Assembly (NCBI RefSeq): GCF_018860365.1
Contig: NZ_JAHKPO010000001.1
Span: forward strand, 248,001-312,000
Source: Arenibacter algicola
GTDB taxonomy: Bacteria > Bacteroidota > Bacteroidia > Flavobacteriales > Flavobacteriaceae
DNA length: 64,000 nt
Reading direction: 5' to 3'
Shown: piece after piece, positions 1-64,000 of the stretch
Layout of the letters: every line of letters starts with the position of its first letter
Numbering within the stretch: position 1 is the first letter of the stretch
Notes under the pieces: model-generated
The model's database searches: none
What the model was told of the DNA's origin: nothing
The model's input: the letters and a program-made list of their open reading frames with translations, nothing else
Translations under genes and position numbers: made by a program

Positions 1-28
1 GAAAATCCGTTACAGAAGTAACCGTTAG

Positions 29-169
29 TGTTATCTGCCATGGATACTGTAAAACAAACCAAAATAATTTGGCCCAGTATTTAGGTAGAATTTAGCACCT
101 TCTTTAATTAAGGATCAAAGGGTTGCTAAGGCTTCAAAGGGTCTATTCCCTCCACCTTTCTTGATAACA
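29..169 (-). ncRNA. SAM-I (S-box) riboswitch aptamer
   Basis: Read on the minus strand this shows the S-box core: AAGAAAGGTGGAGGGA, then GAAGCCTTAGCAACC, then AAGGTGCTAAATTCTACC. P1 is a perfect 7-bp helix, TGTTATC (169-163) with GATAACA (35-29). A P4 stem is ATACTG (80-75) with CAGTAT (49-44). SAM-I aptamers turn down sulfur amino acid genes when SAM binds. The regulated gene lies beyond the left edge; a methionine or cysteine synthesis gene such as an O-acetylhomoserine sulfhydrylase is inferred only from position. The ATG at 41-39 falls inside the aptamer and is not taken as a start. The expression platform is cut by the window edge. Confidence 0.94.
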
Positions 170-198
170 ATTCAATAAGTGTTTGAACTTTAGGTTTG

Positions 199-206
199 CA
201 AATATA
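199..206 (-). promoter_or_regulatory. -7 promoter element for the SAM-I leader transcript
   Basis: The minus strand reads TATATTTG, a full match to the Bacteroidota -7 consensus TAnnTTTG. It lies about 30 bases upstream of the SAM-I P1 stem and 40 bases past the metK stop. The gene to the left therefore probably has its own promoter rather than reading through from metK. No clear TTG at -33 was found. Confidence 0.6.
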
Positions 207-245
207 GGTATGGAAAATTCTTTTTTCCTAATCTTTTCAATAAAA

Positions 246-1502
246 TTATAAATCGAAGGCTTCTTTCACCAAATCAACGGCATCCAATTTCTCCCAAGTA
301 AATAATTCTACTTCTTTTTCTACCCGTCCGTTGTATGGCGATTCAAAAACCTTGGTTATTTTCTTAGGTTCCTTGCCCATATGTCCGTAGGCCGCCGTTT
401 CCAAATAAATAGGGTTTCTGAGTTTCAACCTTTCTTCTATGGCAAAAGGACGCATATCGAACAATTGGGCCACTTTCTTGGCAATCTCACCATCGCTCAA
501 AGCTACTTTGGCAGAACCATAGGTATCCACAAAAATAGAAGTAGGCTCCACAACACCAATAGCATAACTAACCTGAACCAAAATTTCATCGGCAACCCCG
601 GCAGCAACAAGATTTTTGGCTGCATGCCTTGCGGCATAAGCTGCACTACGATCTACTTTACTAGGGTCTTTCCCACTAAATGCACCTCCACCATGAGCTC
701 CTTTGCCTCCATAGGTATCTACAATAATCTTTCTTCCGGTTAAACCTGTATCACCGTGGGGACCTCCAATTACAAATTTCCCGGTTGGGTTAATATGATA
801 CTTTATAGTATCATTAAAAAGCTTTTGGATTGCCTCTGGCAATTGTTCCTTTACCCTTGGAATAAGAATGGAAATAATATCCTTCTTAATTTTGGCCAAC
901 ATCAGATCATCATCCTTATCAAACTCGTCATGTTGGGTAGAAACAACAATAGTATCTATACGTTGCGGAACATTATCATCGGAATATTCGATAGTCACCT
1001 GTGCCTTGGCATCTGGCCTTAGATATGAAATTGTATCTCCCACCCTTCTCAAATCCGCCAAAACCTGCAATATTTTATGGGAAATATCCAGGGCCAGGGG
1101 CATATAGTTTTCCGTTTCCTTAGTGGCATAGCCGAACATCATACCTTGATCTCCTGCCCCTTGATCTTCTTTTGCACCACGATCCACCCCTTGGTTGATC
1201 TCTTTGGACTGCTCATGGATCAATGATATTACACCACAGGAATCTCCACTAAACTTATAGTCGCCATTGGTATACCCGATTTTATTGATAACATCCCTCG
1301 CTATTTGCTGCACATCAAGATAGGTATGACTCTTAACTTCCCCGGCCAATACCACCTGACCAGTAGTTACCAAGGTTTCGCAAGCCACCTTGCTTTCCGA
1401 GTCAAAAGCCAAAAAATGGTCCAATAACGCATCGCTAATTTGATCCGCTATTTTATCTGGATGCCCTTCACTAACCGATTCCGAAGTAAATAAATATGCC
1501 AT
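246..1502 (-). CDS. metK: S-adenosylmethionine synthetase
   Basis: Makes S-adenosylmethionine from methionine and ATP in the cytosol, as a tetramer with Mg and K. The 418 residues are full length for bacteria. Visible motifs are GHPDK at residues 13-17 (ATP binding), the [12 protein letters not shown] signature near residue 116 and the glycine-rich GGGAFSGKD loop near residue 275. The ATG follows an AGAAAGGA ribosome-binding sequence. A SAM-II riboswitch in the leader should lower expression when SAM is plentiful, so the enzyme is controlled by its own product. A SAM-I aptamer follows on the same strand for the next gene. Confidence 0.98.
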
Positions 1503-1512
1503 AAATCCTTTC
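1503..1512 (-). promoter_or_regulatory. metK ribosome-binding site inside a switchable hairpin
   Basis: The minus strand reads AAAGGATTT directly before the metK ATG. The GGATTT part (1508-1503) is perfectly complementary to AAATCC at 1535-1530. The same AAATCC belongs to a nine-base strand (1538-1530) that can instead pair with the aptamer loop at 1657-1649. Pairing with the first would bury the ribosome site; pairing with the second would free it. Complementarity is seen directly; the switching is inferred. Confidence 0.6.
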
Positions 1513-1592
1513 TAAATAAAAATTAATAGGGATTTGACCAAGAACACTAGAGAAGAGTTGATGTTACAGTTCCAACGGAACAGAACAACTTA

Positions 1593-1663
1593 AACTGCTT
1601 TAGCATTTAGTTATGCCGAAACTAATTCAGCACATGAGGTTGCAATCAGTCAAATCCTTCCTC
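1593..1663 (-). ncRNA. SAM-II riboswitch aptamer in the metK leader
   Basis: On the minus strand, P1 is GAGG (1663-1660) with CCTC (1639-1636), enclosing a loop that carries the SAM-II signatures GATTTG and ATTGCAA. The downstream conserved GCTAAA (1604-1599) starts the second pseudoknot strand. GC pairs with GC, a T-T and a T-A follow, and then GACTG (1651-1647) pairs with CAGTT (1597-1593). This is the order expected for SAM-II. The linker between P1 and the pseudoknot holds an extra 7-bp hairpin, TGCTGAA (1632-1626) with TTCGGCA (1620-1614). Known SAM-II aptamers bind SAM and are used before methionine-pathway genes. Confidence 0.82.
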
Positions 1664-1678
1664 GATATTTTTCGCGTA

Positions 1679-1686
1679 CAAAAGTA
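1679..1686 (-). promoter_or_regulatory. -7 promoter element of metK
   Basis: The minus strand reads TACTTTTG, a full TAnnTTTG match. Transcription would begin near 1672, about nine bases before the SAM-II P1 stem, so nearly the whole leader is riboswitch. No TTG at -33 spacing is evident. Confidence 0.65.
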
Positions 1687-1746
1687 CAAGAATTCTTGAC
1701 GTAACTAAAAATGTTTAACAACAATTTTAAAATTGGCCCTAAAAAA

Positions 1747-4434
1747 CTATAAATCGTATTTAACGGTAAACAAGATATACCGGGGTTGAATGAAATAAGA
1801 AGAGGTCGTAAAATATAATTCATTGGTGCTATCCCTATTCAAGGTATCCGTTCCAAGTAGATTGGTACCCTTTATTCCAAATTCCCACGGACTGTCCTTT
1901 TTCTGGTAACTGAGGTTACCTTCCAAAAAACTATAGGTATTATCAATGGTATTTTCCTTGTCCATGTATTTATAATAGTCATAATCCAAGGTAAAAATGA
2001 AGCTCTTTAGAAAGGTAGCATCAAACTTGGCATAGGGCCGATCCGTATAAAAGGTAGTAGTCCTACCCCCATTATCATAGTTATTTACCGTATACCTGTA
2101 CCCTACCTCCAAATTAGGGGCATTCCTAAAATTGGTAGCTAGGGAAGATGTATAATTCTGGGTAAAGGATTCCGACCTTCTTGGCTGAAGGTCAATAATG
2201 TTGTTGGTAGCGGACCAGGAAACATTTGCCCCAACAGAAGCCTTTATTTTACCAAATGTCCGTTGATACCTACCATTGGCACTTAAGGATTCGTCTTCCA
2301 AATTTGAATTTATAGTGGTCCCAATCCTGTTTATCCCAATAATTTCCGAAGAACTTTTAAGTGCGTCTATTCGTTTAGTATAGGTAACGTTCCCGAAAAT
2401 GTTAGTGAAATTGAACATATTAAAACTGAAGAAGTTCAATGATAGGTTATGGTTCAAAGCACTCTCCAAGTCCCTGTTCCCCGAATAAACAGAATTATAG
2501 TTGTTGAGCACATAGGCCTCAGCAAAATTATTGACATCCGTAAAAGATCTTGACACCCTATAATTGAAACGGATGTTTTCTGATTTTTTAAGTTGCGCAT
2601 TTATGTACAGATCAGGTAACAAGGCTGTTAGATTATCCTCAACGGTAGTCCCCAGCTGATCGTTTTTAGTACCGTATTGATGTAAGGTAACACCAGGGTT
2701 AAAGGTGAAAATCCCAGCTATTACTTTATAATGAAAACCCAAATACAAATCCGAAATAGTATAGGTAACATCGTTATTGAACTCGCTATCGGTAAAAGTC
2801 AATGGTGCCCCTCCATCCAATATTTGAAAAATATCGGAATTAAAATTCTGATGACTCTGTGTAGTACCCAGAGTAAAGTTTAAATTACTCTTTTGGCCCG
2901 TTACCCAATAATAATCCAACTTCGCATCCACTTTATTGGTTATGGTATTTTTGCCTTGATTAAGGTTATATATACTCTGACTTTCATCTACCGGAAAAAT
3001 ATCGATAAAGGCAAAATTATCCCTTATGGCGCTGTAAAATGGATCTTCATCCTGATAAATATGTTGGGCTTCAAATGCGAAAATATTCTTTGAATTTAAA
3101 GTAGTATAATAAATATTGGCATTTTGATTTACAGAAATAGGCTTTTGCTTCTTCGTTTCCGTAATTTCATCGGTAATCGTGGAAATTGAAATAACATTCT
3201 CAATTTCATCATCGTTAGACTGTTTCAAGAGTATGTCGTAATCAAATTGAAATCTCTCATTAGGCTTGTACATGGAACTAAATTTTGCCAATCCCAAATG
3301 AGCCGTTTGATCTGTAGAAGTAGTGGCATCCTCCGTTTCGTTGGAGGAGATGTAAACCCTTCTTGTTTGGTTTTCCATTAGGGTCCCGGTATAGGAATAA
3401 ATACCAAAGCCGCTCAGGTCCCAATTTTCCTTTGGGGAATAACTAAAGTTCACAGCAGCAAACTTAGTATCTATATTTTTCGCCCTATTGTTCTGAAGAC
3501 TGGAAAGTCCCAAGCCATCCCCACCAATATCTATAGAACTTCCACTAGAGCTACCTAGATTTCTAAATCCGCCGGTAAAACTCTGGTAATCCCGTCTATT
3601 AAAAGGAGCTTCCCCAATATTATTGAGATCCGTAATAATATTGATACTATAGTCAGGACTGTAATAAAAGAGTTTTGGATGTGCCAAATAGCTATCATTG
3701 GTACCATAGCCTGCCGTAATTTCCCCGAACCAAAATCTCTTTTTCCCTTCTTTCAGTTTAATATTGAGAGCTACATTGTCCGTATCATTGGTCAGACCCT
3801 TCATTTGGGTTACTTCGTTAAAATTCCTCAACACCTCTATTTTATCCAATGCATTGGCTGGAATATTGTCTGCCGCCAACTTGGAGTCCCCGTCGAAAAA
3901 ATCCTTCCCCTCTACCATTACTTTGGTCACTTTTTTTCCTTCTACCTCTATTTGCCCATCATCATTTATTTCCACTCCAGGCAAATTGGCCAGCACATCC
4001 TTAAGCTTTTTTTCCGTACCCGTAACAAAGGAATCCGTATCATATACTATGGTATCGCCTTTCACTGAGATAGGCATCTCATAGGTAACCTCAACCTCGT
4101 CCAATTGATTGGTTTGCTCGTAAAGAACGATGTCTTTGTTAACATCATTGGTAGGTGCCGTAAAAGAGAATTCTTCCGTTTTAAAACCCAAATAGCTTAC
4201 GCGAACATTAAAATTTGCCCCCGCTTTTAAATTTAACTTATAGAGTCCACTATGGTTTGTTATGCCGTAAGATTCCAACGCTTTGGTTTCTGTATTTATG
4301 GCGATAACATTTGCCATATCGATCCCCACTCCTATGGAATCCTTAACTGTTCCCGTTAGGGTAATTTCTTGACCAAAAGCTGTAGTAAAAGCAAAAATAG
4401 CTACCAGTACGGAATAAACATTCTTATTGTACAT
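1747..4434 (-). CDS. Outer-membrane beta-barrel protein with carboxypeptidase-like N-terminal domain
   Basis: An 895-residue secreted protein with a signal peptide ending near AFG-QE. Residues 25-100 form a carboxypeptidase regulatory-like beta-sandwich (TGTVKDSIGVGIDMANV, then YLGFKT). A plug-like region follows at about 115-215 (DTIVYDTDSF, LPGVEINDDGQIEVEGKKV, NIPANALDKIEVL). The rest is rich in alternating aromatic strands typical of a large barrel. It resembles the TonB-dependent-receptor-like family of Bacteroidota; no canonical TonB box is obvious. The gene starts 54 bases after the GLPGLI gene on the same strand, a pairing common in this phylum. The substrate is unknown. Confidence 0.85.
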   Translation of the reverse strand: MYNKNVYSVLVAIFAFTTAFGQEITLTGTVKDSIGVGIDMANVIAINTETKALESYGITNHSGLYKLNLKAGANFNVRVSYLGFKTEEFSFTAPTNDVNKDIVLYEQTNQLDEVEVTYEMPISVKGDTIVYDTDSFVTGTEKKLKDVLANLPGVEINDDGQIEVEGKKVTKVMVEGKDFFDGDSKLAADNIPANALDKIEVLRNFNEVTQMKGLTNDTDNVALNIKLKEGKKRFWFGEITAGYGTNDSYLAHPKLFYYSPDYSINIITDLNNIGEAPFNRRDYQSFTGGFRNLGSSSGSSIDIGGDGLGLSSLQNNRAKNIDTKFAAVNFSYSPKENWDLSGFGIYSYTGTLMENQTRRVYISSNETEDATTSTDQTAHLGLAKFSSMYKPNERFQFDYDILLKQSNDDEIENVISISTITDEITETKKQKPISVNQNANIYYTTLNSKNIFAFEAQHIYQDEDPFYSAIRDNFAFIDIFPVDESQSIYNLNQGKNTITNKVDAKLDYYWVTGQKSNLNFTLGTTQSHQNFNSDIFQILDGGAPLTFTDSEFNNDVTYTISDLYLGFHYKVIAGIFTFNPGVTLHQYGTKNDQLGTTVEDNLTALLPDLYINAQLKKSENIRFNYRVSRSFTDVNNFAEAYVLNNYNSVYSGNRDLESALNHNLSLNFFSFNMFNFTNIFGNVTYTKRIDALKSSSEIIGINRIGTTINSNLEDESLSANGRYQRTFGKIKASVGANVSWSATNNIIDLQPRRSESFTQNYTSSLATNFRNAPNLEVGYRYTVNNYDNGGRTTTFYTDRPYAKFDATFLKSFIFTLDYDYYKYMDKENTIDNTYSFLEGNLSYQKKDSPWEFGIKGTNLLGTDTLNRDSTNELYFTTSSYFIQPRYILFTVKYDL

Positions 4435-4488
4435 CTATAAAAAAAATTAAAATACCTAAATTATTTATTGTGACTAAAAACAGTTGAA

Positions 4489-5337
4489 CTATGGCCTGCC
4501 ACCTCCACCACCTCTATTGCCTCCGCCTCCGCCACCACGACGGAAATTCTCCCTCATCTCGGCCATCTTATCTTTGGATATTTTATCATATTCCTCTTGG
4601 GTAACCGTCTTGCCCTTATTGGGCGCCTTTATCTCTTTCTTCTCTGTTGGATTGAGCACCAGTTTTGTACAAAGAATAACCGTAATATCATCTTTAACCT
4701 CCAAAATTAGACCGGGAAGCCCCCAATACTCCCCCGGACCTTGATTTACCGGAACATCCGGAGCATACCAAGCTGTTATCTCAATATCCTTTTCTGTAAA
4801 TTCCTCTTCCTTGTTTTCACTATTCTCCCCTCCTCTACGAAAAATTGCCCGCATATTGGGCCTTTTAATAGTTCTGATGGCAGTGGCCTTAAAAGCTGTA
4901 TAATTACCAATCTGCTTTGACTCCCCTCCGAGTTTCCAATCCAATTTTGGCAATGTATCATCTACTAGGAAAATCTTTCCGAAAAGTTCATTTTTAACCA
5001 AATATCTACCTTCCTTCACATCCTTATAATAATCGCCACCGGCTCCGCTCATCATACCAAATCGTCTACCTCCCCTATCGTTGCCAGGCTGTTCCAATCT
5101 TTCCTCCTCCTTATAGATCGAAGTGGATTTGTCAAAGGTTAAAATATAGGTCCGCTCATTGGCTTCCTTCATTCTTTGCATTATTTCCTTTTTTCTATCC
5201 TCTGGAATTTGCCTTCCCCCAAAATCCATATTAACCGTAGTTTTACTAAAATAGGTAGCCTCGCCCTGAAAATCCTGGGCATAAATTCCGAAATGGGATG
5301 CCAATAGCATCAAAGAGAATAAATAGAAACTTTTCAT
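4489..5337 (-). CDS. GLPGLI family protein
   Basis: A 282-residue secreted protein of the Bacteroidota-specific GLPGLI family, named for the motif seen here as GEYWGLPGLILEV near residue 205. The N-terminus is a signal peptide (MKSFYLFSLMLLASHFGIYAQ). The family is of unknown function and often sits beside outer-membrane barrel proteins, as here. The C-terminus is unusual: a low-complexity tail of arginine and glycine (RRGG repeats ending GGGGGRP), with further RRGG and GGRRFG patches inside. It is the first gene of a two-gene unit with the downstream barrel protein. Confidence 0.92.
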   Translation of the reverse strand: MKSFYLFSLMLLASHFGIYAQDFQGEATYFSKTTVNMDFGGRQIPEDRKKEIMQRMKEANERTYILTFDKSTSIYKEEERLEQPGNDRGGRRFGMMSGAGGDYYKDVKEGRYLVKNELFGKIFLVDDTLPKLDWKLGGESKQIGNYTAFKATAIRTIKRPNMRAIFRRGGENSENKEEEFTEKDIEITAWYAPDVPVNQGPGEYWGLPGLILEVKDDITVILCTKLVLNPTEKKEIKAPNKGKTVTQEEYDKISKDKMAEMRENFRRGGGGGGNRGGGGGRP

Positions 5338-5534
5338 TTTTTAACATTTTATATTAAGCTTAAGACTGCAACAATTTGATTTGGTTTAATCCGAAATCAA
5401 TAAAAAATACAATTATCCTTTCCCATAAGTTTTTTATCGGATATTCTAACAAAGATTTTATCATGCACCCGATATCTTGTATATTGTACCTCTTTATTAC
5501 AAGTGCACAAAACACTAACCATAATTACAAACCT

Positions 5535-6149
5535 ATGCATATCGCCGTTGCAGGAAATATTGGGGCTGGCAAAACAACCTTGACAAGATTACTTTCCAAA
5601 CACTACCAATGGGAGGCCCAATTTGAAGATGTGGTTGACAATCCCTATTTGGACGACTTTTACAATCAAATGGAAAGATGGAGCTTTAATCTCCAGATAT
5701 ACTTTTTAAACAACAGGTACAGACAAATTTTACAGATAAGGAAGGGCGGCAAAGACACTATTCAGGACAGGACCATTTACGAAGATGCCCACATTTTTGC
5801 CCCAAACCTTCATGCCATGGGTTTAATGACCAATAGGGATTTTAGCAATTACACCAGTCTATTCGAATTAATGGAAACTCTGGTACAGCCACCAGATCTA
5901 TTAATTTATTTAAGAAGTTCCATCCCAAATTTGGTGAATCAAATCCACAAGCGCGGGCGTGAATATGAAAACAGTATTTCCATCGACTACCTAAGCCGTT
6001 TGAACGAACGCTATGAAGCATGGGCGCAAAGCTATGAAAAAGGAAATCTATTGGTAATTGATGTAGACAAATTGAATTTCGTGGACGAACCGGAAGATTT
6101 AGGCTTGGTCATCAATAAAATTGACGCCGAGATCAATGGCCTTTTTTAA
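5535..6149 (+). CDS. Deoxynucleoside kinase
   Basis: Phosphorylates deoxynucleosides in salvage, using ATP. The 204-residue protein begins MHIAVAGNIGAGKTT, whose GNIGAGKT is the P-loop. An ED-rich QFEDVVDNPY segment and the DRTIYEDAHIF motif (the DRS/DRT motif that senses the substrate and base) follow near residues 75-85. A RGREYE lid region appears near residue 140. In-frame codons continue upstream to 5376, but that extension lacks family similarity and the P-loop normally starts at the N-terminus, so 5535 is chosen. Its closest partners here are thyA, cdd and the nucleoside transporter. Exact base specificity cannot be read from sequence. Confidence 0.92.
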   Translation: MHIAVAGNIGAGKTTLTRLLSKHYQWEAQFEDVVDNPYLDDFYNQMERWSFNLQIYFLNNRYRQILQIRKGGKDTIQDRTIYEDAHIFAPNLHAMGLMTNRDFSNYTSLFELMETLVQPPDLLIYLRSSIPNLVNQIHKRGREYENSISIDYLSRLNERYEAWAQSYEKGNLLVIDVDKLNFVDEPEDLGLVINKIDAEINGLF

Positions 6150-6194
6150 AACATAATCCTATGAAACCTTTCTGGCAATATATAATACACCTGC

Positions 6195-6426
6195 AGTAGT
6201 TCATATTTCATTACCGATAAAAACCAATGGTTAGAAATGCCAAGAACCGGCAGAATAAATGGATTTTAATAGTCCTTACTTAAGAACCCTGCCAAAACCC
6301 CTAAAATTGAAATCAGGGCAAAGGTCCGTACCCCCGCCAGTTCACTATTTGCCTTTTCGCGCTGAAGGCAACCAAAAGGCCTAATCCGAAGACAATGCCC
6401 AATGTGGTTATATCGTGGTAATCCAT
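6195..6426 (-). pseudogene. Decayed MgtC/DUF4010-like membrane protein remnant
   Basis: From an ATG at 6426 the minus strand gives MDYHDITTLGIVFGLGLLV. A shift of one base near 6368 then continues as GLQREKANSELAGVRTFAL and ISILGVLAGFLSKDY. A TAA at 6268-6266 interrupts it, after which the same frame gives NPFILPVLGIS. The pattern of a hydrophobic helix, G-L-x-R-E and AG-x-RTFAL is that of the N-terminus of MgtC/SapB-type (DUF4010) proteins. A single missing G plus an in-frame stop and the lack of the remaining protein mark it as broken. The family assignment is from memory of the motif. Confidence 0.6.
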
Positions 6427-6458
6427 TTACCGCGTTATGTAAGAACACCTTAAAAAGT

Positions 6459-6486
6459 AAAAAACCCCGTTTGAACGGGGTTTTTA
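6459..6486. terminator. Bidirectional rho-independent terminator
   Basis: AAAAAACCCCG, a short TTTGAA loop, then CGGGGTTTTT. A tract of A before and T after the stem allows it to act in both directions. It sits just past the hppA stop (6516) and next to the pseudogene. Confidence 0.9.
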
Positions 6487-6515
6487 ATATGATGCCAAAA
6501 TATAAGTTTTACAAC

Positions 6516-8930
6516 TTACTTTCTAATATCTATTTTCTCTATAACCACTTTATTATCATTTTTATCCGATACTTGAGTAGTCTTTTCAAATGCTTCCAAT
6601 TGGGCTTTTACTTCCGCCTTGGTTCCATTGAAAGTTTTTTCTTCTGTGGTGGTTTCACCATTCACCGTAGTGCTATAAGTAATTACAGCCTGCGCCAAAT
6701 CTGCTGATTCCACATTCATTTCAATCTGCACTTCCTGCTCGGCAATCCCTGTTTCCAAATGTCCACCCAATATTGGGGCTATTACCAATCCAATTAAACA
6801 GGTAAGTTTTATAAGAATATTCATTGAAGGTCCGGAAGTATCCTTAAATGGATCACCAACCGTATCTCCAGTAACCGCCGCTTTATGGGCATCAGACCCC
6901 TTATAGGTCATTTCACCATTAATTTCAACACCGGCTTCAAAAGATTTTTTAGCGTTATCCCAAGCACCACCGGCGTTGTTTTGGAATATAGCCCAAAGCA
7001 CCCCAGAAACAGTAACACCGGCCATATAACCTCCCAACATTTCAGCAATCAATTGATTATCGCTACCATAAACCAATTTTCCTAAAAGCACAATAGCAAT
7101 AGGGAAGCCAATGGTCAGAATTCCTGGCAACATCATTTCACGTAATGCTGCTTTGGTTGAAATATCAACACACTTTGCATAATCTGGTTTCCCAGTGCCT
7201 TCCATAATTCCTGGAATTTCCTTGAATTGTCTACGCACTTCGTACACCATATCCATAGCCGCTTTACCAACCGAATTCATGGCCAAGGCGGAGAAAACCA
7301 CCGGAATCATACCACCTACGAACAACATGGCCAAAACTGGCGCTTTAAAAATGTTAATTCCGTCGATACCTGTAAAGGTTACATAAGCTGCAAATAACGC
7401 CAATGAGGTCAAAGCAGCGGAGGCAATAGCAAATCCTTTTCCAGTTGCTGCTGTGGTGTTCCCCACGGAATCCAATATATCTGTACGCTCCCTTACAATA
7501 GGATCTTGCTCACTCATTTCCGCTATACCACCAGCGTTATCGGAAATAGGTCCAAACGCATCAATAGCCAATTGCATGGCTGTAGTAGCCATCATTGCAG
7601 AAGCGGCCAATGCCACCCCATAAAAACCTGCCAAGGCATAGGAAGACCAAATTGCTGCTGCGAAAATTAGAACAGTAGGAAATGTAGAAATCATCCCAGT
7701 AGCCAAACCGGCAATAACATTTGTCCCAGCACCAGTACTTGATTTTTGCACAATGGCCATAACCGGCTTTGTACCCAAACCTGTATAATATTCAGTAACC
7801 GAGGAAATAACCCCACCTACAACCAAACCAATAACGGTTGCATAAAACACCCTTATGGAAGAAATATCTTTTAAACCTTCACCAAAAAACTCCATTTGCA
7901 TGGTTTCTGGCAACATGTATTTTACCAATACAAAGCAGGCTATCAATGTTAAACCTATAGAAACCCAGTTTCCTATGTTCAAAGCACCCTGCACTTCTTT
8001 TTCCTTGGCTTCGTTGTTTTTTATTTTAACCAACATAGTACCTATAATGGAAAAAATAATTCCAAAGCCGGCAATGGCCATAGGCAATAAAATTGGTCCA
8101 ATACCACCAAAGGCATCCTGGATGGCACCACCCATATCCTTAATAACATAATTCCCAAGTACCATAGCCGCCAAAACGGTAGCTACGTACGAACCAAATA
8201 AATCCGCACCCATACCTGCAACATCCCCAACATTGTCCCCAACGTTATCTGCAATGGTAGCCGGGTTACGCGGATCATCCTCTGGAATACCTGCCTCAAC
8301 CTTACCAACCAAATCCGCACCTACATCTGCAGCCTTGGTATAGATACCTCCACCAACTCTTGCGAACAAGGCAATAGATTCCGCACCAAGGGAAAAACCG
8401 GCCAATGTTTCAAGAACAATGGTCATGTCCTCTGTAGATGTCCAAGTACCGTTCATAAAAAATTGAAACAATAATATAAAGGCGGCAGTTAAGCCCAAAA
8501 CGGCCAAACCAGCAACCCCAAGTCCCATGACAGTTCCACCACCGAAAGACACCTTTAATGCCTGTGGCAAACTGGTACGGGCAGCCTGCGTGGTTCTAAC
8601 ATTTGTTTTTGTGGCAATTTTCATTCCCATATTACCTGCCAATGCAGAAAAGAATGCACCAAAAATAAAAGCTACTACAATAAGAATATGCGTAGTAGGT
8701 ACTATAAAAGAAATTGCGGCCAACGCAACACTGGCCCCTATAACGAAGATGGTCAATAATTTATATTCTGCTTTAAGAAAAGCCAAGGCCCCTTCATAGA
8801 TATAATCTGAAATTTCTTTCATTTTTCCGTCTCCAGCATTTTGTTTTAATACCCAAGACCTTTTTACCGCCATAAAAGCAAGACCTACCAATGCCATAAT
8901 TATTGGCAAGTAAATAATTATTGATTCCAT
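6516..8930 (-). CDS. hppA: Membrane-bound ion-pumping pyrophosphatase, K+-dependent type
   Basis: Couples pyrophosphate hydrolysis to export of H+ or Na+ across the inner membrane. It has 804 residues with about 16 membrane helices. The catalytic segment DVGADLVGK is at residues 202-210, followed by [29 protein letters not shown] pieces that bind Mg-PPi. The motif [10 protein letters not shown] has Ala where K+-independent enzymes have Lys, which points to the K+-stimulated class. Proton versus sodium cannot be settled by eye. After the last helix there is an extra hydrophilic tail of about 80 residues (724-804, [13 protein letters not shown]). The soluble pyrophosphatase gene lies immediately upstream. 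Confidence 0.96.
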
Positions 8931-8962
8931 TTGTTTGATTATTTGTTATATATTTTGAGGGG

Positions 8963-8970
8963 CAAAAGTA
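8963..8970 (-). promoter_or_regulatory. -7 promoter element of hppA
   Basis: The minus strand reads TACTTTTG, a full TAnnTTTG match, about 33 bases before the hppA ATG. It lies downstream of the ppa terminator, so hppA has its own transcript. Confidence 0.6.
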
Positions 8971-8987
8971 GTAAAATATGCCAGAAT

Positions 8988-9024
8988 AAAAAAAGCAATA
9001 TTACTTCCGCAATATTGCTTTTTT
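8988..9024. terminator. Terminator between ppa and hppA
   Basis: AAAAAGCAATATT, an eight-base loop ACTTCCGC, then AATATTGCTTTTTT. A 14-bp AT-rich stem flanked by A and T tracts. It separates ppa from hppA, which are read in the same direction. Confidence 0.85.
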
Positions 9025-9044
9025 ACTTTTTAAAAAATTAAGGA

Positions 9045-9575
9045 TTAATACTTTATACTTACATCCTGTTTTGGGACATCGCTATCCTTAAACCTTTGGA
9101 TACATTTTGCGACAATTTCCCTTGCTTCTTGTTGCTCTCCCCATCCACCAACATCGACTTTTTTCTTTTCAAGATCCTTATAAACCTTAAAGAAATGTTC
9201 TATTTCCTTTATTAAATGCGGGTTTAATTCGTTTAAATCATTGATCTTGTTCCAGACTGGATCCGATACGGGCACACAGATCACCTTTTCATCCGGACCT
9301 TTTTCATCGGTCATATGAAATACGCCGATAGGTTTTACCTCCATTACACAACCGGGAAATGTTGCTTCGGTCACCAAAACAAGGACATCCAATGGATCGC
9401 CATCCAATGCTAAGGTTTCTGGGACAAACCCATAATCGGCCGGATACATCATGGATGAAAAAATCATCCTATCGTACCTTATCTTCTTTAGGGCAAAATC
9501 GTATTCATATTTGTTTCTACTACCCTTTGGTATTTCGATCAATACATCGAACGACGTAATATCTTCACTGCTCAT
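9045..9575 (-). CDS. ppa: Soluble inorganic pyrophosphatase, family I
   Basis: Hydrolyses pyrophosphate to two phosphates in the cytosol, pulling biosynthetic reactions forward. The 176 residues match the bacterial family I length. The metal-binding signature DGDPLDVLVL is at about residues 78-87, with IPKGSRNKYEYD near the N-terminus and YPADYGFVPET before the signature. It directly precedes the membrane pyrophosphatase, so the cell has both a heat-wasting and an energy-conserving route for the same substrate side by side. A terminator separates them, so they are not simply co-transcribed. Confidence 0.96.
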   Translation of the reverse strand: MSSEDITSFDVLIEIPKGSRNKYEYDFALKKIRYDRMIFSSMMYPADYGFVPETLALDGDPLDVLVLVTEATFPGCVMEVKPIGVFHMTDEKGPDEKVICVPVSDPVWNKINDLNELNPHLIKEIEHFFKVYKDLEKKKVDVGGWGEQQEAREIVAKCIQRFKDSDVPKQDVSIKY

Positions 9576-9643
9576 ATGGTTATGTTTATTCTTATAATTT
9601 TCTAAAATAACAAATTAATATCAGGTATTGGGCAAAAAGTATA

Positions 9644-12139
9644 TCAGAAGTGAAATCCGAAGGACCCTGTTACCCCAAAAGACCTTGCCCCAGGATTTTC
9701 CAAATAATTGCCCCTAAAGTTAAAATCTATCCTTAAAATCTTCAATATATTCCCTACTCCAACGGAATACTCCCAATAAACCTTATCATTTGGAGCTAAT
9801 AACGGAATGTTTGCCGGGGCGCTCAAGGCCCTATTTTCATCCGAAAGTTCTCCCCAGACTCCTCTTAGTCCAATTATTTCCCTTAGGTTCCATTTTCTCA
9901 TAAAGGGAATCCTGGAAAAAAATCTACCATTAAAATTGTGTTCCAAATGTGCAGAAACATAAGTATCCGTAACAAATTCGTAAAAATCGAGATTTGAGAA
10001 AGTATTGTAAACAGAGAAAAATGTTTGATTTCCGGGAATGGCGTTTAGTAGTCCCAATGGAACCTCCCCATAAGTCTTCCCAATCTCCACGGTACTTAGC
10101 AACCTGCCAAGACCACCTACCTGCCAAGGTTGTGTGTAACTAAACTGAACCTTTTTATAATCGAAATCACTGTCCAGAAAGTTTTTAACTCCATTGGTAT
10201 AGGACAAAAACAAGGTGCTGTAGTTATCGTTCACATCACGCCTTTCCACTCCATTTCCTATGGTTTTCTTTCCTGGAGTATATATAAGAATGGTAGAAAG
10301 GTCAAATTGATTGATTTCCGAAGATATCCCTGTAGGTGACGTAGGATCTATATAATCCAAGCTAAAGGCATTGGGCAAGGCAGAACTGAGTGTCCTGTAA
10401 GACCCTCCTACCCCTATCCTTAAATTGGTGACCGGTTCCAGCTCAAGATTAAAGGTACTAAGATCTATATTGGTAAGTCGGTCATTGGAACCCACAGTAA
10501 ACACCGAAGAGGAGGCTATACTCCTTCCCAAGACATCCGTAGTGGCCGTTAAGCTAATCCCCAATTGTTCAATATCCCTTCGTTTGCCACCTGAAATTAT
10601 AAACCTGGATTTCTTGTCCACCAGCCATTTGCCGGAAATCCCATATTTAAATTTATCATCGCCAAACCCATATGCCAAATAGGCCTGCAATCGCCAAGGA
10701 TCATTTTGTCCAAAATAAGTCCGGGCCCCGGCCCTTAGTCGAACCCCCTCAGCTTCATTATAACCAAAAATACTGTACACATCCCCTAGGTCCAAATTCC
10801 ATTTATCTATTTCTACATACCCGGATCCCAGTATACTCACAATGTTATAGTAGCTTTTAAATTTGGGAACTGTCTTTAGGGTATCCAACAATTTATAAAT
10901 ACCTTTTTCATCAGCATTTAAAGACTCCAATCTATTGGCCTCCCAAAAGTCATCTTCCTTATTCAAGACCAGCGGGTCAAATGGGTCTGTCTTGGCCCTA
11001 TAAAATTCATTGGGTTTTGGCTGATTAAATTTATAATCCCCGTAGACCGTAGTCCTCTTGCCATATACCCCTCTAGAATTTTCCTTTTTATTAAAGCTAA
11101 AATCCGATAGCATATAATCCCGGGTCAAAAGAAAAACCGAATCGTTGACCACATCGAACTCCTGTTCAATATAAATTTCCTTTACCCAGTTAATATTGGC
11201 ACTTTTGGTGACGGCCAAATTTATATTCTTCACCGCGTAGGTAGAATCGTTCACCCAAAAGTCACCTTTAAACGTAAGTTCATTTTTTCGTCTCGGATAA
11301 TAAATAATATTGTAACACCATTTATTATCTATAAAGGCACTATCTGCCAAGACGTAATTATAGGTATCCACACCTGCCTTGGACAATGGACTGGTAAAAC
11401 TCTTGTCGAAAAATTTTAAATAATTATTGTAAATATCGTAATCAGAATAAAGATCGGCAATAAAGGCAATTATAGCCTGATTATTGCTGAAGCCAGAATT
11501 CTTGCTCCCCAAAACATCCTCCTTTACCACTGCCGTCTCATTATTCCCATAGACCTTGGAAAAGGTTTCATTCAAAAAAATGGGCAAATAGGTCTTCCCT
11601 GTTATCCGTGAAGTATCCAAATCGTTAAAAACAAATTCCAACCCCTTAAAAACCCTACTCTTCATAAGGGCACTATCTATAGTATTGAGATCAAACTCTA
11701 CTTTCTCATACTTGTCATACTGATATTGTTTAAACATATGAACCCCGTTCTTACGCTTTTTGGCCCATATTTTTTTGAGTATATCTATCGCCGGATTATT
11801 TTTTTTATCGGTTTTACCAAAATAAACCACCACCTCATCCAACTGTTCGCTGGACTCCGCAAGCACAACATTCATGTTATAGGTAACCTTGGCCGTAAGA
11901 CTTATTTCCTTGGTTTCGTAACCAATAAAAGACACCAATAAAGTAGCATGGGTATTCTCGGATTCCATATAAAACCTACCGTTGTCATTGGTTATGGTAC
12001 CCTCCGAGGAATCCTTGAACAGAACATTGGCAAACGAAACGGGTTCACCGGCCTCATCCACTACAATACCCCCAACCTTGGTCTGGGAAACAGAGTATTG
12101 AACGATAAACAGAAATAAGATTAAAAGGATTCGTGTCAT
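9644..12139 (-). CDS. DUF5686 outer-membrane protein with carboxypeptidase-like domain
   Basis: An 831-residue secreted protein typical of Bacteroidota. The signal peptide (MTRILLILFLFIVQYSVSQ) is followed by a carboxypeptidase regulatory-like domain (VGGIVVDEAGEPVSFANVLF, then LLVSFIGYETKEI) to about residue 105. The remaining region matches the DUF5686 layout: KNNPAIDILKKIWAKKRKNG, then a long beta-rich part that ends in aromatic strands and a terminal Phe (GSFGFHF), as outer-membrane barrels do. The function is unknown. It stands alone, with its own promoter element upstream and no close partner on the same strand. Confidence 0.85.
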   Translation of the reverse strand: MTRILLILFLFIVQYSVSQTKVGGIVVDEAGEPVSFANVLFKDSSEGTITNDNGRFYMESENTHATLLVSFIGYETKEISLTAKVTYNMNVVLAESSEQLDEVVVYFGKTDKKNNPAIDILKKIWAKKRKNGVHMFKQYQYDKYEKVEFDLNTIDSALMKSRVFKGLEFVFNDLDTSRITGKTYLPIFLNETFSKVYGNNETAVVKEDVLGSKNSGFSNNQAIIAFIADLYSDYDIYNNYLKFFDKSFTSPLSKAGVDTYNYVLADSAFIDNKWCYNIIYYPRRKNELTFKGDFWVNDSTYAVKNINLAVTKSANINWVKEIYIEQEFDVVNDSVFLLTRDYMLSDFSFNKKENSRGVYGKRTTVYGDYKFNQPKPNEFYRAKTDPFDPLVLNKEDDFWEANRLESLNADEKGIYKLLDTLKTVPKFKSYYNIVSILGSGYVEIDKWNLDLGDVYSIFGYNEAEGVRLRAGARTYFGQNDPWRLQAYLAYGFGDDKFKYGISGKWLVDKKSRFIISGGKRRDIEQLGISLTATTDVLGRSIASSSVFTVGSNDRLTNIDLSTFNLELEPVTNLRIGVGGSYRTLSSALPNAFSLDYIDPTSPTGISSEINQFDLSTILIYTPGKKTIGNGVERRDVNDNYSTLFLSYTNGVKNFLDSDFDYKKVQFSYTQPWQVGGLGRLLSTVEIGKTYGEVPLGLLNAIPGNQTFFSVYNTFSNLDFYEFVTDTYVSAHLEHNFNGRFFSRIPFMRKWNLREIIGLRGVWGELSDENRALSAPANIPLLAPNDKVYWEYSVGVGNILKILRIDFNFRGNYLENPGARSFGVTGSFGFHF

Positions 12140-12195
12140 TTTCTTATTTAAAAAGACTTCTAATAAAAAAGCACCTTTTCATTCTAGCAAGGAAC

Positions 12196-12203
12196 CAAAC
12201 GTA
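12196..12203 (-). promoter_or_regulatory. -7 promoter element of the DUF5686 gene
   Basis: The minus strand reads TACGTTTG, a full TAnnTTTG match, about 57 bases before the ATG at 12139. Confidence 0.5.
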
Positions 12204-12308
12204 TAGACGTTACCAATAGTCCATACTTACCCTTTTAATTAGATTTATAATATAAAAGCTCCGTCAACCCAAAGCCAACGAAGCCATAACATCATTTTAA
12301 GATCTGTA

Positions 12309-13289
12309 TTATAGTTTGTACAATACTTTCTTTACCGCCTTTACTACATCTTCATGGTTTGGCAACCATTCTGCCAATAGCACTGGGGAATATGGTGCTG
12401 GCGTATCAGCAGTATTGATCTTCACGATCGGAGCATCCAAATAATCGAATGCGTTGGACTGAACATGATAAGTAATCTCAGTAGCCACATTGCCAAAAGG
12501 CCAAGCTTCTTCCAAAATTACCAACCTATTGGTTTTCTTCACCGATTTTAAAACCGCCTCGTAATCCAAAGGCTTAACCGTACGTAAATCAATAATTTCT
12601 ACACTAATATTTTCCTTGGCCAATTCTTCGGCCGCTTTATCCGCTTCCTTAATTATTTTACCAAAAGAAACAATGGTAACATCAGTACCTTCCCTCCTAA
12701 TATCGGCAACACCCAAGGGAATGGTAAAATCTCCCTCCGGCACTTCGCCTTTATCGCCGTACATTTGTTCCGACTCCATAAATATAACCGGGTCATTATC
12801 GCGTATAGACGCTTTTAAAAGTCCCTTGGCATCTTTTGGGTTGGAAGGAACCACTACTTTTAGCCCAGGACAGTTGGCATACCAACTTTCAAAAGCCTGC
12901 GAATGGGTTGCTGCCAATTGACCAGCAGAGGCAGTTGGACCACGGAAAACAATAGGGCAATTAAACTGACCCCCGGACATTTGCCTGATCTTGGCCGCGT
13001 TATTGATGATTTGATCAATCCCTACCAAAGCGAAATTAAAAGTCATGAACTCTATAATAGGCCTATTGCCAATCATAGCCGAACCCACACCTATACCGGC
13101 AAAACCAAGCTCGGATATAGGGGTATCTATTACTCTTTCCGGTCCAAATTCATCCAACATTCCTTTGGAAGCCTTATAGGCCCCGTTGTATTCAGCAACT
13201 TCTTCACCCATTAAATAAATGGACTCGTCCCTCCTCATCTCCTCGGACATTGCCTCCTGTATAGCTTCCCTAAACTGTAGTGTTTTCAT
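12309..13289 (-). CDS. pdhB: Pyruvate dehydrogenase E1 component, beta subunit
   Basis: Beta half of the heterotetrameric E1 that decarboxylates pyruvate with thiamine diphosphate. The 326 residues carry the transketolase-type domain: FREAIQEAMSEEMRRDESIYLMGEEVAEYNGAYKASKGML pieces, with DTPISELGFAGIGVGSAM near residue 55-75. The C-terminal domain (VEIIDLRTVKPLDYEAV) is present. Its partners pdhA and pdhC are about 44 kb away at 57506-60152, so E1 alpha and E1 beta are not in one operon here. It is transcribed divergently from etfB. Confidence 0.95.
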   Translation of the reverse strand: MKTLQFREAIQEAMSEEMRRDESIYLMGEEVAEYNGAYKASKGMLDEFGPERVIDTPISELGFAGIGVGSAMIGNRPIIEFMTFNFALVGIDQIINNAAKIRQMSGGQFNCPIVFRGPTASAGQLAATHSQAFESWYANCPGLKVVVPSNPKDAKGLLKASIRDNDPVIFMESEQMYGDKGEVPEGDFTIPLGVADIRREGTDVTIVSFGKIIKEADKAAEELAKENISVEIIDLRTVKPLDYEAVLKSVKKTNRLVILEEAWPFGNVATEITYHVQSNAFDYLDAPIVKINTADTPAPYSPVLLAEWLPNHEDVVKAVKKVLYKL

Positions 13290-13331
13290 CTTTAAAATGG
13301 AATCTTTATGTTAAAATGCTTAAAGCGCTAG

Positions 13332-13339
13332 CAAAAGTA
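13332..13339 (-). promoter_or_regulatory. -7 promoter element of pdhB
   Basis: The minus strand reads TACTTTTG, a full TAnnTTTG match, 43 bases before the pdhB ATG. Together with the palindrome at 13389-13414 it makes up the divergent control region shared with etfB. Confidence 0.6.
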
Positions 13340-13388
13340 GGAAATAATATATCAAAACTAAGAAGTTAATAATTAAAAATACCTCAAA

Positions 13389-13414
13389 AAAATACTATGC
13401 ATGCATAGTATTTT
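13389..13414. promoter_or_regulatory. 26-bp perfect palindrome, candidate operator before etfB
   Basis: The half-site AAAATACTATGCA (13389-13401) is followed at once by its exact reverse complement. There is no loop, so this looks like a binding site for a dimeric regulator and not a terminator. A near-match to the -7 element, TATCTTAG, lies at 13429-13436, which puts the palindrome over the -33 region of the etfB promoter. It is about 50 bp from the pdhB promoter element. The binding protein is unknown. Confidence 0.55.
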
Positions 13415-13475
13415 AAAAAATTATTGAGTATCTTAGCCACCATTTCTTAATTAATGGTCAACAAAATATTAATAT

Positions 13476-14222
13476 ATGAAAATTTTAGTATGTCTAAGTA
13501 ATGTCCCGGACACTACTTCAAAAATAAACTTCACGGACGGTGACACCAAATTTGACACCAATGGGGTTCAATTTGTAATTAATCCCAATGATGAATTTGG
13601 CCTGACACGCGCCATGTGGTTCAAGGAAAAACAAGGAGCCACTGTACATGTCGCTACTGTTGGCGAGGCAAGCACCGAACCAACCATTAGAAAAGCGCTT
13701 GCCATTGGTGCGGATGAAGCAATACGTGTAAACGCAGTTCCCGTAGACGGCTTTTTTGTAGCCGAACAGTTGGCAGAAATTGTTAAAAACGGAGAATATG
13801 ACCTAGTAATCGCCGGGAGGGAATCCATTGATTACAATGGCGGCATGGTCCCAGGCATTCTAGCCACTTTATTGGGCATGAACTTCGTTAACACCTGTAT
13901 TAGTTTGGATATTGATGGCAACAATGCCACCGCTACAAGAGAGATAGATGGTGGAAAGGAAAAAATAGCCACCACATTGCCATTGGTGATCGGAGGACAA
14001 AAAGGCCTAGTTGCCGAAAGCGACCTAAGAATTCCGAACATGAGGGGAATTATGATGGCGCGCCAGAAAAAACTAAACGTAGTTGAACCCACTTCATCCA
14101 ATAATTTAACGGCCGATGTTAAATTTGAAAAACCCGCTCCAAAAGGCAAAGTAACGTTGGTGGATGCGGATAATATTGACGAATTGATCAATCTATTGCA
14201 CAATGAAGCGAAGGTAATCTAA
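13476..14222 (+). CDS. etfB: Electron transfer flavoprotein, beta subunit
   Basis: With EtfA it carries electrons from acyl-CoA and other dehydrogenases to the quinone pool through ETF:quinone oxidoreductase. The 248-residue protein has the usual beginning MKILVCLSNVPDT, the INPNDEFGLTRA segment and the nucleotide-binding VIAGRESIDYNGG near residue 110. It is followed by etfA after 128 bases on the same strand. The palindrome just upstream suggests regulated expression, as expected for fatty acid or amino acid oxidation. Confidence 0.96.
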   Translation: MKILVCLSNVPDTTSKINFTDGDTKFDTNGVQFVINPNDEFGLTRAMWFKEKQGATVHVATVGEASTEPTIRKALAIGADEAIRVNAVPVDGFFVAEQLAEIVKNGEYDLVIAGRESIDYNGGMVPGILATLLGMNFVNTCISLDIDGNNATATREIDGGKEKIATTLPLVIGGQKGLVAESDLRIPNMRGIMMARQKKLNVVEPTSSNNLTADVKFEKPAPKGKVTLVDADNIDELINLLHNEAKVI

Positions 14223-14350
14223 AAAATCTTCCTTCTACAGCACAGCAACCTAGATAAGCATTATTTTTATCAGTCTAAAAGAAAATAATTTATAGCGCCT
14301 ATTACCATATATCCTTGGAACCGGGCACTTATTAAAAAACCTTAAACTCT

Positions 14351-15319
14351 ATGTCAGTTTTAGTATATACAGAATCCGAAAACGGGAAATTTAAAAAGAA
14401 TGCCCATGAGGTTGCCTCCTACGCCTATGAGGTAGCAAAGCAAATGGGGACAACGGCTACTGCCATTTCTATTAATGCCAGTGATGCCGCAGGCCTGGGG
14501 GACTTTGGAATTTCCAAAGTATTGAATGTTTCCAACGACCAACTAAAGACCTTTAATGCAAAAGCCTTTGCCAACGTAATTGGCCAAGCAGCAGAAAAGG
14601 AATCTGCCAAGGTCATTATTCTTAGTTCCAGTGCGGACACTAAATTCTTAGCGCCAATTTTAACTGCACAGCTAAAGGCCGGTTATGTTCCCAATGTGGT
14701 ATCGGCCCCGGAAAGTACCAGCCCGTTCAAGGTAAAAAGAACTGTTTTTAGCAATAAAGGCTATGCCATTACCGAAATCAGTTCTGAAATCAAAATTGTT
14801 GGTGTTTCCAATAATGCTTTTGGGAGTACGGAAAACAAAACTACTGCAGCGGTCGAAAATTTTGACCCCAGCCTAGGAGACGATTCCTTTACCACCAAAT
14901 CTATAGAAATAGATAAGGTAGTAGGGAAAGCCACTATTGCAGATGCAGATATTGTGGTATCTGGAGGACGTGGACTAAAAGGACCGGAAAACTGGGGAAT
15001 GATTGAAGAATTGGCAGAAGTATTGGGCGCGGCTACAGCTTGTTCCAAACCTGTCTCCGATCTTGGATGGAGACCTCATGGGGAACATGTTGGACAAACC
15101 GGAAAACCGGTTGCCAGTAATTTGTACATTGCCATTGGTATTTCTGGAGCAATCCAACATTTGGCAGGAGTTAGCTCCTCAAAAGTAAAAGTAGTCATCA
15201 ATACCGACCCGGAAGCTCCCTTTTTTAAAGCTGCCGACTATGGTGTAGTAGGCGATGCTTTTGAAGTTGTTCCCAAGCTAATCGAAAAATTAAAGGAATT
15301 TAAGGCACAAAACGCTTAA
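14351..15319 (+). CDS. etfA: Electron transfer flavoprotein, alpha subunit
   Basis: FAD-binding partner of EtfB. The 322 residues end with the typical FAD domain: [14 protein letters not shown] near residue 198, then HVGQTGKPV and [12 protein letters not shown] near residues 252-278, and [11 protein letters not shown]. The 128-base gap from etfB contains no clear terminator, so one transcript is likely. A rho-independent hairpin ends the unit after the stop codon. Confidence 0.96.
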
Positions 15320-15345
15320 TTTTTGTTAAATTGTGCCCCTTAAAG

Positions 15346-15396
15346 GGCTGCTCAAACATACTTGGCCCGTCCAGTATTTTGAACAGCCTTTTTTAG
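15346..15396 (+). terminator. Terminator after etfA
   Basis: GGCTG-C-TCAAA pairs with TTTGA-A-CAGCC across a loop of about 20 bases, with one C-A mismatch, followed by TTTTTT. It separates etfBA from the nuclease gene that starts at 15410. Confidence 0.75.
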
Positions 15397-15409
15397 TTGA
15401 TAAATTTCT

Positions 15410-16039
15410 ATGAGTTTAGTTAGATTAAAAATAAAGGGGATTTCCTATAGCCAAACGCAAAATGGCGCATATGCCCTTATATTGAATGAAGTTGATGGTG
15501 ACCGTAAACTACCTATAGTTATTGGAGCGTTTGAGGCCCAGTCCATAGCTATTGCCCTTGAGAAGGAGATTAAACCTCCAAGACCACTTACCCATGATCT
15601 GTTTAAAAATTTTGCCGATCGCTTCGATATCGTAATCAAACAGGTCATCATCCACAAATTGGTCGATGGTGTTTTTTATTCCAGTATTATTTGCGAACGC
15701 GATAAAATAGAGGAGATCATAGATGCCAGGACCAGCGATGCCATTGCCCTGGCACTGAGGTTCAACGCACCTATTTTCACCTACAAGACTATATTGGACA
15801 AAGCGGGTATATTCCTTAAATTTTCTTCAAAAGAGAAGGACAAGGAAGATTCTGACGACAGCATTATGGTGGATGAAATTCTTCAGGAAGGAGAAACGGT
15901 AGAAATAAATCCAGGTGCTTCCGACGGGTACAAAGAATTAAGTACGGATGAATTGTATGCCGAGTTGGACAAGGCCGTTGCCAGCGAAGACTATGAAAAG
16001 GCAGCAAAACTCAGGGACGAGATATCCAAACGCAAGTAA
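15410..16039 (+). CDS. Bifunctional nuclease family protein (DUF151 plus UVR motif)
   Basis: A 209-residue cytosolic protein. Residues 1-130 form the DUF151 domain (GISYSQTQNGAYALIL, KLPIVIGAFEAQSIAIALE, RPLTHDLF, ARTSDAIALALR). The C-terminus, about residues 175-209, is a UvrB/UvrC-type coiled helix pair (DELYAELDKAVASEDYEKAA). DUF151 proteins have been reported to have RNase and DNase activity, and the role in this phylum is unclear. A nucleoside transporter gene starts 25 bases past its stop, so the two are probably co-transcribed. Confidence 0.9.
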   Translation: MSLVRLKIKGISYSQTQNGAYALILNEVDGDRKLPIVIGAFEAQSIAIALEKEIKPPRPLTHDLFKNFADRFDIVIKQVIIHKLVDGVFYSSIICERDKIEEIIDARTSDAIALALRFNAPIFTYKTILDKAGIFLKFSSKEKDKEDSDDSIMVDEILQEGETVEINPGASDGYKELSTDELYAELDKAVASEDYEKAAKLRDEISKRK

Positions 16040-16064
16040 CTTAAGCATTAATAAGAATTATTGG

Positions 16065-17525
16065 ATGAGAAATAAGCTTTGGGTTTTATTTATTTTCTGC
16101 TTTATAGCATTTCCATCCTTGGCCCAAGAAATAAGCAACCCAAACTTACTGCAGAATTCACCAGAGATCATCGCCAATCAAGGGGCATCATTTCAAAGTC
16201 TATGGAGGGGAGTTCTTGGAATGATATCGTTGATTTTTATTGCCTACCTCTTTAGCAATAACAAAAAGGCCATTAATTGGAAAACCGCAGGAATCGGACT
16301 CTTTATCCAACTGCTTTTAGCCATCTGTATCCTAATTGGCGAAAAAATAGGTTTTAATGCCTTCGGCTATAGATTCGACCTCAGCTTTGTCTCCAAGATC
16401 TTTGAGATTGGAGGGAAAATTTTTGTGAGTATTCTAGATTTCACAAGGGCAGGCAGCAAATTCCTGTTTGAAGGGCTGGTGGTGGACATGGATACCTTCG
16501 GATTTATTTTTGCATTTCAGGTCCTACCCACTATTATTTTCTTTTCGGCATTGACATCGGTTTTGTTCTATTTGGGCATCATTCAAAAAGTAGTACAGGC
16601 ATTGGCCTGGTTACTGACCAAATCCCTCGGAATTTCCGGTGCTGAAAGTTTAAGCGTAACAGGGAATATATTTTTAGGTCAAACAGAAGCTCCTTTGCTA
16701 ATAAAGGCCTATTTGGAAAAAATGACCCGATCGGAAATGCTTTTGGTGATGATCGGAGGCATGGCAACCGTTGCTGGGGCCGTTTTAGCGGCCTATATTG
16801 GTTTTTTAGGGGGAGACGACCCAATCCTTAGGTTACAGTTCGCAAAACACCTCCTGGCCGCATCGGTAATGGCAGCTCCGGGAGCCATTGTTATCTCTAA
16901 AATTCTTTATCCTCAAACCGAAGCCATTAATACAGACGTACATGTTTCCAATGAAAAAATTGGTTCCAATATTCTGGATTCCATTTCCAACGGAACTACA
17001 GAAGGCCTAAAATTAGCCGTAAACGTTGGCGCCATGTTGTTGGTATTTGTAGCCTTTATTGCGATGATAAATGGCATTTTAAATTGGACAGGCGATATTA
17101 CAGATCTAAACTCATGGATTGCACTAAATTCACCTTACGAGAATTTTTCCTTGGAAGCCATACTCGGAACTATTTTTGCCCCGCTCATGTGGCTAATAGG
17201 AGTGGATTCTGTGGACATTATGCTTATGGGACAGCTTTTGGGCATTAAATTGGCCGCCAGTGAATTTATTGGATATATACAATTGGCCGAACTAAAAAAT
17301 ATTGCCAGCAGCACCCATTTCACCTATAACAAATCCGTAATAATGGCTACTTATATGTTATGTGGATTTGCCAATTTTGCCTCTATTGGCATTCAGATCG
17401 GAGGCATAGGTTCCTTGGCTCCCGGACAAAGAAAAACATTGTCGGAATTTGGAATGAAAGCTGTTTTGGGCGGATCTATCGCCTCTTTGCTTTCGGCTAC
17501 CATTGCCGGAATGATTTTGGGGTAA
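16065..17525 (+). CDS. Concentrative nucleoside transporter, NupC/CNT family
   Basis: Imports nucleosides with a cation gradient across the inner membrane. The 486-residue protein has an N-terminal hydrophobic segment ending SLAQ, a short polar stretch, then multiple membrane helices. Family marks include NIFLGQTEAPLLIKAYL near residue 200 and the C-terminal GFANFASIGIQIGGIGSLAPGQR. In-frame codons reach back to 15948 but overlap the nuclease gene, so the ATG at 16065 that starts the hydrophobic segment is chosen. Substrate range (pyrimidine or broad) cannot be read. It fits with thyA downstream and dNK and cdd elsewhere in the window as a salvage set. Confidence 0.93.
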   Translation: MRNKLWVLFIFCFIAFPSLAQEISNPNLLQNSPEIIANQGASFQSLWRGVLGMISLIFIAYLFSNNKKAINWKTAGIGLFIQLLLAICILIGEKIGFNAFGYRFDLSFVSKIFEIGGKIFVSILDFTRAGSKFLFEGLVVDMDTFGFIFAFQVLPTIIFFSALTSVLFYLGIIQKVVQALAWLLTKSLGISGAESLSVTGNIFLGQTEAPLLIKAYLEKMTRSEMLLVMIGGMATVAGAVLAAYIGFLGGDDPILRLQFAKHLLAASVMAAPGAIVISKILYPQTEAINTDVHVSNEKIGSNILDSISNGTTEGLKLAVNVGAMLLVFVAFIAMINGILNWTGDITDLNSWIALNSPYENFSLEAILGTIFAPLMWLIGVDSVDIMLMGQLLGIKLAASEFIGYIQLAELKNIASSTHFTYNKSVIMATYMLCGFANFASIGIQIGGIGSLAPGQRKTLSEFGMKAVLGGSIASLLSATIAGMILG

Positions 17526-17631
17526 CCACCCCCATATATTTCAAAAAAAATTACCCTCTAAGGAAGCATTCCCCTTCAATCCCCGTTAATAAAATTTAAT
17601 AACTTAAAACGTTTCCCAATCCTACCAAAGG

Positions 17632-17639
17632 TAGTTTTG
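17632..17639 (+). promoter_or_regulatory. -7 promoter element of thyA
   Basis: TAGTTTTG matches TAnnTTTG in full and lies 83 bases before the thyA ATG, giving a leader of about 75 bases. No TTG at -33 spacing was seen. Confidence 0.55.
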
Positions 17640-17722
17640 CCTAATTTCGCTACACAATTTTTTTTTGGATATAAATCTAAAATACGTTCCCCACATTTTG
17701 GAGAACACACAGGCTAAAGCTT

Positions 17723-18547
17723 ATGAAACAGTACCACGACTTACTAAAACATGTATTGGAAAATGGAACCCAAAAGGGCGATAGGACCGGTACAGGTACC
17801 AAAAGTGTTTTTGGATATCAAATGCGTTTTGACCTTGCCGAAGGATTCCCCATGGTAACCACAAAAAAACTCCATTTAAAATCCATTGTCCATGAATTGC
17901 TTTGGTTCTTGAAAGGGGAAACCAATATTAGCTATTTGCAGGAAAATGGGGTACGCATATGGAACGAATGGGCCGATGAAAATGGGGATTTGGGTCCTGT
18001 TTATGGATATCAGTGGCGCAATTGGAATGGCGACGAGATAGATCAAATAAAAGAAGTTGTAAACGCCCTCAAAACCAACCCTAACAGTCGCCGTATGCTG
18101 GTTTCCGCATGGAACCCAAGTGTACTTCCAGATACCTCATTATCGTTTTCGGAAAATGTAGCCAACGGAAAAGCCGCGTTGCCGCCTTGCCATGCATTTT
18201 TTCAGTTCTATGTTGCCGATGGTAAATTGTCCTGTCAATTATATCAAAGAAGTGCCGATATATTTTTGGGCGTCCCCTTTAATATAGCATCCTATGCCCT
18301 ATTTACCCTTATGATGGCACAGGTTTGCGGATTGCAACCAGGTGAATTCATTCACACCTTTGGCGACGCACATATCTACAACAACCATTTTGAACAAGTT
18401 GAATTGCAATTGAGCAGAAAGCCAAAACCCTTGCCAAAAATGGTCCTGAATCCTGAGGTAAAAGATATATTCGAGTTTACTTTCGAAGATTTTAGTCTGT
18501 TGGATTATGATCCACACCCACATATTAAAGGAATTGTGGCAGTTTAG
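17723..18547 (+). CDS. thyA: Thymidylate synthase
   Basis: Methylates dUMP to dTMP with methylenetetrahydrofolate, giving dihydrofolate that FolA recycles. The 274 residues contain the [11 protein letters not shown] start, the catalytic PPCHAFFQF with Cys156, [20 protein letters not shown] and [13 protein letters not shown] short insertion before the catalytic cysteine (about 136-150, [14 protein letters not shown]) makes it a little longer than the E. coli enzyme. folA lies about 2.2 kb downstream on the same strand, with two leftward genes in between. Confidence 0.98.
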
Positions 18548-18702
18548 CCAAGTACGGAAGAGCTGTACAAGGAAGCACAAACTATTAAGGATCTATAGTT
18601 GCCGATTAAAACAACGGCCATTATTATAGACCTTAAACATGACTATAAATCCAACTTTACTTTTAGTATTCTGTTTAATAGGAAGAGAGAATACCTTAAT
18701 AA

Positions 18703-18742
18703 ATCCGACACCATTGAAAATATGATTCCAATGGTATCGGAT
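18703..18742. repeat. Inverted repeat downstream of thyA
   Basis: ATCCGACACCATTG (18703-18716) and CAATGGTATCGGAT (18729-18742) form a 14-bp stem with one C-A mismatch around a 12-base loop. It lies between the converging thyA and CBM48 genes. There is no T tract on either side, so it is not a standard terminator, though it may end or stabilise transcripts. Confidence 0.6.
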
Positions 18743-18751
18743 ATCGATTAA

Positions 18752-19048
18752 TTAGAGTTCCAATACTGAATTCTCAGCACCGGCAAATTCGTTCCATTGG
18801 TAACGATCAGCCTCAGCCTCGTTAACATAATTGCCGTCTACTATATATTTAAACTCATATGTACCTTCTTTTGGCAAATCGAAAGTTCCCTTAAAGGTTC
18901 CGTTTTTCAATTTCTTCAATGCACTTCCTTTTGGGCTCCAATCATTAAAATCTCCAACTACAGCCACCTTCTTTGCATCCTCAGCAGGTACAGAAAAAGT
19001 TACCTTGCATATTGGCTTACTCTTTAAATATTGTTTTGTAATTCCCAT
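18752..19048 (-). CDS. Small glycogen-binding-like (CBM48/early-set) protein
   Basis: A 98-residue cytosolic protein consisting almost wholly of an isoamylase-type N-terminal fold. The signature VVGDFNDWSPKGSAL is near residues 31-45, followed by GTFDLPKEGTYEFKYIVDG and a QWNEFAG carbohydrate-contact-like end. Such domains bind alpha-glucans in branching enzymes and in AMPK beta subunits. As a free-standing small protein its role is unknown. It has a complete promoter of its own. Confidence 0.88.
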   Translation of the reverse strand: MGITKQYLKSKPICKVTFSVPAEDAKKVAVVGDFNDWSPKGSALKKLKNGTFKGTFDLPKEGTYEFKYIVDGNYVNEAEADRYQWNEFAGAENSVLEL

Positions 19049-19073
19049 AACCTCTATATTTTAGATTAAAGCG

Positions 19074-19105
19074 CAAAATTACACCATTAAATGCCTCATT
19101 CCCAA
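19074..19105 (-). promoter_or_regulatory. Complete Bacteroidota promoter of the CBM48 gene
   Basis: On the minus strand TTG (19105-19103) is followed after 21 bases by TAATTTTG (19081-19074). This is the one promoter in the window where I see both the -33 TTG and the -7 TAnnTTTG at accepted spacing. The start of transcription would be near 19067, about 18 bases before the ATG. Confidence 0.75.
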
Positions 19106-19202
19106 TGACCAATATCATTTTTATCATTTTCTTAAAATAAGTTTAACAATTGACCTTCTTTGATAATTTTAACAGATAAAATTCCCAAGTAAACAACAAT
19201 GC

Positions 19203-20285
19203 CTACCTACTTTTTAAGATTCCAATAATCTTATCTATCTCATTTTCTGTATTGTAGAAATGAAAACTTAAACGAATGCCATTTCCACGTTGTGCACAAA
19301 CCACATCGTGATCCATAAACTTGGCATACAAATCCTTATCCCCCCGGATATTAAATATAGAACTATGATCTTTTCTTTTGACCACGGACTCTTCCAACAG
19401 ACCTAAATTTTCAAGTGCGCCCTTTGCCTTTAAGGAAAGCTTTTTGATCTGGTCGGAAATAGTATCCATTCCTATGTCCGAAAGAAACCCCAAGGAATAG
19501 TTTAGACTCCCAAAATTGAAAGTGTCCAAATGTCCTGGCTCAAATTGCTTAGCAAAGGAAACCTTCTCCTTAGCTTCCATATTCCCATCCGCAGCATTAA
19601 AACCAGTAGACTTACACTTGAATTTGGCGTGAGTGCCATCTGCAAACAACATAAAGCCGTTACCATAGCCGCCAAGCAACCATTTATAGGAACTGGCACC
19701 CAGTACGTCTATCCCCGAATCCTCAAAGTTAAAAATCCCAGTGCCCAAAAATTGCGTACCGTCAGCAATGATCAATAGATCCGGAAAATCTTTTTTCAAA
19801 TTTCTCAGGAACTCCAGATCTATCTTGATCCCATTTAACCACTGCACCAAACTAAGCGCCAAGACATTAATGTTGTCCTTTTTTATCCTATCATAAATAT
19901 TTTCCTCCAAAGAATCCGTCACCTTAAGATAATAAATGGTATGCCCCCTACTTTCTAAAGGCCAGTTCACGGAAGGATAATCGCCTTCCAACAGTAATAC
20001 GTTCCTTCTAGCCTCCATGCCTTCCAACAATAAATTAAGCCCGATTGAAAAATTGGGGACCAGTGCCACATTATCAGCTTTGCAGCCAAAGAATTTTCCA
20101 ATAGTATTTCGAGTTTCAGAAATAAGTACGTGACCTTTCATCTTCATTTTACTTCCTCCAATAAGAAAATCAAGATCATGTTCTTGCCGCCAGTCCAGAA
20201 GACCGTCATAAAGAAGGCCAGAAGTTGCAGTATCGACATAGGTATATTGACTTAAAACTGGGAATTGCTTTATAATCTTTTGCAT
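19203..20285 (-). CDS. Aminotransferase class V-fold PLP enzyme
   Basis: A 360-residue cytosolic PLP enzyme of the class V (NifS/selenocysteine lyase-like) fold. The start PVLSQYTYVDTATSGLL, the ALVPNFSIGLNLLLEG phosphate-loop region, ADGTQFLGTG with the PLP-pyridine Asp near residue 175, and SSYKW with Lys201 as the Schiff-base lysine are visible. No active-site cysteine loop typical of IscS/SufS is apparent in the C-terminal half (VCAQRGNGIRLSFHFYN). A cysteine desulfurase is therefore unlikely and the substrate is unknown. It is divergent from the 2TM-folA unit. Confidence 0.85.
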   Translation of the reverse strand: MQKIIKQFPVLSQYTYVDTATSGLLYDGLLDWRQEHDLDFLIGGSKMKMKGHVLISETRNTIGKFFGCKADNVALVPNFSIGLNLLLEGMEARRNVLLLEGDYPSVNWPLESRGHTIYYLKVTDSLEENIYDRIKKDNINVLALSLVQWLNGIKIDLEFLRNLKKDFPDLLIIADGTQFLGTGIFNFEDSGIDVLGASSYKWLLGGYGNGFMLFADGTHAKFKCKSTGFNAADGNMEAKEKVSFAKQFEPGHLDTFNFGSLNYSLGFLSDIGMDTISDQIKKLSLKAKGALENLGLLEESVVKRKDHSSIFNIRGDKDLYAKFMDHDVVCAQRGNGIRLSFHFYNTENEIDKIIGILKSR

Positions 20286-20314
20286 ATCAAATCAGGTAAA
20301 AATTGTATTTATGG

Positions 20315-20322
20315 TATCTTTG
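20315..20322 (+). promoter_or_regulatory. -7 promoter element of the 2TM-folA unit
   Basis: TATCTTTG matches TAnnTTTG in full. Transcription would start near 20329, so the ATG at 20342 is the first usable start and an upstream in-frame start at 20303 would not be transcribed. Confidence 0.6.
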
Positions 20323-20341
20323 CCTAAAGATAGGAATTAGG

Positions 20342-20731
20342 ATGTTCTCCAAGAATAAAAAAAAGTCACTTATAGAATTAGAACAGCATGAACTTTTGGA
20401 ACATGCCCAAACGAGAATAAAGCAAAAAAAGCGACTTTATAATCATTTTGTTGTGTTTTTGATAGGCAGTGTATTCATGGTCATCATCAACAAAATATTA
20501 AAGTATGGCGTGGAGTACAACTGGTTTGTCTGGGCCATTACCTTTTGGGCCTTTTTGTTCGCAATACATATTTTTAACGTATTTGTCACCACTAAATTTA
20601 TGGGTCTGGATTGGGAAAGGGCGCAAAGGGAAAAATTGGTCCTGAAACAGAAGCAAAAAATAGCCGAATTGCAGAAGGAGATTGAAACGGAATTTCCATT
20701 ATCCAACATCAATAAAAAAAAAGAAGAGTGA
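20342..20731 (+). CDS. 2TM domain protein
   Basis: A 129-residue inner-membrane protein of the Bacteroidota 2TM family, function unknown. It has a basic N-terminus (MFSKNKKKSL), an amphipathic HAQTRIKQKKRLYNHF segment, two hydrophobic helices (about 33-55 and 64-86) and a charged coiled C-terminal tail rich in Lys, Glu and Gln. The TGA stop overlaps the GTG start of folA as GTGA, which points to translational coupling. Related 2TM domains also occur at the N-terminus of some LytTR regulators. Here there is no effector domain. Confidence 0.87.
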   Translation: MFSKNKKKSLIELEQHELLEHAQTRIKQKKRLYNHFVVFLIGSVFMVIINKILKYGVEYNWFVWAITFWAFLFAIHIFNVFVTTKFMGLDWERAQREKLVLKQKQKIAELQKEIETEFPLSNINKKKEE

Positions 20732-21234
20732 ATATTCTATCCATTATAGCCGCCGCTGCGGAGAACAACGCTTTGGGACAGGACAACGACCTGCTGTGGC
20801 ATTTACCCGATGATTTTAAACGCTTCAAAAGCCTCACCTCAGGGCACAAAATAATCATGGGACGCAAAACCTTTGAGAGCTTCCCCAAACCTTTGCCCAA
20901 TAGAACCCATATCATCATAACCAGAGATCGGAACTACAAGGTAAAACATGAAGATTGCATAGTAGTACACTCCATACAAGAGGCCTTGAATCTTGTAAAA
21001 GGAGACCCCTTATCCTTTATTATAGGTGGGGGTGAAATATATAAACTGGGGCTGGAATACGCCAACCAAATAGAACTGACCAGGGTGCATGGAACCTTTG
21101 ATGCGGATACCTTTTTTCCTGAATTCGACAAAGATAAATGGCAATTATCAAAAGAGGAATACCACCCCAAGGATGAGAAACATAAATATGATTTTACCTA
21201 TTTAACCTATATAAAAAAAGAAAAGGATCAATAA
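20728..21234 (+). CDS. folA: Dihydrofolate reductase
   Basis: Reduces dihydrofolate with NADPH, closing the cycle that thymidylate synthase opens. The 168 residues show the family pattern: IIAAAAENNALGQDNDLLWHLPDDFKRFK, with the catalytic acidic residue in LPDDF, then IIMGRKTFES, the FIIGGGEIYKLGLEYA motif and LTRVHGTFDADTFFPEF. It starts at GTG within the stop of the 2TM gene, preceded by an AG-rich AAAAAAGAAGAG. No nearer ATG would keep the N-terminal strand. Confidence 0.96.
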   Translation: MNILSIIAAAAENNALGQDNDLLWHLPDDFKRFKSLTSGHKIIMGRKTFESFPKPLPNRTHIIITRDRNYKVKHEDCIVVHSIQEALNLVKGDPLSFIIGGGEIYKLGLEYANQIELTRVHGTFDADTFFPEFDKDKWQLSKEEYHPKDEKHKYDFTYLTYIKKEKDQ

Positions 21235-21252
21235 AGAGTAAAAGTGAATTAG

Positions 21253-22044
21253 TTAAAAATCTAAATATTGCGCTTTATAATGAACCTTAACATCCTTTAA
21301 AAAGGCCTTTAAAACGGAGATATCCCCATTTGTAAAAAATTGATGCTCAATATCCTCTTGATGTAGGCTATTTAATAAATTAAATTGCTGCAGTACATTT
21401 TTGGTATGCCTGGCCACTCCTTCACCAGAATCGATTATCTTAATATTATTGGGTAAAATTTCCTTTATCAAAGGAATCAAATAAGGATAATGTGTACAGC
21501 CCAATACCAATTGATCCATACCTTGACTCAACATGGGATCCAGATAATTTTGTAACAACTCCCTAGTTTTGGAAGAATTAATCTCCCCTTTCTCGATTTG
21601 CTCAACCAGCCCAGTGCCAACTTGATCGAGTACCTTTATACCACTGGCATGTATTTCCGAAGTATTATTGAATAGAGCACTGGACAAGGTACCCTTGGTA
21701 GCCAATACTCCGACTGTTTTGGTTTTGGTATTTAGGGCGGCAGGCTTAATCGCCGGCTCAATTCCGATAAGGGGGATGTTATAACTGGCCCTAAGCTCCT
21801 TAATAGCGTTGGTGGTAGCCGTGTTACAGGCAACCACTATAAGTTTACATCCCTTTTTCAGAAGTAGCTCAACGTTTTTTATACTAAGTTGAAGTATCTG
21901 TTCCTTCGATTTTTCTCCATAGGGTGCATTCTTACTGTCGGCCAGATAAATAGTGGATTCATAGGGAAGAACTCTGTTGATCTCCCGCCATATGGAGGTG
22001 CCGCCAATGCCGGAATCAAAAATACCTATGGGTTCTTTATTCAT
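21253..22044 (-). CDS. murI: Glutamate racemase
   Basis: Makes D-glutamate for peptidoglycan. The 263 residues include the start GIFDSGIGGTSIWREI, the first catalytic cysteine in VVACNTATTNA (Cys73) and the second in LVLGCTHYPYL near residue 185, both needed for the two-base mechanism. Its product enters the same pathway that Mpl, encoded next upstream, feeds by recycling. The 138-base gap to mpl holds no clear terminator. Confidence 0.97.
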   Translation of the reverse strand: MNKEPIGIFDSGIGGTSIWREINRVLPYESTIYLADSKNAPYGEKSKEQILQLSIKNVELLLKKGCKLIVVACNTATTNAIKELRASYNIPLIGIEPAIKPAALNTKTKTVGVLATKGTLSSALFNNTSEIHASGIKVLDQVGTGLVEQIEKGEINSSKTRELLQNYLDPMLSQGMDQLVLGCTHYPYLIPLIKEILPNNIKIIDSGEGVARHTKNVLQQFNLLNSLHQEDIEHQFFTNGDISVLKAFLKDVKVHYKAQYLDF

Positions 22045-22182
22045 TTAAAATAAAAAGATTAAACAGCCATAAAGTTACATTAATATTGCTTTTTGGAGTA
22101 GTCCTTTTTGGGAAATAAAACTCCCCCTTCCCCACAGTTTATTTTATCTCCCTTGATTCAATACAACCAAAAGATCAGCTGC

Positions 22183-23544
22183 CTAATACTTTTCGACCAA
22201 CACCTTTACCTCTTCCAAATTCAATCCACCATAATTCCCAGAGCTCATTAAAAGCAGTACGGAATTATCATATTCCTGACCAAACACAAATTTCTTGAAA
22301 TCTTCCGCATCGGTAAAAATCTGCAAATCGTCCCGAACAAAGGCTTCCGATATTTGTTCCGGTGTAACCTCCTTAAGCTTCTTTATCCTAACCGATTCAG
22401 GCAAGTAAAATACCGCCGCTACATCTGCTGCCTCCAAGGCACCTTTATACTCCTTTAAAAATTCCGGGTTAAAACTGCTATAGGTGTGCAGTTCCAAGCA
22501 CGCAATTAATTTTCTTTCCGGATACTGCTCTTTAACGGCATTGGTAGTAGCCATAACTTTGCTGGGGGAATGCGCAAAATCCTTATAAGCGACACAGGTC
22601 CTACCTTCAGCAATTTTTTCCAATCTTTTGGAAGCGCCTTTAAAGGATGCAATGGCCTCATAGAAATCGTCTTCATCCACTCCCATATTTTGACATATCC
22701 ATTTTGCCCCTGCCAAATTACTGAGGTTATGCTTTCCAAAAACTTCGATAGGCATAGGACCTTCCGGGGTTTCCAAAATGGTTTGTCCATTTTCAACAGT
22801 GTATTCGGGAGTGTTATAAGGGAGCTTTCTTATACTGTTCTCAGAAGCTTTTACCACCCTATCCACTTCCAAATCTTCTTCATTGTAGGTAATACTTCCT
22901 CCTTTTACAATACTATCCACAAAAATCCGGAATTGCTCCACATAATTGTCATACGTAGGAAATACATTAATGTGATCCCAGGCTATACCGCTCAACAGGG
23001 CAATATTGGGTTTGTAAAGATGGAATTTCGGGCGCCTATCTATGGGGGAAGACAAATATTCATCACCCTCCAACACAATAAAATCGTTCTCCTCGGTAAG
23101 ATGTACCATTCGGTCAAACCCATCCAACTGGGCACCTACCATAAAATCTACAGCTATATCATGATAATTTAAAACATGTAATATCATAGAAGTAATGGTG
23201 GTCTTGCCATGACTCCCTCCTATGACCACTCTGGTCTTATTTTTGGATTGTTCGTAAAGAAACTCGGGATAGGAAAATATTTTCAATCCTAATTCCTGGG
23301 CTTTTAACAGCTCAGGATTGTCTGCCTTGGCGTGCATACCCAAAATTACGGCATCCAAATTGGAGTTCAATTTCTCTGGAAACCAGCCGAATTGTTCCGG
23401 CAATAGCCCTTTAGCTTCCAACCTAGTTTTGGAAGGTTCAAAAATTACGTCATCACTACCTGAAACAATATATCCCTTATGATGTAATGCCAAAGCCAAA
23501 TTGTGCATAGCACTGCCCCCGATGGCAATAAAATGAATGTGCAT
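22183..23544 (-). CDS. mpl: UDP-N-acetylmuramate:L-alanyl-gamma-D-glutamyl-meso-diaminopimelate ligase
   Basis: Reattaches recycled tripeptide to UDP-MurNAc using ATP. It belongs to the Mur ligase family. The 453 residues begin MHIHFIAIGGSAMHNLALAL (the UDP-binding glycine loop of the MurC/Mpl group), then VVIGGSHGKTTITSMIL (P-loop near residue 112), LEGDEYLSS and a C-terminal domain with AHSPSKVMATT. The Mpl-type H-x-K-A-D-N pattern (GMHAKADNPEL) near residue 71 separates it from MurC. It sits next to murI, so both supply cell-wall precursors. Confidence 0.93.
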   Translation of the reverse strand: MHIHFIAIGGSAMHNLALALHHKGYIVSGSDDVIFEPSKTRLEAKGLLPEQFGWFPEKLNSNLDAVILGMHAKADNPELLKAQELGLKIFSYPEFLYEQSKNKTRVVIGGSHGKTTITSMILHVLNYHDIAVDFMVGAQLDGFDRMVHLTEENDFIVLEGDEYLSSPIDRRPKFHLYKPNIALLSGIAWDHINVFPTYDNYVEQFRIFVDSIVKGGSITYNEEDLEVDRVVKASENSIRKLPYNTPEYTVENGQTILETPEGPMPIEVFGKHNLSNLAGAKWICQNMGVDEDDFYEAIASFKGASKRLEKIAEGRTCVAYKDFAHSPSKVMATTNAVKEQYPERKLIACLELHTYSSFNPEFLKEYKGALEAADVAAVFYLPESVRIKKLKEVTPEQISEAFVRDDLQIFTDAEDFKKFVFGQEYDNSVLLLMSSGNYGGLNLEEVKVLVEKY

Positions 23545-23856
23545 GAAAAGATCGGTTTAAGGGGTAAAGATAATCATTGTTCAAGGCTATCAAAAAAAGT
23601 TATCGTGCGGTTTTATGCATTAAGAAAAATAAATGACCAAACCCCAGAACAAACCCTACCCCTTTAAAGGAACAGATTCAGGGGTCTGGGCAATTAACCA
23701 GATACCCCTACAAACAGGAAGGGTTGGTTCAACCATAGTATTTCAAGGAACCTACGGCTTTTGAAATACGGATCTCAGGAATAAAGACGGGAATAAGATT
23801 AAAAACTATATCCGAACCCTGAATATTTTTTAATTTAGTACCAAAGAACACTAACC
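23545..23856. other. 312-bp intergenic region with inverted repeat and a 43-codon frame
   Basis: No recognisable gene. GTATTTCAA (23738-23746) and TTGAAATAC (23761-23769) form a perfect 9-bp inverted repeat. An open frame from ATG 23633 gives 43 codons (MTKPQNKPYPFKGTDSG start) to a TGA at 23762-23764, and the same frame continues 22 codons beyond it. I do not recognise the product and it may be a relic or chance. Confidence 0.4.
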
Positions 23857-24174
23857 ATGAAAATAAAACTTGCCGAAATTGTCCCCAAGGAAATTATGCC
23901 CGGCTACCACGGCAAACTTATTCACACCCAAAATATGAGTCTAGCTTTTTGGGAGGTGGAAGCCGGAGCCAAAGTTCCCGAACATGCACACATGAATGAG
24001 CAGGTAATGCAGGTATTGGAAGGGAAATTTAAATTTACCCTTGGCGGCATTACCAAGACCTATGAACCTGGGGATCTGGTAATAATTCCACCCCACGTTT
24101 CACATAGCGGTCTAGCACTTACCCCCTGTAAATTGATGGATGTTTTTAGTCCCACAAGGGAAGAATACAAATAA
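23857..24174 (+). CDS. Cupin domain protein
   Basis: A 105-residue single-domain cupin. The two conserved cupin motifs are visible: GAKVPEHAHMNEQVMQVLEGKF (two His and a Glu as metal ligands) near residues 37-58, and PGDLVIIPPHVSHSG with the last His near residue 85. It probably binds a divalent metal; the substrate is unknown. It is followed after 45 bases by an SDR oxidoreductase on the same strand, so the two may act on one small-molecule pathway. Confidence 0.9.
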   Translation: MKIKLAEIVPKEIMPGYHGKLIHTQNMSLAFWEVEAGAKVPEHAHMNEQVMQVLEGKFKFTLGGITKTYEPGDLVIIPPHVSHSGLALTPCKLMDVFSPTREEYK

Positions 24175-24219
24175 ACCCACTTTTGTCCCACTGGCATAGT
24201 GTTAAAACATATTAGTAAG

Positions 24220-25005
24220 ATGAAGATATCACTTAAAAACAAAAAAGCATTGGTCGGCGGTAGTAGCCGTGGAATCGGCAGGGCCATTGCCCAACAATTG
24301 GCTGCCAGTGGTGCAAGCGTAACCGTCATGGCCCGTAGTGAGGAACAGTTAAAATCCCTGATATCCAATCTGCCTACGGATAGCGGACAACAACACCAGT
24401 ATTTGGTGGTAGATTATTCCAATTTTGATGCCTATAAGAAAAGTATAGCCACCTTCTTTAAAACAAACACGGTAGATATTTTGGTGAACAATACCCAAGG
24501 ACCGTCGGCAGGAGGTGCCCTGGACAAAAAGATCGATGATTATCAGGAAGCTTTTGACCTTCTTTTTAAGACCGCGGTATTTACCACTGAACAGGCACTT
24601 AAAGGAATGATTTCCCAGAAATATGGTCGTATTATCAATGTTGCCTCAGTTTCAATAAAGGAGCCCCTGTCCTATTTGGCCCTTTCCAATAGCATACGTG
24701 CCGCTGTTGTTACCTGGTCCAAAACCCTGGCTTCCGATGTAGGCAAATACAACATCACTGCAAACTGCACCCTAACGGGTTATTTTAACACGGAAAGACT
24801 AAAGCAACTTAATGGTGCCAAGGCCAAATCCTTGGGTATTCCTCTTACTGAAGTTGAAAACCAAATGCTCTCCAATGTACCTGTGGGGCGATTTGGAGAC
24901 CCAACGGAATATGGCCATTTGGTTACTTTTTTGGCCTCTGAACACGCCTCTTTTATAACAGGCACCAATATTCCTATAGATGGTGGTTTGCTAAAGTCGC
25001 TTTAA
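24220..25005 (+). CDS. SDR family oxidoreductase, atypical catalytic site
   Basis: A 261-residue Rossmann-fold protein. The cofactor loop is ALVGGSSRGIGRAIAQQL at residues 9-26, followed by VNNTQGPSAGGAL where NNAG is usual. The catalytic region reads NVASVSIKEPLSYLALSNSIRAA. The serine and a tyrosine are there, but the residue four after the tyrosine is Ser and not Lys. An SDR subgroup with the LSN-x-IRAAV pattern is known, so this is a subfamily trait. The upstream GTG at 24199 is rejected because the fold begins at the ATG at 24220. It forms a likely pair with the cupin gene. Confidence 0.85.
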   Translation: MKISLKNKKALVGGSSRGIGRAIAQQLAASGASVTVMARSEEQLKSLISNLPTDSGQQHQYLVVDYSNFDAYKKSIATFFKTNTVDILVNNTQGPSAGGALDKKIDDYQEAFDLLFKTAVFTTEQALKGMISQKYGRIINVASVSIKEPLSYLALSNSIRAAVVTWSKTLASDVGKYNITANCTLTGYFNTERLKQLNGAKAKSLGIPLTEVENQMLSNVPVGRFGDPTEYGHLVTFLASEHASFITGTNIPIDGGLLKSL

Positions 25006-25211
25006 ACGGCTGGCAAAAAGACAAAAAGCAGCCCAGAGGGGCCAAGGCTTCCATGGATACAAAAAAATCCCGACACCAATAAAGCAACGTTGGTATTCTT
25101 TTTGCATCTAGTCACTTCATGGCATGTTTACTCACTTAAAAGAGTGTTTCACTCATTATGGATTGCAACCCCATGAAATAAACACCAATTTTGTTATATA
25201 TATTAATAAAA

Positions 25212-28200
25212 ATGAAAAAGATAGCAACAATATTCACCTTAATCCTGTTCTCACAAATGGGACAATCCCAATCTACCAACGATTCCTATTCCTCCCTATG
25301 GCAAAGGGTACAAAAATTGGAGAATGAGGCCATGACCAAATCCGCATTGGACATAGTGACCTTAATCTCAAAAAAGGCCAAAAAAGAACAGAATTCCGTT
25401 CAGATCATAAGGTCACTTTTATACACCTCCAAATATGCGCTAAACTTGGAGGAGGACGCCCAATTAAAAATTGTACGCGATTTTAAAAAAGAAATAGACC
25501 AAAGTCAATTCCCAACCAAGAATATCTTGGAAGGTTATTTGGCAAATATGTATTGGCAATATTTTCAACAAAATAGATATCAATTCTACGACAGGACAAC
25601 CACAGAGGAAAAAGTGGATAGTATTGATTTTAGAACCTGGGATCTTAGCACTATTTTCAATGAAATAAGTGTGCATTTTGATGCTTCATTGCAAAAGCCA
25701 TTAGAGTTACAACAGCTAAAAGTGGATGCTTATAAAGAAATACTTAATGAACAAAAAGGCTCCCAGATATACCGGCCAACCCTATTTGATCTTTTGGCCC
25801 ATTCGGCATTGAATTTTTATAAGACTAGTGAAAACAGCATTACACGTCCGGCAGACAAATTTGAATTGGACAACCCAGAAATTTTATGCGAGGGAAAACA
25901 ATTTGTTGAGCAACAAATTAGCACCAGGGACAAGACTTCCTTACAATCCAGGGCCCTAATGCTCTATCAGCAACTCTTGGATTTCCATAAACCTAAAGAT
26001 GAAGCATATGTAGATATTGATATTGAACGTCTGAGGTATATTAAGGAAAATGCGGTATTTCCCAACAAGGACCAACAGTACCTGGAGGTTTTGCAAAACA
26101 CCGCCGAATCCATTAAAAACAATAAAAACTCGGCGTTATACCAATATGAAATTGCCATGTTGTACCGCGAATGGGGCAATAGTTATCAACCTAACATCAA
26201 AGACGAGCAAAGATGGAAGCAGAAAGAGGCTATGGCCTTATGTGAATCTGTAATAGAACAGTTTCCAAACAGTAGGGGCGCCGAAAAATGTAAGGCACTA
26301 AAATCTGAGATTTTATCCAGAGACCTACAATTGACCGGGGAACGACATGTACCTGTCAACCTACCTTCCCGTTTACTCGTAGAATACAAAAATCTCCATA
26401 CACTTCAATTATCGGCCCATAAGATTTCCCAAAAGGAGATAAAGCAGCTCAACAGTCTTTATCCCGAGGAAAAAGTATTGGCTTTTATTAAAAAACTCAC
26501 GGAAGTTAAAAATTGGAATGCCAAGCTTATCAACGAAAATGATCATCAATCCCACAAAATTGAAATCCTATTGCCAGAGTTAAGTAACGGGTCGTACATT
26601 ATTTTGGCTACCCCTTATACCGATTCCGAAAACACCTTCGCCTATAGTCCTATCCAAGTCACCAATCTGGCATTGGTGGAGGGGCAAACCAGTACAGACC
26701 ATAACTTTCAGGTAATTGATCGCAATAGTGGAAAACCCATATCCGGAGCTACCCTGAAATTTTCCTATCAACAAAACTACGAAAGACCCATCCTGACCAA
26801 GACCTTGGTTTCCGACGAGAAAGGGTTGGTAACCCTTCCCTTATCCAGCGAGCACTGGAACAACGTGGATATCCTTATCGGTACCAAAAATGAAGAGGCC
26901 TTCTTTGAAGATTTTTATGTTAATGCCAAATATGACCAAGGGGAGGAAGACAACCTATACTCCTGTTTTTTATTTACGGACCGAAGTATTTACAGGCCGG
27001 GACAACCCCTATATTTTAAAGGGTTGGCAATGGTTCAAAAAGACGATAAATCCTCCGTGCTTACCAATACCAAATTAACGGTAAGCCTTATGGATGTTAA
27101 TCACCAAGAAGTTTCCCAACAGGAATTTAGAACCAATGATTATGGCTCCATTTCAGGCACATTCATTTTACCCAATAATGGGCTTACAGGGAATTATTAT
27201 TTGAAATTGGATTCCGAAGAAGTTGACATTAGCGGCAATAGTTATTTTTCAGTGGAGGAATACAAGCGTCCCAAATTTGAAACTTCACTGGAATCCATTA
27301 CAGAGACGTACAGGGTAAACGATACCATCTCCGTTAAGGGAACGGCCAAGGCCTACGCAGGAAGCCTTATTACAGGCGCCAAGGTAAGCTATACCGTTAG
27401 GCGAGTGGTGTACTACCCTAAATGGTATTATTGGCACCTGCCTTATTTTGATGGGACCCCTCAAGAGATTGCCCATGGCGAAACGGTTACCGATGCCAAC
27501 GGTAAATACGAGATTAACTTCAAAGCCATACCAGATCTAAGTATTGCCAAGGAAAATATGCCCACCTTCAACTATGAGGTTACAGCAGATGTTACGGACC
27601 TCAATGGCGAGACCCATAGTGCAACTACCATGGTCAACGTGGGGTATCATGCGCTAACGGCCGATATTCAAATTGATGATCCTTTGAACAAGGATGGCAA
27701 AAATCCTAAGATAACCATCTCCACCTATAACCTTAACGGTGAGTTTGTTGCAGCGCAAGGAAGCCTAAAAATGTATAAACTAAAGGCCCCAAACAATGTC
27801 CTTAGACCAAGACCTTGGGCTGCTCCGGATTATGATGGCTTTGGAAAAACCAAATTCAAGGAACTTTTTCCCCATGATGCCTTTGGCAAGGAAGATAATC
27901 CAGCCTTTTGGGAAAAAGGGGAATTGGTTTGGAAATCCAGCTTTGACACAGGAAAATCCAAGGAAATTGACATGGGCAACGTAAAAAAATGGTTGTCCGG
28001 TAAATATGTCATTGAACTGGAAACAAAGGACAAATTTGGTCAACTGGTAAAGGACATTACGCAAACTACTTTTTACAGTGATAAGGACAAGCTACCAGCG
28101 GATAATCAGCTTTTTCAAATAAAGACCGATAAAAACTCATATGCCATTGGAGAAAAAGCAAAACTTACTTTGCGCTCCGCTGCGGAAGACCTTACCATAT

Positions 28201-31200
28201 CCTTATTCATTGAAAAGGATCGTAAAATAGTAGCAACACACCTAATTGAATTGCACAATAACTCAAAGACCATTGAAATTCCGGTTACCGCCGATGATTT
28301 GGGTGGATTTGCCATAAATTATAGCTTCTCCGCATACAACGCCTTTCAATCGGGTAGCCTTTCTATTACTGTCCCCTATCCCAGTTCTGAGCTAGAAATT
28401 GAAACAATTACCTTTCGGGATAAGCTGCAGCCTGGCAAAGAGGAAACCTGGTCCTTTAATATTAAAGGCCCCAAAGGTGATAAGGTAACTGCCGAACTGT
28501 TGGCAAGTATGTATGATGCCTCTTTGGATGCCTTTAAAGGACATCATTGGAATTTCTCCCCGAACTACAGGGGGCAATATTACTCCCACAGACACCTCAA
28601 TGCCTATAAAAGTTACGGGATTACCTCCTTTAATACCTATCTAAATTTTGGAGATAGATTTAGTTATGACCCTCAAGATTATGACTCCTTTGATTGGTTC
28701 GGTTTCCACTTTGGATATAGCTATGCCCTATATGACAGAATGGTGATGAAGAGTAGTGCACCAGGTATACAAAGGGCCGAGTTAGCTGAAAGTGAATCCT
28801 TGGAGGAAACCGCAGTAACCGGCAGTGCAGCACCAGCCCCGGAAAACAAGGGGAACAATAACCCAATTGCCCCAATAGAGAATGACAACAAAAATAGCTT
28901 TGACGATATCCAAATCAGGAAAAACCTTCAGGAAACTGCCTTTTTCTTTCCCCAGCTCCTCACCGATAAAGACGGGAATGTTTCCTTTAGTTTCACTACC
29001 CCTGAAGCTTTGACCAAATGGAAGCTACAGCTACTGGCACATACCAAGTCCATGGAAAGCGCCACGTCCACCTTGGAAACCGTTACGCAAAAAGAATTAA
29101 TGGTTACCCCAAATGCACCCCGTTTCTTACGCGAGGGAGATAAAATAACAATCAGCACCAAAATTGCGAATCTAACCAACAAATTGCTCAGTGGCAATGC
29201 CAGGTTGGAATTGGCAGATGCCTTTAGTGGAAAGGATATTACCCGGGAATTATTGATCAGTGACCCACTTTCCGGAACTGTTATGCCCGAAAATACATTT
29301 ACTGTAGATGCCATGGGAAATACCCAAGTGTCCTGGAACTTGAAAATTCCCGAAGGAATTGGAGCCGTACAGTACAAGGTAATGGCCAAGGCGGGTAATT
29401 TTAGCGACGGAGAACAAAATGTACTTCCGGTACTCTCTAACCGAATGTTAGTCACGGAAACCCTGCCAATGTGGGTGCGGGGAAATGAAACCAAGACATT
29501 TACTTTGGATAAATTAAAGAACACTACCTCCACTACCCTAAAGCATCATCAACTTAGCTTGGAGATAACTTCCAATCCGGCATGGTATGCCGTTCAGGCT
29601 CTGCCTTACTTAATGGAATATCCTTATGACTGTAACGAGCAAATATTTTCGAGATATTACGCCAACACTTTGGGAGGGTATATTGCCAATTCCAATCCGA
29701 GAATACAACAGGTATTTAACCAATGGGCCAATTCCGATGCCTTATTGAGCAACCTTGAAAAAAATGAAGAATTAAAATCCATTTTAATCCAGGAAACACC
29801 ATGGTTGCGCGATGCACAATCTGAAACTGAACAAAAGAAACGAATAGCACTGCTCTTCGATCTCAACAAATTGAAAAATGATCAAGACAATGCCTTCAAT
29901 AAACTTGTTCAGAATCAAATGTCGTCCGGGGCTTGGGCCTGGTTCAAGGGAGGCCCCGAAAACCGATTTATTACCCAACATATTGTTACTGGCCTAGGGC
30001 ATCTCAAAAAACTTATACCACCCAGTGGAAGTGAGGAAAAATCCGGGATTGGAAAGAACAGCAATACCAAGGAACAGCAAGTAATAAAAAATGCGGTTGC
30101 CTTTTTGGACGATGAGTTTGTGAAAGAATACGAGCAAATGAAAAAATACGCCACAGACCTTAACAATGACCATTTGAGCCATACCCAAATACATTATATG
30201 TATATGCGCAGTTATTTTCCAGACATCAAGGTTTCCAAAAAAGTAGCTGAAATTATGGATTACTACACCAGCCAGGTACAAAAATATTGGGTAAAAAGGG
30301 ACTTGTATTCAAAAGGGCTACTATCCCTAATTCTCCATAGAAACGGAAATACAGCTACAGCCAATAAAATAATTAAGTCCTTGGAGGAAAATAGTATTTT
30401 GAGTGATGAATTAGGAATGTATTGGAAAGAAAATAGTAATTCCTGGTATTGGTACCAAGCACCAATTGAGACCCAATCCCTGTTAATAGAAGCCTTTTCT
30501 GAAATTAAAGATGATATTAAAACAGTTGACAATCTTAAAATTTGGCTATTGAAGAACAAACAGACCAATCAATGGAAAACTACCAAAGCTACCACTGATG
30601 CAGTATATGCCCTACTTTTAAGGGGAAGTGAATGGTTGTCTGTAACAGAAGCTGTAGACGTCCTGGTTGGAGGTAAAAAAATTGAACCCTCCAAACTCGA
30701 AAATGTACAAGTGGAAGCCGGAACCGGATATTACAAAACCTCCTGGAGCAAAAACGAAATAAGTCCAAAAATGGCAGAGGTTCAACTGAACAAAAAAGGG
30801 GACGGCATTGCTTGGGGAGCTTTGTACTGGCAATATTTTGAAGATTTGGACAAAATAACCCCTGCCGATACACCTTTGAAATTAAAAAAGAAAGTCTTCC
30901 TAAAAAAGAACACGGATACAGGTGAGGTATTGTCTGAAATTAATGGCAAAACAGCTTTACATGTTGGCGATTTAGTTCGTATAAGAATTGAATTAAGGGC
31001 AGATAGACCAATGGAATTTGTACACATGAAAGATATGAGGGCCGCGGGAATGGAACCCATAAATGTGCTTTCCAGCTATAAATGGCAAGATGGCCTGGGA
31101 TATTATGAAAGCACAAAAGATGCCAGTACCAATTTCTTTTTCGACTACTTGCCCAAAGGAATATTTGTGTTCGAATATGACTTAAGGGTCAACAATGCCG

Positions 31201-31292
31201 GGGACTTCAGCAACGGAATTTCCACCATTCAGAGTATGTATGCCCCCGAATTTAGTAGTCATAGCGAGGGAGTGAGGATTCTTATAGAATAA
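25212..31292 (+). CDS. Alpha-2-macroglobulin family protein with thioester
   Basis: A 2026-residue secreted protein. The signal peptide is MKKIATIFTLILFSQMGQSQ with no lipobox. An N-terminal helical region of about 400 residues is followed by macroglobulin domains: FTDRSIYRPGQPLYFKGL is the MG2-like hallmark, then VEEYKRPKFE. A central EETAVTGSAAPAPE linker precedes QETAFFFPQLLTDKDGNVSFSFTTPEALTKW, the A2M domain. The thioester motif YDCNEQ has Cys1474 and is followed by a helical TED-like region and a C-terminal receptor-like domain. The family traps proteases by covalent thioester attack. A start at TTG 25191 is in frame but ATG 25212 begins the signal peptide. No pbpC neighbour is present. 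Confidence 0.93.
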   Translation: MKKIATIFTLILFSQMGQSQSTNDSYSSLWQRVQKLENEAMTKSALDIVTLISKKAKKEQNSVQIIRSLLYTSKYALNLEEDAQLKIVRDFKKEIDQSQFPTKNILEGYLANMYWQYFQQNRYQFYDRTTTEEKVDSIDFRTWDLSTIFNEISVHFDASLQKPLELQQLKVDAYKEILNEQKGSQIYRPTLFDLLAHSALNFYKTSENSITRPADKFELDNPEILCEGKQFVEQQISTRDKTSLQSRALMLYQQLLDFHKPKDEAYVDIDIERLRYIKENAVFPNKDQQYLEVLQNTAESIKNNKNSALYQYEIAMLYREWGNSYQPNIKDEQRWKQKEAMALCESVIEQFPNSRGAEKCKALKSEILSRDLQLTGERHVPVNLPSRLLVEYKNLHTLQLSAHKISQKEIKQLNSLYPEEKVLAFIKKLTEVKNWNAKLINENDHQSHKIEILLPELSNGSYIILATPYTDSENTFAYSPIQVTNLALVEGQTSTDHNFQVIDRNSGKPISGATLKFSYQQNYERPILTKTLVSDEKGLVTLPLSSEHWNNVDILIGTKNEEAFFEDFYVNAKYDQGEEDNLYSCFLFTDRSIYRPGQPLYFKGLAMVQKDDKSSVLTNTKLTVSLMDVNHQEVSQQEFRTNDYGSISGTFILPNNGLTGNYYLKLDSEEVDISGNSYFSVEEYKRPKFETSLESITETYRVNDTISVKGTAKAYAGSLITGAKVSYTVRRVVYYPKWYYWHLPYFDGTPQEIAHGETVTDANGKYEINFKAIPDLSIAKENMPTFNYEVTADVTDLNGETHSATTMVNVGYHALTADIQIDDPLNKDGKNPKITISTYNLNGEFVAAQGSLKMYKLKAPNNVLRPRPWAAPDYDGFGKTKFKELFPHDAFGKEDNPAFWEKGELVWKSSFDTGKSKEIDMGNVKKWLSGKYVIELETKDKFGQLVKDITQTTFYSDKDKLPADNQLFQIKTDKNSYAIGEKAKLTLRSAAEDLTISLFIEKDRKIVATHLIELHNNSKTIEIPVTADDLGGFAINYSFSAYNAFQSGSLSITVPYPSSELEIETITFRDKLQPGKEETWSFNIKGPKGDKVTAELLASMYDASLDAFKGHHWNFSPNYRGQYYSHRHLNAYKSYGITSFNTYLNFGDRFSYDPQDYDSFDWFGFHFGYSYALYDRMVMKSSAPGIQRAELAESESLEETAVTGSAAPAPENKGNNNPIAPIENDNKNSFDDIQIRKNLQETAFFFPQLLTDKDGNVSFSFTTPEALTKWKLQLLAHTKSMESATSTLETVTQKELMVTPNAPRFLREGDKITISTKIANLTNKLLSGNARLELADAFSGKDITRELLISDPLSGTVMPENTFTVDAMGNTQVSWNLKIPEGIGAVQYKVMAKAGNFSDGEQNVLPVLSNRMLVTETLPMWVRGNETKTFTLDKLKNTTSTTLKHHQLSLEITSNPAWYAVQALPYLMEYPYDCNEQIFSRYYANTLGGYIANSNPRIQQVFNQWANSDALLSNLEKNEELKSILIQETPWLRDAQSETEQKKRIALLFDLNKLKNDQDNAFNKLVQNQMSSGAWAWFKGGPENRFITQHIVTGLGHLKKLIPPSGSEEKSGIGKNSNTKEQQVIKNAVAFLDDEFVKEYEQMKKYATDLNNDHLSHTQIHYMYMRSYFPDIKVSKKVAEIMDYYTSQVQKYWVKRDLYSKGLLSLILHRNGNTATANKIIKSLEENSILSDELGMYWKENSNSWYWYQAPIETQSLLIEAFSEIKDDIKTVDNLKIWLLKNKQTNQWKTTKATTDAVYALLLRGSEWLSVTEAVDVLVGGKKIEPSKLENVQVEAGTGYYKTSWSKNEISPKMAEVQLNKKGDGIAWGALYWQYFEDLDKITPADTPLKLKKKVFLKKNTDTGEVLSEINGKTALHVGDLVRIRIELRADRPMEFVHMKDMRAAGMEPINVLSSYKWQDGLGYYESTKDASTNFFFDYLPKGIFVFEYDLRVNNAGDFSNGISTIQSMYAPEFSSHSEGVRILIE

Positions 31293-31370
31293 CAAAAAAA
31301 TAAAATATTGTTAAAAAGGTATTGCTTTTTTTCATAAATTCATAAATAACTAACGTAAAATCAACGAATT

Positions 31371-31745
31371 ATGAACTCTACCTTCTTTATTGCCTTGCGC
31401 TTTGTTTTTGGAATTTTTCTGATCGTCTTCGGGGCGAATAAATTCTTACATTTTATGCCGGCAGGACAAATGTCCGAAGCTGCCATGAACTATTTTTCCG
31501 CCTTAATGAGCACCAATACCCTTTATGTGGTAGCCATAGTGGAGATTCTTTCAGGACTTTCCTTATTGACCAATAAATTTGGTGCGTTAATGATGATTAT
31601 ACTGATGACCGTCTCTGTGAATGCATTATTGTTCAATGCATTTTTGGAACCAGGTTCCATTGGCCTAACTTTGGTATTGCTTGTTCTTAATATAGTAATG
31701 TTGTACGCCTACAAAGAAAGATATAAAGACATACTGAGACCATAA
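31371..31745 (+). CDS. DoxX family membrane protein
   Basis: A 124-residue protein with four predicted membrane helices, spanning almost its whole length. The first helix is FFIALRFVFGIFLIVFGANKFLHFM and the middle one VVAIVEILSGLSLLTNKFGALMMI, both typical of DoxX/DoxD-like proteins. The function in this phylum is not established; related proteins have been linked to redox or quinone processes. It follows the macroglobulin gene after 78 bases and ends before a strong terminator. Confidence 0.88.
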   Translation: MNSTFFIALRFVFGIFLIVFGANKFLHFMPAGQMSEAAMNYFSALMSTNTLYVVAIVEILSGLSLLTNKFGALMMIILMTVSVNALLFNAFLEPGSIGLTLVLLVLNIVMLYAYKERYKDILRP

Positions 31746-31770
31746 CCTCTATAATAACATCATAGAATAT

Positions 31771-31803
31771 AAGAAGCGGGAGCCATAACGGCTCCCGCTT
31801 CTT
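31771..31803. terminator. Bidirectional terminator between doxX and the DUF4136 gene
   Basis: AAGAAGCGGGAGCC pairs perfectly over 14 bp with GGCTCCCGCTTCTT around a five-base loop ATAAC. It lies between two converging genes and has AT-rich flanks on both sides. Confidence 0.88.
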
Positions 31804-31855
31804 ATTTATAATATTTTAACGAATAACATTATAACCTTTACAGAGGCTATATGGA

Positions 31856-32383
31856 CTACTTTCTACTTTTAGGTGGGTATTTTTCAAGAGTTTTGGTCAC
31901 CAATGCCTGTATTTTATCTTCCCTTTCACTGGGAGAACTGTTTTCCCTTAGACTACTTACTGTAATGGCCTGCCAAAAAAGTTCATCCTTTTGACTGTCT
32001 ACAAAATCGAACTGAATTTCCCGTTCCACATTCGTTGCTCCCACCGGAATACCAATTGTCATTCCACCACCAACGTTTCTCCCTGTACCCCCTATACCTA
32101 CCCCTACGGTATTATTTCTAGGGGCCTGGAAAGAACTGCTCAAAATATTAATTAAAAATTCAGGCTCTTCGGATAACAAAAAACCTTTTCCCCGCATAGT
32201 AGAATCAATGGCCCTTAATAATCGCCGGGCATCCAATTCACTTAAACCAGTATCCATGTCAGAATAGTAGTTATAGGTAGTATATTTAGAATAATCAGTG
32301 TCCCGATCATAGTCATAATTTACACGAATAGCACTACAGGAAACTAAAAAGAGCAAGAGTAAGAATGGGATTATACTTTTCAT
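31856..32383 (-). CDS. DUF4136 lipoprotein
   Basis: A 175-residue predicted lipoprotein. The signal is MKSIIPFLLLLFLVSCSAI, with the lipobox LVSC. The mature part (VNYDYDRDTDYSKYTTYNYY) is the DUF4136 start, followed by LDARRLLRAIDSTMRGKGF and a glycine-rich GVGIGGTGRNVGGGMTIGIP stretch. The function is unknown. The residue after Cys is Ser, so surface export by the flavobacterial lipoprotein signal is not indicated. Confidence 0.88.
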   Translation of the reverse strand: MKSIIPFLLLLFLVSCSAIRVNYDYDRDTDYSKYTTYNYYSDMDTGLSELDARRLLRAIDSTMRGKGFLLSEEPEFLINILSSSFQAPRNNTVGVGIGGTGRNVGGGMTIGIPVGATNVEREIQFDFVDSQKDELFWQAITVSSLRENSSPSEREDKIQALVTKTLEKYPPKSRK

Positions 32384-32547
32384 TATTCCAATTTTTATAA
32401 GAGCCTGCTTAAGAAATTGTTATTTCCTAAATAGACTCTAAAATAGTGAAAAATATTATGCCGTTTTTTATGAGGGCAAGTATTCGTTAAAACGCAGGGT
32501 ATTACAACTATTAAAAACGAGCATATGGATATATAAAAAAAATTGGG

Positions 32548-33549
32548 CTATTTATTCAACATGGCCCACAATCTGTCCTTAAGTTCCACCAGCCCTATTT
32601 GGGCCACGGAAGATATGAACATATAGGGCACATCTTTGAAATCTTTATCCAGTTCAATCCTCATTTCTGCAATAAGCTCCTCGTCCAACATATCTGTTTT
32701 GGAGATGGCGATCAACCGGTCCTTGTCCAATAGTTCGGGATTATATCTGCGCAGCTCGTCCAACAGGATTTCATATTCCTTGGAAATATCCTTGCTGTCT
32801 GCAGGAATCAGGAACAGCAAAGTTGAATTACGCTCTATATGTCTTAAAAAATAATGTCCTAGACCCTTTCCCTCGGCTGCCCCTTCTATAATACCGGGAA
32901 TATCCGCAATAACAAAACTTTTAAAATCCCTGTATTCCACAATCCCCAAATTGGGTTTTAGGGTCGTAAATTCATAATCTGCTATCTTGGGCTGGGCAGA
33001 GGTAAGAACGGATAATAGGGTAGATTTACCAGCATTTGGAAAACCCACCAAACCTACGTCGGCCAATACTTTCAACTCCATGATAAGGTCCAATTCCTGG
33101 CCACTTATACCGGGTTGGGCGTATCTTGGCGTCTGGTTGGTAGCTGTTCTAAAATGCCAGTTACCACGACCTCCCATGCCTCCTTCCAAAAGAATTTTCT
33201 CTTCCTGGTCCTCGGTAATCTCCATTAAAACTTCTAGGGTTTCAGCATCTTTAATAACAGTCCCCAATGGCACCTCCAAATACACATCCTGTCCGTCTGC
33301 ACCACTACTTCGGTTCTTACTGCCATGCTCCCCATGACCGGCCCTAAAAGTTCTGGTGAACTTAAAACCCAACAGGGTCCATAAATTTTTATTGCCACGG
33401 ACAATAATGTGACCACCACGACCACCATCACCACCATCTGGCCCTCCTTTTGTGATAAACTTTTCCCTATGCAAATGCACTGAACCTTTTCCTCCGTTAC
33501 CGGATTCCAAGTGCACTTTAACATAATCCACAAAATTTCCTTCCGTCAT
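32548..33549 (-). CDS. obg: GTPase Obg
   Basis: Essential ribosome-associated GTPase. The 333 residues begin with the glycine-rich Obg fold ([36 protein letters not shown]). The G domain carries [14 protein letters not shown] (G1) near residue 166, FTTLKPNLG (G2), [19 protein letters not shown] (G3) and ISKTDM (G4). The optional C-terminal OCT domain is absent, which is common in the group. It lies just downstream of the HPRT-adenylate kinase fusion on the same strand. Confidence 0.97.
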
Positions 33550-33714
33550 TTTTTTAGTTTATTATTCCAAGTTCTGTCAAAGTAGGATTACAAAATTCCT
33601 GTAGTTCAACTTTTAAACCAAGAAATTATGAGTGGGCAGATTATAAGAACCCCTGGGGCATTTTTCAAGGCAATTCCTCTTTACTGGGAGTATATATTTC
33701 AGTACACCCCGAAA

Positions 33715-34830
33715 TTAGACTGCCTGCAGCTCCTCTATTACTTTTGCCAAGCGGCTTGTAATGTCTTCTATAGAACCTATTCCGTTGACACTATGAAATT
33801 TCCCCTGATCATCATAGTAATCCTTTAAGGGAGCTGTTTTTTCATTGTATTCATCAAAACGGTTACGGATCATTTTTTCGTCCTGGTCGTCGCTTCTACC
33901 ACTAACTTTACCACGTTCCAATAATCTTTGTATCAATACTTCATCATTGGCTTCCAAGGCAATAGTAGCATCGATCCTCATCTCCTTACTTACCAAAAAA
34001 TCATCCAATGCTTTGGCCTGTGCCGTAGTTCTTGGGAAACCGTCAAAGATAAATCCGCTGGCTTCGGGGTTTTTCTCCACCTCATCCTGTAGCATTTTAA
34101 TGGTAACCTCGTCCGGCACCAATTCACCTTTATCTATATATGACTTTGCCAGTGTTCCCAGTTCGGTACCATTCTTAATATTATAACGAAAGACATCTCC
34201 AGTTGAAATATGCTTTAAATTATACTTTTCCTTTAAAAATGAAGCCTGCGTGCCCTTTCCTGCACCAGGTTTTCCAAACAAAACTAGGTTTATCATGTGC
34301 TTTTGGTTTAGTTGATATACTGCTCTTAAATTTCTTCCCAATTCATTATAATCCAATCCATAGCCTACTATAAACTTATCTTCGATTTTCAAACCAAAAT
34401 AGTCTATATCATACTCCCCGTTATACACTTCTGATTTGTAAAACAAGGTGGCAATTTTAAATTCCTTTACCTTGGTATTGGAAAATAGGTCTATTAATTT
34501 TTTAACGGTCCTACCTGTATCTATAATATCTTCCAGGATAATAACACTTCTGCCCTCAATATTTTCCGGAACATCCAAGAGCGATTCCACAATTCCCGTA
34601 GAAGTAAGTCCCTGATAGGAGCTTAAACGAACAAAGGAAACCTCACAAGGGTGTGGATAGGCCTTTAGAAAATCGGAAACGAACATAAATGCCCCGTTTA
34701 GGACACCCACAAATATGGGAGTTTCCTTCTTGTAATCCACAGCGACCTGGTCCGCAATCTTTTTAATCGCGGCCATAATCTCACCTTCACTTATAAAAGG
34801 CTTAAAATATTTGTCGTGTAGCTTAATCAA
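33715..34830 (-). CDS. Fused hypoxanthine phosphoribosyltransferase and adenylate kinase
   Basis: One 371-residue protein with two complete enzymes. Residues 1-175 are HPRT: VGVLNGAFMF, then the PRPP loop VIILEDIIDTGRT near residues 97-109, and a DYFGLKIEDKFIVGYGLDY end. Residues 179-371 are adenylate kinase: LFGKPGAGKGTQ P-loop, ISTGDVFR, FDGFPRTTAQA and a short lid without zinc cysteines (LLERGKVSGRSDD). The linker is only QLNQKH. HPRT makes IMP or GMP, and ADK interconverts adenylates. Met179 (codon at 34296-34294) is the natural ADK start, so internal initiation is possible but not shown. It is divergent from purK. Confidence 0.95.
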   Translation of the reverse strand: MIKLHDKYFKPFISEGEIMAAIKKIADQVAVDYKKETPIFVGVLNGAFMFVSDFLKAYPHPCEVSFVRLSSYQGLTSTGIVESLLDVPENIEGRSVIILEDIIDTGRTVKKLIDLFSNTKVKEFKIATLFYKSEVYNGEYDIDYFGLKIEDKFIVGYGLDYNELGRNLRAVYQLNQKHMINLVLFGKPGAGKGTQASFLKEKYNLKHISTGDVFRYNIKNGTELGTLAKSYIDKGELVPDEVTIKMLQDEVEKNPEASGFIFDGFPRTTAQAKALDDFLVSKEMRIDATIALEANDEVLIQRLLERGKVSGRSDDQDEKMIRNRFDEYNEKTAPLKDYYDDQGKFHSVNGIGSIEDITSRLAKVIEELQAV

Positions 34831-34861
34831 GACTAATGTTTTTATAATAAATTCAAGATGC

Positions 34862-34869
34862 CAAATATA
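34862..34869 (-). promoter_or_regulatory. -7 promoter element of the HPRT-ADK gene
   Basis: The minus strand reads TATATTTG, a full TAnnTTTG match, 32 bases before the ATG. It shares a 144-bp divergent region with the purK promoter. Confidence 0.55.
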
Positions 34870-34923
34870 GCACTTTGATTTCTCTTTTTTAATGGTCTAG
34901 GCCTAGTTTCTAAGATTTAGCTG

Positions 34924-34931
34924 TATTTTTG
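34924..34931 (+). promoter_or_regulatory. -7 promoter element of purK-purE
   Basis: TATTTTTG matches TAnnTTTG in full, 44 bases before the purK ATG. No purine riboswitch or other leader structure is visible in the short leader. Confidence 0.55.
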
Positions 34932-34974
34932 TTCCTAATATACAATCTACTTTAATACAAGCGAATCATTTCCA

Positions 34975-36129
34975 ATGAACTATTTTTCTTCTGATTTTAA
35001 ACTAGGAATACTAGGAGGCGGTCAATTAGGTAAAATGCTTTTGTACGAAACAAGAAAATTTGACATCCACACCAAGGTATTGGACCCGTCCGACGAAGCT
35101 CCTTCCAAAATAGCCTGCAATGAATTTTTTAAGGGCGATTTAATGGATTTTGAGGCGGTTTATGCGCTTGGCAAAAAAGTAGATGTGCTTACCATAGAAA
35201 TCGAGAACGTAAACCTTGATGCCCTGGAAAAATTAGAGGATGAAGGTCTAAAGGTATTTCCGCCCACTAGAGCACTGCGCATTATTCAGAACAAGGCAAA
35301 ACAAAAACTGTTTTATGTGGACAACAATATCCCCACTGCAGATTTTCAGCGTTTCGCTTATAAAAGTGAGATTGAAGACAGTGTTGCCAATGGCGGACTA
35401 AAATTCCCTTTTATTTGGAAAGCCACACAATTTGGATATGACGGTCAGGGGGTTAAGGTAGTTCGTAAACTGGAAGATCTGAACGGTCTGCCTGCTGGGG
35501 AATGCATCACAGAAGAAATGATAAATTTCAAGAATGAACTTGCGGTAATAGTAGCACGGAGTGCCAGCGGTGAAGTTAAAACCTATCCCGTAGTGGAAAT
35601 GGAATTCCACCCCGAAGCCAATCAGGTGGAATATGTTATTTGTCCCGCACGTATAGATGCCAAAGTCGCCGAAAAAGCTCAGGAAATAGCGCTTCAACTA
35701 TCCCATAAAATAAAGCATGTTGGACTTTTGGCCGTGGAAATGTTCCAGACCCAGGACGATAAAATTCTGGTAAACGAAGTAGCCCCAAGACCCCACAACA
35801 GTGGCCATTACAGTATTGAAGCAAGTTATACCAACCAATTTGAACAACATATCCGTGCCATTTTAGACCTTCCTTTGGGAAATACGGCCAGTAAAGTTGC
35901 CGGCATAATGGTGAATTTAGTAGGTGCAGAAGGCCATACAGGAAATGTGGTCTATGAAAATATGGAGGAAATTTTGAGCCTGGATGGTGTTACTCCTCAT
36001 ATTTACGGTAAAAAACAGACCAGGCCTTTCAGAAAAATGGGCCATGTTACCATAGTGAACAACGACATTAAGGAGGCAAGAAAAATAGCCGAACAAGTCA
36101 AGAATACAATAAAAGTGATTAGCGAATAA
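34975..36129 (+). CDS. purK: 5-(carboxyamino)imidazole ribonucleotide synthase
   Basis: Carboxylates aminoimidazole ribonucleotide with ATP and bicarbonate in purine synthesis. The 384 residues are an ATP-grasp enzyme: LGILGGGQLGKML at the start, then PTRALRIIQNKAKQK, FIWKATQFGYDGQGVKVV and the metal site VNEVAPRPHNSGHYSIEA near residue 265. purE follows after 14 bases. The HPRT-ADK gene divergent from it belongs to purine salvage, so de novo and salvage steps share a control region. Confidence 0.97.
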   Translation: MNYFSSDFKLGILGGGQLGKMLLYETRKFDIHTKVLDPSDEAPSKIACNEFFKGDLMDFEAVYALGKKVDVLTIEIENVNLDALEKLEDEGLKVFPPTRALRIIQNKAKQKLFYVDNNIPTADFQRFAYKSEIEDSVANGGLKFPFIWKATQFGYDGQGVKVVRKLEDLNGLPAGECITEEMINFKNELAVIVARSASGEVKTYPVVEMEFHPEANQVEYVICPARIDAKVAEKAQEIALQLSHKIKHVGLLAVEMFQTQDDKILVNEVAPRPHNSGHYSIEASYTNQFEQHIRAILDLPLGNTASKVAGIMVNLVGAEGHTGNVVYENMEEILSLDGVTPHIYGKKQTRPFRKMGHVTIVNNDIKEARKIAEQVKNTIKVISE

Positions 36130-36143
36130 AAATTTTCAATGAT

Positions 36144-36644
36144 ATGAGTAAAGTAGCCGTAGTTATGGGAAGTACCAGCGACCTCCCTGTTATGCAAGAA
36201 GCCATTGATATATTAAAAGGTTTTGATATTGAGGTAGATGTCGATATTGTCTCTGCCCACCGTACCCCGGAAAAATTGTTCGATTTCAGCAAGAATGCCC
36301 ATAAAAATGGGTACTCTGTAATTATTGCCGGTGCAGGCGGTGCAGCACATTTACCAGGAATGGTGGCATCCATGTCCCCTTTACCTGTTATAGGTGTTCC
36401 CGTAAAAAGCAGTAATTCCATAGACGGCTGGGATTCCGTGCTATCCATTCTCCAAATGCCCGGCGGTGTTCCCGTGGCGACAGTAGCTCTTAATGGCGCA
36501 AAAAATGCCGGAATACTGGCAGCCCAGATCATTGGAAGCTCGGACAAATGTGTCCTGGACAAAATTATCTTATACAAAGAAGGCTTAAAGCAAAAGGTCA
36601 TGGACGGAGCCGAGGAAATGAAAAAAGCAAACCTTAAAAAGTAA
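36144..36644 (+). CDS. purE: 5-(carboxyamino)imidazole ribonucleotide mutase
   Basis: Class I PurE, converting N5-CAIR to CAIR, the step after PurK. The 166 residues show VVMGSTSDLPVMQEA at the start, VSAHRTPEKLFDFS with the active-site histidine and AGAGGAAHLPGMVAS. These are the standard substrate-binding segments. The gene starts 14 bases after purK, and a peptidase gene follows 49 bases later on the same strand. Confidence 0.97.
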   Translation: MSKVAVVMGSTSDLPVMQEAIDILKGFDIEVDVDIVSAHRTPEKLFDFSKNAHKNGYSVIIAGAGGAAHLPGMVASMSPLPVIGVPVKSSNSIDGWDSVLSILQMPGGVPVATVALNGAKNAGILAAQIIGSSDKCVLDKIILYKEGLKQKVMDGAEEMKKANLKK

Positions 36645-36693
36645 ACAGTCTTTACAAATCATTTTACCATTAAAAAAAACGCAATACCCTCAT

Positions 36694-38724
36694 ATGAATC
36701 CATTATTGACCCCATTTGATACAGCACCATTCTCAAAAATAAAAAACGAACATTTTAAACCTGCATTTTTGCAGGCCATTGAGGATGCCAGGGCAGAAAT
36801 TGATGCCATTGCAAACTCCAAGCAGGTTCCTACTTTTGAGAATACCATAGCTGCCTTGGATTTTGCCGGACAACAATTGGATAGGGTATCCAGCGTCTTT
36901 TTTAATTTGAATTCTGCTGAGACCAATCCGGAAATTCAGAAAATAGCCCAGGAGGTATCTCCCCTATTGTCGGAATTCAGCAATGACATTACCCTGAACG
37001 AGGATTTATTTAAGCGGGTTAAAGCGGTATACGACCAAAGGAATGATCTGGAATTGACCACCGAGGAACAAACCCTTCTCGACAAAAAATACAAAAGCTT
37101 TAGTAGGAACGGTGCCAATTTGCCCTTGGACAAAAAGAAGCGCCTACGCGAAATTGATGCCGAACTGTCCAAACTTAAGCTTCAATTCGGGGAAAATGTT
37201 TTGGCCGAGACCAACAAATATGAAATGCACCTTACCAATGAGGAAGATTTGGACGGTCTTCCTGAAGGGGAAAAAGAGGCAGCTGCGCAATTGGCAAAAT
37301 CAAAGGACAAAGACGGCTGGTTGATTACCTTGGATTATCCCAGCTATATTCCTTTTATGAAATATGCCAGCAATAGGAAATTAAGGAAGGAACTTTCCAT
37401 TGCATTTGGCAGCAAAGGCTTTCATAACGATGAATTGGATAATCAGAAAAACATAATTAACATTGCCAACCTTCGCCATGAAAGGGCCAATTTGCTTGGC
37501 TACAAAACACATGCCCACTATGTATTGGAGGAACGTATGGCAGAAACCCCTGAAAAGGTCCACCAATTTCTTAACGAATTGTTGGAAAAAGCAAAACCGG
37601 CAGCTAAGAAAGAATTTGCCGAGTTGGAAGAATTTGCCAAAAAATTGGATAACATAGATCGTTTACAGAAATGGGACGGCGCCTACTATTCCGAAAAATT
37701 AAAGCAAAAACTGTTCGACCTGGACGACGAAAAGCTTAAACCCTATTTTAAATTGGAAAATGTAATCGCTGGGGTATTTAAGGTAGCCGAAAAATTATTC
37801 GGCCTGCAATTTGAAGAAGTTTTTGATGTTGACAAATATCACCCGGATGTAAAAACGTATCGCATTTACGATAAGGACAAAAACCTAGTATCCCTGTTTT
37901 ATGCAGATTTCCATCCTAGACCTGGAAAACGTGGAGGAGCCTGGATGACATCCTACAAGACCCAATACGTTCAAAATGGAATTAATGTACGCCCACATAT
38001 TTCCAATGTCTGCAATTTCACCAAACCTACTGCTAGCAAACCCTCCTTGCTCACATTTAATGAGGTTACTACCTTGTTCCATGAGTTTGGCCACGGATTG
38101 CATGGCATGTTGGCAAATACGGTTTATCCCGGACTGTCCGGCACTTCTGTTTATTGGGATTTTGTGGAACTTCCTAGTCAGATAATGGAAAACTGGTGCT
38201 TTGAAAAAGAAGCCTTGGAATTATTTGCTATGCATTACGAATCGGGCGAGGTAATACCAATGGATTTAGTACAAAAAATAAAAGACTCGGCCACCTTCCA
38301 AGAAGGAATGGCCACGCTTAGACAGATAAGTTTTGGTTTATTGGACATGTCTTGGCATGGCACGGATCCATCCGGCATCAGCAACGTAAAGGAACAGGAA
38401 GTAAAAGCTTTTGAGCAAACAGATCTATACCCGGAATGTCCCGAAACCTGTATGAGCACTTCATTTTCCCACATATTTCAAGGTGGATATTCTTCTGGAT
38501 ACTACAGCTACAAGTGGGCGGAAGTTTTGGATGCCGATGCCTTTGCCTACTTTAAGGAGAAAGGTATTTTCAACCAAGAAGTGGCCACTAAGTTTAAGGA
38601 CAATGTACTGTCTAAAGGCGGAACCGAAAAGCCTATGGAATTGTACAAACGTTTTAGAGGGAGCGAACCAAAGATAGAGGCCTTGTTAAAAAGGGCAGGC
38701 CTGTTGGCTGAGACTTCCAATTAA
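36694..38724 (+). CDS. dcp: M3 family peptidyl-dipeptidase (Dcp-like)
   Basis: A 676-residue zinc peptidase. The motif LFHEFGHGLHGML contains HEFGH at 463-467 (two zinc His and the catalytic Glu), with the third ligand in VELPSQIMENW about 25 residues on. The start NPLLTPFDTAPFSKIKNEHFKPAF is typical of the Dcp/oligopeptidase A group. No signal peptide is seen, so it acts on peptides in the cytosol. The late segment FQGGYSSGYYSYKWAEVLDADAF carries the substrate-binding tyrosines. It is probably the last gene of the purK-purE transcript. Confidence 0.94.
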   Translation: MNPLLTPFDTAPFSKIKNEHFKPAFLQAIEDARAEIDAIANSKQVPTFENTIAALDFAGQQLDRVSSVFFNLNSAETNPEIQKIAQEVSPLLSEFSNDITLNEDLFKRVKAVYDQRNDLELTTEEQTLLDKKYKSFSRNGANLPLDKKKRLREIDAELSKLKLQFGENVLAETNKYEMHLTNEEDLDGLPEGEKEAAAQLAKSKDKDGWLITLDYPSYIPFMKYASNRKLRKELSIAFGSKGFHNDELDNQKNIINIANLRHERANLLGYKTHAHYVLEERMAETPEKVHQFLNELLEKAKPAAKKEFAELEEFAKKLDNIDRLQKWDGAYYSEKLKQKLFDLDDEKLKPYFKLENVIAGVFKVAEKLFGLQFEEVFDVDKYHPDVKTYRIYDKDKNLVSLFYADFHPRPGKRGGAWMTSYKTQYVQNGINVRPHISNVCNFTKPTASKPSLLTFNEVTTLFHEFGHGLHGMLANTVYPGLSGTSVYWDFVELPSQIMENWCFEKEALELFAMHYESGEVIPMDLVQKIKDSATFQEGMATLRQISFGLLDMSWHGTDPSGISNVKEQEVKAFEQTDLYPECPETCMSTSFSHIFQGGYSSGYYSYKWAEVLDADAFAYFKEKGIFNQEVATKFKDNVLSKGGTEKPMELYKRFRGSEPKIEALLKRAGLLAETSN

Positions 38725-38809
38725 TTACAGGTTTCGGTTAAGGCAATAATCTAAACCGCTAAAGGGATATCCCGCTGTTTCCATTTTATCTTGAAACAGA
38801 GTAAACAAT

Positions 38810-39226
38810 TTACAATCCCGTATTATCCTGAATATTGGGATTTAGCTGTTTTAAATGGGCTATAAATGCGCGTTTCCCTTTAGGGGAAATGATGACGCTT
38901 TCATATTTATTGTAAAACACCTCCAGCCTGTCAAAGGAAGTGGCCGGTGCACTTATGGGATTTTTTGTAGCCTCAATTTTTGTTATAGAACTTATTGGAA
39001 TGGAACGGTTGAGCAGAAATCCACTTTTAACCCTTAAAACTCCATTACCAATCTCATAATAGGTAGATATAAATATGTAACCAATAAAAAGTGAAGGCAA
39101 TAACAAAAATATGGGGCCAATACTTAAAGAGTGTTTCAACAACTGGAAAATAGGAGCTAAAAGCAAAATCAGGATTACCACTACCAGAATCCAACCAATT
39201 TTTGACTTATATCTTATCATAACCAA
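38810..39226 (-). CDS. Membrane-anchored bacterial PH-domain protein
   Basis: A 138-residue protein with two hydrophobic helices near the N-terminus (about 10-30 and 34-56) and a cytosolic bacterial PH domain after them. The domain shows NGVLRVKSGFLLNRSIPISSITKIEATKNP, a short-repeat pattern typical of bPH proteins. The function is unknown. No operon partner is evident: the rhodanese gene on the same strand starts 60 bases upstream with its own promoter element. Confidence 0.75.
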   Translation of the reverse strand: MVMIRYKSKIGWILVVVILILLLAPIFQLLKHSLSIGPIFLLLPSLFIGYIFISTYYEIGNGVLRVKSGFLLNRSIPISSITKIEATKNPISAPATSFDRLEVFYNKYESVIISPKGKRAFIAHLKQLNPNIQDNTGL

Positions 39227-39286
39227 TAAATTGCCCAGACATCGTATGCCAAATATGGTCTTTATTGTATAGCCGATATCCTAGGT

Positions 39287-39646
39287 TTAATTGTTCGCCT
39301 TAATGGCATCATATCCCCCTTCCAGGTTAACAACATTGGTAAAGCCCAAGGATTTCAACTTTTCCTGTGCCTTCGCACTGCGTCCGCCCATCTTACAATA
39401 TACATAAATAGTTTTGTTTTTGTCCACTGTTTTAAAACGTTCCGAGAAATCAGCATCATACCAATTTATATTATCGGCATTCTCCAAGTGTCCCGCACTA
39501 AATTCCTCAGGAGTCCTAACATCTACCAAAATAGCGTTATCCAATAATTCCTGCTTAAAGTCGCTTATAGGCATTTTGTCCTTATTTTCTTGGGAACAGC
39601 CCGTTTGCAGTACCAGTACTACCAAAAAAAGAAATATTGTTCTCAT
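39287..39646 (-). CDS. Rhodanese-like lipoprotein
   Basis: A 119-residue single rhodanese domain behind a lipoprotein signal (MRTIFLFLVVLVLQTGCSQ, lipobox LQTGC). The domain shows ILVDVRTPEEFSAGHLENA and the active loop YCKMGGRSAKAQ with the catalytic cysteine near residue 84. Rhodanese domains carry persulfide sulfur; in the periplasm the partner is unknown. It is divergent from the ECF sigma gene, with a promoter element for each in the 76-bp gap. Confidence 0.9.
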   Translation of the reverse strand: MRTIFLFLVVLVLQTGCSQENKDKMPISDFKQELLDNAILVDVRTPEEFSAGHLENADNINWYDADFSERFKTVDKNKTIYVYCKMGGRSAKAQEKLKSLGFTNVVNLEGGYDAIKANN

Positions 39647-39662
39647 AACTTATTTGCTTAAT

Positions 39663-39670
39663 CAAAAATA
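39663..39670 (-). promoter_or_regulatory. -7 promoter element of the rhodanese gene
   Basis: The minus strand reads TATTTTTG, a full TAnnTTTG match, 17 bases before the ATG, so the leader is very short. Confidence 0.5.
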
Positions 39671-39697
39671 AGAATTCTTCTTCAGAAAAAAATCACT

Positions 39698-39705
39698 TAT
39701 TTTTG
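39698..39705 (+). promoter_or_regulatory. -7 promoter element of the ECF sigma gene
   Basis: TATTTTTG matches TAnnTTTG in full, 18 bases before the ATG. If real, the sigma gene is read by the housekeeping sigma factor and not only by itself. Confidence 0.5.
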
Positions 39706-39722
39706 AAACGACAAACATATGA

Positions 39723-40283
39723 ATGACAAAACAAGAATTAAATCCGGATATTTGGGTCGATAGTTATTCCGATTACCTCTTTAACTATGCGGTAAGCCGG
39801 GTAAGCGATTCTGAAATTGCCAAAGATTTGGTACAGGAGACTTTTTTTGCCGGATTGAAATCTGCAAAAAATTTTAAAGGGGAGGCCGCTGAACGCACTT
39901 GGCTGATCTCTATCCTAAAAAGGAAAGTAATTGATCATTATCGCAAAATAAATTCCAAAAAGGCGAAATCTATGGTCCGCATTACCCAAAACCAAAATAG
40001 TGAGGCCGATAGCAACTTTTTGGAGGAACAGGTGGCGGACCCCATGAGTATATTGGAAAACAGCCAAATAGAAAATGAGGAATTGGGCATGGCCATTCAA
40101 GACTGTATAGCCAAGCTTCCCAAAAAACACGCTTTGGCATTTACCCTAAAAACAATAAACGGACTCAGTACCGAAGAGGTATGTAAGGAGCTAGACATCA
40201 ATCCGTCTAATCTTTGGGTAATCCTCCATAGAGCAAGAACTGTTCTCATGGATTGCCTAAACAACAATTGGTTCAAGATATGA
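39723..40283 (+). CDS. ECF-type sigma factor
   Basis: A 186-residue group 4 sigma factor. Region 2 is seen at about 12-75 (YLFNYAVSRVSDSEIAKDLVQETFFAGL, then FKGEAAERTWLISILKRKVIDHYRK). Region 4 is at about 125-180 (IAKLPKKHALAFTLKTINGLSTEEVCKELDINPSNLWVILHRAR). There is no region 1 or 3. The stop overlaps the next ATG as ATGA, coupling it to a small protein with a zinc anti-sigma motif. The signal it answers is unknown; the rhodanese lipoprotein next door is only a hint towards redox or sulfur stress. Confidence 0.93.
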   Translation: MTKQELNPDIWVDSYSDYLFNYAVSRVSDSEIAKDLVQETFFAGLKSAKNFKGEAAERTWLISILKRKVIDHYRKINSKKAKSMVRITQNQNSEADSNFLEEQVADPMSILENSQIENEELGMAIQDCIAKLPKKHALAFTLKTINGLSTEEVCKELDINPSNLWVILHRARTVLMDCLNNNWFKI

Positions 40284-40507
40284 AAAGCTGTAAGGACGTT
40301 GAAATAATTTGTACTAAAGTTCAGTATAAGGAAGCCTCTTTCTTGGAGAAAATCAAGATTAAGCTTCACGTATTGTTTTGCAAAACCTGTAAAACCTTTT
40401 CCAAAAAAAATACCGAACTAACATCTCTCTGCTCACAAGCCAACATTAAGACGCTTCCCATTGAGGAAAAGGAAAAGATGAAAACGAAGTTAAAATCAAG
40501 GACTTAA
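40280..40507 (+). CDS. Small zinc-motif protein, candidate anti-sigma factor
   Basis: A 75-residue cytosolic protein, MKSCKDVEIICTKVQ at the start, whose ATG overlaps the sigma stop. The central KLHVLFCKTCKTF holds H-x3-C-x2-C, the core of zinc anti-sigma (ZAS) domains. Possible further ligands are the N-terminal cysteines (Cys4, Cys11). There is no membrane helix or sensor domain, so it would be a minimal soluble anti-sigma. Its 3' end overlaps the converging UbiA-like gene by about 12 bases. The role rests on motif and position only. Confidence 0.75.
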   Translation: MKSCKDVEIICTKVQYKEASFLEKIKIKLHVLFCKTCKTFSKKNTELTSLCSQANIKTLPIEEKEKMKTKLKSRT

Positions 40508-41326
40508 AAAGGCATCCAATACCAAAATACAGACCCACCAAAAAATTGGAATGGCCTCGACCCAAAAGGAAGAAAAAAATTGGGATTGATTTCTTCTGGT
40601 CACCAACATTAACATTCCTAGAACCAGAAATGCCAGGCCTTTACTCAACACCTCCAAATACGTCAGGGAATCTTTCATAAAAGTTAAAAAGAAAAAAACA
40701 ACCACGCCGGCGGCACCCAAAATTTTTGTGTTCAGGTAACCATATCGTTGGGGCAAAGTTCTAAGTTCCGGATCATCATAATCCAAATCCCTAATTTCAA
40801 ATGGCAACATTAGGATCAGCACCATTAAAAATCGCTGCACCAACTCCACTGCAACATCCCAATCCAAAACCATATCTGCAGCTACAATTGGTAAAACTAC
40901 CGTTGTACCCGCCCACACCAAAGCCACTATAAAAATCTTGAGCCCCCCCAAACTTCTAAGATTTTTTGCGTTGGGCAACAACGGAACAGCATATAAACTA
41001 GTCAGAACCGACAAAACAGCAAGGCCGATCCAAGCTTCATAGGACACAAAAAAAGAATGGTACAGAGCAAAGGCCCCTGCAATAAAACTTACGACCTGAA
41101 TATTCTTATGGTAAGTATTGGCCACTAAAAAATACTTCTTTGCCTCCACCCCATATTTCACAAAATTGTAGCACGCAATTGTACCGAAAAAAACAAGATA
41201 CGAGATATGATTGTCCCTGGACAGACCGAAAAAAACGCAGGAAATTTCAATTAATGCAAACACCGATAATGCTACATGTATACTGGCATCCAAGTAAAAA
41301 TGAAATAAGTAGCTACGCCAGTTCAT
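40496..41326 (-). CDS. UbiA-like prenyltransferase-family membrane protein
   Basis: A 276-residue protein with about eight membrane helices. The segment EIRDLDYDDPELRTLPQRYG near residue 185-205 looks like the second aspartate-rich motif of UbiA prenyltransferases. The first motif, normally NDxxDxxxD near the N-terminus, is not visible; the matching place reads ACYNFVKYGVEAKK. It may therefore be an inactive or divergent member. No partner genes point to a substrate. It converges with the small anti-sigma candidate. Confidence 0.65.
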   Translation of the reverse strand: MNWRSYLFHFYLDASIHVALSVFALIEISCVFFGLSRDNHISYLVFFGTIACYNFVKYGVEAKKYFLVANTYHKNIQVVSFIAGAFALYHSFFVSYEAWIGLAVLSVLTSLYAVPLLPNAKNLRSLGGLKIFIVALVWAGTTVVLPIVAADMVLDWDVAVELVQRFLMVLILMLPFEIRDLDYDDPELRTLPQRYGYLNTKILGAAGVVVFFFLTFMKDSLTYLEVLSKGLAFLVLGMLMLVTRRNQSQFFSSFWVEAIPIFWWVCILVLDAFLSP

Positions 41327-41423
41327 AAATCAAAAATAACCAAAGTGTTCATAACCTCTTATTTTAGTTAAAAACTTTGAAGGAGTTGGAAGTAAAAGCT
41401 GCAAAATAAACATAAATAATGAG

Positions 41424-41431
41424 TATTTTTG
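41424..41431 (+). promoter_or_regulatory. -7 promoter element of gcvP
   Basis: TATTTTTG matches TAnnTTTG in full. It lies downstream of an in-frame ATG at 41419, so translation must begin at a later codon, and the ATG at 41467 fits. No glycine riboswitch is visible. Confidence 0.55.
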
Positions 41432-41466
41432 CTCACCTATATTTTAGATTAAAAATGCTTGAATTT

Positions 41467-44316
41467 ATGAGGACAGACGTATTTGCCTTGCGCCATATCG
41501 GCATTAGGGAGGAAGACCTTCCACAGATGCTAAGAACCATCAATGCCAACTCAGTGGACCAATTGATAACCGAAACAATTCCAGACGATATTCGCCTTGA
41601 AAAACCCTTGGCTCTGGAGCCGCCTATGAGTGAGCACGAGTATTTGTCCCATATCCAAGTTTTATCCGAAAAGAATAAAGTTTTTAAATCCTATATCGGT
41701 CTTGGTTATCATGAAAGTATAACCCCTTCAGTGATAAAGAGAAATATTTTGGAAAATGCAGGATGGTATACGGCCTACACACCTTACCAAGCTGAAATTG
41801 CCCAAGGGCGCCTAGAGGCCTTATTGAATTTCCAGACCGTAATAGCAGAACTCACAGGAATGGAATTGGCCAACGCCTCACTTTTGGACGAGAGTACTGC
41901 CGCTGCAGAAGCCATGACCATGCTCTTTGATGTACGAAGTAGGGATCAAAAGAAAAACAACGTTTTAAAATTCTTTGTTTCCGAAGAGATATTGCCCCAG
42001 ACATTGTCCCTGTTAAAAACAAGGTCGACCCCACTTGAAATAGAACTGATCGTTGGAAACCACGAAAGCTTTGAATTTGGAGATGATTATTTTGGCGCCT
42101 TGTTGCAATATCCAGGAAAGCATGGCCAAGTAAATGATTATGCCCCATTCGTGGCCAAAGCGGTTGAAAAAAATATAAAAGTTGCCGTTGCTGCAGATAT
42201 CTTAAGTTTGGCATTATTGACCCCTCCGGGTGAATTTGGAGCCGATGTGGTGGTAGGAACCACTCAACGATTTGGAATTCCTTTAGGCTACGGTGGACCT
42301 CATGCCGCTTTTTTTGCCACTAAAGAAGAGTACAAAAGAAGTATTCCAGGCAGAATAATCGGAGTTACAAAGGACACCGATGGCAAGCCGGCTTTAAGGA
42401 TGGCGTTACAAACAAGGGAGCAGCACATAAAACGCGACAAAGCTACCTCCAACATCTGCACAGCTCAGGTCCTGTTGGCTGTAATGGCCGGAATGTACGC
42501 TGTTTATCACGGACCTAAGGGACTAAAATATATCGCAAACAAGGTACATTCCACAGTGGTTACCCTAGTGGATAGTCTTGAAAAATTAGGGTTATATCAA
42601 ACCAACACTAGTTATTTTGATACCATAAGCATAAAGGCAGATTCCTCAAAAGTGAGGCCCATTGCCGAAAAACATGAGGTTAATTTCCTATACGTTGATG
42701 CAGACACCATATCGATTGCATTGAACGAAGCTACCTCCCTGAAAGATCTACAATTAATAGTAAATATTTTCGCAGAAGCCATTGGGAAAGAACCCATTGT
42801 TATCAATGGCCTTTTAGCACAATCCCTTCTTGAAAACAAGCTGGTGCGCACTTCAACGTTTTTGGAGAATAGTGTATTCAATTCCTATCACTCGGAAACC
42901 GAATTGATGAGGTATATTAAAAAATTGGAACGAAAGGATCTGGCGTTGAACCACTCCATGATTTCCTTGGGCTCATGTACCATGAAATTGAACGCGGCCT
43001 CCGAAATGTTGCCATTGAGCTTGGCGCGTTGGGGAAATATCCATCCCTTTGTACCTATTGACCAAGCGGAAGGCTATCAGATCATCCTTAAGGAATTGGA
43101 AAAAGATCTTAATATCATCACCGGGTTTGCCGGAACTTCTTTACAGCCAAATTCTGGAGCGCAAGGAGAATTTGCCGGCCTAATGGTCATAAGGGCATAC
43201 CACGAGTCCAGAGGGGAAGGTCATAGAAATATTTGCTTAATACCTGCCTCGGCACATGGCACCAACCCTGCTTCAGCAGTTATGGCGGGCATGAAGGTAG
43301 TAGTTACAAAAACTGACGAAAACGGGAACATAGATGTGACCGACTTAGCTGAAAAAGCCGAGTTGCACAAAGACAATCTATCCGCTTTAATGGTAACCTA
43401 CCCGTCTACCCACGGTGTATTCGAATCATCCATTAAGGAAATTACAAAATTGATCCATGACAACGGAGGTCAAGTCTATATGGACGGGGCCAATATGAAT
43501 GCACAGGTAGGATTGACCAATCCTGCCACCATTGGGGCCGATGTCTGCCACTTAAACCTACATAAAACATTCGCTATCCCTCATGGTGGTGGTGGCCCTG
43601 GAGTTGGCCCCATTTGCGTGGCAGAACAACTAGTACCATTTCTACCAGGAAACCCCGTAATTAAAACGGGCGGAGACAAGGCTATTACAGCCATATCGGC
43701 TGCTCCTTGGGGAAGCTCGTTGGTATGTTTAATTTCTTATGGATATATAAAAATGTTGGGGGAAAACGGATTGACCCAGTCTACAAAGACCGCTATCCTA
43801 AATGCGAACTACATTAAAAATAAGCTTAGTGGAAAATTTGATGTACTCTATACGGGAGAAAGAGGTAGAGCTGCCCACGAAATGATTATAGACTGTAGAC
43901 CATTTAAAGAAAATGGAATAGAAGTTACCGATATCGCAAAAAGATTAATGGATTATGGATTCCATGCACCTACAGTTTCTTTCCCGGTAGCCGGAACACT
44001 TATGATAGAACCTACGGAAAGCGAAAGCCTGACAGAATTGGACCGATTCTGTAGTGCCATGCTATCTATTCGTGAAGAAATTGATGCAGCATCCGTTGAG
44101 GACAATAACAATGCTCTAAAAAATGCACCCCACACTTTGGAAATGATTACCAATGACAAATGGGAGTTTCCTTACAGTAGACAACAAGCGGCCTTCCCAT
44201 TGCCATATATTTTGGATAACAAGTTTTGGCCTAGCGTAAGACGCGTGGACGACACATATGGAGACCGTAATTTAATATGCACTTGTGCGCCCATCGAAGC
44301 TTATGTAGAAGCCTAA
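41467..44316 (+). CDS. gcvP: Glycine dehydrogenase (decarboxylating), P protein
   Basis: PLP-dependent decarboxylase of the glycine cleavage system, here as one 949-residue chain joining the two halves. It begins MRTDVFALRHIGIREEDLPQM, the usual flavobacterial start. An ATG at 41419 is in frame but a promoter element lies after it. The N half shows YTPYQAEIAQGRLEALLNFQT; the C half has the PLP lysine in HLNLHKTFAIPHGGGGPG near residue 700, and SLGSCTMKLNAASEM at the domain start. T and H proteins are not in this window. A strong terminator follows. Confidence 0.97.
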   Translation: MRTDVFALRHIGIREEDLPQMLRTINANSVDQLITETIPDDIRLEKPLALEPPMSEHEYLSHIQVLSEKNKVFKSYIGLGYHESITPSVIKRNILENAGWYTAYTPYQAEIAQGRLEALLNFQTVIAELTGMELANASLLDESTAAAEAMTMLFDVRSRDQKKNNVLKFFVSEEILPQTLSLLKTRSTPLEIELIVGNHESFEFGDDYFGALLQYPGKHGQVNDYAPFVAKAVEKNIKVAVAADILSLALLTPPGEFGADVVVGTTQRFGIPLGYGGPHAAFFATKEEYKRSIPGRIIGVTKDTDGKPALRMALQTREQHIKRDKATSNICTAQVLLAVMAGMYAVYHGPKGLKYIANKVHSTVVTLVDSLEKLGLYQTNTSYFDTISIKADSSKVRPIAEKHEVNFLYVDADTISIALNEATSLKDLQLIVNIFAEAIGKEPIVINGLLAQSLLENKLVRTSTFLENSVFNSYHSETELMRYIKKLERKDLALNHSMISLGSCTMKLNAASEMLPLSLARWGNIHPFVPIDQAEGYQIILKELEKDLNIITGFAGTSLQPNSGAQGEFAGLMVIRAYHESRGEGHRNICLIPASAHGTNPASAVMAGMKVVVTKTDENGNIDVTDLAEKAELHKDNLSALMVTYPSTHGVFESSIKEITKLIHDNGGQVYMDGANMNAQVGLTNPATIGADVCHLNLHKTFAIPHGGGGPGVGPICVAEQLVPFLPGNPVIKTGGDKAITAISAAPWGSSLVCLISYGYIKMLGENGLTQSTKTAILNANYIKNKLSGKFDVLYTGERGRAAHEMIIDCRPFKENGIEVTDIAKRLMDYGFHAPTVSFPVAGTLMIEPTESESLTELDRFCSAMLSIREEIDAASVEDNNNALKNAPHTLEMITNDKWEFPYSRQQAAFPLPYILDNKFWPSVRRVDDTYGDRNLICTCAPIEAYVEA

Positions 44317-44342
44317 AAATCTCAACAAAATCAAGCCTTTTA

Positions 44343-44376
44343 AAGCCTTTCCATCAAATGTGAAAGGCTTTTTTTT
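44343..44376 (+). terminator. Terminator after gcvP
   Basis: AAGCCTTTC pairs with GAAAGGCTT around a ten-base loop and is followed by a run of T to 44376. Confidence 0.88.
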
Positions 44377-44484
44377 GAGCAAATACAAAAGCTTAATTAT
44401 CTTGAACATCATATCAAATCCGAAGGACATAAATTACCGCGGCCCAATTGGTTTATATTTATACTATTAAAATTGCACATTATT

Positions 44485-45543
44485 ATGAACATAGGCATTA
44501 CTGGCACTGGTTCTTACCTTCCATCTATCGTAACAAAAAATTCAGATTTTAAAAATCACGATTTTTTAAATGAGGATGGCACTCCCTTTAAGCATCCAAA
44601 TGATGTGATCATTCAAAAATTCCAAGGCATTACCGGAATAAGCGAAAGGCGCTATGCCGAGGATAATTTAAACACCTCCAAACTGGCATTTTTTGCTGCA
44701 GAAAAGGCAATAGCCAATGCCCAAATTAACAAAGAGGAACTAGACTATATAATTTTTGCCCATAATTTTGGTGATGTATCAGTTGGTAAAAACCAAGGGG
44801 ACACCTTACCAAGTTTGGCCACTCGGGTAAAACACCAATTACAGATCAAGAATCCCAAATGTGTTGCCTATGACCTCCTATTTGGTTGCCCAGGTTGGAT
44901 AGAAGGAGTAATCCAGGCAAATGCATTTATCAAAAGTGGGATTGCCAAAAAATGTCTTGTAATTGGCGCAGAAACCCTATCAAGGATTGTGGACAAGCAT
45001 GATAGGGACTCCATGATCTATTCGGATGGTGCCGGGGCAACCATTATTGAAGCCAGGGAAAATGCTGGCCAAATCCTGTCGCACAATAGCGCAACCTATG
45101 CCAATGAAGAAGCCTTTTTTCTCTTCTATGGCGAGTCCTATTCCAAAACTGCAAAAGACGATACGCGATACATAAAAATGCATGGCCGAAAAATATATGA
45201 ATTTGCGGTAACCCATGTACCCCAGGCCATGAAAGACTGTTTGGATAAAAGTGGAGTGGCGATCAACGAAGTAAAAAAGATATTCATTCATCAGGCCAAT
45301 GAAAAAATGGATGAGGCCATAGTAAAACGTTTTTATAATCTTTTCAATATGGAAGTGCCCAATAGAATTATGCCCATGAGCATAGAAAAATTGGGAAATA
45401 GTTCCGTAGCTACCATTCCCACCCTATTTGATATGGTGAAAAATGGAAAAATGGAAAATCAATCGATAAAAAAGGGAGATGTTGTTATATTTGCCAGTGT
45501 TGGTGCAGGCATGAACATAAACGCCATTGTCTATATGGTATAA
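44485..45543 (+). CDS. 3-oxoacyl-ACP synthase III family protein
   Basis: A 352-residue thiolase-fold condensing enzyme of the FabH/KAS III type. The triad is visible: Cys135 in LLFGCPGWIEG, His in IFIHQANEKMDEAI and Asn in KLGNSSVATIPTL. The start MNIGITGTGSYLPSIVTKNSDF is typical; the upstream TTG at 44473 is rejected. It is followed on the same strand by a methyltransferase and a glycosyltransferase with no fatty acid genes near, so it is probably not the housekeeping FabH. A lipid or polyketide-like special product is possible but not shown. Confidence 0.9.
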   Translation: MNIGITGTGSYLPSIVTKNSDFKNHDFLNEDGTPFKHPNDVIIQKFQGITGISERRYAEDNLNTSKLAFFAAEKAIANAQINKEELDYIIFAHNFGDVSVGKNQGDTLPSLATRVKHQLQIKNPKCVAYDLLFGCPGWIEGVIQANAFIKSGIAKKCLVIGAETLSRIVDKHDRDSMIYSDGAGATIIEARENAGQILSHNSATYANEEAFFLFYGESYSKTAKDDTRYIKMHGRKIYEFAVTHVPQAMKDCLDKSGVAINEVKKIFIHQANEKMDEAIVKRFYNLFNMEVPNRIMPMSIEKLGNSSVATIPTLFDMVKNGKMENQSIKKGDVVIFASVGAGMNINAIVYMV

Positions 45544-45571
45544 TCCATAGACTGCTAAACACTTTTTCAAA

Positions 45572-45579
45572 TATCTTTG
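45572..45579 (+). promoter_or_regulatory. -7 promoter element of the methyltransferase gene
   Basis: TATCTTTG matches TAnnTTTG in full, 70 bases before the ATG, so this gene may be transcribed apart from the ketoacyl synthase gene. Confidence 0.45.
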
Positions 45580-45648
45580 TTTCTGGTTTTTGGATAATTC
45601 CTTATTAAACCGTAAAAAACATCTTAACAACAAACCAGATTACCGCCG

Positions 45649-46191
45649 ATGTACGAAAGAACCTTCCCGAACAAACGTTTTAAACATACTCTGGAATTTC
45701 TACAAAAACATGTGTCTACCGATCAATCTATTTTAGATCTTGGGGTTGAAAATCCCTTTTCCAAGATTATGAAAGAAAATGGTTACCAAGTGGAGAATAC
45801 AACAGGTGAGGATTTAGACCTCGATTTTTCCGCTGCCTTGACCACCAAGGCCGATGTTGCCACTGCCTTTGAAATCTTTGAACATCTTTTGGCCCCATTC
45901 AATATTCTCAGCCAAATCAAAACCGATAAATTGGTAGCCAGTATCCCTTTAAGATTATGGTTTTCATCGGCCTACAAAAGCAAGACAGACCCTTGGGACA
46001 GACACTATCACGAGTTTGAAGACTGGCAGTTTGATTGGTTACTGGAAAAGGCGGGATGGGAAATTAAGGATCGGGCAAAATGGACCAATCCCGTGAAAAA
46101 AATTGGGATAAGACCACTGCTCCGTAGTTTTACCCCCAGATATTACATTGTTTATGCCGAAAGAAAAAACAGCAATAAACCAGTTCTTTAA
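45649..46191 (+). CDS. Class I SAM-dependent methyltransferase-like protein
   Basis: A 180-residue protein with a reduced methyltransferase fold. Motif I appears as ILDLGVENPFSKIM near residues 27-40, without the usual GxGxG. A GEDLDLDF acidic loop follows, and TAFEIFEHLLAPFNIL resembles the motif after strand 4 in ubiquinone-type methyltransferases. The end HYHEFEDWQFDWLLEKAGWEI is common in polysaccharide or lipid methyltransferases. The missing glycines make SAM binding uncertain. It lies between a ketoacyl synthase and a glycosyltransferase. Confidence 0.78.
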   Translation: MYERTFPNKRFKHTLEFLQKHVSTDQSILDLGVENPFSKIMKENGYQVENTTGEDLDLDFSAALTTKADVATAFEIFEHLLAPFNILSQIKTDKLVASIPLRLWFSSAYKSKTDPWDRHYHEFEDWQFDWLLEKAGWEIKDRAKWTNPVKKIGIRPLLRSFTPRYYIVYAERKNSNKPVL

Positions 46192-46326
46192 AGACCAGCA
46201 AGTAAAAACCATCTAATAGATATACCGTAATTCCAAATAGGGAATACCAATTGAAATGTTTACACATGGATTACCTAAGATAGAAAGCAGACCGGCCCTA
46301 CCAATAAATCAAATAAAATTTTAACG

Positions 46327-47181
46327 GTGAACTACTACATTATCATTCCAGCACACAACGAAGGCCAATACTTAATGGAGGCCCTGCAATCCGTGGTTAT
46401 ACAAACCATGCCTCCAAAAAGAGTTGTTGTAGTAAATGATAATTCATCGGACAATACAGAAGAAATAATAGACAGCTTCACTGCCAAACATAATTATATC
46501 TCAAAGATCAATGCAAAGTCTTCCACTGCCCATTTGCCCGGTAGCAAAGTTATTAATGCCTTTAATAAAGGCTTGGAGCAATTGGATGACGACTATGACT
46601 TTATAGTGAAGTTAGATGCCGATATAATCCTTCCCGAGTCCTATTTTGAAAAAGTAGCCAAGATATTTTCAACAGATGCAAAAATTGGGGTAGCAGGTGG
46701 TTTTGCTTATGAACAGGACAAAAACGGGGAATGGAAATTAAATCACCCAATGGACAAGGACCATGTACGTGGTGCTTTTAAAGCTTACAGCAAGAGGTGT
46801 TTTAATTCCATTGGCGGACTTAAAACTGCCATGGGATGGGACACCGTGGACGAGTTACTTGCCCAATACAATGGTTTTAATATCTATACCGATAGTAACT
46901 TACAAGTTAAACACTTACGGCCTTTAGGAAATGCATATAATAATAAAGCCAAATTACTTCAAGGAAAGGCCATGTTCACCATGAGATACGGGTTACTGAT
47001 TACGTTTATTGCCTCCATAAAAATGGCTTTGAAACAAAAAAAGCCAAGAGCGTTTTCAGATAATCTTCAAGGGTATTTTCTGGCCAGAAAAGAAAAAATA
47101 GATTTTCTGGTAAGTCCCGCGGAGGGTCAGTTTATTCGCCAATTGCGATGGAGAAAAATAAAAGCCAAACTCTTCCAATAA
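46327..47181 (+). CDS. Family 2 glycosyltransferase
   Basis: A 284-residue GT-A fold enzyme. It shows YYIIIPAHNEGQYLMEALQSV at the start, VVVVNDNSSDNTEEI, the DxD-type KLDADIIL near residue 98 that binds sugar nucleotide and metal, and GWDTVDELLAQYNG near residue 180. It starts with GTG; there is no upstream ATG in frame. No long membrane region is present, so it works at the cytosolic face. The last codons overlap the terminator stem. The acceptor is unknown. Confidence 0.9.
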   Translation: MNYYIIIPAHNEGQYLMEALQSVVIQTMPPKRVVVVNDNSSDNTEEIIDSFTAKHNYISKINAKSSTAHLPGSKVINAFNKGLEQLDDDYDFIVKLDADIILPESYFEKVAKIFSTDAKIGVAGGFAYEQDKNGEWKLNHPMDKDHVRGAFKAYSKRCFNSIGGLKTAMGWDTVDELLAQYNGFNIYTDSNLQVKHLRPLGNAYNNKAKLLQGKAMFTMRYGLLITFIASIKMALKQKKPRAFSDNLQGYFLARKEKIDFLVSPAEGQFIRQLRWRKIKAKLFQ

Positions 47182-47198
47182 GAAAAGTTTGGCTTTTT
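47161..47198. terminator. Terminator overlapping the end of the glycosyltransferase gene
   Basis: AAAGCCAAACT at 47161-47171 pairs with AGTTTGGCTTT ending near 47196, followed by T. The first arm is inside the coding sequence. Converging transcription from the phosphatase gene could use it from the other side. Confidence 0.8.
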
Positions 47199-47221
47199 AA
47201 TTTTTACAATAAAACTTACTA

Positions 47222-48925
47222 TTATTCTATCACCTCTTCAATTGGCTCTCCTGTAGTACCTGAAGGAGCGTTCATTCCCATTAAGGCAGCTATTGTTGGA
47301 GCTATGTCCGGGATTTCAGTTCTATTTACCGTACTCCCTTTCTTAATGCCTTTACCATAAAATAATAAGGGGGCATGAGTGTCGTAATTCCATGGCGACC
47401 CATGCGTTGAACCTGTATTGCCATATTTTCCACTTCCTGGATCGAAAACAAAAAGTACATCACCTGAACGTTTTTGATTAAATCCGTTCTGTACGATATA
47501 AGGAATTCCGCTGGTATATTGATTCTGCCACATCTGATTGGCCGTAAACACCTTATATATACCATCATACTGGATTAACTCTAAAGCCAAATCTTCTTCA
47601 ACATCATCAACATCCAAATCCAAACTCTTGATTACCCTATAATCCAAAAACAACTGATTATTGGAATTCTTCTTCACAATATCTGTAGTTCCATAGGTAT
47701 ATTTCAAATATTCAGTAAGCCGATCGTCCAATTTTTTTGATTCCACAACACTACCAGGAAGTTTCAGATCCCTTAAAAAAGCCGGAACATTAATAGCTGC
47801 ATGATCAGCGGTTAGAAAAACAGTATATTCCCCAGTTCCCACTTTTTTATCCAAAGTTTCAAAAAGACGTTTTAAATCTTGGTCCAAACGCAGATAGGTA
47901 TCCTCTACCTCCTTCGAGTTTACCCCCCATTTATGCCCCACATAATCCGTACTTGAGAAACTAATTGCCAGGAAGTCTGTATAACTATCCGTTCCAAGCG
48001 CCTCTTTATCCACAGCCTCCAAAGCAAAATCAGTGGTTAAACTATTCCCATACGGAGTACTTTTTAAAATACTATATTTACCATTATTATCCCACAAACC
48101 AACTAAATCGTGAGGAAAGGTTGGAGTAGACTGACCTTCAAAGAGCCCTTCGTAACTATTGTTATCCTCACCACTTTCCAGATAGCTATTGATGTCCTTA
48201 AGGGTCGTCCAAGGTTTTTTATATTTATCCACACTTTTTTGTGCATTAAATTCACTTACCCAATTAGGCAATTTGTCCATATAATAAGAGCTCGTAATCC
48301 AATTACCTGCGGACCCGCCATCAAACCAATATGCGGCGTTGGCAGTATGCCCTCCAGGCAGAACGGCACCTCTGTCCTTAATCGCAACAGCAATTACCTT
48401 ACCGCGCATTTGGGTGTGCAACCTCACTTGGTCCGTAATGGTTGTAGTTTGAACCCTGTGTGGGGACATTTTTCCGGCATCTGAAGACGTTCCAACAGAA
48501 TTATAATTAGGGTCTCCTGCGCAGTAAACACTTTCATCCGCGTATTTATCATACCAATCATTTGCAATTATACCGTGTATAGACGGCGTTGTCCCCGTAT
48601 AAACAGAGGCATGTCCGGCACCAGTAACTGTTGGTGCATAATTAAAATGATTGTTTTTACAATTAAACCCATCATTCACCAATCGCTTAAATCCGCCATC
48701 CCCATATTGATTCCAAAAACGCGTCAAATAATCGTACCTCATTTGATCTACCACAATACCCACGACCAATTTAGGGGTGGTAGCAATATTCCGATCCGTA
48801 GCATTCTCAGCAATGGAGATGGCTTCTACCTTATTTTTTTTGGATTTTCTCTGGGCATTTACCTTAACAGGATTAAATCCTATTACAAGCGCTAACACCA
48901 ATAGCAGCAGACTCTTATTTCGCAT
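47222..48925 (-). CDS. PafA-type alkaline phosphatase family protein
   Basis: A 567-residue secreted phosphatase of the nucleotide pyrophosphatase/phosphodiesterase fold. The signal peptide is MRNKSLLLLVLALVIGFNPVKVNAQ. Metal and nucleophile motifs are VVGIVVDQMRYDYL (Asp near residue 60), YAPTVTGAGHASVYTG with the catalytic Thr, SFSSTDYVGHKWG and FLTADHAAINVP. The layout matches PafA, the phosphate-irrepressible monoesterase of Bacteroidota. A C-terminal HGSPWNYDTHAPLLFYGKG closes the active site. It probably works in the periplasm to release phosphate from organic phosphates. Confidence 0.92.
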   Translation of the reverse strand: MRNKSLLLLVLALVIGFNPVKVNAQRKSKKNKVEAISIAENATDRNIATTPKLVVGIVVDQMRYDYLTRFWNQYGDGGFKRLVNDGFNCKNNHFNYAPTVTGAGHASVYTGTTPSIHGIIANDWYDKYADESVYCAGDPNYNSVGTSSDAGKMSPHRVQTTTITDQVRLHTQMRGKVIAVAIKDRGAVLPGGHTANAAYWFDGGSAGNWITSSYYMDKLPNWVSEFNAQKSVDKYKKPWTTLKDINSYLESGEDNNSYEGLFEGQSTPTFPHDLVGLWDNNGKYSILKSTPYGNSLTTDFALEAVDKEALGTDSYTDFLAISFSSTDYVGHKWGVNSKEVEDTYLRLDQDLKRLFETLDKKVGTGEYTVFLTADHAAINVPAFLRDLKLPGSVVESKKLDDRLTEYLKYTYGTTDIVKKNSNNQLFLDYRVIKSLDLDVDDVEEDLALELIQYDGIYKVFTANQMWQNQYTSGIPYIVQNGFNQKRSGDVLFVFDPGSGKYGNTGSTHGSPWNYDTHAPLLFYGKGIKKGSTVNRTEIPDIAPTIAALMGMNAPSGTTGEPIEEVIE

Positions 48926-49040
48926 TCTTCTTGTTTTTAAAAAAACAAAAATATAGAAATAAAACCTTTAAATTTTAATTGGAAGTTAAATGATTCTTAA
49001 TATTGTTATTTTTACATTCCTAAGCAATATTTTACATTGA

Positions 49041-49778
49041 ATGAATTATATAGCATCAATAGGCAGTTATTTTATAATGATCAGGGAGGTTTTCAAAAAA
49101 CCCACCAAATGGTCCATTATGAAGACCCTAATATTAAAGGAAATAGACGAACTGGTTTATGGTTCCATGGGTATTATTATTTTCATTTCCTTTTTCATCG
49201 GAGGTGTAGTTTCCATACAGACCGCCCTAAACATTACCAACCCACTTATACCTCGAAATCTTATTGGGTTTGCCACCAGGCAATCGGTAATACTTGAATT
49301 TGCCCCAACTTTCACCTCTATAATTATGGCCGGTAAAGTGGGTTCCTATATCACATCCAGTATTGGTACTATGAGGGTAACGGAACAAATTGATGCCCTG
49401 GAGATCATGGGGGTCAATTCTTTGAACTATCTTGTTTTCCCGAAAATAATAGCCATGTTGTTTTATCCATTTGTGATAGCAATAGCGATGTATGTGGGTA
49501 TCTTTGGAGGTTGGACAGCCGGTGTTTTTGGAGGATTTAGCTCCAGTGCTGACTTCGTTGAAGGCCTGCAATTGGACTTCATACCGTTTCATATCACATA
49601 TTCCTTTGTAAAATCGATAGTTTTTGCTCTGATTATTGCCACCATACCATCCTTTCACGGATACTACATGAAAGGGGGGGCGTTGGAAGTTGGCAAGGCT
49701 AGTACCACAGCCTTTGTGTGGACAAGTGTTGTGATCATTATTGTAAATTACATCTTAACACAATTACTTTTGGGCTAA
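49041..49778 (+). CDS. mlaE: MlaE/YrbE-type ABC transporter permease
   Basis: A 245-residue inner-membrane permease for phospholipid or related transport between membranes. About five helices are visible, with the family stretch EFAPTFTSIIMAGKVGSYITSSIGTMRVTEQIDALEIMGV near residues 85-130 and PFHITYSFVKSIVFALIIATIPSFHG near the end. The stop TAA shares its last A with the ATG of the ATPase gene, so the two are translationally coupled. The substrate-binding MlaD gene is not adjacent. Confidence 0.93.
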   Translation: MNYIASIGSYFIMIREVFKKPTKWSIMKTLILKEIDELVYGSMGIIIFISFFIGGVVSIQTALNITNPLIPRNLIGFATRQSVILEFAPTFTSIIMAGKVGSYITSSIGTMRVTEQIDALEIMGVNSLNYLVFPKIIAMLFYPFVIAIAMYVGIFGGWTAGVFGGFSSSADFVEGLQLDFIPFHITYSFVKSIVFALIIATIPSFHGYYMKGGALEVGKASTTAFVWTSVVIIIVNYILTQLLLG

Positions 49779-50545
49779 TGATAGAAGTAGACAATATACA
49801 TAAATCTTTCGGGGAAAGCCATGTTTTAAAAGGCATTAGTTCCAATTTTGAAAAAGGCAAGACCAACCTTATAATAGGGCAAAGTGGTTCCGGAAAAACG
49901 GTATTTTTAAAATGTCTTTTGGGTCTCTTTACTCCTGATGAAGGCACCATTAGCTATGACGGAAAAATATATTCCGAACTATCCGCAAGCGAACAACGCA
50001 ACTTAAGACAGGAAATGGGAATGGTATTTCAGGGTAGCGCCCTGTTCGATTCCATGACCGTACAGGGCAATGTAATGTTTCCCTTGGGCATGTTCACCAA
50101 ACAATCGAAATCGGAAATGCAGGATCGTGTAGATTTTGTACTTAAACGAGTAAACCTTGTTGATGCCCATAATAAATTTCCATCGGAAATATCGGGAGGG
50201 ATGCAAAAGCGGGTGGCCATTGCCAGAGCCATTGTAATGAATCCAAAATACTTATTTTGTGATGAACCCAATTCAGGATTAGATCCCAAAACAGCCATCC
50301 TTATAGACAACCTTATCCATGAAATCACCCAGGAATACGATATTACAACCGTAATCAATACCCATGACATGAATTCGGTTATGGAAATTGGCGAGAAGAT
50401 AATTTTCCTAAAAAATGGCCTAAAGGAATGGGAAGGCAGTAATAAAGAAATTTTTAAAACTGAAAACGAAGCGGTAACCGACTTCGTCTATTCCTCGGAA
50501 TTATTTAAAAAGGTGAGACAGATGTATATAGAAGAGCGGAATTAA
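49778..50545 (+). CDS. mlaF: MlaF-type ABC transporter ATP-binding protein
   Basis: A 255-residue ATPase that drives the MlaE permease. Walker A is GQSGSGKT near residue 36, the signature is SGGMQKR near residue 141 and Walker B YLFCDEPNSGLD near residue 160, followed by the HD switch in INTHDMNSV. In-frame codons run back to 49718 inside mlaE, but the ATG at 49778, overlapping the mlaE stop as TAATG, starts the family sequence MIEVDNIHKSFG. The 3' end overlaps the converging DUF389 gene by four bases. Confidence 0.95.
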   Translation: MIEVDNIHKSFGESHVLKGISSNFEKGKTNLIIGQSGSGKTVFLKCLLGLFTPDEGTISYDGKIYSELSASEQRNLRQEMGMVFQGSALFDSMTVQGNVMFPLGMFTKQSKSEMQDRVDFVLKRVNLVDAHNKFPSEISGGMQKRVAIARAIVMNPKYLFCDEPNSGLDPKTAILIDNLIHEITQEYDITTVINTHDMNSVMEIGEKIIFLKNGLKEWEGSNKEIFKTENEAVTDFVYSSELFKKVRQMYIEERN

Positions 50546-52002
50546 CTCTGTTCTTCCCTGACTTGAATCTTCGAATTCTTTAGCCTTAGTCGCAACCAAT
50601 CCGTTAGTTTCTGGGAATCGGTTTTTATTTGCTGGGCGGGCACTCCCTTTTTCCACTGTACATTAAACACAGGGATAGTATCCAGTTTATTAAAATCCGT
50701 TGTAATGGTATACGAAAAGCCCAAGCTGGTCAAATTCTCATAATTGGTCTTGGCTTCGGCACTAATTTCCTGAAAAGGAATCTGCTGCTCAACTATCTTA
50801 CTCATTTTTCCGACCTCTTCTTTTAAAACCTGAATCTGCTGTTCCTTACTAAGTAATTCCGCCTTTTTGGACTCATACAGTTCGCTGACATACCTCATTT
50901 GATCCAACTCTTGGTTTTTAGATCCCTGTACAATTTTTAATTCCACATTTTTAAGCTTGTCGAAGGTATTTTTTTGCGTATTCCAAGTTGCAATAACATT
51001 GTCCGGGATGGTTTCGTTACCCATAAACACCAATTCAATAAATCCATCAACCCCGTGATTGTATTGTATATCTGTTAAATTCTCCAAATAACGGCCTTCT
51101 CCCGGTAATTCATAAGGCACAATATTGTTGGTCACAAATTGCTTGGCCTCCTTTTTAAACAAGGACTCTTGAAACACATCATAGAAAGTAAATCCAGCAG
51201 GAATCATGACCAAAATAGCCACTATGGATGCCATTCGGGCAATAAACCTTCTTCTTTGTGAATTGGCATACCGCACCATGGGAAAACGCAATAATTTTAT
51301 AACCAAAAACGTGGCCAGCGCAATAAAAATAGTATTTATCGTAAAAAGGTACATGGCACCGGTGGCATAGCTGAAATTACCAATGGCCAAACCAAAACCA
51401 ACCGTACATAAAGGAGGCATCAAGGCTGTTGCAATGGCTACACCATAAATAACGCTGGCTATGGTCCCTTTTTTTGCACGGGCAATCACCAATGCCAATC
51501 CACCAAAAAAGGCAATAAGCACATCCCTAATGTCTGGAGCGGTCCTTGCCAACAACTCCGATGATTCATCCCTTAAGGGGAATAAATAAAAGAATAAAAA
51601 GGCCGTAATAACACTTAAGGCAACCATAACCGCAAAATTCTTGAGCGATCGCCTCAAGGTATCTATATCATTGATTGCCAAGGATAGTCCCATACCCAAA
51701 ATAGGTCCCATTAAAGGTGAAATTAACATGGCACCGATAACAACCGCTGTAGAATTGGCATTAAGACCTACCGATGCTATAAAAATAGAGCATATTAAAA
51801 TCCAAGAAGTATGGCCTTTAAAAGGAATATCCGCAACAATGGATTCTTTTGTAGCCTCCTGATCCGTATTCTTACGTATATCCAAAAGATCGGCCAGAAA
51901 TACTTTAACACCTTCCAAAAGACCTCTAAAATCTCTCTTTATGTCCTGCCTACTACCTTCAGGGAATTCCTGTTTCTGGTCTTTATTTAAATTTTCCTCC
52001 AT
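50542..52002 (-). CDS. DUF389 membrane protein
   Basis: A 486-residue protein. An acidic and basic cytosolic start is followed by six or so helices (SWILICSIFIASVGLNANSTAVVIGAMLISPLMGPILGMGLSLA is the DUF389 hallmark, residues 68-111), then AFFGGLALVIARAKKGTIASVIYGVAIATALMPPLCTVGFG. The last 200 residues form a soluble part with a coiled coil (about 355-400, YESKKAELLSKEQQIQVLKEE). The function is unknown. The ATG is two bases past the manC stop, so it is the third gene of a sprT-manC-DUF389 operon. Confidence 0.9.
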   Translation of the reverse strand: MEENLNKDQKQEFPEGSRQDIKRDFRGLLEGVKVFLADLLDIRKNTDQEATKESIVADIPFKGHTSWILICSIFIASVGLNANSTAVVIGAMLISPLMGPILGMGLSLAINDIDTLRRSLKNFAVMVALSVITAFLFFYLFPLRDESSELLARTAPDIRDVLIAFFGGLALVIARAKKGTIASVIYGVAIATALMPPLCTVGFGLAIGNFSYATGAMYLFTINTIFIALATFLVIKLLRFPMVRYANSQRRRFIARMASIVAILVMIPAGFTFYDVFQESLFKKEAKQFVTNNIVPYELPGEGRYLENLTDIQYNHGVDGFIELVFMGNETIPDNVIATWNTQKNTFDKLKNVELKIVQGSKNQELDQMRYVSELYESKKAELLSKEQQIQVLKEEVGKMSKIVEQQIPFQEISAEAKTNYENLTSLGFSYTITTDFNKLDTIPVFNVQWKKGVPAQQIKTDSQKLTDWLRLRLKNSKIQVREEQS

Positions 52003-52004
52003 AA

Positions 52005-53084
52005 TTAAGCAAGCTGATCTCCAAATTTATCTTTGATTTTTGCAAGTACCTTTTTAATATCCTGTTCCTTAGATTTGGGATATATAAGCAAAACCTCCTC
52101 TTTGTCTACTACAATATAGTCTTTTAATCCATCAATAACGATAATTTTTCCTTTTGGGGAACGAATCATATTCCCTTGGGAATCCTCGGCTAAAACCCGA
52201 CAATTCACCAAAGCGTTCTGGTTATCGTCCTTGTCCAATTTATCGTACAAAGAACCCCAGGTACCAAGATCGTTCCAATCAAAAGTGGCCGGTAAAACAA
52301 AAATATTACTGGACGGTTCCAAGATGGCATAGTCTATGGAAACATTCTCTGCCTTGGGGTAATTTTCATTTATGAACGCCCTTTCCTGATCGGTATTATA
52401 GTATACTAATCCACTCAGAAATAAATTGTATTGTTCTGGTTGATATTTTTTAAAAGCATCTACTATAGTTTTTACACTCCACATAAAAATACCGGCATTC
52501 CACAAAAAATTTCCTTGTTTTATGAAATCCTTGGCCGTTTCATAATCAGGTTTTTCTCTAAACTGATTAACAGTCTTCAATGGTTCCACATCTTTCTTTT
52601 CAAATTCTATATATCCAAAACCGGTATTGGGAAAAGTAGGCTTGATACCCAAGGTACATAGAACATTTTCCTTTTCGCACTTATCAAAGCAGGTTATAAC
52701 ATCCTTTGCAAATGCTTCCTCATCCTCTATCCAATGATCACTGGGGGCAACTATCATAACTGCATCCGGGTTCTTCTTCTGTATTTTTAAGGCCGCATAC
52801 AATATACATGGAGCAGTATTGCGCATGGCCGGCTCCAAAACAACTTGCTCCTGCTTAACCTTCGGCAATTGCTCCAAGACCAGTTCGTTATATCTTTCAT
52901 TGGTCAAGATCAAAATATTTTCAACCGGTACAAACTTAGCCAGCCTTTTAAAGGTCTTCTGTATCAAGGTATCCCCTGTACCCAACATATCATGAAACTG
53001 CTTTGGATACGCAGTTGTACTTATTGGCCAAAATCTGGACCCTACTCCACCTGCCATCAAAACAGCATAATAATTTTTATTCAT
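52005..53084 (-). CDS. manC: Mannose-1-phosphate guanylyltransferase
   Basis: Makes GDP-mannose from GTP and mannose 1-phosphate for surface sugars. The 359 residues are a nucleotidyltransferase: YAVLMAGGVGSRFWPISTTAYPKQFHDMLG with the GTP loop, VEPAMRNTAPCILYAA-like EPAMRNTAPC, VAPSDHWIEDEEAF and FREKPDYETA, FLWNAGIFMW. The bifunctional isomerase half of long ManC proteins is absent, so it is the single-domain form. It lies 11 bases after sprT and 2 bases before the DUF389 gene. Confidence 0.94.
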   Translation of the reverse strand: MNKNYYAVLMAGGVGSRFWPISTTAYPKQFHDMLGTGDTLIQKTFKRLAKFVPVENILILTNERYNELVLEQLPKVKQEQVVLEPAMRNTAPCILYAALKIQKKNPDAVMIVAPSDHWIEDEEAFAKDVITCFDKCEKENVLCTLGIKPTFPNTGFGYIEFEKKDVEPLKTVNQFREKPDYETAKDFIKQGNFLWNAGIFMWSVKTIVDAFKKYQPEQYNLFLSGLVYYNTDQERAFINENYPKAENVSIDYAILEPSSNIFVLPATFDWNDLGTWGSLYDKLDKDDNQNALVNCRVLAEDSQGNMIRSPKGKIIVIDGLKDYIVVDKEEVLLIYPKSKEQDIKKVLAKIKDKFGDQLA

Positions 53085-53095
53085 AGTGCTTTCCT

Positions 53096-53698
53096 TTAAT
53101 CTTTTATTAATTCCACTTCGGCATTGGGCTGAAACAGATAGACCTTACCCGTAGCTACTTCGATACATTCGTATCGCTTTACCCTTTTATTCTTTTTTTG
53201 AAATAATTTTCCATTATATATCCTGAAAACACTGCCATGTGGCAATTCAAAAATATAGGATTTTTCACTATCCTGTTCATCAAATTGCTTTAGGGCCAAG
53301 GAGAGGCCGGCATCTGTATCACTGCTCGCCTTCGGATTTCTAAAATGTCTGGCCAGCATGGGCAAAAGATTGGTTGGAAAAACCTCCGGCCTTAAAAATG
53401 GCAACATCAGATATTGAAATGTTCTTTTCCACTCCAATCCGTGAGGTTTTATTTTACGTCCATATTTTTCGAAAGCAACCAAATGAGCTATTTCATGAAC
53501 CAAAGTGATCAAGAATCGATATTTATTTAAAGTGGCGTTCACAGTAATTTGATGGGATCCGTTGGGCATCCTCCTATAATCACCATGACGGGTAACCCGT
53601 TGATCTACAATTTTAAGGTGTACACCATTTTCCTTTATAAGTTCCAAACTTAAACTTACCGCCCTTTCTGGAAGATACTTTTTCAAGGTGTCCTGCAT
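53096..53698 (-). CDS. SprT-like zinc metalloprotease-fold protein
   Basis: A 200-residue SprT-family protein. The motif LVHEIAHLVAFEKYG (HEIAH at residues 68-72) is followed by HGLEWKRTF with a third His, the zinc set of SprT/Spartan proteins. In-frame codons reach back to 53776, but the start MQDTLKKYLPERAVSLSLELI at 53698 fits family length. The zinc-ribbon cysteines found in some SprT proteins are replaced by NKRVKRYECIEVATGKVYLF, with only one cysteine. Role unknown. It leads the operon with manC. Confidence 0.88.
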   Translation of the reverse strand: MQDTLKKYLPERAVSLSLELIKENGVHLKIVDQRVTRHGDYRRMPNGSHQITVNATLNKYRFLITLVHEIAHLVAFEKYGRKIKPHGLEWKRTFQYLMLPFLRPEVFPTNLLPMLARHFRNPKASSDTDAGLSLALKQFDEQDSEKSYIFELPHGSVFRIYNGKLFQKKNKRVKRYECIEVATGKVYLFQPNAEVELIKD

Positions 53699-53838
53699 AG
53701 TAACAAAATTAGAAATTTTAAGATTCCATATAGCCTTAAGTCTAAATTTTATCCAAAATACAATTAACGAAACCAAAAAAAATGTTTACACGAGAATATT
53801 TACACTTTTATTAACGACCAAAGACAACTTCTTTCCAC

Positions 53839-53846
53839 TAACTTTG
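53839..53846 (+). promoter_or_regulatory. -7 promoter element of the AI-2E family gene
   Basis: TAACTTTG matches TAnnTTTG in full, 44 bases before the ATG. A small CCGTTGCACGG hairpin lies in the leader. Confidence 0.55.
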
Positions 53847-53889
53847 CATTCCCGTTGCACGGAGCGAAATACAAACTATTATTATAATT

Positions 53890-54960
53890 ATGAACGAGTT
53901 AAGAACCACCAATAAGTTATTGCTTATTATAGTAATCCCCTTAGTGTTTTACTTACTAAAACTTCTATCGTTTATCTTTATTCCCCTTATTTTCTCTATG
54001 TTCATAGCTTTATTGTTCCTACCCATTATGCGCTGGCTCAATAAAAAGAATGTATCCAAGCCTATCAGTATTTTTATTGTTATACTGATTTTCATTGGGG
54101 CCTTAAAAATTGGGGGAGAGCTAATACAACTTACCAGCAAGGAAATACTATCTGCAGACAATGCTTTTTTCCAAAAGGCGGAGACCAAATTGGAAGCCCT
54201 ATTATTAGGCATGGAAGATTATCTTGGAATTCCCTATTCCAAAGAGGAAAACATCATTAACAATTTTATCCCCAAAGAAAGTATGATGAAGAACTTTGGG
54301 TCGACCCTAGATTTTATTGGCAATACGGTCACCATGATATTAATGACGGTGTTTTTCGTTGTGCTTTGGTTGGCAGAATCAATAAACGTTCAAAAATTAA
54401 TGAACAATACCATTCTAAAACAAAAGCACACCTCGGTTAAAACGTTTGTAAAAGTTGAAAAAGACCTTATTAAATTTATAAAGGTCAAATTTCTGGTAAG
54501 CCTTTTTACAGGAATCGGAATTGGGTTGGCCTGCGTGTTCTTTGATGTAAGCTTTCCAATTTTCTGGGGACTGTTCGCCTTTGCCATAAATTTTGTACAA
54601 ATGGTTGGCTCCATTATTTCCGTAGTGTTATTGGCGCTATTTGCATTTGTAGAATTGGAGCCCACAAGTACACTCTTGTTCTTTGTTCTGTCCATAACCG
54701 GGGTACAGGTTTTGTTCGGATCAATACTGGAGCCCATATTCATGGGAAAATCTTTTTCCATTAACATAATTACCGTATTGGTAATGTTGATGTTATGGGG
54801 ATATATTTGGGGGGTACCTGGATTGATCATGGCAATACCAATCACTGTTTTTATCAAGATTATTTTGGAGCAGTTCCCACAAACGAAAGTAATAGCAAGT
54901 TTAATTTCAGGAAACCAACCTTTAAAACCTAACCCCAAAAAGAAAGGTAGTTGGTTATAA
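53890..54960 (+). CDS. AI-2E family transporter
   Basis: A 356-residue inner-membrane protein with about eight helices and a conserved soluble insert. Typical pieces are IPLIFSMFIALLFLPIMRWLNKK, the FIKVKFLVSLFTGIGIGLACVFFDVSFPIFWGLFAFAINFVQMVGSIIS run with a family FxxNFVP-like site, and GVPGLIMAIPITVFIKIILEQF near the end. The family includes AI-2 exporters and Na+/H+ antiporters, so the substrate is undecided. The 3' end overlaps the converging HAD gene by six bases. Confidence 0.9.
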   Translation: MNELRTTNKLLLIIVIPLVFYLLKLLSFIFIPLIFSMFIALLFLPIMRWLNKKNVSKPISIFIVILIFIGALKIGGELIQLTSKEILSADNAFFQKAETKLEALLLGMEDYLGIPYSKEENIINNFIPKESMMKNFGSTLDFIGNTVTMILMTVFFVVLWLAESINVQKLMNNTILKQKHTSVKTFVKVEKDLIKFIKVKFLVSLFTGIGIGLACVFFDVSFPIFWGLFAFAINFVQMVGSIISVVLLALFAFVELEPTSTLLFFVLSITGVQVLFGSILEPIFMGKSFSINIITVLVMLMLWGYIWGVPGLIMAIPITVFIKIILEQFPQTKVIASLISGNQPLKPNPKKKGSWL

Positions 54961-55596
54961 TTTAAGCAAGGAAATCAACTCTTTCATTTGCTCAAAGGTT
55001 TTGGTAACTTCATTTTCAAAATCAGGGTCCTCGTTTAACAGGGTATAACCATAAACATCGAATCCCCCTGAGGTGGCCGCCTTAGCCCCCTTAAAGGAAT
55101 CTTCTATCACCAAGCATTCGTTTGGAGAATAACCCATGGATTTTGAGGCGTAGAGGTAAATAGCAGGGTCGGGTTTCCATTTTCCAATATCATAACAACT
55201 ATAGATATTGTTTTCAAAGAATGAGGACAGGCCTGCCGTTGCCAAATTCCTTTTAATTTTTTCCTGTGGCCCGCTTGATGCAACACAATAGGGCACTGTT
55301 AATTTTCTCAAGACCTGTTCAACACCCTCTACCGGTTTCAGATGGGTAGAAAACAGTTCGTAGGACCTTTGGCGATATTCTTTTTCAAATCCCAAGGGCA
55401 ATTGCTTTTGTATAATCGCCTCTACCTGTTTAATACTATCATTTAAAAACCCTCCTTTAAAATGTTGCATGGCATAGGAAATATCTATCCCAGCACCATG
55501 TTCATTGGCCATATCCACGAATACCTGATTGCCCAGCACCTCACTGTCTACCAACACCCCATCACAGTCGAAAATAACACACTTGTATTCTTTCAT
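54955..55596 (-). CDS. HAD family hydrolase, beta-phosphoglucomutase-like
   Basis: A 213-residue haloacid dehalogenase fold. Motif I is VIFDCDGVLVDSEVLGNQ (nucleophile Asp9), motif II VASSGPQEKI, motif III within GKWKPDPAIYLYA and motif IV ECLVIEDSFKGAKAA. The helical cap of the phosphoglucomutase/phosphatase group is between residues 17 and 80. The substrate is probably a small sugar phosphate but cannot be fixed. It is the third gene of the M28-SDR-HAD unit, 12 bases after the SDR stop. Confidence 0.92.
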   Translation of the reverse strand: MKEYKCVIFDCDGVLVDSEVLGNQVFVDMANEHGAGIDISYAMQHFKGGFLNDSIKQVEAIIQKQLPLGFEKEYRQRSYELFSTHLKPVEGVEQVLRKLTVPYCVASSGPQEKIKRNLATAGLSSFFENNIYSCYDIGKWKPDPAIYLYASKSMGYSPNECLVIEDSFKGAKAATSGGFDVYGYTLLNEDPDFENEVTKTFEQMKELISLLKL

Positions 55597-55608
55597 TGGC
55601 TTTAAAAA

Positions 55609-56289
55609 TTAAGGTGTTGAGTTGGACACCTGTAACAATTTTCCATTGTACAGTTTATGGCCTGTAAGCGCAAAGTCCTTGATATATGTGGCCATTTCCA
55701 AAGCGGTTGTAGGTGCCTTATATCCTGGAAAAGCTTCCTCCAACATTTCGGTCTGTACGGCCCCTAAGGCCAATACATTAAATGATGGCCCCGTTTCCTT
55801 AAATTCCTCTGCCCACAATTCTGTCATGGTAATTACAGCACCTTTACTGGAACTATAAGCAGATAATCCTGCAAATTTCATACTGCCCTGAACACCTCCC
55901 ATAGAACTAATAGTCACCACATGACCGGTTTTGGGCATTAAGGGAATTATTCTTTTGGTGATATTGGCAACTCCAAAAACATTCACTTTATAAACCTCTT
56001 CAAATGCCTCCATAGAAGTTTCCAAAAAAGGTTTGTTCAGCAATTTACCTGCATTGTTTATAAGGGCATCAACCTGTTTCCAGTTATTTTCTATGAATTC
56101 GTCCAATTGGGCGTAATTGGACTCATTGGCCAAATCAAATGAAAAACTGGATATATTCGGATGATTTAGTGCGGCAATAGGGGCGTTATTTCTAGAAAGG
56201 GCCAAGACTTTATGTCCTTCATTAGCAAATAACTGTGCCAATTGAAAGCCAATCCCCCTGCTACTTCCCGTAATTACAATATTCGCCAT
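55609..56289 (-). CDS. SDR family oxidoreductase
   Basis: A 226-residue classical short-chain dehydrogenase. The cofactor loop is VITGSSRGIGFQLAQLF at residues 4-20, NNAG is present (INNAGKLLNKPF), and the catalytic set is SSMGGVQ with YSSSKGAV (Tyr and Lys four apart). The substrate is unknown. Its ATG shares a base with the stop of the M28 gene (TAATG), so it is translated with that gene; a HAD hydrolase follows after 12 bases. Confidence 0.93.
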   Translation of the reverse strand: MANIVITGSSRGIGFQLAQLFANEGHKVLALSRNNAPIAALNHPNISSFSFDLANESNYAQLDEFIENNWKQVDALINNAGKLLNKPFLETSMEAFEEVYKVNVFGVANITKRIIPLMPKTGHVVTISSMGGVQGSMKFAGLSAYSSSKGAVITMTELWAEEFKETGPSFNVLALGAVQTEMLEEAFPGYKAPTTALEMATYIKDFALTGHKLYNGKLLQVSNSTP

Positions 56290-57320
56290 TACTTGTATTC
56301 TATCTCCCCCACCGGGGCATTAATAATATCTTCCAAAACAGGAAGGGTTTTATTTACCAATAGGGCCATATGTTCAAAATCCATTATGGCAACCTCATCG
56401 CCTACCTTGTGGTAGTGGTCGAAATTGGTAAAATCGAAGGTACAAAAGGTTTGGGAAGGAACCCCAAACTCTAAATGAAAGGGATAATTATCCGATCTTT
56501 TAAACAGATTGTATTCCTTTGCCGTGGGAAGAAATCCAACCAATTTTTCTTGAGCATAGGTATTGCAAATATCCGCTAAATTGGATTCCTCATATCCCGT
56601 TACATACATAAAATAGTCCTTCCCTACCAAAGGGACTCCCACCATTTCAAAATTCAGCATGGTATAGAGGTCCAAATTTCGGTCTTTTAGCTTTTTGGCC
56701 AAGTGTTTCGACCCCAACAGACCCTTTTCCTCACCACTGAACAGAGCAAAAATTACACTCCGTTTATTATTTTTAAATTTACCAAAATAACGGGCAAACT
56801 CCAAGACCGCGGTTGTACCGGAGGCATTATCATTGGCACCATTGGCAATATTATCACCGGCCACCGGATCAGCAGAACCTATATGGTCATAATGGGCACC
56901 GATTATTACAAATTCGTTCTTTAAGTGTTCGTCCGTGCCTTCAATATAGCCAACTAAATTGTATGCCGGTTTTTCAAAATTGCTCAACGTATCCCTGTAA
57001 CTTTTAAAGTAGGGATCAACCCCATTACTCTTAAAAATTGTTTCTATATATTCCGCAGCCATTTCTATTCCTTCACTACCAGTTTCTCGACCCTTCAGGT
57101 CATCCGACGCCAAATAGGAAATTATGCCCCCAACCCTTTTTTCTGTGGAAAAATCAGAAATTACCGAAGAAACTCCCTCGCTACCATGAACTACCTCCAC
57201 ATCATTGGCAACTGCACCAGAACCATTGGTCCCTTTTGCCAAACCAACCGACTCATCTATTTTAGCGGCACCACAGCCTAAGGCAATAGATAATATGGCA
57301 AGACCTATAATGTTTTTCAT
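56289..57320 (-). CDS. M28 family peptidase, lipoprotein
   Basis: A 343-residue secreted zinc aminopeptidase-like protein. The signal MKNIIGLAILSIALGC has lipobox LGC. Zinc motifs are IIGAHYDHIG (His, Asp), NGANDNASGTTAVLE (Asp), FALFSGEEKGLLGS (catalytic Glu and Glu ligand), and FDFTNFDHYHKVGDE (His ligand). In-frame codons go back to 57416; M at 57341 is an alternative start seven residues earlier. The 57320 start gives the shortest clean signal. It heads the three-gene unit with the SDR and HAD genes. Confidence 0.9.
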   Translation of the reverse strand: MKNIIGLAILSIALGCGAAKIDESVGLAKGTNGSGAVANDVEVVHGSEGVSSVISDFSTEKRVGGIISYLASDDLKGRETGSEGIEMAAEYIETIFKSNGVDPYFKSYRDTLSNFEKPAYNLVGYIEGTDEHLKNEFVIIGAHYDHIGSADPVAGDNIANGANDNASGTTAVLEFARYFGKFKNNKRSVIFALFSGEEKGLLGSKHLAKKLKDRNLDLYTMLNFEMVGVPLVGKDYFMYVTGYEESNLADICNTYAQEKLVGFLPTAKEYNLFKRSDNYPFHLEFGVPSQTFCTFDFTNFDHYHKVGDEVAIMDFEHMALLVNKTLPVLEDIINAPVGEIEYK

Positions 57321-57450
57321 AAATTGATTTTTATTTGTCATATAAACGAATTGTATTTTATTCACCAATTTTATACAAAGGCCAAGATGCAACATGAATC
57401 TGTTAGTACAATTCATATAACTATCAACAACCAGACAGGACTTAAAGTTA

Positions 57451-57481
57451 AAAAAGCATCCTGAAAATCAGGATGCTTTTT
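57451..57481. terminator. Terminator after pdhC
   Basis: AAAAAGCATCCTGA pairs with TCAGGATGCTTTTT around a three-base loop. It lies between the pdhC stop and the M28 gene start, both leftward. Confidence 0.88.
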
Positions 57482-57505
57482 ATATAATTGTTAAAAATAT
57501 TCAAT

Positions 57506-59149
57506 TTAAGCCAACATGGTAACCGGATTCTCCAGATACGCCCTAAGTGTTTGTAAAAATTGTGCTCCCGTAGCTCCATCCACTGTTCGGTGGTCGCAGG
57601 CCAATGTTACTTTCATGGTATTACCAACCACGATCTGACCATTTTTAACCACTGGTTTTTGGACGATGGCACCTACAGACAGTATTGCAGAATTAGGCTG
57701 GTTAATAATAGAGGTAAATTCAGAAATTCCAAACATTCCAAGATTGGAGACGGTAAAAGTACTGCCCTCCATTTCCGCTGGACTAATTTTCTTATTTCTT
57801 GCCTTTCCAGCCAAATCCTTCACTGAAGCCCCTATTTGGGTAAGTGTCATTTGATCCGCAAATTTTAATACAGGAACCAAAAGGCCTTCATCAACGGCAA
57901 CGGCAACGCCGATATGAATGTGATGATTATATCTGGTAGTCTCATTGTTCCATGAGGTATTTACCTGTGGGTGCTTTTTTAATGCCATAGCACAAGCCTT
58001 AACCACCATATCATTAAAGGAAACCTTGGTGTCCGGCAAGCCATTGATCTGCTCTCTTGAAACCTTAGCATAATCCATATCAACCTCTATGGTCAAATAG
58101 TAATGTGGCGCGGAAAACTTCGATTCTCCCAAACGTTTGGCTATAACCTTGCGCATTTGAGAATTTTTCACTTCCTCAGTCCCCTCTTGCCCTACCGGCA
58201 AATTAATTGGGGCCGCAACAGCAGCTTGTGGAGAGGAAGCCTTTTCCTGGGCAGGAAGTGCTTTCTCGGCAGCTTTTTGTTTTGGTTGATATTCCTCTAT
58301 ATCTTTCTTTATAATTCTTCCTTGATCACCACTGCCTTTAACATCCTGTAGATTTATTCCCTTATCCTGGGCAATTTTCTTGGCCAATGGGGATGCAAAA
58401 ATTCTTTGGCCATCATTGGCAGTAATAGGCGCTGATTCCTGACCGTTACTGGAAGAAGTTTCGGCCTTCTTAGTTTCTTCAGGAGCACTTTCTTCTTCAG
58501 AAGCAGAACCTGATCCAGCACTCAACACAGCTTCAACATCTGTTCCTTTTGGACCTATAACAGCAAGCACAGAATCTACCGGTGCTGTTTCACCTTCATT
58601 GATTCCTACATATAAAAGGGTACCGGAATAAAAAGATTCAAACTCCATGGTGGCCTTATCGGTCTCAATTTCTGCAAGGATATCCCCTTCTTCAACCTCA
58701 TCCCCAACTTTTTTCAACCAGGTTGCCACGGTACCTTCTTCCATTGTATCACTAAGGCGAGGCATCTTTACAATCTCTACCCCATCAGGGATAGTAGCAC
58801 CTGAAGCTTCGGACGCTTCCTTCTTCTCCTCCTTCTTGGCTTCAGCCTCTGCTTCTTTTTCCTCTTTGGCATCTGAAGATGCACTATTGATCAGCCCAGA
58901 GACATCTTCCCCTTTTTCACCAATTATGGCCAAAAGTGAATCCACAGGAGCCGTATCACCTTCTTTAATACCAATATATAATAAAGTTCCCTCATTGAAA
59001 GATTCGAACTCCATTGTAGCTTTATCGGTTTCGATTTCCGCTAAAATATCACCTTCTTCAATCTTGTCACCTACTTGCTTTAGCCACTTAGCAACGGTCC
59101 CCTCTTCCATGGTATCGCTAAGTCTTGGCATATTTATTACTTCTGCCAT
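57506..59149 (-). CDS. pdhC: Pyruvate dehydrogenase complex E2, dihydrolipoamide acetyltransferase
   Basis: Core of the pyruvate dehydrogenase complex, making acetyl-CoA. The 547 residues hold two lipoyl domains (1-75 and about 125-200), each with EIETDKATMEFES; the lipoylated lysines are Lys43 and Lys165. Acidic and Ala/Glu/Lys-rich linkers separate them. An E1/E3-binding domain follows (IFASPLAKKIAQDKG). The catalytic domain ends with ACDHRTVDGATGAQFL, the H-x3-D-G site. pdhA ends four bases before its ATG, so they form an operon; pdhB is elsewhere. The two lipoyl segments are nearly the same protein but differ at many synonymous bases. Confidence 0.97.
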   Translation of the reverse strand: MAEVINMPRLSDTMEEGTVAKWLKQVGDKIEEGDILAEIETDKATMEFESFNEGTLLYIGIKEGDTAPVDSLLAIIGEKGEDVSGLINSASSDAKEEKEAEAEAKKEEKKEASEASGATIPDGVEIVKMPRLSDTMEEGTVATWLKKVGDEVEEGDILAEIETDKATMEFESFYSGTLLYVGINEGETAPVDSVLAVIGPKGTDVEAVLSAGSGSASEEESAPEETKKAETSSSNGQESAPITANDGQRIFASPLAKKIAQDKGINLQDVKGSGDQGRIIKKDIEEYQPKQKAAEKALPAQEKASSPQAAVAAPINLPVGQEGTEEVKNSQMRKVIAKRLGESKFSAPHYYLTIEVDMDYAKVSREQINGLPDTKVSFNDMVVKACAMALKKHPQVNTSWNNETTRYNHHIHIGVAVAVDEGLLVPVLKFADQMTLTQIGASVKDLAGKARNKKISPAEMEGSTFTVSNLGMFGISEFTSIINQPNSAILSVGAIVQKPVVKNGQIVVGNTMKVTLACDHRTVDGATGAQFLQTLRAYLENPVTMLA

Positions 59150-59153
59150 TTAC

Positions 59154-60152
59154 TTATATTTTATGTTTTACAAATGGATAGTCCTCTTGATCGTATACCA
59201 TATCATATAATTGATTTAGAGGCGGATAATCCGATTCCTCCGCAAATTTTTCACACTCCGAAACCAACTTTTTAACCCGAGCATCTATCTCCTTTATCTG
59301 GGCATCGCTGGCATATTTGTTTTCCTTTATAGTAGCCAATACTTGGGATATAGGATCAATTTTCTTGTACTCTTCTACCTCCTCCTTAGTCCTATAATGC
59401 TGGGCATCAGACATGGAGTGCCCTCTGTACCTATAGGTCTTCATTTCCAAAAAAGTAGGACCTCCTCCGGACCTGGCACGCTCAATAGCCTTGCTCATTT
59501 CCTTGGCAACTGTTACCGGATCCATTCCATCTACTGGCCCACATGGCATTTCATATCCCAATCCCAATTTCCAAATTTCCGTTGAATGTGAGGTTCTGGC
59601 CACCGATGTTCCCATGGCATAACCATTGTTTTCGCAAACAAAAACAACTGGCAATTGCCAAAGCATTGCCAAGTTAAAACTTTCATGGAGAGACCCCTGT
59701 CTTACTGCCCCATCTCCCATATAACAAAGGGTTACAGCATCCCTTTTAAAATACTTATCAGCAAAAGCCAATCCAGCACCTAATGGAATTTGACCACCGA
59801 CTATACCATGGCCGCCATAAAAACGATGCTCTTTGGAAAAAATATGCATGGATCCCCCCATTCCTTTGGAAGTTCCCGTAACTTTACCATAGAGTTCCGC
59901 CATAACTTTTCTGGGATCGACTCCCATACCTATTGGCTGAACGTGATTCCTATAAGCAGTAATCATTCTATCCTTGCTAAGGTCCATTGCATGCAATGCC
60001 CCTGCAAGAACCGCTTCCTGTCCATTGTAAAGATGTAAAAATCCACGAACTTTTTGTTGAATATAGACTGCAGCAAGTTTATCTTCAAACTTTCTCCAGA
60101 ACAACATGTCCTCATACCACTTAAGGTAGACCTCTTTGGTTATTTTTTCCAT
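59154..60152 (-). CDS. pdhA: Pyruvate dehydrogenase E1 component, alpha subunit
   Basis: Thiamine-diphosphate-binding half of E1. The 332 residues begin MEKITKEVYLKWYEDMLFWRKFEDK. The ThDP motif is GDGAVRQGSLHESFNLAMLWQLPVVFVCENN near residues 155-190, with the phosphorylation-loop-like TYRYRGHSMSDAQHYR near 255. In-frame codons continue to 60218 but are AT-rich leader with a promoter element inside, so 60152 is used. pdhC follows after four bases. The beta subunit gene pdhB is about 46 kb to the left in the same direction. Confidence 0.96.
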   Translation of the reverse strand: MEKITKEVYLKWYEDMLFWRKFEDKLAAVYIQQKVRGFLHLYNGQEAVLAGALHAMDLSKDRMITAYRNHVQPIGMGVDPRKVMAELYGKVTGTSKGMGGSMHIFSKEHRFYGGHGIVGGQIPLGAGLAFADKYFKRDAVTLCYMGDGAVRQGSLHESFNLAMLWQLPVVFVCENNGYAMGTSVARTSHSTEIWKLGLGYEMPCGPVDGMDPVTVAKEMSKAIERARSGGGPTFLEMKTYRYRGHSMSDAQHYRTKEEVEEYKKIDPISQVLATIKENKYASDAQIKEIDARVKKLVSECEKFAEESDYPPLNQLYDMVYDQEDYPFVKHKI

Positions 60153-60215
60153 TAATTGATAATTTATGTAATAATTCGCTTTGATCAAAAACAAGTTTAA
60201 GTCAAAAACGGAAAA

Positions 60216-60223
60216 CAAAAATA
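60216..60223 (-). promoter_or_regulatory. -7 promoter element of pdhA-pdhC
   Basis: The minus strand reads TATTTTTG, a full TAnnTTTG match, 64 bases before the ATG at 60152. The in-frame codon at 60218 falls inside this element. Confidence 0.5.
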
Positions 60224-60348
60224 CATATATAAATCAATAGGAAAAAAATTTAAATCAAAAGCTTCGCGTAAAGCGATTATATAAAACAAAATAGGGAATA
60301 GTTGAGAAATACCTAAAACCTAAAAATAGAAGGTCCCAACTTATTGTC

Positions 60349-60834
60349 CTAACCCAGGAATGTACTGTTAAAGGCTAATGGAAGAATATCGGAAACAGAA
60401 TTACATTTTAAGATCTCTCCCGTTTCCCCGGACATAATTATAGATATGGGCCTCTGTTGTTTTATTTCATATTCCGAAATGGACTGCCTACAATTACCAC
60501 AAGGGGCGGCGGGTTTATTCACTACAAAATTTTTGGAAGTAGCACTTATGGCTATGGTCTTGATACCAATACCTGGAAATTTTGCTGAAGCGTAAAATAT
60601 GGCCACCCTTTCCGCGCACAAACCGGATGGGTATGAGGCATTTTCCTGATTATTGCCAATTACAATTTCATCGTTATCCAATAATACCGCAGCCCCAACA
60701 TTAAATTTTGAATAAGGGGAATAGGCATTCTTCCTGGCTTTTACAGCTTCATGCATTAAAGCTTGATCCTCCTGTTCCAGTTCATCCACAGATTCATAGA
60801 CCATTAGATCAAACACCACCCTGCGTAGTTTCAT
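60349..60834 (-). CDS. cdd: Cytidine deaminase
   Basis: Deaminates cytidine and deoxycytidine to uridine and deoxyuridine in pyrimidine salvage. The 161 residues show YSPYSKFNVGAAVLL near residue 40, the catalytic GLCAERVAIF (zinc Cys and Glu) near residue 72 and PCGNCRQSISEY with two zinc cysteines near residue 110. It has its own promoter between the porV terminator and the gene. Substrates probably come through the CNT transporter in the same window. Confidence 0.96.
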   Translation of the reverse strand: MKLRRVVFDLMVYESVDELEQEDQALMHEAVKARKNAYSPYSKFNVGAAVLLDNDEIVIGNNQENASYPSGLCAERVAIFYASAKFPGIGIKTIAISATSKNFVVNKPAAPCGNCRQSISEYEIKQQRPISIIMSGETGEILKCNSVSDILPLAFNSTFLG

Positions 60835-60859
60835 AGAAAATTAGCGTTATATAATTTAG

Positions 60860-60867
60860 CAAAAATA
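60860..60867 (-). promoter_or_regulatory. -7 promoter element of cdd
   Basis: The minus strand reads TATTTTTG, a full TAnnTTTG match, 26 bases before the cdd ATG and immediately after the porV terminator. Confidence 0.5.
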
Positions 60868-60868
60868 A

Positions 60869-60896
60869 ACAAAACCTGCTTGTGGGCAGGTTTTGT
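60869..60896. terminator. Terminator after porV
   Basis: ACAAAACCTGC pairs with GCAGGTTTTGT around a six-base loop; on the minus strand it is followed by TTATTTTTG. It ends porV ahead of cdd. Confidence 0.8.
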
Positions 60897-60923
60897 AGTA
60901 AAGCTATATATTTTTTTAGCCCA

Positions 60924-62069
60924 TTAATCGTTAAAAAATTCTTCTCCCAAATTAAATGTCAAAGAAAACCTCAGTGTATTCTCCAAAGGGTTTCTGACCT
61001 GAGATGTAGAGAACAAATAGGAAAGGTCTACCTGAGCTGATTTAAATCTAAACCCAGCACCCAAAGTGAAAAATTTTCTCGAACCCTTTAAATCGCTCTC
61101 ATTAAAATATCCCGTTCTCAACATAAACGCATTTTGGTAGGTGTATTCCGCACCAAGTGCCCAAGTAAATTCTTTTAACTCCTCACTAAAGCCATCGGGT
61201 GCATCTCCAAAGGACTTAAATACCCCTTCAAAAAAAGTAGTTTGCTGATATTCGTCATTATCCGTTCCATCAATTACCCCATCCTCATTATAATCTTGTG
61301 GAGTAGGTACCAATAACTTATTAAATTCAGTGGTAAGCCCAAGCACATTATCTTGGTCCAAAATAAAATCAAAGCCAACTCCCCCTTTCAAATTGGTAGG
61401 AAGAAAATTCTCTTGTCCCGCATCGTCGTACTTTATCTTGCCTCCTAAATTTGAAATATTAAAACCAGCCCTCCATCGTCCATCAAAACTATTGTAGGCA
61501 ATTTCACGAGAGCGATAGTACCCGGCAACGTCAACCGAAAAAGTACTCGCAGCCTTGGAATCCTCACTGCCATTATCCGGCAATTTAAGGTTGGAACTAA
61601 TAAACCTACCGCCAACGGCCATAGAAAATGTTTCACTTAGCTTCAACGAATAAGAACCATCAAAAGCCAACTCGTTGGGCTTGGCCAATCTGGCCTGATC
61701 CCCTGCAAATTGCCTAAGTTCAATTTCTCCCAAGGTAAAGTACCTGATACTTAAGGCAAAGGCACTTCTCTCATTGATTTTATTATGAAAGTTTGCACTC
61801 AACAAGGCTATATCAGTAATTATACTTTCCAAATAAGGTGTATAACTCAACCCGATTCCCATTTTCCTTTCCGCAAAAGCAAATTTTGCCGGATTCCACT
61901 GTTGCGAGAAAGCGTCGGTAGATGTCGCAACCCCCATGTCCCCCATACCTGAGGCTCTGGCGTCTGCGGCGATTGTCAAAAACGGAACTGCTGTTGTAAT
62001 AACCCTATCCTCTTGTGCTGAAACTTTACCCAGAAAAACGAACAGGAATAATATTGAAATTTTTTTCAT
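60924..62069 (-). CDS. porV: Type IX secretion outer-membrane protein PorV
   Basis: A 381-residue outer-membrane barrel of the FadL-like group, the shuttle of the type IX secretion system that passes cargo to the sortase PorU. The signal peptide MKKISILFLFVFLGKVSAQ is followed by TTAVPFLTIAADARASGMGDMGVATSTDAFSQQWNPAKF, the PorV start. Barrel strands fill the rest, with DYNEDGVIDGTDNDEY as a calcium-like acidic loop near residue 260. The order porV-cdd-pdhA-pdhC fits other flavobacteria as I recall it. porU is missing upstream, where only 429 bases separate it from gldJ. Confidence 0.95.
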   Translation of the reverse strand: MKKISILFLFVFLGKVSAQEDRVITTAVPFLTIAADARASGMGDMGVATSTDAFSQQWNPAKFAFAERKMGIGLSYTPYLESIITDIALLSANFHNKINERSAFALSIRYFTLGEIELRQFAGDQARLAKPNELAFDGSYSLKLSETFSMAVGGRFISSNLKLPDNGSEDSKAASTFSVDVAGYYRSREIAYNSFDGRWRAGFNISNLGGKIKYDDAGQENFLPTNLKGGVGFDFILDQDNVLGLTTEFNKLLVPTPQDYNEDGVIDGTDNDEYQQTTFFEGVFKSFGDAPDGFSEELKEFTWALGAEYTYQNAFMLRTGYFNESDLKGSRKFFTLGAGFRFKSAQVDLSYLFSTSQVRNPLENTLRFSLTFNLGEEFFND

Positions 62070-62498
62070 TTCTAATAGTCTATAAAATTTGGTCGTAAAA
62101 CTCTTAAATTTAACTGAATTATTAAGACAATTTTAGTTCATATACATTTATTAACGACCATTTTAATAATATCTTGTGTGAACGGTACAATTAATAGGAT
62201 AATTTTACACATTTATATATAAATATATAGCTAGCATTCCAAAACAGATCTCGCACAACTAATTTATTGATATTTTTCAAAGAATTATCAACTATCCATA
62301 CTATATTAAATTTTAAGTCGTTATTCATGTTAAGCGATGCTCTTTGCATGTTAAATAAATGATCAATTTTTTTTCATTTAACAAAATATTATGCCTTAAT
62401 CATCGTTCTAAATGCCGAAAGCGACACAAAATATTAATAAAATATGAATCGCAAACTCCTTTAAAAAGTAGTTTGTCTTTTGAACTCAAGTCCTAATT
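62070..62498. promoter_or_regulatory. AT-rich divergent intergenic region between porV and gldJ
   Basis: About 429 bases with no coding frame that I can support. It must hold the promoters of porV and gldJ. TGTTAAAT (62349-62356) and ATTTAACA (62376-62383) form an 8-bp inverted repeat, and ATGTTAA occurs twice 21 bases apart nearby. TAGTTTG at 62469-62475, upstream of gldJ, is one base short of a -7 element. I see no remnant of porU. Confidence 0.45.
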
Positions 62499-64000
62499 AT
62501 GAAAAAACAATTCATCAAAGTTGTACTCTCTTGCGCTATTGTAGCTGGTGGTTTTTCAAGCTGTAAAAACTCATCATCCTCTAAAAATGTTTCAAGGGCT
62601 ACGGGCTGGAATATTAACGCCAAGGAAGGTGGATTTCAGTACAATTCAGACTTTAAAGAGCAGGAAACTGCACCAGGTTTAGTGTTTGTAGAGGGGGGAA
62701 CCTTTACAAAAGGTCAGGTTCAAGATGATGTAATGCACGAATGGAACAACACCCCTACCTCACAGCACGTGCAGTCTTTCTATATGGATGAGACCGAAGT
62801 TACCAACGTTATGTATTTGGAGTATTTGGATTACCTGAAGAGTGTTTACCCTCCGGAAAATCCTAAATATGTACATATTTACACTGGGGCGTTACCGGAT
62901 ACATTGGTTTGGAGAAACAGGTTAGGTTTCAACGAAACCATGACCAATAACTACCTACGCCACCCAGCTTATGCGGAATATCCTGTAGTTGGTGTTAATT
63001 GGATCCAGGCGACCCAATTTGCCGAATGGAGGACAGACCGTGTGAATGAAGTAATGCTGGAAAGGGAGGGCTATCTTTCAGATGAGGCCAAATACAAAGT
63101 AATAAACGGTGAGGCAGAAGGAGGCTTTAGCACAGAGGCATATTTAAACAGACCGGAATCCGTATACAACGGACAAATAGACTCTTTACAGGGAAAAAAG
63201 AAAAAAGATTCAGTTTCTGTCTTTGCAAAAAGAAGCTCCGGGGTTATTTTACCAGAATATAGATTGCCTACGGAGACTGAATGGGAATATGCAGCCCAGG
63301 CTCAGATCGGAAGCAGGGAATACAATAACTACAGAGGTAGAAAAAAATATCCTTGGGAAGGAGATTATACCAGAAATGGACAAAGAGTTGGCAGAGGAGA
63401 TCAATTGGCCAACTTTAAACAAGGAAAAGGAGATTACGGCGGAATTGCAGGATGGTCAGATGACGGAGCCGATATTACTGCGGAAGTTAAATCTTACAAA
63501 CCCAATGATTTTGGATTATATGATATGGCAGGAAACGTGGCCGAATGGGTTGCGGATGTTTACAGACCAATCGTAGACGACGAAGTAAGTGACTTCAACT
63601 ATTTCCGAGGAAACGTTTATATGAAAACGGCTATTGGAAAAGACGGAAAAGTAAATGTAATTCGTGACTCCATTGTGTATGACACCTTGCCCAACGGCAA
63701 AGTAGTAGCGGTAAATTTACCCGGAGAGATAAAAATGGTACCGGTAGATGAAGAAGAAACCTTCTTAAGAACCAACTTCTCTTCCAGTGACAACCGCGGA
63801 TACAGGGACGGTGAACCAGGATCTACCAGATTTTACGATAGGTTTAGCGATGGGGACGAGGAAGAAAAGAATAAAAAGAAAATGTACGATGCTCCTGTCA
63901 GCAAGGTACAGGTAGACTCTACAGGAAATATTCTGAGAGCTTATGACAAATCCAACAACAGAACTTCATTGATCAATGACGAGGTAAGGGTCTTCAAAGG
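62499..64000 (+). CDS. gldJ: Gliding motility lipoprotein GldJ (3' end cut by window)
   Basis: Lipoprotein of the gliding and type IX secretion machinery, needed for stable GldK and secretion in Flavobacterium johnsoniae. About 500 residues are visible before the edge; family members have around 560. The signal MKKQFIKVVLSCAIVAGGFSSC has lipobox FSSC. The formylglycine-generating-enzyme-like fold shows GLVFVEGGTFTKG, FYMDETEVTNVMYLEYL, RLPTETEWEYAAQAQ and NDFGLYDMAGNVAEWVADVYRP. Active-site cysteines of true FGE enzymes are not evident, as expected for a structural relative. It reads away from porV. Confidence 0.96.
   Translation, partial: MKKQFIKVVLSCAIVAGGFSSCKNSSSSKNVSRATGWNINAKEGGFQYNSDFKEQETAPGLVFVEGGTFTKGQVQDDVMHEWNNTPTSQHVQSFYMDETEVTNVMYLEYLDYLKSVYPPENPKYVHIYTGALPDTLVWRNRLGFNETMTNNYLRHPAYAEYPVVGVNWIQATQFAEWRTDRVNEVMLEREGYLSDEAKYKVINGEAEGGFSTEAYLNRPESVYNGQIDSLQGKKKKDSVSVFAKRSSGVILPEYRLPTETEWEYAAQAQIGSREYNNYRGRKKYPWEGDYTRNGQRVGRGDQLANFKQGKGDYGGIAGWSDDGADITAEVKSYKPNDFGLYDMAGNVAEWVADVYRPIVDDEVSDFNYFRGNVYMKTAIGKDGKVNVIRDSIVYDTLPNGKVVAVNLPGEIKMVPVDEEETFLRTNFSSSDNRGYRDGEPGSTRFYDRFSDGDEEEKNKKKMYDAPVSKVQVDSTGNILRAYDKSNNRTSLINDEVRVFK

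Follow-up and report, generated by a model that had tools for sequence, protein, structure and literature searches.

Most SAM-II riboswitches are predicted to terminate transcription (PMC2258182, PMC6061858), and direct occlusion of the ribosome site, as in metX, is found in a minority. The metX SAM-II (2QWY, PMC10907184) and SAM-V (PMC6061858) share an H-type pseudoknot that binds SAM, and both turn translation off with SAM; the Shine-Dalgarno (SD) sequence lies inside or adjacent to the pseudoknot. The ribosomes of Bacteroidia do not recognize SD sequences, and the structure of the start region tunes initiation (PMC6847099, PMC9976891). Thus, a pseudoknot that hides an SD sequence in the style of metX (PMC10907184) is not expected to work in these bacteria, and the textbook translational riboswitch that hides an SD sequence cannot work there as drawn. 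Long-loop SAM-II elements are on record for Bacteroidetes and for marine samples (PMC2864571). As we propose here for metK, the SAM-II of Sinorhizobium meliloti metA regulates translation from a remote start codon; the SD sequence is in the riboswitch, the start codon is 74 nt away, and an aptamer-mimic strand is not among the features described in the portions of PMC9373788 on which we draw.

We analyzed a 64,000-nt stretch of Arenibacter algicola DNA (NZ_JAHKPO010000001.1, positions 248,001 to 312,000), here called the window, in which a SAM-II element precedes metK. A first-pass annotation of this leader had stated that most SAM-II elements hide the ribosome site within the pseudoknot, which the literature cited above contradicts. 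As in metX SAM-II and SAM-V, translation is predicted to be off with SAM. In contrast to both, some 90 nt separate the pseudoknot from the start codon downstream of it, no SD sequence is involved, and an intermediate strand would relay the signal. In the open literature that we searched, we found no description of an expression platform for Bacteroidota SAM-II. Our best reading is that the novelty is a translational, SD-independent expression platform for an already known aptamer.

A SAM-II aptamer precedes metK

All features described here are on the minus strand. The first-pass annotation had recognized a SAM-II aptamer, and cmscan places one, in the long-loop form (RF01726), at 1590 to 1669; it scores 54.4 bits, above the gathering score of 44. 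The match is full-length (model positions 1 to 60), and the P1 stem, the conserved loop, and the 3′ pseudoknot strand are all there. The aptamer ends 88 nt upstream of metK (246 to 1502; ATG at 1502 to 1500), an open reading frame for a SAM synthetase of 418 amino acids with many Bacteroidota relatives at 68 to 99% identity. metK is directly downstream, which gives the element a SAM-metabolism context. By its score, its parts, and this context, the element is an ordinary SAM-II, and it is predicted to bind SAM. It shares its aptamer, the GAUUUGACUGAUUGCAACC core, the AUGCUAAAGCAG 3′ strand, and the metK context with the described long-loop SAM-II elements. The RF01726 model stops at the end of the aptamer, and the downstream anti-aptamer strand and start-codon copy are not described in the papers on which we draw.

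Within the aptamer, sequence and fold assign GGATTTGAC (1649 to 1657), here strand 1, to the 5′ half, comprising the loop and the 5′ side of pseudoknot P2. The 3′ half, ATGCTAAAGCAGT (1594 to 1606), provides the 3′ side of P2 in the RF01726 alignment. In the long loop that links P1 to the 3′ pseudoknot strand, a hairpin (1612 to 1634) is predicted, which is an insert in that alignment. Downstream of the aptamer, a hairpin with a GTTCC/GGAAC core (1560 to 1589) separates it from the anti-aptamer elements in both the free and the bound folds. Upstream, we read a putative promoter −7 element, TACTTTTG (1679 to 1686), from the sequence. It fits the Bacteroidota −7 promoter consensus, TANNTTTG, and its position suggests that the transcript starts just upstream of the aptamer.

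We found no intrinsic terminator between the aptamer and metK in a simple consensus scan of 1300 to 1760. In that scan, the platform shows no terminator of the kind found in the transcription-terminating metZ type. Unlike in the metX type, neither an SD sequence nor the start region lies within or beside the pseudoknot.

Two alternative folds are predicted for the leader

The first-pass annotation had pointed out that GTCAAATCC (1538 to 1530) is the nine-nucleotide complement of the aptamer strand GGATTTGAC (1657 to 1649) and that its last six bases, AAATCC, are complementary to GGATTT (1508 to 1503). We found that these segments and both complementarities are exact. GTCAAATCC is the core of a longer anti-aptamer strand, strand 3 (TTGGTCAAATCC, 1530 to 1541), defined by complementarity, fold, and covariation, and the pairing of strand 1 can be extended to 1646. 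GGATTT (1503 to 1508), here strand 4, abuts the start codon and belongs to AAGGATTT, in which 8 nt of aptamer sequence are repeated.

When the whole leader is folded without constraints, the minimum free energy structure (−40.8 kcal/mol) contains a 12-bp helix of GGAUUUGACUGA and UUGGUCAAAUCC, and the aptamer is lost. With the aptamer core imposed, the fold has −30.5 kcal/mol, P2 and SAM not counted, and AAAUCC:GGAUUU forms at the start codon.

We found an exact aptamer complement of at least 9 nt in 61/5,000 dinucleotide shuffles of the tail (about 1.2%); in 27/5,000, the start site had six complementary nucleotides in addition. The duplex energy of this leader is ordinary relative to shuffles (z, −0.48; not significant). 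A nine-base match in a single leader, expected by chance at about 1%, is modest evidence. The case for the anti-aptamer strand rests on the relatives.

The anti-aptamer strand covaries with the aptamer across Flavobacteriaceae

We found SAM-II in 373 of 397 Flavobacteriaceae genomes. We collected 148 SAM-II loci, and the 140 that stand before metK are the sample for all family statistics. When the sequence from the aptamer to the start codon was compared with its own shuffles, the mean duplex z across the 140 leaders was −2.3, and in 57 of them at most 1 in 100 shuffles matched the real duplex energy. Exact matches of at least 9 nt occurred in 43/140 leaders (expected, 1.3%) and of at least 8 nt in 69/140 (expected, 6.2%). 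The mean duplex z was about −1.8 at 23 loci of the same class that lie outside Flavobacteriaceae.

The two strands change together. At the aptamer position two nucleotides 5′ of AUUUG, G stands opposite C in 34/37 cases, A opposite U in 17/26, and U opposite A in 3/4. To control for relatedness, we chose ten non-overlapping, phylogenetically independent contrasts on the metK tree. Watson-Crick cells made up 16/20 with each strand's own partner and 1/20 with partners swapped, and swapping cost the whole duplex a mean of 6.2 kcal/mol per leader pair (Wilcoxon P = 0.004). In one leader (L139), an aptamer with an extra G (ATTTGGTC) is accompanied by a near-perfect anti-aptamer strand with an extra C (GACCAAAT), and the duplex z is −8.2. 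Flagellimonas flava, with GGATAGATTTGAC and GTCAAATCTTATCC, is a named example; it comes from a scan of named genomes with a strict core pattern, which missed SAM-II elements and serves for examples only. These data are strong evidence that an anti-aptamer strand is widespread in Flavobacteriaceae metK leaders and covaries with the aptamer. The first-pass annotation had called for covariation among all three segments; it is present between strands 1 and 3; strands 3 and 4 show no two-sided covariation, as described below.

In some small Flavobacteriaceae genomes, SAM-II stands before a metY-like gene and is accompanied by a GTCAAATC anti-aptamer strand (L020, L087, and L054). The start codon is more distant in L020 and L087.

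A second element probably pairs with the 3′ pseudoknot strand

The earlier reading had not included a further element, CTTCTCTAG (1547 to 1555), whose potential partner is the 3′ pseudoknot strand (TGCTAAAG). It is a copy of the motif CTTCYYTAG, which we found in 64/140 tails against 3.7 expected from mononucleotide shuffles, the motif having been picked after inspection. All 18 congeners carry it, and the copy in this leader is at 1555 to 1547. A recurrent register pairs it with the pseudoknot sequence UGCUAAAGCAGU as ACU:AGU plus CUUU:AAAG with one fixed mismatch, and leaders with AAAGGCAG tend to carry CCUU in the second element. By duplex energy the element is weak (mean z, −0.98; this leader, −0.03). 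We therefore regard CTTCTCTAG as only a probable second anti-aptamer strand. It would lie within the helix of strands 1 and 3, and both pseudoknot halves would then be held apart without SAM. We also considered the P1 strand GAGGAAG as the partner of CTTCYYTAG. Visual inspection showed a poor fit, and such a pairing would cross the helix of strands 1 and 3; the 3′ pseudoknot strand is the better match.

The TAG of CTTCTCTAG closes a 19-codon frame, MLKQFKLFCSVGTVTSTLL (1606 to 1547), that begins within the pseudoknot at the ATG in ATGCTAAAGCAG, and several congeners have similar frames. We rejected it as an upstream open reading frame. It is different in L047 and shifted in L034, where it has 45 codons and overruns the metK start, and frame lengths are scattered across the family. 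Because the frame is shifted in other congeners, it is probably not a conserved leader peptide.

Closure of the start region is predicted in part of the leaders

We next consider the start codon. GGATTT had been read as holding the ribosome site. It is not an SD site, as the ribosomes of Bacteroidia do not recognize SD sequences (PMC6847099, PMC9976891); the target would be the start-codon region itself. We calculated the cost of opening a window from −16 to +3 in the free and bound models, with 10 shuffles of the upstream sequence per leader. In these energies, which disregard the pseudoknot, SAM, Mg2+, and cotranscriptional folding, the cost for this leader rises from 3.6 kcal/mol in the free model to 7.3 kcal/mol in the bound model, a shift matched by 2/10 shuffles. 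The bound fold gives five AAAUCC:GGAUUU pairs probabilities of 0.81 to 0.97 and the outermost pair 0.22.

Across the 140 leaders, the opening energy is up by a mean of 2.37 kcal/mol in the bound model versus 0.38 kcal/mol with shuffled upstream sequence, and 62 leaders beat all ten of their shuffles. The predicted closure exceeds 1.5 kcal/mol in only 76/140, so the calculation supports the translational model for only some of the leaders. In these 76, the start window pairs mainly with strand 3 in 37 leaders and with a strand located upstream of strand 3 in 33.

In 12 of the 18 congeners, the ATG is immediately preceded by AAGGATTT, which is identical to aptamer sequence (the aptamer of one of the 12 differs slightly). 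AAAUNC:GGAUUU was predicted in the bound fold of 11/11 GGATTT leaders that were folded, and strand 3 was the main partner in 12/12. All six strand 3:4 pairs are standard in the 10 distinct aligned rows of the clade; the changes are one-sided, in strand 3, and pairing is kept through G-U. Since strand 4 is invariant in the clade, AAATCC:GGATTT has no compensatory changes and no two-sided covariation. The start hairpin can also be extended internally, by CAATA/TATTG in L045 and by CTA/TAG or TTAA/TTAG here; as the registers differ, we did not count this as covariation.

GGATTT is absent from the other six congeners (L032, L033, L035, L036, L047, and L048), where the predicted partners are other or unclear. 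In these leaders, other sequences are predicted to form the OFF pairing, and thus the platform appears to turn over within the genus. The opening shift is positive in 18/18 congeners, at 2 to 7.5 kcal/mol. We conclude that AAATCC:GGATTT is a local, clade-specific solution. The toggle proposed in the first-pass annotation is probably right for the clade of the window, but its start-site partner is not general.

The other half of the aptamer is copied in other genera

A general search for aptamer copies of at least 8 nt before the start codon found 14 against 4.1 expected, a moderate excess, and 10 of the 14 are the clade's AAGGATTT. A test specific for AAAGCA was much stronger: this hexamer stands shortly before the ATG in 21/140 leaders against 1.4 expected, a significance that is overstated because the hexamer was picked after data inspection. 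We found that 20 of these 21 leaders carry TGCTTT 1 to 3 nt after the aptamer. Leaders with TGCTTT and AAAGCA span about a dozen other genera (about 13). AAAGCA also occurs within the 3′ pseudoknot strand, so TGCTTT can pair with either the aptamer AAAGCA or the start-codon copy. The TGCTTT:AAAGCA hairpin forms in the folded bound tails, and both arms change together in L011 and L025.

Judged from these pairings, this mirror-image device follows the same logic as the leader in the window but copies the opposite half of the aptamer. The 5′ half is copied as AAGGATTT in the window clade, and the 3′ half is copied as AAAGCA in about a dozen other genera. Copies of both halves, in different leaders, are the strongest hint we have of a principle of aptamer mimicry at the start codon.

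Proposed mechanism and alternatives

We consider it probable that the element, as a SAM-II riboswitch, represses metK translation by way of an indirect platform, with strand 3 toggling between strand 1 and strand 4. Strand 3 (1541 to 1530) would have two mutually exclusive partners, strand 1 in the aptamer and strand 4, its copy at the start codon. At low SAM, strand 3 would pair with strand 1, undoing the pseudoknot and leaving the start region open (ON), and CTTCTCTAG would probably pair with the 3′ half of the aptamer and help to undo the pseudoknot. We infer that SAM captures the aptamer during transcription, which would free strand 3. The freed strand would then pair with GGATTT at the start codon and close the start (OFF). 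Other Flavobacteriaceae would retain the anti-aptamer logic and close the start otherwise, one widespread version being the AAAGCA copy with its TGCTTT toggle. In classical anti-sequestor riboswitches (translational TPP, AdoCbl, and SAM-I), the anti strand pairs with either the aptamer or the expression platform. Here, in contrast, a SAM-II pseudoknot serves as the aptamer, and what is sequestered would be a copy of aptamer sequence and not an SD sequence.

We think it unlikely that the anti-aptamer strand is real and the start-site pairing in the clade incidental, with SAM acting, for example, through RNA stability, Rho, or occlusion of a standby region. This would account for the six congeners that lack AAATCC:GGATTT, for its want of two-sided covariation, and for a predicted closure above 1.5 kcal/mol in only 76/140 relatives. 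It would not account for a positive opening shift in every congener, for the 62 leaders above all of their shuffles, or for an independent mirror device predicted to close the start elsewhere, in roughly a dozen genera. Transcription attenuation, in which the SAM-bound form exposes a terminator, is predicted for most alpha- and betaproteobacterial SAM-II elements (PMC2258182, PMC6061858). We judge it improbable here: our consensus scan shows nothing resembling an intrinsic terminator from the aptamer to metK, the OFF hairpin has ATGGCAT in place of a U run at its end, and only 28/140 leaders have T6 or longer in their last 45 nt.

Chance complementarity in A+T-rich DNA, with no alternative fold, is very improbable. 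The ordinary duplex energy of the single leader agrees with it, but the family-wide excess and the phylogenetically controlled covariation do not, and the covariation of strands 1 and 3 already contradicts it. The distance from the 3′ pseudoknot strand to the start codon and the failure of Bacteroidia ribosomes to recognize SD sequences (PMC9976891) leave scarcely any room for direct occlusion of the ribosome site by the pseudoknot itself, known from the alphaproteobacterial metX SAM-II (PMC10907184).

We prefer the toggle of strand 3 between the aptamer and the start codon. These leaders suggest that a compact pseudoknot aptamer can control translation when a mimic of the aptamer toggles the secondary structure of the start codon. 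A broader reading, which we advance tentatively and rate a little short of even, is that Bacteroidota SAM-II overall uses an SD-independent mimicry platform, in which the start codon bears a copy of one aptamer half and a toggle strand chooses between the true half and the copy; the aptamer would be fixed and the platform reinvented repeatedly. The proposed toggle offers a guide for locating expression platforms in a phylum whose riboswitch output is hard to predict, and it makes the question concrete and testable in Flavobacterium johnsoniae. One aptamer with several interchangeable outputs would also be useful for studying riboswitch evolution.

The same genome has two SAM-I (S-box) riboswitches, at 62 to 170 of the window and at G000:C28:233286-233439, both on the minus strand, and metK uses SAM-II. 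One SAM-I site stands before a metY-like gene (446 amino acids), and the other is near a methionine synthase (metH-like) gene. A 2007 survey found no species with both the SAM-I and SAM-II classes (PMC2258182).
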